A stretch of DNA of 32,515 bases. Origin: a virus. Below, in pieces: positions 1 to 32,515 of this stretch. The stretch is from positions 1 through 32,515 of the IMG/VR virus record IMGVR_UViG_3300037487_000685; one strand, written 5' to 3'. The position numbers and the translations under genes are program-made. The notes beneath the pieces are model-generated. The model was not told the DNA's origin and searched no databases. It saw nothing but the letters and a program-made list of their open reading frames with translations. Positions within the stretch are counted from its first letter, which is position 1. Each line of letters begins with the position of its first letter.

Positions 1-1
1 G

Positions 2-62
2 GTATAGAATGAATAAATCAAATAGGGGGGTGGGGGTAGGAAAAAACAGTATAGAATGAATA
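2..62. repeat. 14-base direct repeat upstream of the terminase operon
   Basis: GTATAGAATGAATA occurs at 2-15 and again at 49-62, 47 bases apart start to start. Between the copies lies a G-rich run (25-36) and an A run. The pair sits just before the promoter of the nuclease-terminase operon. Repeats near a small terminase gene can be terminase-binding or operator sites; that role here is inference only. Confidence 0.6.
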
Positions 63-69
63 GTATGTA

Positions 70-97
70 TGCTTTTTGTCCTATCGTCCAAAAAGCA
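70..97. repeat. 9-base perfect inverted repeat
   Basis: TGCTTTTTG at 70-78 is matched by CAAAAAGCA at 89-97 with a 10-base loop. It is AT-rich and does not end in a T run after the stem, so it is a poor terminator for + strand transcripts. It ends 7 bases before the -35 box at 105, so an operator or a weak end for an upstream gene is possible. Confidence 0.5.
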
Positions 98-104
98 ATG
101 AATA

Positions 105-134
105 TTGACAATCATAGGCCCTATATAGTATAGT
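105..134 (+). promoter_or_regulatory. sigma70-type promoter of the nuclease-terminase operon
   Basis: A perfect -35 box TTGACA (105-110), an 18-base spacer and a -10 box TATAGT (129-134, five of six consensus bases) precede the first gene at 180. No gene is seen upstream in the window. The call rests on box match and position. Confidence 0.65.
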
Positions 135-179
135 ACCCCATCGAGAAGAAAACGAATCAACAAATAGAAGGAGAAAAAA

Positions 180-584
180 ATGATAGGAACTATGATTGTG
201 ATGATAAGTATCATCGGGCAACAGGTAGTGGTTCCCACCAAGGTGAAGGATGGGGATACTTTTATTTGTGATGTTGATTTGGGATGGAGGAATATGTGGG
301 AACATGGGGTTGATGTGAGGGTTATGGGGTTTGATGCGTGGGAGAATAGTTATCATAGAAAGACTGTGAATATAACACCCCAAGAGATTGTGAAAGGGAA
401 CCTGGCGAAAATAGCCTTGGAAAAGGTATTTAGAACTGCTAAACTGGTGCAGGTCATACAGCCCAAGGATAAGGATACTTATGGAAGGACTTTATTGTGG
501 GTGTATGTTGATGGTAAAGAATTAGGGGCTTTAATGCGAGGGATGGGTCATGAAAGAGACAAAGACAAAGAAGAGACACCATAG
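180..584 (+). CDS. staphylococcal-nuclease-fold (SNase) protein
   Basis: 134-residue protein of the thermonuclease (SNase) family, calcium-dependent enzymes that cut DNA and RNA phosphodiester bonds. The family signature is complete: KDGDT at 23-27 (metal-binding D24), then R47, D52 and E55 with the same spacing as R35, D40 and E43 of the staphylococcal enzyme, and R103 in YGRT, equivalent to R87. An active enzyme is therefore plausible. The first 13 residues are hydrophobic and could be a leader or just the first strand. The start has a good ribosome site (AAGGAG about 7 bases upstream). The gene overlaps the small terminase gene by 35 bases, so the two are probably co-expressed. Many phages have an HNH nuclease next to the terminase; an SNase in that position may play a related packaging role or degrade host DNA, which is inference. 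Confidence 0.85.
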   Translation: MIGTMIVMISIIGQQVVVPTKVKDGDTFICDVDLGWRNMWEHGVDVRVMGFDAWENSYHRKTVNITPQEIVKGNLAKIALEKVFRTAKLVQVIQPKDKDTYGRTLLWVYVDGKELGALMRGMGHERDKDKEETP

Positions 585-1359
585 CCAAGTGTTTAGAGAA
601 GAGATGATCTTCGACATATTTGATTACTGTCGGTGTGGGATGTCAATGCAAGAGATTGGAAGACGGTTGGGGGTAAGTTCGCTGGCCCTTATAAAGTGGA
701 AGCGAACGAGACCGTTGGTGAAGATGGCGATTGAGAGGGGGCGGGAGATTTATGGGGCGAATGATCAGACGAAGACATTCACGGATTATGTCTATAAACA
801 GTTGCCTGATCATTTACAGAAGTTGTGGAGGGAGATCCAGGCGGTAGAGGCGTCTCGAGTTGGACGTACCAGGGTTATGGCGTTGCTTGACGACGTTGGG
901 AAAAGGAATCGCCAACATCTATTCATGTACGCTTATTGCAGAAGGAACTTTAATGCGAGCCGGGCCTGCCATGCGTTAGGGATTAGTTATAAGATGTTGG
1001 GTACTTGGAAGGAGGAACCGGAGTTCGCTGAATTGTTGGATGAACTCCATTGGCACAAGAAGAACTTCTTTGAGGACTCGTTGATTCGGAGTGTGAGGAA
1101 GGGTGAGACGGCGGCGGTTATCTTTGCTAATAAGACGTTGAACAGGGATCGGGGATACCAGGATAAAACCCAAATCGAAGTATCTGGGACAATTGAACAT
1201 AAGCATGGTCATATTGTGAGTATTGAGAGTTTGGGACTGGACCTAGCTACTCAACGGTTACTGCTCGAACGGCTACGGTTGACAAAAGAGGAGGAAGAAG
1301 CGAAAACGATAACGGTGGCACCCCTTAGCCGTATCGCACAGGATGTTGAAGATGATTAA
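550..1359 (+). CDS. terS: terminase small subunit
   Basis: 269-residue protein, likely the DNA-recognition subunit of the packaging terminase. Two helix-turn-helix stretches are visible: about 31-55 (MSMQEIGRRLGVSS and following) and about 133-156 (FNASRACHALGIS and following). After them comes FANKTLNRDRGY (192-203), a phrase typical of small terminase proteins that bind DNA near the cohesive or pac site. The C-terminal 60 residues are charged and Glu/Lys-rich and would contact the large subunit by analogy. The start lies inside the SNase gene with a GAGGG-like ribosome site, and the end overlaps the large terminase by 17 bases. Assignment rests on the helix-turn-helix pattern and on position directly before the large subunit. 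Confidence 0.85.
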   Translation: MKETKTKKRHHSQVFREEMIFDIFDYCRCGMSMQEIGRRLGVSSLALIKWKRTRPLVKMAIERGREIYGANDQTKTFTDYVYKQLPDHLQKLWREIQAVEASRVGRTRVMALLDDVGKRNRQHLFMYAYCRRNFNASRACHALGISYKMLGTWKEEPEFAELLDELHWHKKNFFEDSLIRSVRKGETAAVIFANKTLNRDRGYQDKTQIEVSGTIEHKHGHIVSIESLGLDLATQRLLLERLRLTKEEEEAKTITVAPLSRIAQDVEDD

Positions 1360-2824
1360 GGCCGCGAAGAAGAGTATGCTCTTTTCCAACTCGTTGGTAG
1401 GGTATTCGGTATCAGAGACAGGATTGGTTGCTAGTCTCTGTCGCACTTCGTTCTTCGACTTTGTGAAAGAGTTCTGGGAGATTGTAATCCCTGAAGCTCC
1501 AGTCTACAACTGGCACGTTGAATACTTGTGCAACGAAATACAGGAGGTATTGGAACGGGTCTTTGTGGTAGAGAAGAAGAAGTATGACCTTTTGGTCAAC
1601 ATCCCTCCAGGTACTACCAAATCCACCATTGCTTCGGTGATGTTGCCCGCCTGGGTCTGGACTCGGATGCCAACTGCCCGCGGTATCTTTGGATCGTTCG
1701 CTGCGGACTTGTCGTTGGACTTATCGCGGAAGACTCGAGATATCATTCTTAGCGAGAAGTACATCAATGCCTTTCCGGACATTGTGCTAAGAAATGATCA
1801 GAACACCAAAAGCTACTTCATCAACACCAAGGGCGGTTGGCGGAAGGCGGTGGGTACTGGGAACATGATCACGGGCTTCCATGGTCACTACCATACCATT
1901 GACGATCCTATTGATCCGAAAGCTGCTTTATCTGAAGCAGACTTGAAAGCCACCAACAGTTGGATGAACGAAACCCTGTCCACTCGCAAAGTGAACAAAG
2001 AAGTTTGTCCGCTGATCTTAATCATGCAGCGGTTGCACCAAAATGACCCTTCGGGGAATTTAATGGAGCGAATGGAGCAGGGCCGCAAAGTGAAGCATAT
2101 CTGCCTCCCTGGCGAGCTAACCGCTAAGGTGTCCCCGGTCGAGCTACGGGAACGGTACGTGGACGGGCTACTCGACCCGATTCGCTTGACAAGGTCGGTC
2201 TTAGCCGAACAAGAGGATACTTTGGGGCAGTATGGGTACGCGGGGCAGATCCTCCAGCATCCCATTCCGCCCGGTGGTGGTATGTTTAAGATTGACAGGC
2301 TTTGGGAAAGATGCAAACCGGCTCCCGACAAACTGGTGCAGTCAGTACGATATTGGGATAAAGCAGCTACCCCCGACGCGGGCTGTTATACAGTCGGCTT
2401 TAAGATGGGAGTGGACAAAGAAGGAAACTATTGGATACTAGATGTGCAGAGGTTTCAAAAATCCAGCGAAGAGCGAGAAAAGATTATTGAGGCTGTGGCA
2501 GCCAGTGATGGCAAAGATGTATTGATAGGATTGGAACAAGAACCTGGCAGCGGTGGTAAAGAAAGTGTCGAGTCTACAGTAAGACGGTTGGCGGGCTACC
2601 GAATGCGGGTAGACCGGCCCACGGGAGACAAGACACTAAGAGCCGATCCTTTTTCGGTACAAGTGAATAAAGGTAATGTGTACATGACTCCAAATGCCTG
2701 GAATACGGCTTTGTTGAGCGAGATGGAATACTTCCCTCATTCGACTTACAAGGATCAAGTAGATGCCGGTTCGGGGGCCTTTAACTTGTTGAGCAAGCCG
2801 AGAATCAAAGTAGGAGCCTTGTGA
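1343..2824 (+). CDS. terL: terminase large subunit (ATPase and nuclease)
   Basis: 493-residue packaging motor, normal length for the family. The N-terminal ATPase has a Walker A-like loop IPPGTTKST (87-95), a Walker B region HTIDDP with D187 and D188, and a coupling motif ILIMQRLHQND (225-235). The C-terminal RNase H-like nuclease starts at RYWDKAAT with D339, continues with the acidic E398/E400 strand and ends near DQVDA (D474). The second Walker B acid is Asp rather than Glu, as in other terminases that read IDDP. It docks on the portal, pumps DNA into the prohead and cuts the concatemer. The start at 1343 overlaps the small subunit; the stop overlaps the next gene in a TGATG. Confidence 0.96.
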   Translation: MLKMIKAAKKSMLFSNSLVGYSVSETGLVASLCRTSFFDFVKEFWEIVIPEAPVYNWHVEYLCNEIQEVLERVFVVEKKKYDLLVNIPPGTTKSTIASVMLPAWVWTRMPTARGIFGSFAADLSLDLSRKTRDIILSEKYINAFPDIVLRNDQNTKSYFINTKGGWRKAVGTGNMITGFHGHYHTIDDPIDPKAALSEADLKATNSWMNETLSTRKVNKEVCPLILIMQRLHQNDPSGNLMERMEQGRKVKHICLPGELTAKVSPVELRERYVDGLLDPIRLTRSVLAEQEDTLGQYGYAGQILQHPIPPGGGMFKIDRLWERCKPAPDKLVQSVRYWDKAATPDAGCYTVGFKMGVDKEGNYWILDVQRFQKSSEEREKIIEAVAASDGKDVLIGLEQEPGSGGKESVESTVRRLAGYRMRVDRPTGDKTLRADPFSVQVNKGNVYMTPNAWNTALLSEMEYFPHSTYKDQVDAGSGAFNLLSKPRIKVGAL

Positions 2825-3132
2825 TGTTGCGAAAGCAGTTACCAGAACCAAAACTGACAACTGAGCGTATGCGGTGGTTACGAGCCGATGTTGAAGGCCC
2901 ACCAAGACTGACTGTAGCTGAACGCAATAAACAGGCCCAAGATCGCATTGATGATGTGGCGTTCATGGAAATTGAAAAATGGTATCAAGACAATGTGGTG
3001 GCGGTACGAGATTGGTTAGAAGAGATACCTTTGCTAGCTTATGCAGTCGCCTATCCTTTCGTTGCCTATTGGCTTCTTATTGGTGAGTGGAGATACAAGC
3101 GGATGTATTTGAAATTGGGGATTACTGTTTAG
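2824..3132 (+). CDS. small single-helix membrane protein, function unknown
   Basis: 102 residues. I chose ATG 2824 over GTG 2821 because it forms a TGATG overlap with the large terminase stop and has TAGGAG about 9 bases upstream. The first two thirds are charged and helical; residues about 68-86 (around PLLAYAVAYPFVAYWLLIG) form one likely transmembrane helix, followed by a basic tail. I do not recognise the family. A membrane protein directly after terL could be a holin, but there is no endolysin beside it. Confidence 0.7.
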   Translation: MLRKQLPEPKLTTERMRWLRADVEGPPRLTVAERNKQAQDRIDDVAFMEIEKWYQDNVVAVRDWLEEIPLLAYAVAYPFVAYWLLIGEWRYKRMYLKLGITV

Positions 3133-3134
3133 TG

Positions 3135-3163
3135 TAGACAGGAAACTCGCTGGCGGTTATAAA
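3135..3163 (+). promoter_or_regulatory. sigma70-type promoter
   Basis: TAGACA (3135-3140, five of six) and TATAAA (3158-3163, five of six) are separated by exactly 17 bases, in the gap between the terL-linked gene and the gene at 3209. It would restart transcription for the following block of small genes and the portal region. Confidence 0.55.
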
Positions 3164-3208
3164 AGGCTCTTGTTCTGTACTCCCTTGTACTAAAAAGGAC
3201 AAGATCCT
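3164..3208. repeat. imperfect inverted repeat between promoter and start codon
   Basis: AGGCTCTTGTTC (3164-3175) and GGACAAGATCCT (3197-3208) match as an inverted repeat at 10 of 12 positions. The left arm touches the -10 box and the expected start of transcription; the right arm contains the AAGGAC ribosome site and ends at the base before the ATG at 3209. An operator for a repressor fits better than an RNA hairpin, because most of the left arm may lie at or before the transcript start. Confidence 0.4.
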
Positions 3209-3607
3209 ATGGGCGTCAAATCTCCTAGTCCCCTCGTTTGCTATCTTGGGTCAGCTGATCGCTCTGCTCCCGGCAGTGAACCGGCTGCCCGTTTTTCTCT
3301 CTTTGATGCAATGGGTGTTGCTGTTGTTCTTGGTGCCAATGACCAAATTCAACTGTTGCAAGTTCAATTTGTTGGCACGAATACGCAGAATATCTATCTG
3401 TTCGATGGTACAGGATTTGCCGCTCCGACTGGAGCAGATATTTTGTACCGTTCTCCTGGTTGCGGATCGGTGACTCTGGGATATACAAATACGTTCCCAG
3501 AAGCAATGCGACGAACAAAACCAGGTCAGTATCTTAAATTGCTGGCTTTGTTTAACGGCCTAGTAGAAGTCCTTGTCCATGCCACTCTATGGAAGGATGA
3601 AGGCTGA
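3209..3607 (+). CDS. probable beta-rich virion protein, function unknown
   Basis: 132 residues with no signal peptide or membrane segment. Alternating hydrophobic strands and Gly/Thr turns (for example IQLLQVQFVGTNTQNIYLF and LKLLALFNGLVEVLVHATL) suggest a beta sandwich of the kind seen in head decoration or fibre proteins. It is followed by the next gene with overlapping stop and start (TGATGATG). No family recognised; virion role is inferred from location and fold style. Confidence 0.7.
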   Translation: MGVKSPSPLVCYLGSADRSAPGSEPAARFSLFDAMGVAVVLGANDQIQLLQVQFVGTNTQNIYLFDGTGFAAPTGADILYRSPGCGSVTLGYTNTFPEAMRRTKPGQYLKLLALFNGLVEVLVHATLWKDEG

Positions 3608-4032
3608 TGATGACCGTTCAGTATCCTAATTGCTCATTAGAAGAAGCAAGAGCTCTCCGAGATCAGTTGATCTATGGAGTTCATTATTTGCTCATTCAAA
3701 AGAATAATAAGGTGGCTGTTGAGGGCTTTTTCAAGTGCCTAGACGTTCAGTGGATACCTACAGATTATAAACAGTATGATATTCTTATTCATTGGGAAGA
3801 GATTGAAAAGCCCGATGACTTTCAAGAAGTTGTACTGATTGATCCTTCTGAAGATGAGGAGGACGAAGAAATGAAGAAAACCCAAATAAAGACGAAGGAT
3901 TGTCGTAAGTGTAAAGGACATGGTCACAAAACGGATAGTGATAACATTCAAGTCATCTGTCCGCGATGTGATGGGATTGGTCAAGTTTGTACGTGTTGTG
4001 AAGCACCATTGTACGCTTGCCGTCATAATTAA
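3607..4032 (+). CDS. DnaJ-like zinc-finger protein
   Basis: 141 residues. The first 80 are an unrecognised domain ending in a strongly acidic linker (EDEEDEE, 82-88). The C-terminus has zinc-binding repeats of the DnaJ central type: CRKCKGHG (C99, C102) and CPRCDGIG (C118, C121), then a distinct C128/C130/C131/C138 cluster. There is no J domain, so this is not a chaperone cofactor as such. An in-frame ATG at 3871, eight bases after a strong GAGGAGG, could give a separate 53-residue zinc-finger protein; the acidic linker codons also create this site, so it may be chance. RNA or protein binding is the likely general role. Confidence 0.75.
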   Translation: MMTVQYPNCSLEEARALRDQLIYGVHYLLIQKNNKVAVEGFFKCLDVQWIPTDYKQYDILIHWEEIEKPDDFQEVVLIDPSEDEEDEEMKKTQIKTKDCRKCKGHGHKTDSDNIQVICPRCDGIGQVCTCCEAPLYACRHN

Positions 4033-4041
4033 GGAGTTTCC

Positions 4042-4371
4042 ATGCTTCCTGTTCTTGTGGGGCTGGTTGTGTTTCTTTTTGCAGGGACACTTGATTTGTC
4101 TTTGCGAATGATGAAATTAAAGGAACAGATGCGAAACAAGGAATGGAGAGTCCTTGAACTCGAAGATGAATTAAAACGGTTTAAGGCGGTGAAACCTTTA
4201 ACTGATGCTGAAAGGAATAGAATCATCGCATTAGGTGGACAAGGAATGCTTTCTTCAAAATGTCCTAACGGACATTTTTGGTTGTCAACCCATAGTGATG
4301 TAGTTCTTCCTTTGCGGCGATGTTCCGTTTGCAGAGCAATTAAGCCGTGGGCTGATCCAGTGTTGAGTTGA
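4042..4371 (+). CDS. membrane-anchored coiled-coil protein with zinc-ribbon tail
   Basis: 109 residues. Residues 1-19 form a hydrophobic N-terminal anchor, about 24-50 a charged helix likely to coil, and the C-terminal part has C74xxxH78 and C94xxC97, a probable four-ligand zinc site. The start has AAGGAG 5 bases upstream. I do not recognise the family. It follows another zinc-finger gene, so the two may work together. Confidence 0.7.
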   Translation: MLPVLVGLVVFLFAGTLDLSLRMMKLKEQMRNKEWRVLELEDELKRFKAVKPLTDAERNRIIALGGQGMLSSKCPNGHFWLSTHSDVVLPLRRCSVCRAIKPWADPVLS

Positions 4372-4378
4372 GTGCGTG

Positions 4379-4405
4379 TTCGACTTCTCGAGAGTTGAAT
4401 TTTTT
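4379..4405 (+). terminator. probable intrinsic terminator
   Basis: An eight-pair stem with two wobble pairs (4379-4386 with 4392-4399) and a five-base loop is followed by six T (4400-4405). It lies in the 54-base gap before the gene at 4426. The stem is modest, so read-through is likely. Confidence 0.45.
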
Positions 4406-4425
4406 AATGTATAAGGAGTGTAGAA

Positions 4426-4836
4426 ATGACGCGTGGCAAACTTCCGGCGAAAGCCAATCCGTATGCTTTCGGATTCATTGGTGGTGTTTCCCTTACGATT
4501 GGGGTAGAGGGAGCGGGGGCAGCGGATGCTATTGACATCTCCATTCAATTGGAAGATGGCAATGGTGCTGATCTTGGTGAAAAGGGATGGTTGTTGGCTT
4601 ACATCAGCGATGATGCTGCTGGTGACAGTGTTGCGGTAACTGCTCCTGATACTGTTGCCATCAATGTGGATGGTGTGTACAACGCCATCACCACCGGCAA
4701 GTTCTTTTTGATGGTGTCGGAAGATGATGGCACCATTGGTCTTCGTATCACTGAAGATGCAGTTGATACGTTCTATCTGTGTTTGTTGATGCCGGACGGT
4801 AGTGTTGCTGTATCGGATGCAATTACCTTTGCGTAA
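4426..4836 (+). CDS. probable virion surface protein, function unknown
   Basis: 136 residues, acidic, rich in Gly, Ala, Asp and Val, with alternating strands throughout and no Cys-based motif, signal or membrane segment. The composition and compact size resemble head decoration or fibre domains. It has a good ribosome site (AAGGAG about 10 bases upstream), stands alone between two terminators and may be made in quantity. No family recognised. Confidence 0.75.
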   Translation: MTRGKLPAKANPYAFGFIGGVSLTIGVEGAGAADAIDISIQLEDGNGADLGEKGWLLAYISDDAAGDSVAVTAPDTVAINVDGVYNAITTGKFFLMVSEDDGTIGLRITEDAVDTFYLCLLMPDGSVAVSDAITFA

Positions 4837-4848
4837 TTTGTTTGCTTC

Positions 4849-4908
4849 CACTCAAGGGCTAGCGTGCTCAGGGTTCGTACCCCCCTTAACCTAGCCCTTG
4901 AGTGTTTT
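4849..4908 (+). terminator. intrinsic terminator with a long loop
   Basis: CACTCAAGGGCTAG (4849-4862) pairs perfectly with CTAGCCCTTGAGTG (4891-4904), 14 pairs, followed by four T. The 28-base loop holds a small GGG/CCC stem of its own. It ends four bases before the ribosome site of the next gene. Confidence 0.7.
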
Positions 4909-4921
4909 AAGGAGGTGATTC

Positions 4922-5182
4922 GTGTTTCCTCGCATTCGTCGATTTCTTGTGTTTTTGCTTGAGTGTGTTTCCTTTTTGTTTCTTTACGTGTTCATTCTTT
5001 TAGTGCTTCTTTATCGCCTGTTTTTGCAGATACTGTTACTGCTTGGTGACGGGCAGTCTTCGGTATGTGCAGGCCGAATGCACTGGCACACCCTCCGCAC
5101 CCTGGCGATGCGAGACAAGGGCGTACAGTTAGCCAAACGGCGGTCTAAGGTAGTGGCTCGAATCGAGCAAACGTATATTTAG
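4922..5182 (+). CDS. small membrane protein, function unknown
   Basis: 86 residues starting at GTG 4922, chosen because AAGGAGGTG lies just upstream. Residues about 8-42 are almost wholly hydrophobic, enough for one long or two short helices, after a basic Arg-rich start. The C-terminal half is basic and probably cytoplasmic. It directly precedes the portal gene. No family recognised; a holin-like role is possible but unsupported. Confidence 0.65.
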   Translation: MFPRIRRFLVFLLECVSFLFLYVFILLVLLYRLFLQILLLLGDGQSSVCAGRMHWHTLRTLAMRDKGVQLAKRRSKVVARIEQTYI

Positions 5183-5191
5183 GAGTACGGC

Positions 5192-6799
5192 ATGTCCACA
5201 CAAGTGATGAACCGCGAACGACTAATCGGCAACGCCATGACGTTGCGAGATGAGTGGTTGCGTAAGATTGGAATTTTAGACCCTCCTTTGCGGGACATTG
5301 ACAAGGAGTGTGGTTATCCGCCTGGAGACACGATTCCGCTCCAGAACCTTAAAGCAATGTACGACCGAGAGGGTATTGCTAACAGAGTGGTGGGCGTGTA
5401 CCCAGAATCGTGTTGGTCGGTTGATCCTTATGTCTATGAGACGGTACAAGAAGAAGAAACCAAATTTGAAAAGAGACTTGGCCTTATCGTCGAAAAGAAC
5501 CAACTGTGGCATTATCTTCATCGTGTTGATGAATTAAGTGGAATAGGACGGTACGGTGTTCTGCTTTTGGGGATAGACGATGGATCATCCAGTTTGTCTG
5601 AACCTGTTGATGGAATTGATCCCTTGACGGGAGAAGCAAACGAAGGTGAAAAGGAAGAACGCAATCTGCTGTACTTGATGCCATACGACGAATCTTTCGT
5701 TTCCATTTGCGAGTGGGAAAAGGATTGGCGTAGTCCGCGGTACATGAAACCCACCTTATACGAAATCAACATAGCAGACCCAACCATTTGGTCTGGCACT
5801 GGCACGGGAGCTCGCGTATCTAATCCCCCGGATCAAAAGACAGAGAAGGTACATTGGACTCGCATCATTCATGCTGCCGATAACTGCAAGAGCAGTGATA
5901 TATTTGGTGTGCCTCGTCAACAGTCAGTTTATAATCGGCTGTATGACATTCGCAAGATTGCTGGCAGCTCTGCCGAAATGTTCTGGAAAGGTGGCTTTCC
6001 AGGGTATTCGTTTGAGGTTATGCCGAACACGGGCGACATGATGGCGGTTGAGCTTGATCCCGAAGCGATGCGGGAAGAATTTGAGAAGTTCAGCAATAGC
6101 CTTCAACGCTACATGGCTTTGGTTGGGGTGTCTGCTAAATCGTTAGCCCCGCAGGTAGCTGACCCTTCTGCCCATGTCAACGTTCAGTTAATGCTGATTG
6201 CAATCACATTGGGCGTTCCCATGCGTATCTTCATGGGTAGCGAAGAAGGCAAGTTGGCTTCCACCCAAGATAAAGGTAATTGGAATGGTAAAGTCCATTA
6301 CCGGATGGAGAAGTACCTTACTCCTCGATTGGTGCGGCCTACGATTGATCGTTTAATGGCGATTGGTGTTCTGCCCACGGTTGAAAAGTACATCGTACAT
6401 TGGCCTGATCTGAATACCCAAAGTAACATGGAAAAAGCCGAAGTGGCATTGAAGCTCACTGATTCGATGGGTCGGTATATGAGCAGCGGTGCTGATCAAT
6501 TGATGGCTCGCAAAGAGTACCTAACGAAGATCTTCGAGTTTACAACGGAAGAAGCAGACGCCATCATCGAATCGGCAGACGAGCAAGCAGCCGAAGAAGA
6601 AAAGAAGATGCTCGACATGACTGACAAGATGATGAAGAAGGGGCTATTGCCCGAAGGCGGCCCAACACAAATGAAGCCTGATCCACCAAAGATGTTACCT
6701 GGAGGGAAGCCCAAACCGTCTGGAGCTGCCGGTGGCGGCGAACCAAAGAGGACCCCCACTCGTAAGAAGACCATGCCTAATGCAGGAGGCCGTAAGTAA
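5192..6799 (+). CDS. portal protein (DUF1073 / Phage_portal_3 type)
   Basis: 535-residue portal, the ring at the unique capsid vertex through which DNA enters and leaves and to which the terminase and connector dock. Recognised from the Phage_portal_3 pattern: a start region with GIANRVVGVYPESCW, the WTRIIHAADN strand in the middle, and a late block GVPMRIFMGSEEGKLAST followed by KGNWN. The last 70 residues are low complexity, Pro/Gly/Lys-rich, and likely disordered. Length is normal for the family. The ribosome site TAGGAG precedes the ATG. The stop overlaps the next start in TAATG, tying the glycosyltransferase to portal expression. Confidence 0.93.
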   Translation: MSTQVMNRERLIGNAMTLRDEWLRKIGILDPPLRDIDKECGYPPGDTIPLQNLKAMYDREGIANRVVGVYPESCWSVDPYVYETVQEEETKFEKRLGLIVEKNQLWHYLHRVDELSGIGRYGVLLLGIDDGSSSLSEPVDGIDPLTGEANEGEKEERNLLYLMPYDESFVSICEWEKDWRSPRYMKPTLYEINIADPTIWSGTGTGARVSNPPDQKTEKVHWTRIIHAADNCKSSDIFGVPRQQSVYNRLYDIRKIAGSSAEMFWKGGFPGYSFEVMPNTGDMMAVELDPEAMREEFEKFSNSLQRYMALVGVSAKSLAPQVADPSAHVNVQLMLIAITLGVPMRIFMGSEEGKLASTQDKGNWNGKVHYRMEKYLTPRLVRPTIDRLMAIGVLPTVEKYIVHWPDLNTQSNMEKAEVALKLTDSMGRYMSSGADQLMARKEYLTKIFEFTTEEADAIIESADEQAAEEEKKMLDMTDKMMKKGLLPEGGPTQMKPDPPKMLPGGKPKPSGAAGGGEPKRTPTRKKTMPNAGGRK

Positions 6800-7551
6800 T
6801 GCGTCATATTGCTATTATGATTGTAGGTACGAATGCCTACAAAGTTTTAGCGTATCGTTTCATTACCAATTTCATGCACTTTTACACGGGGCATTCAAAG
6901 ATATCCTTTGCTTTGTTTTCTGATGAAGATCCCACTCCTTATGTGGACTATCCAGTTGATTGGTACAAAGCGAATCATTCACATTGGAGAGATGGAACAA
7001 ATAGCAAGTATCAAAATATACTTGATGTACAGAATTATTTGCCGGAGTATACGTACTACTTCGATGCAGATACATACATCAGCCGTTCTTTTGATGCTGA
7101 TTGGTTTATTGGTGATTTGGTAGGAGGTGAACACTACGCAAATCAGACTTCGATGCGAAATAAGAAAGGGTATGAAAGAAACCCGCGTTCGACCTGCTAC
7201 GTCCCATTAGACACAAAGTTGCCGCAAACTTATTACTACGGGGCCTTTTGGGGTGGTAAGACGTATCGTGTGATTGAGATGTGTTTGCTGCTTCTGGAGA
7301 ATCAAAAGAAAGATAAGGAATGGGGGTATGAGCCAGGAGTTAATGATGAAAGCTATCTCAACCAACATTTTCATTATAACCCACCAACAAAAGTGGTTCC
7401 TAGTCAGGATTTCAGATTCGGGATCAGTGACAAGGCCGGTCTCGTGGATATGCGAAACACTGCAAAGAATGTAAAAGAGCTGCTTGGTCAAATAGCAGCC
7501 GTTCGGGGTAAGCCGTTCAACATTAGACAAGAAAAGGTAGTGCTTCTCTAA
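6799..7551 (+). CDS. GT6 family glycosyltransferase (ABO blood-group type)
   Basis: 250-residue soluble retaining glycosyltransferase of CAZy family GT6, which includes the human A/B transferases and adds Gal or GalNAc in alpha-1,3 linkage. Visible landmarks in family order: FDAD with the metal-binding DxD at 89-91; YERNPRS (125-131); YYYGAFWGG (145-153), equivalent to the YYLGGFFGG region of ABO enzymes; NDESYLN (182-188) with E184 matching the catalytic Glu of HDESHLN; and PPTKVVPSQDF (195-205). The vertebrate membrane anchor and stem are absent. It overlaps both portal and MuF genes by one base each, so it is a true member of the head operon. Acceptor is unknown: virion glycoprotein, host glycan and receptor masking are all possible. 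Confidence 0.88.
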   Translation: MRHIAIMIVGTNAYKVLAYRFITNFMHFYTGHSKISFALFSDEDPTPYVDYPVDWYKANHSHWRDGTNSKYQNILDVQNYLPEYTYYFDADTYISRSFDADWFIGDLVGGEHYANQTSMRNKKGYERNPRSTCYVPLDTKLPQTYYYGAFWGGKTYRVIEMCLLLLENQKKDKEWGYEPGVNDESYLNQHFHYNPPTKVVPSQDFRFGISDKAGLVDMRNTAKNVKELLGQIAAVRGKPFNIRQEKVVLL

Positions 7552-8441
7552 TGGCCGAAATCGACCCATCTCGAACAACAACCCTTCGCCGCCAATATGG
7601 AATGGACCTTATTGGTCGTTTTGTCCGAGTTGCCCGCGATTGTCAAGATCTGATTGTTGTTGATGATGCGTTTGGTTTGGGAGAAGAGCGTCTTTCGTTT
7701 AATGTAAAACGAGAGTTTGCTTTCGCCACCAAAGACCAAAAGATGGTTGAGTTCATTAAATGGCTCGACCAACGGATAGCAGAACGGGTGCTTACTGTTT
7801 CTGGTCTAGAATCCAAAGGGATCCCCACATGGCAGGCAAAGTACATTCATGCAGCTTATGCTAAAGGAGTTACCAAAGCGTTCAAGCAGGTCAAGCCACA
7901 GAATTATTTGGTGCCTGATCCTTTCTACCAAGGCCAGCAGGCACAGTTCATAGAAAGCTCCTTCAGTGCCCCTCGAAGCCTCGAGAGTGTTCGCATCTTA
8001 GCCACTAGGGCATTCGAGGAACTCAAAGACATTTCTCGTAGCACTGCTACTCAATTGAACATAATCTTTGCTGAAGGGATGGCAAGTGGTAAAAGTCCTA
8101 AAGCAATAGCTAGAGAGATTACTGATCGTATTTCTACGATCACCAAGACAAGAGCATTGCGGTTGGCCCGAACCGAGATCATCCATGCCCATGCAGAGGG
8201 GCAACTAGATGCGTTTGCCGAGCTAGGGGTTACGACCACCACGGCTCTAGCCGAGTTGCAGACAGCGGGTGATCCTTGTCCTATTTGCTTTGCGTTGTCG
8301 GGACAAGTGTTTACGCTGGCGGAGGCAAGAGGCATTATTCCAGTACATCCTAATTGCCGTTGCATTTGGGTTCCTTACACCAAAGACAAAAAGAAACCAA
8401 GATCTAAAAGAGCGAAAGCTGCTTTAGCTGGTTTACTTTAG
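7551..8441 (+). CDS. MuF / SPP1 gp7-like head morphogenesis protein
   Basis: 296-residue minor head protein, usually inside the capsid near the portal and injected or used in assembly. The C-terminal MuF domain is clear: RLARTEIIHAHAEGQ (204-218), CPIC (243-246) and HPNCRC (266-271), the conserved Cys/His positions of the family. The N-terminal 190 residues are helical and would contact the portal. No toxin domain follows MuF; the protein ends with a short basic tail. The start overlaps the glycosyltransferase stop in TAATG. Confidence 0.92.
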   Translation: MAEIDPSRTTTLRRQYGMDLIGRFVRVARDCQDLIVVDDAFGLGEERLSFNVKREFAFATKDQKMVEFIKWLDQRIAERVLTVSGLESKGIPTWQAKYIHAAYAKGVTKAFKQVKPQNYLVPDPFYQGQQAQFIESSFSAPRSLESVRILATRAFEELKDISRSTATQLNIIFAEGMASGKSPKAIAREITDRISTITKTRALRLARTEIIHAHAEGQLDAFAELGVTTTTALAELQTAGDPCPICFALSGQVFTLAEARGIIPVHPNCRCIWVPYTKDKKKPRSKRAKAALAGLL

Positions 8442-8449
8442 GAGTAACC

Positions 8450-8689
8450 ATGGACATTGATGTTTCCAAAACCACGGATGGAAAGTATATTCGCTTAGTC
8501 TCTAAAGGATTTGAATTGGAATTACCCGTTCAACTAGCTCGTTCTTTAAGAACAGCGTTAGAAGCCGTTTTGTCTGGGCGTCGTCATGGTATTGTAAAAG
8601 CCACCGATGACAAAAAGGGATTTCTAAGAGAAGCAGAAGAACGAACAGCTTCAATATCTCGTCATAATATGGCCCCACCGTCGCAGTAA
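8450..8689 (+). CDS. small protein of unknown function
   Basis: 79 residues with TAGGAG upstream of the ATG. The first half has a compact alternating strand-helix pattern (KYIRLVSKGFELELPVQLARSL); the last 25 residues are charged and likely unstructured. I do not recognise it. It ends within the hairpin that probably terminates this transcript. Confidence 0.65.
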   Translation: MDIDVSKTTDGKYIRLVSKGFELELPVQLARSLRTALEAVLSGRRHGIVKATDDKKGFLREAEERTASISRHNMAPPSQ

Positions 8690-8720
8690 CTCCTTACGAT
8701 ACTGTTACGGTGGCCGTTTT
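8671..8720 (+). terminator. probable terminator hairpin
   Basis: GGCCCCACCG (8671-8680) plus GTAAC (8686-8690) can pair with GTTACGGTGGCC (8704-8715) with small bulges, followed by GTTTT. It overlaps the stop of the gene at 8450. The bulges make it less certain than the other terminators here. Confidence 0.45.
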
Positions 8721-8952
8721 AGGATCGCTTTATCCTTTAGTGGTTTCAAACATGCTAACCACAGAGTCGGTAAGCTATGAGTGCCGGGGGCTATTGGTAA
8801 GCCGCTCCACCTTTCGAGCGTTCCAGTTGTGTGCATTGCACTCCAAGTCAATGCGGAACCCAAACCATTAGAAAGCACAACCTTTTGTTGAATTGGCTTC
8901 TATAGGAATCCGTGCCAGTTCTTTTTGCCGTTCTGTAATCAGGGAGGTTCTC
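8721..8952. other. 232-base non-coding, hairpin-rich gap
   Basis: I find no open frame with a ribosome site here. Short hairpins are visible: AGGAT/ATCCT (8721-8725 with 8732-8736) and GTGGTT/AACCAC (8740-8745 with 8757-8762). It is by far the longest gap in this part of the window and lies directly upstream of the csrA transcript. It could be a structured leader or a small RNA; I see no tRNA features. Confidence 0.4.
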
Positions 8953-9405
8953 ATGAGCATTAGCCTAAGAAAGCTACGAGAATGTGTCACTTGTTCTGTT
9001 GTTGTTGATGGCGAACGGATTAGGGCAAACATTAGAGCAAGGAAAGTTGCCGAAGAATTGATAACAATGATAGACACAATGGTTCAGGCTGATACGCTAA
9101 CAGAAGATCGTCTTTATGAATTGTTAGCCGAAGAGTTTGCAGCTAGAGTAGCACAACGACTTGTGCCCGATGGATCAAACGTCACCACAATGACGTTAGA
9201 ACATGCCGTTGCTTTTGAGGAGACCCGATTGCCATTTGGTACGTATGAAGGCGATACAGTGCGGAATGTATCGAATGATGATCCCGATGAGCTATTCCTC
9301 TTGCACGATAACCTTTGGCGTCGTACATTAGGAAGATACATCAGAAGTAATCATTTTCGCAGTAAGCTCAAAATGATTGCAACTTCGTTCCACAAGGAGG
9401 CATAG
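8953..9405 (+). CDS. DUF3820 / ExoX C-terminal-like protein
   Basis: 150 residues from ATG 8953, chosen over the TTG at 8893 because AGGGAGG lies 5 bases upstream. The C-terminal half has the pattern of the small DUF3820 domain also found at the end of exonuclease X-like proteins: LPFGTYEGDTV (93-103), then an Asp-rich turn, then an aromatic helix with WRRTLGRYIRS. The N-terminal half is helical and unrecognised. No exonuclease active-site DEDD residues are visible, so it is not a full nuclease. It ends at the base before the csrA start codon. Confidence 0.7.
   Translation: MSISLRKLRECVTCSVVVDGERIRANIRARKVAEELITMIDTMVQADTLTEDRLYELLAEEFAARVAQRLVPDGSNVTTMTLEHAVAFEETRLPFGTYEGDTVRNVSNDDPDELFLLHDNLWRRTLGRYIRSNHFRSKLKMIATSFHKEA
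9392..9398 (+). promoter_or_regulatory. CsrA-binding consensus over the csrA ribosome site
   Basis: ACAAGGA, the core of the known CsrA RNA consensus (ACARGGA), overlaps the Shine-Dalgarno AAGGAGG of the csrA gene. Bound CsrA would block its own translation, as in known CsrA autoregulation. The match is seen; the regulation is inferred. Confidence 0.5.
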
Positions 9406-9573
9406 ATGCTGGTATTGTCAAGGAAGATCAAAGAGGCGATTTGCATTTCGGATAACATTGTTGTTCGTATCCTTTCGGTGCGGGGCGATAATGTTCGGAT
9501 AGGGATTGATGCTCCTAAGGAAGTAAAAGTTCTGCGAGAAGAACTAACGGCAAAAGCTGATGAATTAGACTAA
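9406..9573 (+). CDS. csrA: carbon storage regulator CsrA
   Basis: 55-residue CsrA, a dimeric RNA-binding protein that binds GGA motifs in hairpin loops and leaders and usually blocks ribosome binding. I translated it directly: it begins MLVLSRKIKEAICI, continues with NVRIGIDAPKEVKV and ends LREELTAKADELD. RNA-contact residues L4, R6 and the Arg of LREE (R44) match the family; the usual His before that Arg is Leu. Length is close to the normal 55-65. It follows the gene at 8953 with no gap and is closed by a strong terminator. A regulator of mRNA translation inside a phage structural region could time late gene expression or reprogram host metabolism. Confidence 0.93.
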   Translation: MLVLSRKIKEAICISDNIVVRILSVRGDNVRIGIDAPKEVKVLREELTAKADELD

Positions 9574-9592
9574 TATCTTTATAACACACTTC

Positions 9593-9632
9593 AACCTACC
9601 ATTCGTTTACGCGGGTGGTAGGTTTATTTTTT
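9593..9632 (+). terminator. strong intrinsic terminator after csrA
   Basis: A 13-pair stem, AACCTACCATTCG (9593-9605) with CGGGTGGTAGGTT (9612-9624) including two G-T wobbles, has a six-base loop and is followed by TATTTTTT. It closes the csrA transcript. Confidence 0.85.
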
Positions 9633-9641
9633 GACTTAGGG

Positions 9642-9670
9642 TTGACATTCTCGAACTGCCCCATTATGGT
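9642..9670 (+). promoter_or_regulatory. strong sigma70-type promoter of the exported-protein cassette
   Basis: Perfect TTGACA (9642-9647), a 17-base spacer and TATGGT (9665-9670). It begins ten bases after the csrA terminator and 42 bases before the next ATG, so the following cassette has its own transcript start. Confidence 0.7.
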
Positions 9671-9711
9671 TGGGCGGCTTTTAGCCACCGTCCATAAAAG
9701 GAGTAGTCGTC

Positions 9712-10248
9712 ATGCCCGTTCGAGAACGAAGAATTTTTGGTTCGAGAGGCTCTGTTTTTACGGTATTGAAAGGATTGTTTTCCTTGGCGGGGTACACGGG
9801 TGATATTATGGCCCTGATTCCTTTGCTAGGAAAATGGAGGGCAGTCGAAGATCCTTGGAATTCGGTCGAAGGAATCAAGGCTCGTTTGTTCGTATTGATC
9901 GAAGCTGCCGAGTTGGTTGTAGACAATACGGAAACAACGGCTGATGATGAAGCTGTTGCTGAATTCAAGAAATTCGTCAATGACGGTACTTTTATCAAGT
10001 ACATTGCTGACTTCTTCGCCAGCAACCCCAACGCCACGGTAGAGCAGTTGTTTGCTGCAATGGACTCAGGTCCTGATGCCGTTCGCCTAGAAGCTGTAGC
10101 AAGTGAACAGCAAATCACTTGGAGCAAGATTCAACAAGCTATTAAGCTCTTGCTTGCTCTGTTGGCTTTGTTCCGCGATGAAGCTGCTTCGCCAGCCGCG
10201 TCTACTACCACTGGCGATCCAGTGCAAACCACATTTCCTTCTTTTTAG
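9712..10248 (+). CDS. protein of unknown function, first gene of the cassette
   Basis: 178 residues with AAGGAG before the ATG. There is a basic N-terminus, a moderately hydrophobic stretch at about 16-40 and another helix near 141-154 (IKLLLALLALFRD), with acidic helices between. The tail is Ser/Thr/Pro-rich. No clear signal peptide. It stands between a promoter and a terminator, which suggests independent, possibly high, expression. No family recognised. Confidence 0.7.
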   Translation: MPVRERRIFGSRGSVFTVLKGLFSLAGYTGDIMALIPLLGKWRAVEDPWNSVEGIKARLFVLIEAAELVVDNTETTADDEAVAEFKKFVNDGTFIKYIADFFASNPNATVEQLFAAMDSGPDAVRLEAVASEQQITWSKIQQAIKLLLALLALFRDEAASPAASTTTGDPVQTTFPSF

Positions 10249-10252
10249 GAAC

Positions 10253-10335
10253 AAGCGGGTGGGTGGTGTGAGTTGCTTTGAGTTGACGGCACTTAAAGTA
10301 ATTCGGTTCATGACGCTACCCGCCCGCTTTTTTTT
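10253..10335 (+). terminator. intrinsic terminator with a long loop
   Basis: AAGCGGGTGGGT (10253-10264) pairs with ACCCGCCCGCTT (10318-10329), 12 pairs with one wobble, followed by a run of eight T (10328-10335). The 53-base loop is unusually long, like that at 4849. It follows the first cassette gene. Confidence 0.7.
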
Positions 10336-10345
10336 GAGGCAGAAA

Positions 10346-10531
10346 ATGAATGATCCTCGTCATCCTATTTGGGGAATCGCAAAGGGGCTGGTTGCCGTCC
10401 TAGTCTTGTTTGTGATTCTATGGTTCAGTTCAAGTCGATTCGATAATACTGAACTAGGAGCGATTGGTTGGTTCGCCGCCATCTATGCTATTATGCAAGG
10501 TGGGCACGAGATTTTAAAGAAGGGAAAGTGA
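10346..10531 (+). CDS. small two-helix membrane protein, holin candidate
   Basis: 61 residues from ATG 10346; longer upstream frames lack a ribosome site and cross the terminator. Two hydrophobic helices are visible, about 9-28 (GIAKGLVAVLVLFVILWF) and 37-52 (LGAIGWFAAIYAIM), joined by a short polar turn, with a basic C-terminus. Size and topology fit small class II-type holins, but there is no sequence signature. It is followed by a Tat-like exported protein and a metalloprotease, so a lysis role is an attractive guess only. Confidence 0.65.
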   Translation: MNDPRHPIWGIAKGLVAVLVLFVILWFSSSRFDNTELGAIGWFAAIYAIMQGGHEILKKGK

Positions 10532-10532
10532 T

Positions 10533-10775
10533 ATGAATCGCCGTCAAATGATGTTTGCTGCTCTGGCTGGTGTCGGTGGAACAATGGGAGCTCGACTGCT
10601 GGACTTTGTGCCAGAAGAGAAGAGATACCCCGAGACCACAGTAACGACGATGGATCCTAACTACCCCTATGGGACAACCACGACACCAGATCCCTTTACT
10701 CGTTTGCGACAGATAACATACGTTTGGAATGAAAAGACGATGCAATGGGATTTTTCATCGTCTGTTTGGATTTAA
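10533..10775 (+). CDS. small exported protein with twin-arginine-like leader
   Basis: 80 residues. The start MNRRQMMFAALAGVGG has paired Arg followed by a hydrophobic stretch, close to a Tat export signal though without the full consensus. The rest is Thr/Pro-rich and Tyr/Trp-containing with no known domain. It begins one base after the preceding stop. Function unknown. Confidence 0.6.
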   Translation: MNRRQMMFAALAGVGGTMGARLLDFVPEEKRYPETTVTTMDPNYPYGTTTTPDPFTRLRQITYVWNEKTMQWDFSSSVWI

Positions 10776-10787
10776 GGAGGAAGTCCG

Positions 10788-11609
10788 ATGTTTGACTTCG
10801 GTAAATTTGGTGAGAAGTTTGGCTATACGGATGATTCCGTAGGTATTGCCGACGCCCAACGAGATTGGGACATCCCACAAACGGGAGTTCTTGACCCTGC
10901 CACTGTTACCGTTCTTACTCGCATTCCTCGCTGTGGTATGTCGGATGCCCAGCCTCTAGGTGGAACGCAAGATAAGTGGGGACTAAAAGAAGTTAGCTAC
11001 ATCATTGCCGGATACCCAACAGGATTGGGTTTAACAAAGAAACAGATAGAAGAAGCCATTGCAATTTGCTATGCAAGTTGGTCTAATGTCTGCGGGCTGC
11101 GGTTTGTCCGTGTTGGCAGCAAGACCGAGGCAAATATAGTAATGGATGTGGGTCGTGGCTCGAGAGCGGGCTTCGATGGGCCTAGCGGGGTGCTTGCGTG
11201 GTGCGAGATACCGCAAGGCTCCAATTTTCGCGGACAGATCAATTTGATGTGGGATATGGATGAGGCATGGACTACATCTAGTTCTCAAAATGGAATTCTT
11301 TTGATAAACACCACAGCACATGAAATTGGACATGGTCTGGGTTTGTATCATACAAAGGTGAGCAAGCAATTGCTGAATCCTGTTTACAATCCAAAGATTG
11401 CATCTCCTCAAGCTGCTTATGATGTAGCAGAGGTGGTTGATCGGTATGGTGCCCCCTTGGCTCCTATTCCGCCGAACCCAACCACTCCGGGTGCAAGCGA
11501 TGTTAAAGCAATTAAGATTTTGTTGAAAGATGGTCGAGTTCTTGGTGCCGATAAGTTTGTGAACTTGACTAATGCTCAACAAGAAGAAGGTGTGTTTCAG
11601 TCGTTCTAG
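10788..11609 (+). CDS. matrixin-type zinc metalloprotease with cysteine switch
   Basis: 273-residue M10A-like (matrixin) protease. Residues about 12-46 resemble the peptidoglycan-binding-like prodomain (GVLDPATVTVL), followed by PRCGMSD (47-53), the cysteine switch in which C49 would cap the zinc and keep the enzyme latent. The catalytic core has FDGPSGVLAW (129-138) and HEIGHGLGLYH (178-188), with zinc ligands H178, H182, H188 and base E179. The Met-turn residue is replaced: L196 stands where Met is expected, eight residues after H188. No classical signal peptide is seen. A C-terminal Pro-rich linker leads to a short extra domain. The ribosome site is AAGGAGG. It could serve entry, lysis or envelope processing. 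Confidence 0.88.
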   Translation: MFDFGKFGEKFGYTDDSVGIADAQRDWDIPQTGVLDPATVTVLTRIPRCGMSDAQPLGGTQDKWGLKEVSYIIAGYPTGLGLTKKQIEEAIAICYASWSNVCGLRFVRVGSKTEANIVMDVGRGSRAGFDGPSGVLAWCEIPQGSNFRGQINLMWDMDEAWTTSSSQNGILLINTTAHEIGHGLGLYHTKVSKQLLNPVYNPKIASPQAAYDVAEVVDRYGAPLAPIPPNPTTPGASDVKAIKILLKDGRVLGADKFVNLTNAQQEEGVFQSF

Positions 11610-11635
11610 CCGTTTTGGCTAACATCAAGGTTATC

Positions 11636-13189
11636 ATGAACACCGTGATGCTGGCAGTTTTGTTCGTAGCCGTTGGAGGGCCTCTTTCGGGAGACGCTCT
11701 CGATCTGTATGAACCTACTGTCAGGACAATGGTTAGCATTGTAAAAGAACAGGTGGCTCGAGAAGCAGAAGCAACGAAGACGCTTCGCCTCGAAGACCTG
11801 TCACCACCACGAAAGATCGAAAGAAAAACCAAAGAACCAAAACTGATTCCGAAAGTAATCGAGCCATCTCCAGAAGCTGTGAAAGTGAGGGATACCAATG
11901 CTAAGTTCACACAAAGCCAAATCACTGTACAGCATTGGAATGACTATGCTAAGAGGGACCCGTTCGTTCGCTACCTTACTTTGGAGCATGTGGATCCAGC
12001 TTATCGAGCCAATTGGATCAACGCCATTCGATTCGCAATCCCCTCAGCGTCGAGAGCTCGAGAACTCGATCATCAAATACCCCGACAACTCTTAGGTACT
12101 TTGTCCTTTTACATAGACTTAAAGCATTTGGGTTGGGACCCCATTGATTTGAATAAAGTTCTTGAAAAATACCCGTATGCTGATAACGATCCTAACAAGC
12201 CAATTTTAACGATCCGCGGAGACTGGTTATTGCACGAACTAGCCGACGCTCGGAATTCGGACACCTTGTATCGTTTGATGTATGGGGAAAAGAACATACC
12301 CAAGACCGACGAAGACTTTCTAAAGTTTTGGGGGGTTGATAAAACACAACAAGATGGGCAATGGTATGGGTGGATAGAAAGAGACTCACAAGTGAACAAA
12401 AGCGGTGTTCGTTTTCTTGAGCATTTCAATGGCCGTGGTTTTTCTGTTTGGAGAACAAAAGACGCCAGAAAAGTGACTAATAAAACAGATCCGCTAACGA
12501 CACTAGATGGGGAGTTTACCCATGATGGTCGAGAACTTATCGCTCAATTTCCAAAGACATCGGTTCGTGGACGTTCCCGAGGAGCAGCACAAGCCTACTT
12601 ACTCGCTAACGCAGAAGGGAAAAGAGTCGAGGAAGCTCCTGTCGATCTTGTTGAAGACCACAAACGGACTTTTGATGCCGCGATTGTAAACACGGCATCG
12701 TGTACAGTATGCCATGACAAAGGAATGCAACTGCCTTCCTCGAATGCAGTAGAAGATGTTGTGTTGCGAGGAATGACGATAAATGCCCTTGGCAAAGAGA
12801 AGCAAGTCTTTATTGAGGACTTCCATTTGTCAGATGTGCGGATGCAGTTAGATCGTGATATTGAAAACTATGCGATCTTTGTCATGGCGTGCAATGGATT
12901 AGCAACGGAGGAAAATGCAAAGAATTATAAGTTGTGTTTGGATTTGTTTAATCGTAAGGTTTCTTTAACCGATGCGGCACGTGAGCTAGGGGTTAAAGAC
13001 GAAGAGTTGCGGTTGGCGATTGGATACGCCTCTGCAAACAAGATCAATTTAGGGAATCGTTTGTTGTCGCTTGCCTACGGTGATAGTATTCATCGGGACC
13101 AGTGGGAAGACGACTTCGAGCGGGCATACCAGATCGTCCGAATATGGAAAAAAGGACGACAGGCACCAAAAGGAGGAGACTCAAAATGA
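11636..13189 (+). CDS. exported protein with c-type heme motif (CxxCH)
   Basis: 517 residues from ATG 11636; the TTG at 11615 would add seven residues and hide the leader. The first 20 residues look like a Sec signal (hydrophobic, ending in small residues). A Lys/Pro/Glu-rich linker follows to about residue 90. The only heme motif is CTVCH (C356, C359, H360), where cytochrome c maturation would attach heme in the periplasm. The preceding stretch (QAYLLANAEGKRVEEAPVDL, about 319-338) resembles secreted planctomycete c-type proteins by memory. M363 or a later Met may be the second ligand. The end overlaps the next gene in ATGA, so the two heme-motif proteins are translationally coupled. Confidence 0.75.
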   Translation: MNTVMLAVLFVAVGGPLSGDALDLYEPTVRTMVSIVKEQVAREAEATKTLRLEDLSPPRKIERKTKEPKLIPKVIEPSPEAVKVRDTNAKFTQSQITVQHWNDYAKRDPFVRYLTLEHVDPAYRANWINAIRFAIPSASRARELDHQIPRQLLGTLSFYIDLKHLGWDPIDLNKVLEKYPYADNDPNKPILTIRGDWLLHELADARNSDTLYRLMYGEKNIPKTDEDFLKFWGVDKTQQDGQWYGWIERDSQVNKSGVRFLEHFNGRGFSVWRTKDARKVTNKTDPLTTLDGEFTHDGRELIAQFPKTSVRGRSRGAAQAYLLANAEGKRVEEAPVDLVEDHKRTFDAAIVNTASCTVCHDKGMQLPSSNAVEDVVLRGMTINALGKEKQVFIEDFHLSDVRMQLDRDIENYAIFVMACNGLATEENAKNYKLCLDLFNRKVSLTDAARELGVKDEELRLAIGYASANKINLGNRLLSLAYGDSIHRDQWEDDFERAYQIVRIWKKGRQAPKGGDSK

Positions 13190-13755
13190 CCTGGTTTAGT
13201 GTTTTGTTGTCAGCTCTGGTCTTGCTGACGCCCTTTCATGTTTTGCTAGCCGCCGTCTGCGGCAATCAGAGAATTGTGCATCAGCAACAAGTAGTTCAAA
13301 ATCAACAAGTGTTTACTCAATATGTTGCTCGACCTGTAGTCTTGCAACAAGTCAATCCTTACGCTTACTACAGTGCTGGAGCTTTCCTCCAAGAGGAATC
13401 TGTTAGTAACCGACTTGCTACGCAAGTGGAAGCTATGGTTCAAGAACGATTAAAGGAAGCATTGCAAAAGCTGAACTTGCCTGCTCCAGCAGGTGCAAAT
13501 CAGCCACAAACTTCTTTGGGACTACAAACGCTCCAACAGAAGTGTGCAAAGTGTCACACTGATCGAAGTAAGCAAGTAATGGACAATGATGCACCGGCTT
13601 TATTCGACGAGCGGAATCAATGGGTGGGAACGCCTGCACAAGCCGCGTCCTCGAAAGCATTGGCTAAAAGGGGTGCAATGCCCCCGCCGCCCGGCGAACC
13701 GTTGACAGACGATGAGTACCTAGCTGTTGCCCAATGGCTCGATACTGTTAAATAA
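13186..13755 (+). CDS. small exported c-type cytochrome
   Basis: 189 residues from ATG 13186, preceded by AGGAGGAG and overlapping the upstream stop. There is a Sec signal (1 to about 22), then a Gln/Val-rich segment (HQQQVVQNQQVF) like the lipoprotein encoded next, an amphipathic helix, and a cytochrome c domain from about 110. The heme motif is CAKCH (C120, C123, H124); AMPPPPGEPLTDDEY follows with M165 as the likely distal ligand, then a closing helix ending AQWLD. This is the standard order for a class I cytochrome c. It should act outside the inner membrane as an electron carrier or redox partner of the upstream protein. Confidence 0.85.
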   Translation: MTWFSVLLSALVLLTPFHVLLAAVCGNQRIVHQQQVVQNQQVFTQYVARPVVLQQVNPYAYYSAGAFLQEESVSNRLATQVEAMVQERLKEALQKLNLPAPAGANQPQTSLGLQTLQQKCAKCHTDRSKQVMDNDAPALFDERNQWVGTPAQAASSKALAKRGAMPPPPGEPLTDDEYLAVAQWLDTVK

Positions 13756-13785
13756 TTTGGGTTCTTTTTGCAAAGGAGCAAAAAC

Positions 13786-14175
13786 ATGAGAGGATTGATG
13801 TGTGTTTTGATGGTGGCTTGTGCTGTGATCGTTGGTTGTGGTCCCGAAGTAAAAGGATGTGATACTTTTGGTCAACAGCAAATGTTTCAGCAACAGGTAT
13901 ACGCTCAACAAGTGTTTCAGCCTGTGATTGAACAAGTTTATGCGATGCCTGTTATTCAGCAACAGGTATATGCTCAGCCTTTTGTTCAGCAGCAAGTCTA
14001 TGCAGCTCCAGTTGTCCAACGACAAGTGGTGAAGCAACGAGTTGTTCAGCAAAATGTGATTGTGCGACAACCTGTTATTCAACAGCAAGTTGTGGTCCAA
14101 AAAGTTCGTGCCCCGCGAGTACAACGACAAGTGACGCGGTCCTCTACTGTTATTAGAGGCGGCGGTTTGTTTTAA
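13786..14175 (+). CDS. Gln/Val-repeat lipoprotein
   Basis: 129 residues from ATG 13786 with AAAGGAG upstream. The leader ends in a lipobox IVGC (15-18), so C18 is probably acylated and the protein anchored in a membrane. The mature part is built of short repeats of the type QQQVYAQ or QQQVVVQ from about 30 to 116, with no charged core and a basic tail. Such low-complexity Gln/Val repeats are familiar in planctomycete secreted proteins (from memory). It could form a fibrous or adhesive layer. The similar segment in the cytochrome encoded just before suggests they interact or share origin. Confidence 0.75.
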   Translation: MRGLMCVLMVACAVIVGCGPEVKGCDTFGQQQMFQQQVYAQQVFQPVIEQVYAMPVIQQQVYAQPFVQQQVYAAPVVQRQVVKQRVVQQNVIVRQPVIQQQVVVQKVRAPRVQRQVTRSSTVIRGGGLF

Positions 14176-14204
14176 TGAAGAGGTAGGCGGTTTGGTTGGA
14201 TCGG

Positions 14205-14246
14205 CCTTCTAGGGTTGGCAAGGATTGTTGACCCTAGAAGGTTTTT
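14205..14246 (+). terminator. intrinsic terminator
   Basis: CCTTCTAGGGT (14205-14215) pairs perfectly with ACCCTAGAAGG (14231-14241), 11 pairs extendable by wobbles, followed by five T. It follows the lipoprotein gene. Confidence 0.8.
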
Positions 14247-14265
14247 CATTTCAAAGGAGTGTGTC

Positions 14266-15324
14266 ATGCGTTTTGCCGTTTGCAGTCTTATTGTTGCTGC
14301 TTGTCTTGTTTCTACCATTGCGACGTTTGCATCATCTCCGGTTGTTCCACCGACCCCACCAGCTCCGGCTGATGCGTCGTCAGGCCAATTCGTTTTGCCT
14401 TCGGGACCAATGACGACATTCCCATCATGGGACATCGAAATCTTCCGCGAGTATGAACCGCTGATGCAGTACCGCTCGAAGGACCGCAGCATGGAAGGTC
14501 TGGGTTCTTTCCTTCGCAAGCTGATCGAATCCAAAGTCCAAGCGGGCGACACGGTGCGACTAAAAGGATACTTCATCTTAGGCGAAAAGTATCCTTTGCA
14601 ATTGCCGAACATTACCCTCTGCGGGTTCGGTTCCTATGCAACAACGGTTCATACCGCCTGTAGAATCGACAAGACCGACTACAAGCCTCTCGGGACGCCG
14701 GGCATTCTGCTCGCCACCAATAATCGGTTTGAAGACATTGAACTAATTGGTGAGTGTCACGACCCCAACGAAGACGGTGGTCTAGTAGGTTGGAACACGC
14801 CCGGCAAAGCATTCGTTGAGTTCCTTCGCTGTCGCCTTAATGGCAAGAACAGAAACGACTGGTTGATCTATAGTTGGATACAAGGACCCAAAACACTTAT
14901 CTTCACACAATGCGATCTATTCTTTGCCCGCCAAGGAATCGCTATGTGTGGTAGTAGTGACATTACCCATGACGTTACTGTCAATGATTGCCGTTTCTAC
15001 GGCGATGCCAATGGCTCGAAGAGTATGGGTGCTTCCAGTCTAAATGATATCGACAAGGGTGGCGTCCTTGCGGGTATTGTTCTTCGTGGCGGATCTCTTA
15101 CCGTCAATGGTGCCGAGTTTTGGTTGGTTGGTTTGACTGCACCTTATGACCCGACTGGCAAGTGGGGCTGTCCGCGGATGGCAGCCATTACAGACCATTA
15201 CTATACTCCTGGCAGAATAGATTCAAAGTTTGTTCTTAAGAACATACGGTTCCATGCGACTCCTAACACTACCACAGTGGTAGAAGTATTTGACATCAGA
15301 GCTGTCAAACCAACAATGAATTAA
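14266..15324 (+). CDS. secreted beta-helix-like protein
   Basis: 352 residues from ATG 14266, with AAAGGAG about 8 bases upstream. There is a Sec signal (1 to about 22), a Pro-rich linker, and then many short strands with turns and Asn/Cys/Gly ladders (for example RLKGYFILGEKYPLQLPN and VTVNDCRFYG), the look of a right-handed parallel beta helix such as pectate-lyase-like or tailspike proteins. No catalytic residues can be assigned. The signal peptide argues for a host-surface or periplasmic protein rather than a virion tailspike. It ends the exported set. Confidence 0.65.
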   Translation: MRFAVCSLIVAACLVSTIATFASSPVVPPTPPAPADASSGQFVLPSGPMTTFPSWDIEIFREYEPLMQYRSKDRSMEGLGSFLRKLIESKVQAGDTVRLKGYFILGEKYPLQLPNITLCGFGSYATTVHTACRIDKTDYKPLGTPGILLATNNRFEDIELIGECHDPNEDGGLVGWNTPGKAFVEFLRCRLNGKNRNDWLIYSWIQGPKTLIFTQCDLFFARQGIAMCGSSDITHDVTVNDCRFYGDANGSKSMGASSLNDIDKGGVLAGIVLRGGSLTVNGAEFWLVGLTAPYDPTGKWGCPRMAAITDHYYTPGRIDSKFVLKNIRFHATPNTTTVVEVFDIRAVKPTMN

Positions 15325-15335
15325 ACTAAGCCGCG

Positions 15336-15349
15336 TCTGGGAGACCAGA
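15336..15349 (+). promoter_or_regulatory. small GAGA-loop hairpin at the ribosome site
   Basis: TCTGG (15336-15340) pairs with CCAGA (15345-15349) around a GAGA loop of GNRA type, four bases before ATG 15354. The only purine-rich ribosome-binding candidate is within or at the edge of it. It may dampen or regulate translation of the next gene. Confidence 0.35.
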
Positions 15350-15353
15350 GAAA

Positions 15354-15704
15354 ATGGATCAGTCGATGACCGCTAAACAAGTAATAGAAGATCAAGGTGG
15401 TTGGAAAGGAATTGGCATCAAATGGCTTTTCAATCAAAGCGTGCCAGTTATTCTTTTGTTTGTGATTATTGGCGTTCTTGTTTGGAAACTTGATCCATTC
15501 CTTGCTGGCAAAAGCAAGGAACGAGACGACTTCGCTTCTATGCTTTCGGAACAACGTACAGAGTTTAGAACTGACATTAAAGAGATGATGTCAGATCGTA
15601 TTCAATCACAAGAAAGACTAACTGCGGCTTTGCAAGAAATGACACATACTTTGCGGGATATGCAATCGCGTTTGCAGAACAATCCCAATGGGGTTGACAA
15701 TTAA
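15354..15704 (+). CDS. membrane-anchored coiled-coil protein
   Basis: 116 residues. A transmembrane helix at about 31-47 (VILLFVIIGVLVWKL) is followed by a long charged helix (53-108) with coiled-coil spacing. N-terminus is polar. It could be a holin accessory, spanin-like or DNA-injection membrane protein; none can be shown. Its 3' end contains the promoter for the head protease gene. Confidence 0.65.
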   Translation: MDQSMTAKQVIEDQGGWKGIGIKWLFNQSVPVILLFVIIGVLVWKLDPFLAGKSKERDDFASMLSEQRTEFRTDIKEMMSDRIQSQERLTAALQEMTHTLRDMQSRLQNNPNGVDN

Positions 15705-15722
15705 GTACCCTGTCAGTATTGT
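15694..15722 (+). promoter_or_regulatory. sigma70-type promoter of the head protease operon
   Basis: Perfect TTGACA (15694-15699), a 17-base spacer and TATTGT (15717-15722, four of six), 30 bases before ATG 15752. It marks the right edge of the inserted cassette and would restart capsid gene transcription. Confidence 0.5.
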
Positions 15723-15751
15723 GGTTCGGTTATATAAAGGAGGTGTACCTA

Positions 15752-17236
15752 ATGCCGTTGCAAACAATCATTGCAAATGCAAGCGGAGTTTCGAGGCGGG
15801 AGACGATGGCGGGCAAGGACTATCTTGTCGTCCCCATGATAATCCTGACCGAAGGGGTTCATGGCGGTAGCGGTGGGGCTCTTTACTACCCTCCCGAAGA
15901 ACTTCGCAAAACCCCTGTAATCTGGAATCACAAACCGATTGTCGTTTACCACCCAGAACGTGGAGGTGCTCCTGTATCAGCTTGCGATCCTGAGGTTATT
16001 TCAAACCGTGGGATTGGAATGATGATGAATACGGAGTACAAACGATCCAAAGGGCCGGATGGGAAGATGATTGGCAAAGTCCATTCCGAGGCTTGGCTTG
16101 ATCCTGATCGGGTAGAACAAGTGGACATTCGCATTCTCGAGGCTATCGAGTCTGACGAAATGATGGAACTGTCCACGGGTTTGTTTACCGACAACGAAAG
16201 GATCAAGGGTAACTGGAACGGAGAGGAGTATAAGTCAATTGCTCGAAACTACCGTCCAGATCATTTGGCTATTCTGCCTGACCAAGTTGGTGCTTGTTCT
16301 TTGGCAGATGGTGCTGGTTTGTTGCGTGTGAATGTATCAATTCATTCAGCCGAATCACAAGAAGCTATTTCAAAAGCATTGTTTGCTTTGAACATGACTT
16401 CTTCTTTTAACACAAACGAAAAGTCATTCTCCACGATTACAAGCGAATTGTGGACGTTACTTGGGACTATCGAAAAAGACGCTTATGTAGTTGACGTGTT
16501 CGACGATTTCTTCATATACTCGAAGAACAACCTTTTGTACATGATGAGTTATGAAGAAGATGGAGATACTGCTTTGGTTGGGTCACCTGCTGAAATTAAG
16601 CGAGTGACAGAGTATAGAACTGCCGACGGAACCATTTTGGGGAATGCGGCGATCACCACTATTACTAACGAGGAGAAGAACATGGGCAAGCAAGAACTTG
16701 TCGATGGGTTGATCGCCAACGCGGCGGTTGCCTTTGAAGAAGCAGATCGGACGATGTTGATGGGCTTCGATGAAGCAAAGTTGGCGAAGTTCAGCATTGC
16801 CCCTGTTGCTCCGGCTGCTGGTGCATCCGATCCGGCAGCGATTGCTAATGCGGTGGCTGAGGGTGCTGCTGGTGTAGCTCCTGTTGCTGCGATTACGCAA
16901 CCCGCTGCGGTTGTCGAAAAGCAGTTGACCGATGAAGAGTACATCGCCAAGGCCCCTCCGGGCATCCGCGAGTCTCTGCAATCGCTTAAAGCACAAAACG
17001 ATGCCGCAAAGACTGCTGTTTGTGAACGTATCTTGGCGAATACCCAAAACACGTTTACCAAAGAGTATCTGGCAAGCCGCAAGCTTGAAGAGCTGAATGG
17101 CATTGCTGCTTTGATGCACGAACCAAAAATTGCTCCGACCGCGAATTATCGTGGACAGGCGGGTGCTCCTCCAAACACCAATGGAAAGAAGCAAGCCGCT
17201 CTCACACTCCCGAAGAGTGAAGTTGTAGTGCAATAG
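15752..17236 (+). CDS. prohead protease (DUF2213) fused to scaffold domain
   Basis: 494 residues from ATG 15752, chosen over the upstream TTG because AAAGGAGG is 8 or so bases before it. The N-terminal 190 residues match the DUF2213 phage protease pattern: KDYLVVPMIILTEGVH, then WNHKPIVVYHP (H is a likely catalytic residue), ELSTGLF (Ser likely nucleophile) and PDHLAILPDQVGACSLADGA. It matures the capsid by cutting scaffold and itself. Residues about 200-305 form a further domain; from about 311 an Ala/Pro-rich helical region looks like an internal scaffold. Protease-scaffold fusion with a nested scaffold is the lambda C/Nu3 arrangement. Confidence 0.88.
   Translation: MPLQTIIANASGVSRRETMAGKDYLVVPMIILTEGVHGGSGGALYYPPEELRKTPVIWNHKPIVVYHPERGGAPVSACDPEVISNRGIGMMMNTEYKRSKGPDGKMIGKVHSEAWLDPDRVEQVDIRILEAIESDEMMELSTGLFTDNERIKGNWNGEEYKSIARNYRPDHLAILPDQVGACSLADGAGLLRVNVSIHSAESQEAISKALFALNMTSSFNTNEKSFSTITSELWTLLGTIEKDAYVVDVFDDFFIYSKNNLLYMMSYEEDGDTALVGSPAEIKRVTEYRTADGTILGNAAITTITNEEKNMGKQELVDGLIANAAVAFEEADRTMLMGFDEAKLAKFSIAPVAPAAGASDPAAIANAVAEGAAGVAPVAAITQPAAVVEKQLTDEEYIAKAPPGIRESLQSLKAQNDAAKTAVCERILANTQNTFTKEYLASRKLEELNGIAALMHEPKIAPTANYRGQAGAPPNTNGKKQAALTLPKSEVVVQ
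16682..17236 (+). CDS. nested scaffold protein from internal start
   Basis: ATG 16682 lies in the protease frame with GAGGAG six bases upstream, a better ribosome site than chance would give. The product (184 residues, starting MGKQELVDGLIANAAVAFEE) is helical, Ala/Gln/Glu-rich, with a low-complexity middle, fitting a scaffold that fills the prohead before DNA. Independent translation gives more scaffold than protease. Inferred from sequence and from the lambda precedent. Confidence 0.6.
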   Translation: MGKQELVDGLIANAAVAFEEADRTMLMGFDEAKLAKFSIAPVAPAAGASDPAAIANAVAEGAAGVAPVAAITQPAAVVEKQLTDEEYIAKAPPGIRESLQSLKAQNDAAKTAVCERILANTQNTFTKEYLASRKLEELNGIAALMHEPKIAPTANYRGQAGAPPNTNGKKQAALTLPKSEVVVQ

Positions 17237-17237
17237 G

Positions 17238-17265
17238 TTGTTCCCGGTTTGAGTGTTCGTATACA
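17238..17265 (+). promoter_or_regulatory. possible promoter before the decoration and capsid genes
   Basis: TTGTTC (17238-17243) and TATACA (17260-17265) with a 16-base spacer lie in the gap before the decoration gene. Matches are partial (four and five of six), so this is a candidate only. Confidence 0.3.
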
Positions 17266-17292
17266 AACTTCATTAAGTAAGAGGAAACAAAA

Positions 17293-18207
17293 ATGACGAC
17301 TCCGAACATGATCGCTTTGATCCACCGGGGACGCAAGGAAGAAGCTATTGCTTCGGCTGCGATTAAGCCCGGTCACATGGTGGTTAAGTCTGGTGGATTT
17401 GTAAAAGTCCACGACCAAAAAGGGGCAAAGGGTAACATCTTTGCTGAGATTCAGCATTACCTTGGTAAAACCACGGCTGATGCTTATGCCAGTCCGGATG
17501 TGGTGAATTTGCTATACGCTATGTCTGGTGATGTTCTTTTGACTCGCGTTCCGGCAAACTGTCCGGCTATTCTCATTGACGATCAGTTGATGTCGAATGG
17601 CGATGGTTCTTTCATTAGTGTTGGTCCTTTGTCGAATGGCATTTTGTACCGTTCGGTAGCGGCATCAACCGCAGTCACCAATACCGTTTCGACTGAACAA
17701 GATTTCAGTCTAACGTATACGATCCCAGCAAATAGCTTGCGAATTGGCGATCGTATCACCATGCGTGGTCATGCGGTTGTGTCTGCTACTGCTGGTGCCG
17801 ATACACTGACTGCCAGGGTTTACATTGGATCGCAGTTGATCGCTACCTTGACTGGTATTGATGCTGTGACTTCTGATACTGTGATGTTTGAGACGGTGCT
17901 TACTGTCCGGACGATTGGTGCTGGCGGTACTTTTGTGGCCGAGACGAATTTCATTATTGGTGCAACTGGCACTGCCACGATGAAGCATTCGGCTTTGGCT
18001 TCAACCGCAATTGATACCACGACAGCGAAGATTCTTAAGGCTTCTGGTCAGTGGTCTGCCACAAGTGCAACTTGCACGGTTGCTCTGCAATCGCTGTCGG
18101 TTGACCTTGACCGTCAAGGTGGTGGCAATGCTACGCTTCTAGCACTTGAAGCTCTTGATAATTCGGCAGTGGCGGCGGAAGCGTTTATTCGTGCTCTTGT
18201 TTTGTAA
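17293..18207 (+). CDS. head decoration protein with inserted jelly-roll-like domain
   Basis: 304 residues. The start (MIALIHRGRKEEAIASAAIKPGH) through GKTTADAYA and GDGSFISVG is the pattern of capsid cement (decoration) proteins that stabilise the shell. That pattern breaks at about residue 118 and resumes at 275 with ATLLALEALDNSAVAAEAFIR, its usual last strand. The roughly 155 residues between are a separate beta domain (SLTYTIPANSLRIGDRITM and following) of the type found in phage surface proteins. The insertion would stick out from the capsid. Position directly before the major capsid gene supports the call. Confidence 0.8.
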   Translation: MTTPNMIALIHRGRKEEAIASAAIKPGHMVVKSGGFVKVHDQKGAKGNIFAEIQHYLGKTTADAYASPDVVNLLYAMSGDVLLTRVPANCPAILIDDQLMSNGDGSFISVGPLSNGILYRSVAASTAVTNTVSTEQDFSLTYTIPANSLRIGDRITMRGHAVVSATAGADTLTARVYIGSQLIATLTGIDAVTSDTVMFETVLTVRTIGAGGTFVAETNFIIGATGTATMKHSALASTAIDTTTAKILKASGQWSATSATCTVALQSLSVDLDRQGGGNATLLALEALDNSAVAAEAFIRALVL

Positions 18208-18243
18208 AACAGGACCTGCTTTTTATTGAAAAGGATAATTGCA

Positions 18244-19308
18244 ATGGCAATTGACTTGGTTGGAAACATGCAGGGTCCTGGCGATTTCGCTCAGGTTCTG
18301 CTTAATAGTCGGGGTGATTTAAGTTGCCTGCGTCCTTATAAAGGGGACGACGACCGCTCTTACATCACCGTAAACGATGAGGGTGGTGAACCCGTTGCTC
18401 AACTAACGGCAAACGACAATGCCGTCCTTCGCTACGATGAGTGGAAGCTTATCGACGAAGCGGTAATGAAGAACGCTCGCTTGCCTATGCGGTTTGTGAG
18501 TGATCTTCGTTCGTCTGGTTTGTCCTACAACATTCCGAATGGAATGTCGCATACGATGCTCCAATGGCAGCGTATGGGTGAAGGTGGACGTGCCCAGATT
18601 AACATGAACCCAGCGGTTCAGGTTGAATCTGATCGTGTGATCTTCGATATGCTGTCTCTGCCCCTCCCGATTATTCATTCGGGTTGGAGCTTCGACATTC
18701 GTGATATTATGACGAGCCGCAACAAGGGCTTGGGTATTGATGTCACAATGGCTGAACAATGTGCTCACAAATGTGCCGAAGAAGCCGAACGGCTTGCTCT
18801 TGGTACGTATGGGACGTATGCGTTCGGTGGCAGTACGATCTATGGTCTCACCAACTGGCCGTCCCGCCAGACGAAGGTGCTGACTGCCCCAACCGCCAGT
18901 GGTTGGACCCCGGTTGTTCTGGTTCGTGAACTGTTGTCGATGATCCAAATGGCCCAAGACGAGTTGTTCTATGGTCCATACAAGATGTACTGCTCGCCCG
19001 CTTGGACGCAGTACATGGATGATGACTTCAGCGAAGCGAAGGGAAGCAATACACTTCGCCAGCGGATTGGGCAGATTGATTCGCTCAGTGCCCCGACGAC
19101 GCTTCATTACCTTGATGGTTTCCAGATTGTGCTGGTTCATCAGGCTTCGTCGCTGATTCGGGAAGTTGTGGGCATGGACTGGACGACAGTTCAATGGTCC
19201 TCGATGGGCGGTATGCTCCAGCACTTCATGGTGATGGGCATGTTCGTTCCTCAGCTTCGCGTGGCGATGGACGGATACTCCGGTATCGTCCATGGTGCGA
19301 CGGTTTAG
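18244..19308 (+). CDS. major capsid protein (encapsulin-like, HK97 fold)
   Basis: 354 residues from ATG 18244 (AAAGGA upstream). The pattern is that of encapsulin/linocin-like major capsid proteins: a helical N-terminal arm, then WKLIDEAVMKNARLPMRFVSD, a loop with SGLSYNIPNG, a long strand with QVESDRVIFDMLSLPLPIIH, and GTYGTYAFGGSTIYGLTNWP before the A-domain strands. Length fits HK97-fold subunits. It assembles the icosahedral shell around the scaffold. A strong terminator follows immediately, as expected for the most abundant product. Confidence 0.92.
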   Translation: MAIDLVGNMQGPGDFAQVLLNSRGDLSCLRPYKGDDDRSYITVNDEGGEPVAQLTANDNAVLRYDEWKLIDEAVMKNARLPMRFVSDLRSSGLSYNIPNGMSHTMLQWQRMGEGGRAQINMNPAVQVESDRVIFDMLSLPLPIIHSGWSFDIRDIMTSRNKGLGIDVTMAEQCAHKCAEEAERLALGTYGTYAFGGSTIYGLTNWPSRQTKVLTAPTASGWTPVVLVRELLSMIQMAQDELFYGPYKMYCSPAWTQYMDDDFSEAKGSNTLRQRIGQIDSLSAPTTLHYLDGFQIVLVHQASSLIREVVGMDWTTVQWSSMGGMLQHFMVMGMFVPQLRVAMDGYSGIVHGATV

Positions 19309-19321
19309 TTCTGCTTTTCTT

Positions 19322-19362
19322 ACCCGGCCCCTGGTTTTATCACTGGGGGCCGGGTTCTTTTT
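19322..19362 (+). terminator. intrinsic terminator after the capsid gene
   Basis: ACCCGGCCCC (19322-19331) pairs perfectly with GGGGCCGGGT (19346-19355), followed by TCTTTTT. It begins 13 bases after the capsid stop. Confidence 0.85.
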
Positions 19363-19392
19363 CTTGTTGCATTCAAAAGAGGAGACCATCTA

Positions 19393-19911
19393 ATGTCTTT
19401 GTATAGGCTCAAAAAAGAAGCAATGAATTCGCCAGTGTCGCGTCATGTGCATGACGACGGTCATATCTACAAAGGCGGCGAAGTAATCGAAGATGATCGG
19501 GATCTAATGAAGTTATTTCCTCTTAAATTTGAAGAGGTTGAAACTTCGGCAGCGGCTACCACCCCGACACACCCCAAACCGGCGAAGCAGACAAAGCGTG
19601 TCAGCACGCCTGCCCCGATTGTCGAGCAACTTGTAGCCGAGGAGCTCGAAGACGAAGACGAGCCAGCACCAGCCCCGATTAAGGAAGCAAAGGCTGCAAA
19701 GCATAAAAAGCCGGTTGAGGACGCCAGGGGTGTTAATGTAACCGATGATTTTCCAAAGGCCGTTGAGTTTGGATTCTCAGTATACCAAGCCGGGCCTGCG
19801 AAGAAGCCCGTTTACAATGTCTACCAAGACGGCGAAGAAGATTCGATGAACGTTAAACCCCTGAAAAAGAATGCTGTCGAAGATTACATTCTTGACTCTC
19901 TTGACGATTAG
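19393..19911 (+). CDS. acidic low-complexity head-associated protein
   Basis: 172 residues with GAGGAG before the ATG. The first 45 residues form a small domain with HVHDDGHIYKGGEVIEDD; about 50-110 is a disordered Pro/Ala/Lys/Glu linker; the end is acidic. Proteins of this style with a short 'membrane-binding or cap' domain often lie between capsid and connector genes. I cannot give a function. Confidence 0.65.
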   Translation: MSLYRLKKEAMNSPVSRHVHDDGHIYKGGEVIEDDRDLMKLFPLKFEEVETSAAATTPTHPKPAKQTKRVSTPAPIVEQLVAEELEDEDEPAPAPIKEAKAAKHKKPVEDARGVNVTDDFPKAVEFGFSVYQAGPAKKPVYNVYQDGEEDSMNVKPLKKNAVEDYILDSLDD

Positions 19912-19919
19912 GGACTTTT

Positions 19920-20342
19920 ATGGCTGTCAACACGACCGAAGAACTTGTTGCTGGTATTATCCAAGATGATGTAAGTAGTGTCGATTTGATACCATTCATT
20001 GCTTCGGCAAATATGCTAGTGACAAAGGCGTGTCCAGATACAGTCTATTCCGTAGAAGAACTAGAATTGATCGAGCGTTGGTTAGCAGCTCATTTCTACA
20101 AAATCTACGATATGGCACGAGATACCGAACGTGCCGGTCCAGTGATGGAAAGTTATCAATACAAGTTGGGATTGAACCTTAGCGTCACTATGTATGGGCA
20201 ACAAGCATTGGCCCTTGATTACAATGGAGGCTTGGCCGTCATTTCTAAACAAGCTGAATTGGGACGCCGTCCAACCGTTGGTGTTTACTGGCTAGGTACT
20301 GAAATTGAAGATATCTGGTCGTACATTCCCGACGAGGACTAA
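19920..20342 (+). CDS. head-tail connector (gp6/gp15-like adaptor)
   Basis: 140 residues. Helical N-terminus (LIPFIASANMLVTKAC, then ELELIERWLAAHFY) matches the helix pattern of HK97 gp6 / SPP1 gp15 adaptors that bind under the portal. The ribosome site is weak. Position after capsid and before the stopper is the usual one. Confidence 0.75.
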   Translation: MAVNTTEELVAGIIQDDVSSVDLIPFIASANMLVTKACPDTVYSVEELELIERWLAAHFYKIYDMARDTERAGPVMESYQYKLGLNLSVTMYGQQALALDYNGGLAVISKQAELGRRPTVGVYWLGTEIEDIWSYIPDED

Positions 20343-20344
20343 CA

Positions 20345-20698
20345 ATGGGTATCATTACTCGATTCAGAAAGATACATGACGCTGTCTACTGGGCATGGAG
20401 TGGCTTTGACGCTTTCGGTAAAGCCACGTTTGCTGCTCCAGTAGATATCAAATGTCGATGGGATGATGTAAGTCAAGAGTACAAAGCGGTTCCTAATCTA
20501 ACAAACATCAGCAATTCGTTGGTATATCCAAATCGACTTGTAACCCTGAATGGGTATTTGTTAAAAGGGACGCTGGCTGCCAATGTGTTGTCCCCCACTA
20601 ATCCAATGAAGAATGCAGGGGCTTTCAAGATTCAGAGGGTAGATACTATTTCTAAAATTCGTGGTGGCAGTGAGACTTTGTGGATCGCTTACTTGTAG
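20345..20698 (+). CDS. head closure (stopper) protein
   Basis: 117 residues. Small beta-barrel look with CRWDDVSQEYK and the later SLVYPNRLVTLNGYLLKG, a pattern of head-completion proteins that retain DNA after packaging (SPP1 gp16-like). It starts two bases after the connector stop and is followed by the gp10-like gene, the standard order. Confidence 0.75.
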   Translation: MGIITRFRKIHDAVYWAWSGFDAFGKATFAAPVDIKCRWDDVSQEYKAVPNLTNISNSLVYPNRLVTLNGYLLKGTLAANVLSPTNPMKNAGAFKIQRVDTISKIRGGSETLWIAYL

Positions 20699-20707
20699 GA
20701 ATCAGCA

Positions 20708-21142
20708 ATGGGCATTCAACTTAAAGGCGAAGCGGGTGTCTTGGCCCGTCTTACTTCTCGGAGACGAAAGTACGCCAAAGCTGTGATTGCTGGTTTGCAG
20801 AATGCTGGTGAGTACCTGTTGGACCGAAGCAACTACTATGTGCCTATTGATAAGCAAGATTTGATTGCTAGTGGGCATGTTAAGAAATCGGGACGTGGGT
20901 ATGGTACTAAAGTGGATGTGGTGTATGATGCACCCCATGCTACTTATGTCCACGAAAGAACAGACCTACGCCACGGCGAAGTGTACAACAAGCATTACGC
21001 TGAAGACATTGCCGCTGGCCGTACCCATGCTCGCCGTCCACAAGAACAGGCTAAGTATTTAGAACGGGCTGCCAACGAGTCTCACAAAGAATTGCTTGCC
21101 ATCATCAAAGCAAGTGTGCTTGCTGCTGGAGGTAAGCGATGA
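20708..21142 (+). CDS. HK97 gp10-like tail completion protein
   Basis: 144 residues. The core YVPIDKQDLIASGHVKK, followed by VVYDAPHATYVHERTD, is the HK97 gp10 family hallmark (Pro-x-Asp turn, then the YA-x-x-x-HE region). A long C-terminal helix follows. It joins tail to connector. It overlaps the next gene by four bases (ATGA). Confidence 0.85.
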   Translation: MGIQLKGEAGVLARLTSRRRKYAKAVIAGLQNAGEYLLDRSNYYVPIDKQDLIASGHVKKSGRGYGTKVDVVYDAPHATYVHERTDLRHGEVYNKHYAEDIAAGRTHARRPQEQAKYLERAANESHKELLAIIKASVLAAGGKR

Positions 21143-22110
21143 ATACTATTCATTCCGTAGCCCAACTCCTCACATCTTACTTGATAACAGAAGGCATTGT
21201 AACTGCTCCTGTTGGTTTGGGTGTTACGTATGAGACGTTGTACCCAACCGCAGATGCCTATATTCCTTCAACTGGTGGCAACTATGGAGACAACACTTCT
21301 TTGTTAGTGGGTCATCAAAGTTTTGCAGGAACTTCTATTCACACCAGAAGTTTGTTGCGATTCGATTTGTCATCTGTTTTGTCAATAACAGAAGCAACCT
21401 TGCGGTTACATTTGAACTCTGTTATTCAAAACACCCCACCTCAAGATTATTATCTTGCTGGATTGTCGCAACCAGCTTGGGTTGAAGATGAAGTACGATG
21501 GACTGAGTATTCGGCGGGTAATAGCTGGACAACTGGTGGTGGTGATTTTGGAGCGATTGCTGACACTGTTACTTTGTCGGGAGGTGAAACACAAGCAAAC
21601 TGGGATGTAACTGCTTTGGCGGTTGGAAGTATTGGCGGTAACATAGACTTAATTATTTATGGTGAAGAGACGCCTACTTTCAACAATGCGTTTGCTGCTG
21701 GCAGTCAAAATGCCGTTGACCAGAACACATGGCCGCAACTAATACTCACTAATCCTGTCTCTGATTGGCCTGGATACATTGCTCAATTACCCACAAACCC
21801 AAACAATGCGGTAGTGGCAATGGATCAGGTAGGGATCACGGAAGGCAGAATCATGCGAGGAGGGGAGACCATTGGTCATCCCGGTTTGCAATTCTTAGTA
21901 CGTTCAGAGACGTTTGAAGAGGGATACCAAAAAGCAAATGAAATTTGTATTGCAATGGATTTGGTTCGGAACACAATTATTGTGATGGGTTCTGATTCTT
22001 ATACGTTGCTCGCTGTGTCAAAAAGAGGAACGACTGTTTACTTGGGTACGGATGAAAACAATCGTTCAATGTTTAGTATCAATGTAATCGTATCAGTACG
22101 ACAAGAATAA
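21139..22110 (+). CDS. tail terminator-like protein with inserted DNRLRE domain
   Basis: 323 residues in a composite layout. Residues 1-25 (a helix, SVAQLLTSYLITEG) and 206-323 (WPGYIAQLPTNPNNAVV, then GGETIGHPGLQFLVR and a long helix with strands) together have the pattern of a phage tail terminator or minor capsid 3-type protein. Between them (about 31-205) is a DNRLRE-type, carbohydrate-binding-like beta domain: YPTADAYIPSTGGNYGDN, RSLLRFDLSSV, and a typical WVEDEVRWTEYSAGNSWTT. The domain would hang from the head-tail junction or tail end. Order after the gp10-like gene supports the terminator call. Confidence 0.75.
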   Translation: MNTIHSVAQLLTSYLITEGIVTAPVGLGVTYETLYPTADAYIPSTGGNYGDNTSLLVGHQSFAGTSIHTRSLLRFDLSSVLSITEATLRLHLNSVIQNTPPQDYYLAGLSQPAWVEDEVRWTEYSAGNSWTTGGGDFGAIADTVTLSGGETQANWDVTALAVGSIGGNIDLIIYGEETPTFNNAFAAGSQNAVDQNTWPQLILTNPVSDWPGYIAQLPTNPNNAVVAMDQVGITEGRIMRGGETIGHPGLQFLVRSETFEEGYQKANEICIAMDLVRNTIIVMGSDSYTLLAVSKRGTTVYLGTDENNRSMFSINVIVSVRQE

Positions 22111-22121
22111 GGATCACACAC

Positions 22122-24767
22122 ATGGCTCTTGCATTTCCTTTTGTTGATGGGGACGCTCTACAGGCAGATATCTTGGCTGCTGCTGCTGATGCATCTGTTT
22201 GGAAGCCAGGAAATGCCAGTCGTCAAATGACAACAGAACTGTCTACCCCTCAACACACAAAGTTGGTTGGGGGTCAAGTCAATGTAGATCCTCGTCGCAT
22301 ACCCATCATTTGCACGGCTAAAGCTGGTTATGCATCTAATGTCTTTGGTTTGGGGACTGGCTACGATTTCAATGGGTTCCCTGTAGCAATGACAGACGAA
22401 GATGGAACAATTCATGTATTTTTAGCACACTCCGCAAACCATGCAGGCGTTGAAACAGTAACAGCTCATTTTTCTTCTACCGATTATGGGAACACATGGA
22501 CACCCGTGGGTATCGTTACGGTTCCTGGTGTAAATGGGGCTGTTATCTATCCGGAGTTGTTGTACCGCATTCAAAATGGAATTTATGCTGGGCGTATTAT
22601 TCTAGTTCATCGTTTTTCTGTCGAAACCCCATCTAATTCATACGCATCGTATAGCGATGATGAAATGGTAACGTGGTCTGCTTCGGTTAGTTGTACGGAT
22701 TTGGTAGCTCCTATGGTTTCGGGCAATGCTGGAGCAGCCATTACTGATTTGGCCGATGGTACTATCGTCATTTCCAATTATAGCCGAGCCGTGTCTACAT
22801 ACTACATTACATCTTTTCGACAATCAACAGATGGTGGAGTTACGTGGACGCAACGATGTGTTATTGAAAATGGAGTGGGTCCTGGCGAGAAACCAGAAGA
22901 ACCGGGTTTGTGTTTGATGGCTAATGGAGAATGGTTAATTTCCGTTCGAGAAGATAACACGGGAACGATTCGGACGTACTACTCAAACGATGATCTTTTG
23001 ACGGTAAACACGATTGCTGGGTCAACCGCTGGTGCCGTCCGTGGTATTGGGCGTCCGTCGTTGTATTCGTTTGAAAACGGCGTTGTGGTTATGTTTACGC
23101 GGTATGTAGCCGCTGACACTTTTCTTGGGATTGCGGCAGGAGCTCCTGTTTTCTACACCAGTGGTGACTATGGTCGCACTTGGAGTGCCCCACGTATTCT
23201 TCATAATCATACTGGTTATATGTCTTACGGTGCATTCTTTCGTGCCGCTGACAATGTGGTTGGTCTGGTGTACTCAGTTGCAGCAGATGTTGGAAGTGGA
23301 TCGCTTGCCGATGATGAATACAAGTTGTGTGATACTTTTGTCACCTACTTGTCGAGTGGCGATGCTGTCACTCCTTTTGGCTCTCGTTTGGGTGGTGTCA
23401 TTCAGAATCCAATAGTAAAGGATCGTCTCGGTTTGTCCATCGCTGCTGTAAGGAAAGCCGAGTCAAATGATGCGACGGTTTTGCAAACTCGATTGAATGC
23501 GTTGACTGAGTATATGATCAAAGCTGGCATCATGCCTCGCCACCCATTAGACATTAGTTCTATTACTGGATTGTGGGAAGCCGATAACATTGCTCAAGCA
23601 GATATGGATTGGTTGGGCACGTTCGCCAGTGTCACGTCTCTTGCCCGCAGTAGCGGCGAGACTGTGGCAGGCACAACCGATGGCGGAGCAACATGGGCTG
23701 TGGGTGCTGGTAAGCTCTCTCATAGTGCCGCCAGTGGCAACAATACGTTTTGGTGGGAAGTAGGTCGATTCAATGGGGTATTAACTGCTAAAGTAACTTG
23801 GCGGAATGATGGGCAGGTTGGTATTTTGTTTCGCTTTGGAACAGGACCTGATTGCTATAAGGTTGGTGCAGATGGTTCTAATATCCGGTTGTATAAGACC
23901 GATAATAATGCAGACACTACACTTGTGACAGGAACAGGAGTTCTTGTTAATGGGGTGGAAGCTACCTTTGTGATTACTTACGTGGGTGCTAGTATCACCG
24001 TTACCCTTGATGGGGCAGCTTGTATTAGTCACACACTTAGCGGAGGTGACCTTGCGGCTATCCTGGGTACTGGTATTGGAGTTAAAACTGCTTCGCTTAC
24101 TGCTACTTACGATGACATTCGATCACATCTAGACTTAGCAGTGGATCAGCCTATGGGCTATGTAGCCGATCAGTCAACTGGTGCGGCTCATATGACGCAG
24201 GCCACTTCTAATCTGCAACCTTTGTATGGTTTGACTAATGGACTGTTTGGCGACAAGCCCTATTTGCGATGGACTGCATCAACGATCAAACGACTTGCCT
24301 CTACTGTCTTTGCTTCTCAAGCTCAGCCGAATGCTGTGGTGTTCGTTGGGTTCTTCGGTGTTACTACCGGAGCCCAGATGAATTTCATTACTAGCAACAA
24401 CGAATCAGGCAACACCCAGAACATAGGATTAACATCCGCAGGCAAATTCCAAGTAAACGCTGGCACGCCTCGAGATGTGGGACCGACAACGAACGTGTGG
24501 CCGATTGGACCAGTAATCATCACAGTCCGATTTAACACTACCGATACCATTGTTCGCTTCAATGGTCGAGAAGTTTATCGATCAACTGCATCGACAACGA
24601 TTGGAACTTCGCCACTTACTCAATTGACGTGGGGCGATGGTATTAATGTCACTGATATGTCATCGCCTGCTATGGCTTTGTTTGCTACAGGCTCGCCAAC
24701 AGAAGCCGAACTGATCGACGTAGAAAAATACTTTGCCGACAAATACAACATTCGCATTGAACGCTAA
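22122..24767 (+). CDS. sialidase-like tail fibre with LamG-type C-terminus
   Basis: 881 residues. The N-terminal half is a BNR/sialidase-type beta propeller with Asp boxes at about 118-126 (SSTDYGNTW), 177-185 (variant), 235-242 (STDGGVTW) and 347-354 (SGDYGRTW). The catalytic Arg/Asp/Tyr set cannot be assigned with confidence, so it may bind or cleave glycans. From about 460 come GLWEADNIAQADMDW, a concanavalin-like sandwich (about 520-670) and a second LamG-like sandwich (about 680-870) as in receptor-binding fibres. No signal peptide. Likely virion receptor-binding protein or depolymerase. Confidence 0.8.
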   Translation: MALAFPFVDGDALQADILAAAADASVWKPGNASRQMTTELSTPQHTKLVGGQVNVDPRRIPIICTAKAGYASNVFGLGTGYDFNGFPVAMTDEDGTIHVFLAHSANHAGVETVTAHFSSTDYGNTWTPVGIVTVPGVNGAVIYPELLYRIQNGIYAGRIILVHRFSVETPSNSYASYSDDEMVTWSASVSCTDLVAPMVSGNAGAAITDLADGTIVISNYSRAVSTYYITSFRQSTDGGVTWTQRCVIENGVGPGEKPEEPGLCLMANGEWLISVREDNTGTIRTYYSNDDLLTVNTIAGSTAGAVRGIGRPSLYSFENGVVVMFTRYVAADTFLGIAAGAPVFYTSGDYGRTWSAPRILHNHTGYMSYGAFFRAADNVVGLVYSVAADVGSGSLADDEYKLCDTFVTYLSSGDAVTPFGSRLGGVIQNPIVKDRLGLSIAAVRKAESNDATVLQTRLNALTEYMIKAGIMPRHPLDISSITGLWEADNIAQADMDWLGTFASVTSLARSSGETVAGTTDGGATWAVGAGKLSHSAASGNNTFWWEVGRFNGVLTAKVTWRNDGQVGILFRFGTGPDCYKVGADGSNIRLYKTDNNADTTLVTGTGVLVNGVEATFVITYVGASITVTLDGAACISHTLSGGDLAAILGTGIGVKTASLTATYDDIRSHLDLAVDQPMGYVADQSTGAAHMTQATSNLQPLYGLTNGLFGDKPYLRWTASTIKRLASTVFASQAQPNAVVFVGFFGVTTGAQMNFITSNNESGNTQNIGLTSAGKFQVNAGTPRDVGPTTNVWPIGPVIITVRFNTTDTIVRFNGREVYRSTASTTIGTSPLTQLTWGDGINVTDMSSPAMALFATGSPTEAELIDVEKYFADKYNIRIER

Positions 24768-24779
24768 CAGGAGACGGTC

Positions 24780-25223
24780 ATGTCTAAAGGTAATACATTT
24801 GAAAATGATCTGTTGAAGTTAATCTTCAATGGTACAGCGATTGCCGATTTGGCGGAGAATGATACAACATCCCCAAAGACTGATTTGTACGTTTCGCTGC
24901 ATACGAGTGATCCTGGAGAAGGAGGCAGTCAATCAACTAATGAAGCTGACTCTGGTTCAAACTATTTGAGCTATGCGAGAGTGGCGGTTGCTCGTAATGC
25001 TGGCGGTTGGACTGTTTCTGGCAACACCGCGACGAACACTGGATTGGTTCAATTTCCTGCTTCTACTGGTGGTTCTTGCAATGCACAATACTTTGGAGTA
25101 GGCACTGAATCTTCAGGTGCCGGTAAGCTTCTGTACTCCGGTATCTTGGACAATGCCCGTACCATTACGTCTGGTATTCAACCGCAGTTTGCGGCAACAA
25201 CTCTTGTAGTTTCCGAGGATTAA
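24780..25223 (+). CDS. small tail fibre-type structural protein
   Basis: 147 residues. The pattern (LLKLIFNGTAIADLA, then LYVSLHTSDPGEGGSQ and YARVAVAR, ending in a strand-rich region with FGVGT) is common among short phage tail fibre or surface proteins. It follows the large fibre gene by 12 bases. Confidence 0.75.
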   Translation: MSKGNTFENDLLKLIFNGTAIADLAENDTTSPKTDLYVSLHTSDPGEGGSQSTNEADSGSNYLSYARVAVARNAGGWTVSGNTATNTGLVQFPASTGGSCNAQYFGVGTESSGAGKLLYSGILDNARTITSGIQPQFAATTLVVSED

Positions 25224-25225
25224 GA

Positions 25226-26098
25226 ATGCCTGGCTTTTCCAGTATCGCTGAGTATGTAGACGCCCAGTTAGAGGGGCGATTTTACACCACTCATTTGCGA
25301 AAAATTCCTTCGCAGACGACGGTGGCTGGCTGGTGGTATGACTTCTCAATGGCCGCTGGTTTCCCTCGTCCGCAATACTACGCGGCAACTCCACAAGAGG
25401 CGTCGGTCTTGACGGGAGCCTATGGTATTTATCACGGTGCCGACAAGTCACCGGCGTCGAAGCACTTGACGACGTTGAGATTGCAAACCCCAACGGCGGC
25501 GATGGTGGGCCAGTACATCTTGCAGGATTATCTACTGTTCTATCCGTTCATAGATTGCGATTCACTCGAACTGCAAGAGATGGACAACTTCGGAGAGACT
25601 GCCGGGGCTGCTGCACTGCCTCGCTATACCGATGGCATCGGCAACCAAGTCATGGCGGTAGTGGTCGCTCCGACAACGGGTAGCGGCGTGTTCACATTCG
25701 ACTACAAGAATCAGGCCGGTGTGCTCAAGACTAGCCCGACGCAAGGCTGCACGACTACCGCAGCGAATATCGGTAGCTTGCTTGGAAGTCAACAATCAGT
25801 CGCCAACTGCTTTGGCCCCTACCTAGCATTGGCGGCGGGAGATACGGGCGTCACGTCCATCGAGAGCGTGACGTTTACCGTGCCGAATGGTGGGCTGGCG
25901 GCATTCGTAATTGTCCATCCATTAACCGATACGGTCATTCGAGAGATCAATACCGAACGAGAGTTGGAATTTATCACCATGCGTCCGGGATGTCCCCGCA
26001 TTTACGACGGGGCTTACCTGAACTACATCGCCAACGTAGCTGGAACCGTGGCAGCGGGAACGCTTGTCGGTTCAGCACAATTTAACTGGAGTGCCTAA
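25226..26098 (+). CDS. phage structural protein, paralogue of the next gene
   Basis: 290 residues, beta-rich, no signal. Its C-terminal 80 residues (VTSIESVTFTVPNGG, then HPLTDTVIREINTERELEF and YDGAYLNYI) align with the end of the following protein, showing an old tandem duplication. Base composition is markedly GC-richer than the flanking genes, as are the next gene and the start of the one after. Exact role unknown; fibre or tail surface likely. Confidence 0.75.
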   Translation: MPGFSSIAEYVDAQLEGRFYTTHLRKIPSQTTVAGWWYDFSMAAGFPRPQYYAATPQEASVLTGAYGIYHGADKSPASKHLTTLRLQTPTAAMVGQYILQDYLLFYPFIDCDSLELQEMDNFGETAGAAALPRYTDGIGNQVMAVVVAPTTGSGVFTFDYKNQAGVLKTSPTQGCTTTAANIGSLLGSQQSVANCFGPYLALAAGDTGVTSIESVTFTVPNGGLAAFVIVHPLTDTVIREINTERELEFITMRPGCPRIYDGAYLNYIANVAGTVAAGTLVGSAQFNWSA

Positions 26099-26099
26099 C

Positions 26100-27257
26100 A
26101 TGGGCTGGACAAGCCAAGACGACCTCATTAACCAAATCACCGTCAACGGTAAGTATTTGCGTCGAGATGGATCGAAGCAAATCACTCCGGCCAGTACGGC
26201 TACGGCTTGCTGGCGTTCGCTGATGAGCATGGCCGGCAATCCGCCAGCGATGGTCAATTCAGGCACAACGCTCGTCTGGAAATCGTGCGACGAGTTCAGC
26301 GGCGATGGCATCAATAACTTTGGTATCCAACACGGCGGCGGCATACTGAGTGCCACCAAGCACATTATCAACGTGGGCTTCAACATTATTGCCGCCGCTG
26401 GTGGGCCTTGGCAGGCCAAGCTAGTTGACTTGCAGGGGTACTATCCGCTAACCGGCACAGATGTGACCGGCACGGGAGCCCGCACCTTCGTTAACTCGAA
26501 CACGGTCACGTTCACTAGCTCCTCTGGTCTGCTGGGGACGTGTGCCAACAACTGGGCGAGTGGAACCAAGGTTCAGTTCACAACTGCTGGCGTGCTGCCG
26601 ACTGGCATTGCACTTGCCACTGATTACTGGCTCACGAACTTCTCCACCACCACGGTCAAGTTCTCGACCAGTTATGCGAACTACGTGGCCGGAACTTACG
26701 TTGCGTTTACTGACGCTGGCACGCCAGCCAATACGATGACGATTCGGATGCCCCGCTACACGCTCGGAGCGGGCTGCCAAGTAGGAATCGTCGCCACGAC
26801 TCAGCCCACTGCGGGCGGCCCTAATATTGTGACGACGAGCTACACCAATTCAGCAGGAACAGCGGCAAGGGCTTTCCAGGGCACGCCGTCCTGCGGTGCG
26901 ACTGCGGACGCCTACGCTGGGCGAATCATTCACTCTGGATTGGTATCCGGTCGCTTCGGGCCATTCTTGCCATTGCAGGGCAGTGATGCGGGCGTGGCGA
27001 GCATCCAGAACTTCACGCTCAGCGGTGGTACGGCCTACACCGGATCGGGAGTGCTGGCGGTGTGCATCATGCGACCACTGCTTGATTTAAGCATTCCGAT
27101 TACCGGCATGTTCTCAGAACGTGATCTGGTGAATCAGTTACCCTCGTTCCCACAAGTGATGGACGGTGCTTGCCTCGCATGGCTAATCGGTTCGGCTGGT
27201 GCGACGACGAACCTTGCTCCCGTCGTATTCAATCTCGACTTCGGATGGGGTGGATAA
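26100..27257 (+). CDS. phage structural protein with inserted beta module
   Basis: 385 residues from ATG 26100; the upstream TTG overlap adds no sense. It shares its frame with the preceding protein at both ends: an early DFSMAAG-like region, and the end VASIQNFTLSGG, RPLLDLSIPITGMFSERDL and MDGACLAWL. Between about 118 and 217 it has an extra Thr/Ser-rich module (TFTSSSGLLG, GVLPTGIALATDYWLT, YVAFTDAGTPANTMTI) of a type common in phage fibres. Stop and next start overlap (TAATG). Confidence 0.75.
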   Translation: MGWTSQDDLINQITVNGKYLRRDGSKQITPASTATACWRSLMSMAGNPPAMVNSGTTLVWKSCDEFSGDGINNFGIQHGGGILSATKHIINVGFNIIAAAGGPWQAKLVDLQGYYPLTGTDVTGTGARTFVNSNTVTFTSSSGLLGTCANNWASGTKVQFTTAGVLPTGIALATDYWLTNFSTTTVKFSTSYANYVAGTYVAFTDAGTPANTMTIRMPRYTLGAGCQVGIVATTQPTAGGPNIVTTSYTNSAGTAARAFQGTPSCGATADAYAGRIIHSGLVSGRFGPFLPLQGSDAGVASIQNFTLSGGTAYTGSGVLAVCIMRPLLDLSIPITGMFSERDLVNQLPSFPQVMDGACLAWLIGSAGATTNLAPVVFNLDFGWGG

Positions 27258-28654
27258 TGCTAGTCAACAACGGAATTCGGCAAGGCGGCGGACCCATGCG
27301 AACGATGGGCGGTGCCAGCGGTTCGGCTATTGAGCGTGGCAAGTGGAGCACGCCGGGAGCGATGCGGAACTTCTACGCGGGCGAGGCGACCGTGATTGCC
27401 GGGGCGTCGATTGCCGATAAGAGCAGCTTCCCTGCGGGTTACATGTTCCCATATACTTGGGTTGCTGCTCCCAAAGCAGGTGGACTTGCTTCAAGGAATA
27501 AAGCAAACGGAACAGGAACCGCAGCAAGTAATTTGTTGATGGGTGTTGCTCTTTCGGGCACCATCACTTGTGCAGCAACGATTAGCGGTGACTTGCTCCT
27601 TACTGTTCCTGTTTCCGGTACTAGCCTTGGCGTTGGCGGGGTAACGGGTGATCTTGTCGGTATTGCCCCCTTGTCAGGCACCGTCAACGGGTTGGCAACG
27701 GTTACGGGCGATATAGGTGCCATCGCCAATTTGTCGGGGACAGCCGCCGGTGTGGGTTCTCTGTCGGTATCGGTAGGGGCGTTCCCTGTTTCTTTGTCAG
27801 GTAGCGTTATTGTGTCTTATGAAGCAACGGTAACTGCGGCAGAGATGACCGCCATCATTACCGAAACACTCGCTACCAAAGCAGAACTAGAAGATGCCTT
27901 TACCGAAATCAAAGGAGCGACTTGGTCTTCGGTGACAGATACATTGGAAAACATTTTTGATAATGGTGGTGGCGGAGGTGGAGGTGCTTCGGCAGAAGAC
28001 ATCCGTATTGAGATGGATGCAAACTCCACAAAGTTGGCTTATCTTGACGCTGCCATTACTTCTCGTGGTTCTGCAATCGTGGCTAATGGAACCGCCATCT
28101 ATACGACTGCTGCGTGGAACAGATTGATAATCTTGAACAATGCGATGCCTATAACTTTTGGAAGTGCCTCAGCTGATGGAACATCAACTACAATTAGGTT
28201 TCAAAATACGTTTAGTTCTGTTGATGGCTTTTACGTAGGCAGCATAGTTCAACAACAAAGCCAGGTTCGTGTTGTTATTGGTTACGTTGGTTCGACAAAA
28301 ACCGCTACGGTGGACAGACCATGGACCTCTATTCCACTTACTGGATATTCTTATTACGTTCAACAAGGGGCTTACCTTGGTATAGACACCAGTGCATCAT
28401 TGCCGCGAGTTACTTCCGTTGGATCTTTGGAAGCAAACGCTCTCAATAACATCTCGATTGCAGCGGAAGCTGGACGGCCCACTACATTTCGTGGGCAATT
28501 GGTCTGGCTTTATTCTCGGTTTGCGAATAAGTTAGTTAAAACGAATGACGAACTATTAGAGTCGTATGCGGCGGATGACGCAACAGTCCTGACTGAACAG
28601 ATATTGTCGGGTACTGGATTAGATCAAACAATTGGCAAAGCCAATACCCCATAA
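27257..28654 (+). CDS. fibre protein with exact 20-residue repeats and glycine hinge
   Basis: 465 residues from ATG 27257, chosen for its TAATG overlap. Residues about 95-180 hold four copies of a repeat with SGT at 100, 120, 140 and 160, exactly 20 residues apart, each ending near TGDL. Then comes a helix, seven Gly in a row (237-243), and SAEDIRIEMDANSTKLAYLD, a common phage fibre linker. The C-terminal domain is beta-rich. The first 60 or so codons are GC-rich like the previous genes, the rest AT-richer, so a recombination joint may lie near 27430-27480. Confidence 0.75.
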   Translation: MLVNNGIRQGGGPMRTMGGASGSAIERGKWSTPGAMRNFYAGEATVIAGASIADKSSFPAGYMFPYTWVAAPKAGGLASRNKANGTGTAASNLLMGVALSGTITCAATISGDLLLTVPVSGTSLGVGGVTGDLVGIAPLSGTVNGLATVTGDIGAIANLSGTAAGVGSLSVSVGAFPVSLSGSVIVSYEATVTAAEMTAIITETLATKAELEDAFTEIKGATWSSVTDTLENIFDNGGGGGGGASAEDIRIEMDANSTKLAYLDAAITSRGSAIVANGTAIYTTAAWNRLIILNNAMPITFGSASADGTSTTIRFQNTFSSVDGFYVGSIVQQQSQVRVVIGYVGSTKTATVDRPWTSIPLTGYSYYVQQGAYLGIDTSASLPRVTSVGSLEANALNNISIAAEAGRPTTFRGQLVWLYSRFANKLVKTNDELLESYAADDATVLTEQILSGTGLDQTIGKANTP

Positions 28655-28685
28655 GAATCAACAACCCTTTGCAAAGGAGTTTTTA

Positions 28686-29321
28686 ATGGCAGTAACATTG
28701 AAGGTCCAACATTCGTATAGTGTTGGCGGAAAGAATTTCAGCGGTTCGCTGAACGTGGAATCGGACAACTTGGCAATGGTGGACCGAAGTGGTGGAAATG
28801 CGATGGCTGTTGCCAAGGTCGGTCAACTCACCACACGGACAGATAACAATACTGGCGTCCTCACAATGGTGGGTGGTCACGGTATCATTACTGCTGATGT
28901 TGTTGATGTGTATTGGACCGAAGCCGGTGTTCCTGGTTGTCGTCGTGGTATGGATGCTACTGTTGCTGTGAATGCTGTCACAGTTGATCTTGGTTCGGGC
29001 GATAACCTGCCCACCAATTTAACTGCGATTACGGCAATGGTTCCTATTCGTATGGATCTTCGATTCGACGGAAACGAGTGTCAGGGTTTTTCAGCGTATG
29101 CGTCTGCCGCCCAAGCTCAATTTGTTTTTGTCGATAGTGGTGATGTTGAAAAACACGTTGTCATTCAAGACTCGTTGGCTCTGCCTGCTGGTTGGGTAGC
29201 CAATGATCCGAACGGGTCGGTCAACCCGTTTGCGGGAGATACAATAGATGCCGTGTTTATGAGTCATGGTGATTCTGTTTCGGTAAAAGATATGCGGACT
29301 GCTGTCGTGCATGGCACCTGA
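28686..29321 (+). CDS. tail-region structural protein, function unknown
   Basis: 211 residues from ATG 28686 with AAAGGAG upstream. Strand-rich, with VKVQHSYSV-like and GGHGIITADVVDVYW segments and no signal or membrane helix. It precedes the tail tube by 100 bases; a minor tail or tail-tip role is plausible. No family recognised. Confidence 0.7.
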   Translation: MAVTLKVQHSYSVGGKNFSGSLNVESDNLAMVDRSGGNAMAVAKVGQLTTRTDNNTGVLTMVGGHGIITADVVDVYWTEAGVPGCRRGMDATVAVNAVTVDLGSGDNLPTNLTAITAMVPIRMDLRFDGNECQGFSAYASAAQAQFVFVDSGDVEKHVVIQDSLALPAGWVANDPNGSVNPFAGDTIDAVFMSHGDSVSVKDMRTAVVHGT

Positions 29322-29341
29322 CTATACACGTTTGATTACTT

Positions 29342-29364
29342 CGACATATTTGTAAATATGTTCG
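29342..29364 (+). repeat. AT-rich hairpin before the tail tube gene
   Basis: CGACATATTT (29342-29351) and AAATATGTTCG (29354-29364) form a ten-pair arm with one bulged base, with almost no loop. There is no T run after it. Role unknown; RNA stability or an operator are possible. Confidence 0.45.
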
Positions 29365-29421
29365 ATGTTGGAAGTCATTCAGCTTAAAAGATTCTTGCGA
29401 AAACAATAGGAGTATAGAACG

Positions 29422-29856
29422 ATGTCAGAAAGACTGGACGATGGATATTCCACAAAAATCCAATTTACGGTCGGTGCTGGTGCTTCCGGTACAACGATCT
29501 GGGAAAAGACTGTAACACCTCCGGGTGTTTCGGCTGGTGGTGAAATTGACATTACCACTATGCACAATGTTACTTGGCGGACTCGGAATCCGAAAGCACT
29601 GAAGACGCTAAGCAATGCGTCTTTTACTGCTGCTTACGATCCGATCTTTTACGATGATCTGTTGGCGATGATCGGTGTTAATCAGTTGATTACAATTGAA
29701 TTTCCTGATGGAGATTCGTTGGATTTCTGGGGGTGGCTCGATGAATTTACTCCTGGTGCAAACTCTGAAGGTGAACAGCCGACAGCTGATTGCACGATCA
29801 TCCCGTCGAACAAGGACAACTCTGGGGCTGAAGTTGCTCCGATTCGTTCTGCTTAG
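29422..29856 (+). CDS. major tail tube protein
   Basis: 144 residues. Strong siphovirus tube pattern: VTPPGVSAGGEIDITTMHN (33-51), then RTRNPKALKTL, TAAYDPIFYDDLLAMI, ITIEFPDGDSLDFWGWLDEF and EGEQPTADCTIIPSN. Subunits stack as hexamers around the tape measure. The gene has TAGGAG upstream and is immediately followed by a perfect terminator, fitting high expression. Confidence 0.92.
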   Translation: MSERLDDGYSTKIQFTVGAGASGTTIWEKTVTPPGVSAGGEIDITTMHNVTWRTRNPKALKTLSNASFTAAYDPIFYDDLLAMIGVNQLITIEFPDGDSLDFWGWLDEFTPGANSEGEQPTADCTIIPSNKDNSGAEVAPIRSA

Positions 29857-29867
29857 TTGATGTTCTC

Positions 29868-29904
29868 GCCCTGCCCCTCTCTTTTCGAGGGGCAGGGCAT
29901 TTTT
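29868..29904 (+). terminator. intrinsic terminator after the tail tube gene
   Basis: GCCCTGCCCCTC (29868-29879) pairs perfectly with GAGGGGCAGGGC (29887-29898), 12 pairs, loop of seven, followed by five T at 29900-29904. The upstream TTG/ATG at 29857 would translate through this hairpin and is rejected as a start. Confidence 0.9.
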
Positions 29905-29925
29905 CTTTTTGAGGAGACCTATCTA

Positions 29926-30324
29926 ATGTCGGAAGTAAAACGATTCTCTCTTTCCTTTAAAGAGATCCCTATCGAGATCATTGACCCCGAAACCGCACGC
30001 CCCCGTCCTTACATCCTTCGGGAGTTTCCTGGTGCCGAGCGGGATGCGTGGTTAAATGCGTTGACAAGCCGTGTGCGAACGCTACCGAACGGCAAACAGG
30101 GTGGGATCAAAAACTTTACTGGGATGCAGGCAGACCTCATTTCCCGTTGCTTGTTTGATGAAGAAAACAAGCTAGTGTCGGTGAACACTATTCAGAAGTG
30201 GCCCGCATCCGTGCAGATCGCAATCCATGAAATGTGCCAGAAGTTGTGTGGCCTGGACGATGCTGCTGAGGGCGATGCAAAAAACGACTCGACAGCGGAG
30301 AACGAAGAGGGTGGTTCCGTCTAG
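29926..30324 (+). CDS. tail assembly chaperone (gpG-like)
   Basis: 132 residues from ATG 29926 with GAGGAG upstream. It starts KRFSLSFKEIPIEIIDPET and has a compact helical middle (MQADLISRCLFDEENKL), then an acidic tail. Position after the tail tube and before the tape measure is that of lambda G. A minority of ribosomes slip at 30279-30285 and make a longer G-T type product. It chaperones the tape measure protein and is not in the mature virion in lambda. Confidence 0.85.
   Translation: MSEVKRFSLSFKEIPIEIIDPETARPRPYILREFPGAERDAWLNALTSRVRTLPNGKQGGIKNFTGMQADLISRCLFDEENKLVSVNTIQKWPASVQIAIHEMCQKLCGLDDAAEGDAKNDSTAENEEGGSV
30279..30285 (+). promoter_or_regulatory. -1 ribosomal frameshift site A AAA AAC
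   Basis: The heptamer A AAA AAC is in the chaperone reading frame (GCA AAA AAC), a classic slippery sequence. A Shine-Dalgarno-like GAGGG lies 7-11 bases upstream, a known stimulator in bacteria. The -1 frame is open from 30270 to 30647, and its translation gives recognisable protein sequence well before its first ATG. Efficiency is unknown. Confidence 0.8.
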
Positions 30325-30647
30325 CCACTGCCCTCGGTATTCCGCTGCAAGAGTTAATGCAAAAGACGACAAGCACTGAATTCTTAGAATGGCTTATCGT
30401 CCTGAGAGAAAACGAAGACAAGAAGAAACCAGAGCATTACTATCTTGCTCAAATTGCTATGGAAGTCCGTAGCACTTATGCCAAGAAAGCAATGAAGCTC
30501 GATGACTTCATGTTCAAACAAGAAAAGCCAAAACCGAAGTTGACTAAGAAACAAAGACGAAAAGTGAGAGCTGATCGACTTGCTAAGTCAAAAGGATTTT
30601 GGATGGCTTTGGCTTCTGTTGGTAGTAAAAAGGGGAAAGCGAAATGA
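30285..30647 (+). CDS. frameshifted chaperone extension (gpT-like)
   Basis: The -1 frame reads RLDSGERRGWFRLATALGIP, then LQELMQKTTSTEFLEWLIVL before and through the ATG at 30357. The LATALGIPLQELM and EFLEWL pattern is that of gpT/DUF4035-like chaperone tails, so translation must normally enter by frameshift, not at 30357. Full product: 120 residues of the G part plus 120 of this frame, 240 in all. The end is Lys-rich (KPKPKLTKKQRRK). The stop overlaps the tape measure start (ATGA). Confidence 0.82.
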   Translation, partial: RLDSGERRGWFRLATALGIPLQELMQKTTSTEFLEWLIVLRENEDKKKPEHYYLAQIAMEVRSTYAKKAMKLDDFMFKQEKPKPKLTKKQRRKVRADRLAKSKGFWMALASVGSKKGKAK

Positions 30648-32515
30648 ACATTCTCGATACACTCGTACTGCAACTGACAGCAAAAGACCTTACGTTCACA
30701 TCCACTCTGCGAACAACGGAAAAGGCTTTGCGTGCTCATGTACGAGCGATTGAAGCGAATGGCACCAGAGTGCTGGCTGCGGAAAATAAACTGATGGCTG
30801 ATGCCGCCAGGATTACGCAGTCAGTACTCACCCCTATGGAGAAGTACAAGAACGTAGTTGTCGAATTGACGAGCCATTTGAATAGTGCTCGTATCTCAAA
30901 GACAACCTGGAATCGTGCGATGAGGGAATCGCACGCTGCAATCGAAGCATTGAATCCTGCGATTCAACGACAAAATGCTTTGTTGGCTCATGCCGAGCAA
31001 GTGACCACGGCAATGCAATCCCCGATGGAGTTGTACCATCGGGCGATGCAACGCAACACGCAAGCTCTGTCTGCTAAGTACATCACCACCCAGACTTACA
31101 TTAGAGCCCAACAGAAACTCCACAATAGTTTGGGGCATGTGCAACTCGCACAACAAGAAGAATCTGCCGCCATCCAAGATGGCATTCGCATTACCACGGA
31201 GATGGAGAACCATACGGAGCGATACGCTGCTGCTCTTGGTCTTTTAGGGATGCGATTGCGACAAAGAGCAATTGACCAAGAAACGTACAATAGAGCGGTG
31301 GCGGCGGCGGTGGTGACGAGAGACAATGCTGACCCTGCCGTCATCGCGGCCCGTGCCGCTGCCACTCAACAGCAAGCTCAAGCCTCAGCTGCTGCGGCTG
31401 CGGCTACTGCCGCTCATAATGCAGCACTAGCAGATGCTGCTCAGATCACTGCTGCTAATGTCAGTCCCCTCGAAAGATACAATGCTGGACTCGAGAGGGC
31501 TTGGCGGCATTGGATGGCTGATCGCATTCCGCTTGAAGACTATCGCCGCGAAGTCGAACGCCTTGGTAGAGAGTTCGACGCCCAAGATCCAACCATCCAG
31601 GCACGCAACCGAGATCAGCAACGTCTCAATCAAATTATCGAACAAGGGATGACTCCGCAACAACGCTACAATCGAGCGGTTGCAGAACTTGGTCGTATCT
31701 ATCGCACCACCAATATGACAGCTGAGCAGTATAGAGCTGTTATGAATCGGGAGTACCAATTACTTCCGCGGGTGGTCGAACAAGAACGGCGGCGTGCTGA
31801 AAGTCTGCGAGAAGTTGCTGCAATGACGGAACGACTGCGAACTCCTGAAGAGCAACGCATTGCTCGTCTAGCTCGCCTTATCCAATTACAACGAACGGCA
31901 GGAATGCCTGCCGAAACGTACAGACGAGAGTTAGAGGCGATTGGTCCTGCTTCTGGTATTGCTGCCCAACGATTGACTGCGATGGGTGCGGCCTTTGGCA
32001 GAGTAGGACGTAGACTAACGGCTGACGGTCGTCGGCTGGCGATGTACGTCACCGCTCCTATTGTAGCAATGGCTACATTAGGAGTAAGACAGTTTGCTAA
32101 ATTTGATGATGCCATGACCCGGTCTTTCGCTATTATGCGAAGAGTGACTGGTGAAATGAAAACTCAAATGTCAGGTTTAGCTCGTTCAATGGCATTGGGC
32201 ACAATTCAAGGAGCCGACGAATTAGGTGAAGCTTTTTACTTCCTAGCATCTGCTGGTTTGAATGCCGAACAGTCAATGGCTGCTTTGCCTGTAGTGACTA
32301 AGTTTGCTACGGCAGGTATGTTTAATCTATCACAAGCAACAGAGCTTTTGGGTGATTCACAATCGGCATTGGGATTGAAAACAAAAGATGCTACGCAGAA
32401 TGCTATTAACATGACACGGGTGTCGGATGTGTTGGTTAAGGCAGCTAATGAATCGCAAGCATCTGTTGAACAGTTTGCCCACGCTTTGACTAATAAAGCG
32501 GCTGCTGCTTTGAGA
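30644..32515 (+). CDS. tape measure protein, N-terminal part (cut by window end)
   Basis: At least 624 residues, no stop in the window. It sets tail length and is threaded through the tube. Residues 1-435 are helical with six loose repeats of the form P-x-E-x-Y...L...(I/M)xxExYxRA at about 63-95, 126-157, 188-221, 274-308, 336-370 and 399-432, separated by Ala/Gln-rich helices (for example 236-266). From about 470 the TP901/PhageMin tail pattern appears: FDDAMTRSFAIMRRV, ADELGEAFYFLASAGLNAEQSM and ALPVVTKFATAG. A hydrophobic stretch at 466-480 precedes it. The missing 3' end may carry membrane or lytic domains. Confidence 0.93.
   Translation, partial: MNILDTLVLQLTAKDLTFTSTLRTTEKALRAHVRAIEANGTRVLAAENKLMADAARITQSVLTPMEKYKNVVVELTSHLNSARISKTTWNRAMRESHAAIEALNPAIQRQNALLAHAEQVTTAMQSPMELYHRAMQRNTQALSAKYITTQTYIRAQQKLHNSLGHVQLAQQEESAAIQDGIRITTEMENHTERYAAALGLLGMRLRQRAIDQETYNRAVAAAVVTRDNADPAVIAARAAATQQQAQASAAAAAATAAHNAALADAAQITAANVSPLERYNAGLERAWRHWMADRIPLEDYRREVERLGREFDAQDPTIQARNRDQQRLNQIIEQGMTPQQRYNRAVAELGRIYRTTNMTAEQYRAVMNREYQLLPRVVEQERRRAESLREVAAMTERLRTPEEQRIARLARLIQLQRTAGMPAETYRRELEAIGPASGIAAQRLTAMGAAFGRVGRRLTADGRRLAMYVTAPIVAMATLGVRQFAKFDDAMTRSFAIMRRVTGEMKTQMSGLARSMALGTIQGADELGEAFYFLASAGLNAEQSMAALPVVTKFATAGMFNLSQATELLGDSQSALGLKTKDATQNAINMTRVSDVLVKAANESQASVEQFAHALTNKAAAALR

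Follow-up and report, generated by a model that had tools for sequence, protein, structure and literature searches.

The Mtz-Tim pair of Listeria prophages combines a phage-linked metzincin with a secreted partner and enhances lysis (PMC8235301). In mammals, proMMP9 is activated by oxidants and by myeloperoxidase, a haem peroxidase (PMC9405048). The papers on bacterial MMPs that we found contain nothing on phages, and a cassette of protease and haem genes is described in none of them.

Here we compare these systems with a matrixin locus in the window, by which we mean the whole virus record of 32.5 kb that was analysed. The window encodes terminase, portal, head morphogenesis, decoration, capsid and tape measure genes, and the matrixin sits between the head morphogenesis and the scaffold/capsid genes. 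We found that it belongs, as the protease, to a conserved phage cassette, in which it is followed by two haem genes. These conserved neighbours, absent from an earlier note on the same DNA, are the stronger clue to its role and point to an undescribed secreted protease-haem module in planctomycete viruses. We suggest, with a probability of about one half, that this is a latent, secreted, late protease-haem cassette acting on a planctomycete-type envelope, with the matrixin held by its cysteine switch. The genes concerned are as follows.

9712..10248, + strand: helical protein just upstream, from sequence only
10346..10531, + strand: two-helix membrane protein of 61 aa, holin-like by appearance only
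10533..10775, + strand: ORF of 80 aa with a twin-arginine-type N-terminus, MNRRQMMFAALAGVGG; cassette membership uncertain
10788..11609, + strand: matrixin (M10-like) with cysteine-switch prodomain, from Pfam, PDB, the AF2 model and superposition on proMMPs
11636..13189, + strand: large secreted one-haem protein (CTVCH); in 10 other viral contigs a homologue follows the matrixin, at once or at a short distance
13186..13755, + strand: small secreted cytochrome c (CAKCH), V/Q-rich in its N-terminal part; Pfam Cytochrome_CBB3, 30.7 bits
13786..14175, + strand: V/Q-rich repetitive secreted protein with a lipobox-like N-terminus (VIVGC), from composition and position
15354..15704, + strand: membrane and coiled-coil protein; weak match to phrog_1625 (bacteriocin production/immunity), E 1.7e-4
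15719-17236: candidate head-maturation protease

The helical protein gave no Pfam match, and its proposed homology to helical parts of the L184 and L262 cassettes was not supported by BLASTP. The 61-aa protein has no family match, and calling the product of 15354..15704 a holin is a guess. No peptidoglycan hydrolase was recognised among the window genes scanned, on a contig that ends inside the tape measure gene. The window also encodes a glycosyltransferase of family 6 (blood-group type) between the portal and head-morphogenesis genes (6799-7551), a tail-terminator domain fused to a carbohydrate-binding CBM96 domain (21139-22110), and an 881-aa protein with BNR (sialidase-type) repeats, possibly a host-surface enzyme (22122-24767).

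The matrixin and its predicted structure

The matrixin ORF (10788-11609) encodes 273 aa and starts with ATG behind a strong Shine-Dalgarno sequence, TAAGGAGGAAGTCCGATG. Its product matches Pfam Peptidase_M10 (PF00413) with 84 bits (E 1.3e-23; curated cut-off 24 bits), and the best PDB sequence match, human proMMP-9 (E 2.9e-23), covers prodomain and catalytic domain (query 23-218). In brief, PRCGMSD carries the switch cysteine, C49, and differs from PRCGxPD by a P to S substitution, while HEIGHGLGLYH supplies H178, E179, H182 and H188 of the zinc site. The H, E, G, H, G and H of the zinc motif are invariant in alignment A3. The Met-turn of MMP-9, ALMYP, aligns with QLLNP, which puts L196 at the position of the canonical metzincin Met; this Met is absent though the turn aligns. 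The structural zinc site of MMPs (three His, one Asp) is not kept, the HGD/H/H ligand positions of MMP-9 being occupied by R, S, W and a fourth residue other than His. Judged by these residues, the protein is filed as a non-canonical matrixin homologue and not as a canonical metzincin. The C-terminus is a Pro-rich linker and tail (about 225-273).

No signal peptide was seen in the matrixin ORF, and most viral homologues likewise have none; the matrixins of L096 and L141 carry a twin-arginine-type signal on their own chain. The 80-aa ORF upstream (10533-10775) is in the frame of the matrixin, from which one TAA separates it, and ends 4 codons before the matrixin ATG. No homologue of it was found. 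Joining of the two by stop readthrough was considered and rejected: a shared frame is expected in 1 of 3 cases by chance, and the strong Shine-Dalgarno sequence over the stop favours separate initiation.

An AF2 model of the matrixin, built with 48 homologues, has a mean pLDDT of 83, with values >90 in most of the catalytic domain and of about 75-85 in the prodomain. Its top structural matches are proMMP zymogens, namely proMMP-2 (1eak; Z 24.9, rmsd 2.8, 215 residues, model 1-225), proMMP-1 (Z 24.5) and proMMP-9 (Z 24.2). Structures of catalytic domains only score lower, with at most Z 22.8 over 158 residues. Since the proMMPs outrank these, the prodomain is predicted to be docked zymogen-style, and since a single rigid superposition spans both domains, the PRCG segment would lie in the cleft as in the zymogens. 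With this superposition as a stand-in for the C49-zinc distance, C49 is placed in the model where the cysteine switch of proMMPs is. We therefore predict that C49 of the prodomain caps the catalytic zinc and that the enzyme is made latent.

The earlier note had read a matrixin with C49 in PRCG, the zinc motif HEIGHGLGLYH and a Leu at the Met-turn, and the Pfam score, the proMMP-9 match and the MMP-9 alignment bear it out. Its proposal of a zymogen-type matrixin in a phage agrees with the model, whose fit to proMMP zymogens takes in the prodomain. The peptidoglycan-binding-like prodomain that it named gives only a sub-threshold Pfam match (PG_binding_1, 14.4 bits) but is clear by structure, in the comparison of model residues 1-225 with proMMPs. 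It had also asked whether the fold might place PRCG away from the zinc site and whether homologues might lack C49. The predicted fold superposes on proMMPs with the prodomain docked, and a switch-type cysteine is kept in 63 of the 64 distinct viral homologues.

Viral relatives and the haem cassette

Scans of viral contigs for close relatives of the window matrixin or of the large haem protein gave no matches. The family was reached by a degenerate DNA pattern for the zinc helix, followed by an alignment search. In this way matrixin relatives were found in about 80 viral loci of IMG/VR, some of them on contigs of about 200 kb. A tblastn search with the window matrixin and a matrixin of the jumbo clade against 50,697 named phage records gave no hits. 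In view of the IMG/VR loci, the idea that such a gene is unusual in a phage is not supported in that form, though none of the named records has one. The animal-style latent matrixin design would be a regular feature of phage biology rather than an odd gene in one virus.

Met occupies the Met-turn in 58 of the 64 distinct viral matrixins, Leu in 5 (the window, L081, L316, L186 and L190) and Asn in 1 (L301). Replacement of Met by Leu at this position is reported to perturb the activity of MMP-2 only slightly and to lower that of protease C (PMC1266349). The Leu at position 196 was correctly identified earlier, and its recurrence together with the MMP-2 case marks it as a tolerated variant. The L301 matrixin (5898-6686, - strand) combines its Asn with HELSH and is possibly inactive or altered. 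A compact clade found in large-phage contigs of up to about 205 kb (L127, L137, L151, L144 and similar) has the motifs MARKP..., RRCGLPD and GNLMAPYY, and a conserved gene order, with a gene for an RNA polymerase beta-like protein a short way downstream of the matrixin, after a few others.

A maximum-likelihood tree unites the 37 viral rows with two planctomycete rows on long branches in a single clade (support 98/96), with the caveat that a viral profile was used to select the viral rows. The other bacterial matrixins sampled and human MMP-9 group outside this clade, MMP-9 among cellular sequences. M10-like matches were found in 217 of 392 planctomycete genomes; among the matches listed, the chromosomal ones start only downstream of the switch.

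The cassette is present in 11 viral contigs including the window, and runs from the matrixin to the large one-haem protein, the small cytochrome c and, usually, the V/Q-rich protein. The large haem gene lies beside or near the matrixin in L175, L177, L184 and L189 according to a neighbourhood comparison, and further cases are L195-L197, L301, L311, L314 and L316. In L184, three genes lie between the matrixin and the haem pair. L307 grouped with the cassette carriers in the tree though its locus was cut off, and a search of the whole contig gave the matrixin, the large and the small haem gene in a row. We consider the association of the matrixin with haem genes solid. Among 25 matrixin-bearing records searched whole, the large haem gene is absent from 23 outside the cassette group, many of them fragments, which suggests that the protease can also work alone.

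The ORF of the large haem protein is open from TTG 11615, with ATG 11636 as the likely start, and its CxxCH is invariant in an alignment of 20 phage and host (planctomycete) sequences. The start of the small cytochrome c gene overlaps the stop of the large one (ATGA); the product, 217 aa as listed, has one CxxCH, and a counterpart is found in all 11 matrixin cassettes. The V/Q-rich ORF (13786..14175) is open from TTG 13768. A V/Q-rich protein of like composition occupies the matching position in L175, L177, L189, L195, L301, L311, L337 and L338, and in L262 the V/Q-rich part is fused to the large haem protein.

Homologues of the large haem domain are encoded on planctomycete chromosomes, where the domain follows a PSCyt1 (PF07635) cytochrome within one fused protein. 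This host fusion suggests that the two phage haem genes are functionally linked, and the homology suggests a planctomycete as host phylum. A model of the large protein (pLDDT 71) gave no match in Foldseek. Cytochrome P460 compares with it at Z 4.5 over 107 residues and Z 3.3 over 113, below the level of trust, and as the fold of this partner it is only a lead.

Two further loci may be mentioned here. In L125 (1304-3104) a viral matrixin is directly followed by a gene of the di-haem cytochrome c peroxidase/MauG type (Pfam CCP_MauG, 184 bits). In L175 (11221-12894) a protein with collagen-like Gly-X-Y repeats, probably a tail fibre, is encoded about 3 kb from the matrixin. This neighbour prompted the idea that matrixins go with collagen-like fibres of phages, which was discarded because the other such repeats found are in bacterial genomes or on the other strand.

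Related elements with other proteases

We found the phage-type large haem gene in 5 of the 7 genomes of one planctomycete family. A subtilase (S8) gene stands before it in the prophage-like planctomycete elements L262, L332, L333 and L334, and in L262 and L333 genes that look like terminase and portal genes come next along. Over their last 35 residues, the subtilases of L262 and L333 are more similar to matrixin tails (VVVNGRTGTFVFVP compared with TIVINGRPYVLVP) than is any of 2,378 control tails. For L332 and L334 the likeness of the subtilase tails to matrixin tails was not above the controls. In several genomes of the family, the element (L262, G375:C18; L331-L334) has a similar neighbour gene, by appearance of the molybdenum-cofactor type. 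The subtilase-haem element of L262 and L331-L334 is possibly a phage element that has been domesticated and is passed on by vertical descent.

In the 595-kb phage LR756511.1, the protease slot beside the large and small haem genes is taken by a papain-like protein (C1, E 0.0033, just under the cut-off) with the motifs QGMTSSC, GGHC and NSWG. That proteases of three unrelated classes precede the same haem pair argues for a single task shared by proteolysis and haem chemistry. Based on these observations, we tentatively put forward, as a possible though not a probable reading, a new module composed of an exchangeable secreted protease (matrixin zymogen, subtilase or papain-like), a split two-haem system of planctomycete type and a repetitive secreted protein. 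Such a module would dismantle or remodel the proteinaceous envelope of planctomycetes, and its matrixin form would be redox-controlled by the switch.

Proposed working and comparison with known systems

We suggest that the matrixin is made late, together with the structural genes, and that the cysteine switch would hold it inert in the reducing cytoplasm. Haem is attached to CxxCH outside the cytoplasm, so the haem partners would work in the periplasm of a planctomycete-type host or further out. The matrixin probably acts outside the cytoplasm as they do, by way of a putative export. In an oxidising or proteolytic compartment, the Cys-Zn bond would be broken by oxidation or by clipping of the prodomain, and the freed matrixin may cut envelope or cassette proteins, as an aid to lysis or in envelope remodelling. 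Lysis help, envelope remodelling and superinfection exclusion are candidate tasks of the cassette. The earlier note had suggested envelope passage, lysis or processing of neighbours, which are putative roles as well. An envelope or lysis role is our inference, in which the lysis idea stems from position and a weak match.

Oxidation of C49 by the haem partners would be an attractive link. In its full form, this explanation holds that the haem pair is there to oxidise C49, or to make the oxidant, so that the zymogen is triggered at a fixed point during infection. The near-universal switch cysteine, the conserved adjacency of matrixin and haem genes and the activation of proMMP9 by oxidants and myeloperoxidase (PMC9405048) agree with it. 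However, the same haem pair is found with S8 and C1 proteases that lack such a switch, so that haem-driven oxidation is not the whole story, and many switch-bearing viral matrixins have no haem genes on their record; we regard it as improbable. Somewhat unlikely, in our judgement, is lysogenic conversion or superinfection exclusion, where the cassette would build or remodel a proteinaceous layer, the protease maturing V/Q- or Tyr-rich proteins and the haem proteins cross-linking or oxidising them. Genes for repetitive secreted proteins rich in V/Q, Y and P lie with the haem genes, the large haem protein of L262 carries a fused V/Q tail, L125 pairs its matrixin with a di-haem peroxidase-type gene, and the chromosomal elements in most genomes of one family suit a benefit to the carrier. 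Against this, the haem-peroxidase activity is putative, the fold of the large protein is without a clear match, and most contigs resemble ordinary late structural operons.

The matrixin might instead be a virion protein, packaged or attached to the tail, that clears host surface protein at entry or processes head proteins; it lies among head genes and lacks a signal peptide. Yet the window already has a candidate head-maturation protease, the neighbours encode secreted haem proteins and not virion parts, and in other contigs the matrixin is placed elsewhere relative to the head genes, all of which makes this unlikely. That the matrixin is a recently acquired host gene, a passenger that does nothing for the phage, might be thought from the many planctomycete M10-like proteins. 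The viral matrixins form a clade of their own, the gene order is conserved across divergent contigs and the chromosomal matches listed start downstream of the switch; this explanation was already disfavoured, and we give it very little credence. We thus retain the latent protease-haem cassette as the main reading. Planctomycete phages are almost unknown, and the cassette offers concrete genes to test on envelope handling; should the matrixin be triggered by redox change, oxidation would set the timing of this phage protease.

Compared with the two-haem PSCyt1 (PF07635) proteins of planctomycetes, the phages have a homologous large haem domain with the same invariant CxxCH, but what is fused in the host is split into two genes. 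The MMPs of insect viruses (granulo-, asco-, irido- and entomopoxviruses) are likewise viral matrixins with a similar predicted fold, but belong to insect hosts and an unrelated genome context, with 11-27% identity among the matches listed. Karilysin of Tannerella forsythia has a bacterial M10 catalytic domain that superposes on the model (Z 21.8-22.0 over 155 residues). Its prodomain is very short and has an aspartate switch, whereas the phage matrixin has a helical prodomain and a cysteine switch. With human proMMP-2 and proMMP-9 (M10A) it shares the helical prodomain with PRCG, the HExGHxxGxxH motif and, in the model, a fit over about 210 residues that includes the docked prodomain. It differs from them in the Leu of the Met-turn, the replaced structural-zinc ligands, the shorter prodomain, the lack of haemopexin and fibronectin domains, and in being encoded by a phage. 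For the proposed working, the closest precedent by analogy is the Mtz-Tim pair of Listeria. Mtz is a different metzincin with Met in its Met-turn (AIMLD), and its partner is a TIMP-like lipoprotein and not a haem protein, but there too a phage-associated metzincin is paired with a secreted partner (PMC8235301).

Follow-up and report, generated by a model that had tools for sequence, protein, structure and literature searches.

The phage genome analyzed in this study was found to encode, in two consecutive genes hereafter called LARGE and SMALL, a pair of putative exported c-type heme proteins which, as judged from sequence, does not reflect a chance motif but is a genuine viral redox module, and an old one. 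We propose that the two proteins constitute an exported electron-transfer unit in the host envelope, to which control of a protease may be added as a tentative further step, and we estimate the probability of this explanation as a whole at about 0.5. The analyzed DNA (hereafter the window), an IMG/VR virus record taken in full (32,515 bases), contains the pair and its sequence elements at the following positions.

11636..13189 (+): LARGE, predicted exported mono-heme c-type protein, 517 aa from the ATG at 11636
12701-12715 (+): CTVCH, predicted heme-attachment motif of LARGE, C356/C359/H360 counted from ATG 11636, invariant in 19/19
13172..13176 (+): GGAGG, strong Shine-Dalgarno sequence of SMALL, within the end of LARGE
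13186..13189 (+): ATGA overlap of the SMALL start with the LARGE stop
13186..13755 (+): SMALL, predicted exported class I cytochrome c, 189 aa, assigned by PF13442, PF00034 and the structural model
13543-13557 (+): CAKCH, predicted heme-attachment motif of SMALL, C120/C123/H124, invariant in 16/16 viral relatives
13678-13680 (+): M165, predicted distal heme ligand of SMALL, Met-Pro invariant in 16/16

The initial annotation had described two exported proteins, each with one CxxCH and coupled through the ATGA overlap. The open reading frames, the overlap and the motif residues were indeed as it had described them, with exactly one CxxCH in each protein. An in-frame TTG at 11615 is a possible alternative start of LARGE, yielding 524 aa. 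Both window proteins have an N-terminal hydrophobic stretch with few positive charges before it, and on the basis of this hydrophobic N-terminus both were predicted to be exported.

By its profile matches, SMALL is a new member of the class I cytochromes c. It consists of a signal helix, a Gln/Val-rich linker, a further helix and a C-terminal cytochrome c domain (residues about 107-189), and was matched by PF13442 Cytochrome_CBB3 (3.1e-7; 31.1 bits versus a cut-off of 27) and PF00034 Cytochrom_C (4.6e-4; 21.9 versus 21.3). Cytochrome_CBB3 was matched by all 16 viral SMALL homologues at an E value of 0.01 or better; the cut-off of PSCyt1 (PF07635) was not reached by SMALL, with only three of the 16 members matching (best 7e-4) and no match for the window protein. 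Eight SMALL proteins, once aligned, proved too divergent to yield a pattern for scanning. The 16 homologues are 17-26% identical to the window SMALL, and the columns invariant among them are M1, P58, C120, C123, H124, M165 and P166; the predicted heme ligands are what SMALL keeps across these divergent proteins. The class I cytochrome c order with M165 as the likely distal ligand, as originally suggested, was thus borne out by Pfam scores above cut-off and by the invariance of both CxxCH and Met-Pro. Structure prediction gave a mixed picture of the fold of SMALL: the C-terminal domain was well modelled (pLDDT about 77-93) with helices as expected, and the best Foldseek neighbours were cytochromes c (TMt 0.52), but the whole-chain E value was about 1, probably because half of the chain is linker. 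Like the known class I cytochromes c (PF13442/PF00034, e.g., SorU), SMALL is helical and has an early CxxCH with the distal Met about 40 residues on; it differs from them in being phage-encoded, in its Gln/Val/Pro-rich linker and in being always paired with LARGE.

LARGE defines an undescribed and widespread family of predicted heme proteins that has neither a curated model nor a solved fold. An N-terminal hydrophobic signal and a low-complexity stretch extending to about residue 100 are followed by one globular domain. The CxxCH of this domain, whose loss in homologues had been named beforehand as a refuting result, was kept in all 19 aligned relatives, phage and bacterial alike, together with Y120, W204, S258, R266, D283, D304, E307, P313, Q326, G370 and R494 (524-aa numbering). 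Among these 19 relatives there was no second invariant His, Met or Lys outside the CxxCH, which suggests that the putative heme of LARGE has an open distal side. The window LARGE subfamily and the remaining LARGE proteins matched each other by profile at 8e-42.

No Pfam match was obtained for the window LARGE, nor was there any meaningful NCBIfam or PHROGs match, the single PHROGs hit being at chance level; in PHROGs, neither LARGE nor SMALL belongs to a family. The LARGE model was of good quality (pLDDT 81.7, pTM 0.83), and Foldseek searches with it against the PDB and BFVD returned no match; since it has no known fold relative, the activity of LARGE is guesswork. Three candidate identities were rejected, namely cytochrome P460 or cytochrome c'-beta (no P460 Pfam match in any member and no Foldseek match), di-heme cytochrome c peroxidase or MauG (one CxxCH only and no Pfam match), and the cbb3 oxidase subunit II FixO/CcoO (best E of 0.0068 with NCBIfam and 0.14 with Pfam, in few members and not in the window).

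In composition-preserving shuffles, CxxCH arose by chance in 0.03% of cases for LARGE and 0.045% for SMALL. According to the alignments, conservation is far stronger evidence against a chance motif than these frequencies, and a chance origin was ruled out by it. In the non-saturated comparisons, dN/dS was 0.08-0.12 for LARGE and 0.11-0.23 for SMALL, indicating purifying selection on the pair. That the exported phage pair carries real, conserved c-type heme motifs is thus virtually certain, and both proteins very probably carry heme c.

The pair was found in the same order in 17 further viral records (18 with the window), including phages of 254-595 kb. These comprise the 595-kb phage LR756511.1 and 16 IMG/VR records, two of which share a sample of origin and do not differ in this region; the counts correspond to at least 16 further records among 2.9 million IMG/VR contigs and to one of 50,697 GenBank phage records, in keeping with the earlier statement that c-type cytochromes are very rare in phages, but such genes have a phage precedent in soxD (PMC8190135). 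Single-sequence scans of viral and genome contigs gave no matches, and alignment-based queries were needed. Where measured, the distance between LARGE and SMALL was -19 to +78 bases in 17 of the 18 records, and in one it was 777 bases. SMALL was never found without LARGE, as the SMALL scan returned only contigs already holding LARGE.

In a tree of LARGE, all phage copies fell on one side of a branch with support of 94/97 and the bacterial copies on the opposite side, with long internal branches; this tree has no established root, its bacterial sampling is small, and the placement of L065, on a very long branch, is unsure. The nesting within host homologues expected of a recently host-derived auxiliary metabolic gene was not seen at this branch, with the root and the bacterial sampling as just stated. 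The split and the long internal branches therefore point to an old viral family and not a recent capture.

The window carries a tailed-phage structural gene set, and a block containing, among others, a matrixin gene, LARGE, SMALL, a Gln/Val-rich lipoprotein gene and a gene for an exported protein sits among its head genes, as listed below.

1343-2824: large terminase (TerL)
5192-6799: portal
7551-8441: minor head protein
10788..11609 (+): matrixin (M10) metalloprotease, directly upstream of LARGE in the same cassette (PF00413, 1.3e-23)
13786..14175 (+): Gln/Val-rich predicted lipoprotein with lipobox VIVGC, directly downstream of SMALL
14215-15324: exported protein, part of the matrixin/LARGE/SMALL block
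15719-17236: prohead-protease-like protein
18226-19308: capsid-type protein

TerL was present in the window and in nine further pair-bearing viral records, and misassignment of a bacterial contig was ruled out for these ten by TerL and structural genes. Their terminases are of at least three kinds (that of the window, a huge-phage kind and GpA), and a Terminase_6N match was also seen; since the pair is accompanied by differing terminases, the module crosses unrelated phage groups. Another virus-labelled record, L063 (IMGVR_UViG_2740892559), was set aside as a viral member and is probably cellular DNA in IMG/VR, because its LARGE-type protein is fused and groups with bacteria; in this record the fused bacterial-type protein is followed by leucine-rich repeats.

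Planctomycetota are the likely host group, the host of the window being predicted from several lines of sequence comparison. The planctomycete-specific domain TIGR03000 occurs inside the LARGE of two phages at 2e-15 (L033, 9713-11668; L034, 9812-11851), the bacterial relatives of LARGE are almost all from Planctomycetota, and a few Planctomycetota genomes encode relatives of the window TerL, with identities of 30-40% and none above 40%.

The homologue searches envisaged for viral and planctomycete sets recovered, besides the 17 viral records, a bacterial counterpart in the form of a single protein, whose PSCyt1/CBB3 cytochrome c domain precedes the LARGE domain. Encountered in 3 of the 149 Planctomycetota species sampled, this fusion is rare; it occurs in Planctomycetota genomes and on a Neorhizobium plasmid. 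SMALL matched its N-terminal domain by profile at 1.6e-11, which shows the same fold family and not closest kinship, as any two class I cytochromes may match. Whereas the PSCyt1 (PF07635) type of domain known from Planctomycetota is thus fused N-terminally to the bacterial LARGE homologue, SMALL has a gene of its own, downstream of LARGE. Since phages encode the two as separate proteins and bacteria as one, they very likely work together; the simplest reading of the fusion would be electron transfer between the two hemes, and in view of the fusion and the constant pairing SMALL and LARGE probably form one electron-transfer unit.

The surroundings of the fusion were characterized by caspases. 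Sequence search placed a gene for a C14 caspase, in many cases carrying WD40 repeats or an FGE-sulfatase domain, near the fusion in 8/10 loci; by Pfam at 1e-5, one lay within 8 kb of it in 5/9 loci, in four genomes with only 1-6 caspases each. Random placement would give 0.09 caspase-adjacent loci (p about 8e-9, with paralogues within one genome not being independent). The bacterial operon (L024, L066, L071, L074-L078) was observed to consist of a caspase, often a WD40-caspase or FGE-sulfatase-caspase, the PSCyt1::LARGE fusion and an exported protein, conserved and about 400 aa long, that no Pfam family matched. The bacterial homologue of the pair thus lies in clusters of the kind described as bacterial caspase (metacaspase) operons (PMC3501461), whereas in phage loci no caspase was found beside the pair. 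PADLOC gave no match for the fusion heme protein and only one for its neighbour, to a caspase model at 3e-6.

Proteases of other kinds were frequent beside the phage pair. The window matrixin aligned with pro-MMP-9, its best PDB match, at 2.9e-23 over residues 23-218, from prodomain to catalytic domain. As in matrix metalloproteinases, it has an MMP-like prodomain with the cysteine switch PRCGMSD (C49, 10932-10934) and the zinc site HEIGHGLGLYH; it differs from them in being phage-encoded and in that neither an obvious signal peptide nor a hemopexin domain was seen; with no obvious signal peptide, it may reside in a different compartment from the heme proteins. A matrixin adjoins the pair in the window, L050 and L051, the cysteine switch of L050 being PRCGFPD. 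In most other records a papain-like protease lies beside the pair, intact-looking with Q, C, H and NSW motifs. Neither gene was found beside the pair in 6 of the 18 viral records, one of which has a papain-like gene elsewhere. In L064, a papain-like protease gene (7941-9983, +) is broken at the catalytic cysteine by an apparent intein.

Other neighbours were conserved as well. An exported Ig-like protein without a Pfam match lies upstream of LARGE in 12 viral loci (L002, 4836-5612, and 11 others) and possibly has a thioredoxin-like C-terminus devoid of CxxC. Exported QV-rich proteins similar to the window lipoprotein follow the pair in L050 and L051, and the lipoprotein would belong to the module by its position. 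The protease/heme block is preceded by short proteins with hydrophobic or amphipathic helices (window 9712-10248; L051, before the matrixin; L002, 6430-6906); they are possibly holin-like, and the block as a whole may therefore be a cassette for lysis or for the envelope.

Maturation of c-type cytochromes needs host export and covalent heme attachment. Given this dependence on the host and the purifying selection that keeps two predicted cytochromes, the phage must gain from electron transfer in the envelope. In the proposed mechanism, the host would export LARGE and SMALL, and its cytochrome maturation system would attach one heme to each. SMALL, predicted to be His/Met ligated, would serve as a mobile electron carrier, and LARGE, with a heme side that is probably open, as the working end that reduces or oxidizes a substrate; late in infection, the exported pair would thereby transfer electrons in the host envelope as a two-heme unit. 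For cysteine-switch matrixins, as for papain-like proteases and caspases, activity hinges on the state of a cysteine. Because the partner genes so often encode such thiol-dependent proteases, we further suggest, with less certainty, that the redox unit may act as a switch for an envelope protease late in infection of a planctomycete host, turning it on or off through the thiol state that the unit sets; action of the pair on a protease or its thiol, to which the neighbours point, is a tentative and somewhat unlikely step. A bolder reading, which we hold to be unlikely, is that bacteria, chiefly Planctomycetota, possess a heme-controlled caspase-linked envelope system, of which phages would carry an old, split version of the heme part, using it either to leave the cell by way of a redox-gated protease of their own (pro-matrixin or papain-like) or to disarm the host system. 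If true, a circuit of cytochrome c and protease would exist on both sides of infection.

Several other roles were weighed against the proposed unit. As a respiratory auxiliary, SMALL would carry electrons between host complexes, or from LARGE to a host oxidase, upholding the proton-motive force during infection. This role would suit a class I cytochrome c, three LARGE members bear a faint local likeness to the cbb3 oxidase subunit II (best E 0.0068), and phages of sulfur oxidizers carry soxD (PMC8190135). However, no respiratory or oxidase gene was seen beside the pair in phage loci, the neighbours of the bacterial fusion are caspases and not respiratory operons, and LARGE matched no oxidase family, making this role improbable. 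Of the two functions offered in the initial annotation, a secreted redox complex is accordingly favoured, the two domains being one polypeptide in bacteria, while support of host respiration, though possible, received no specific backing. The pair might instead counter a host defence: as a viral version, split in two, of the caspase system's heme component, it would bind or short-circuit that system and so stop a suicidal response to infection. The fusion does lie beside caspase genes, often WD40-caspases, far above chance, and the phage copies lack an adjacent caspase, are split and form their own group; nevertheless, nothing observed marks the bacterial operon as a defence system, PADLOC has no match for the heme protein, the fusion is rare among the sampled Planctomycetota, and several phages hold the pair among late and structural genes rather than early ones, so that we regard such a function as quite improbable.

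Detoxification, in which LARGE would be a peroxidase-type or nitric-oxide-handling enzyme fed by SMALL and protecting the infected cell or the progeny, is decidedly unlikely. Bacterial cytochrome c peroxidases combine a cytochrome c with an open-sided heme domain, a layout that the pair resembles in so far as LARGE has no second invariant axial ligand and its heme side is apparently open, but LARGE has one CxxCH, no peroxidase family match and no fold match. Highly unlikely is a pair without heme, whose CxxCH motifs would be relics or metal or disulfide sites in envelope proteins for lysis or surface structures: heme in the pair is a prediction from sequence, and viral soxD copies that have lost the motif are on record (PMC8190135), yet both CxxCH motifs and the distal Met of SMALL are invariant over a very deep divergence in which most other positions have changed.

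Among known phage genes, the closest parallel to the proposed electron-transfer unit is the c-type cytochrome soxD, a redox auxiliary metabolic gene likewise encoded on phage genomes, in which the motif is sometimes lost (PMC8190135). SoxD comes from a known host pathway, whereas the present pair is old in phages, has invariant motifs and includes a partner without a known fold. In the open-access literature, to which the search extended, no published description of the pair or of the bacterial operon was found. Prokaryotic caspase operons were surveyed in 2012 with no mention of a cytochrome (PMC3501461), and a word search of two later papers devoted to conflict and death systems in bacteria (PMC7159879, PMC8195603) met no description of this cytochrome operon in the text it covered. 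The bacterial fusion and its caspase neighbours offer leads on the substrate of the heme unit and on a link between cytochrome c and caspase-type proteases in bacteria.

Elsewhere in the window, a glycosyltransferase family 6 gene (PF03414, 5e-13; 6799-7551, +) lies directly 3' of the portal gene, and an 881-aa protein with BNR/sialidase-type repeats (PF13088, 2.3e-15; 22122-24767, +) is encoded in the tail region.
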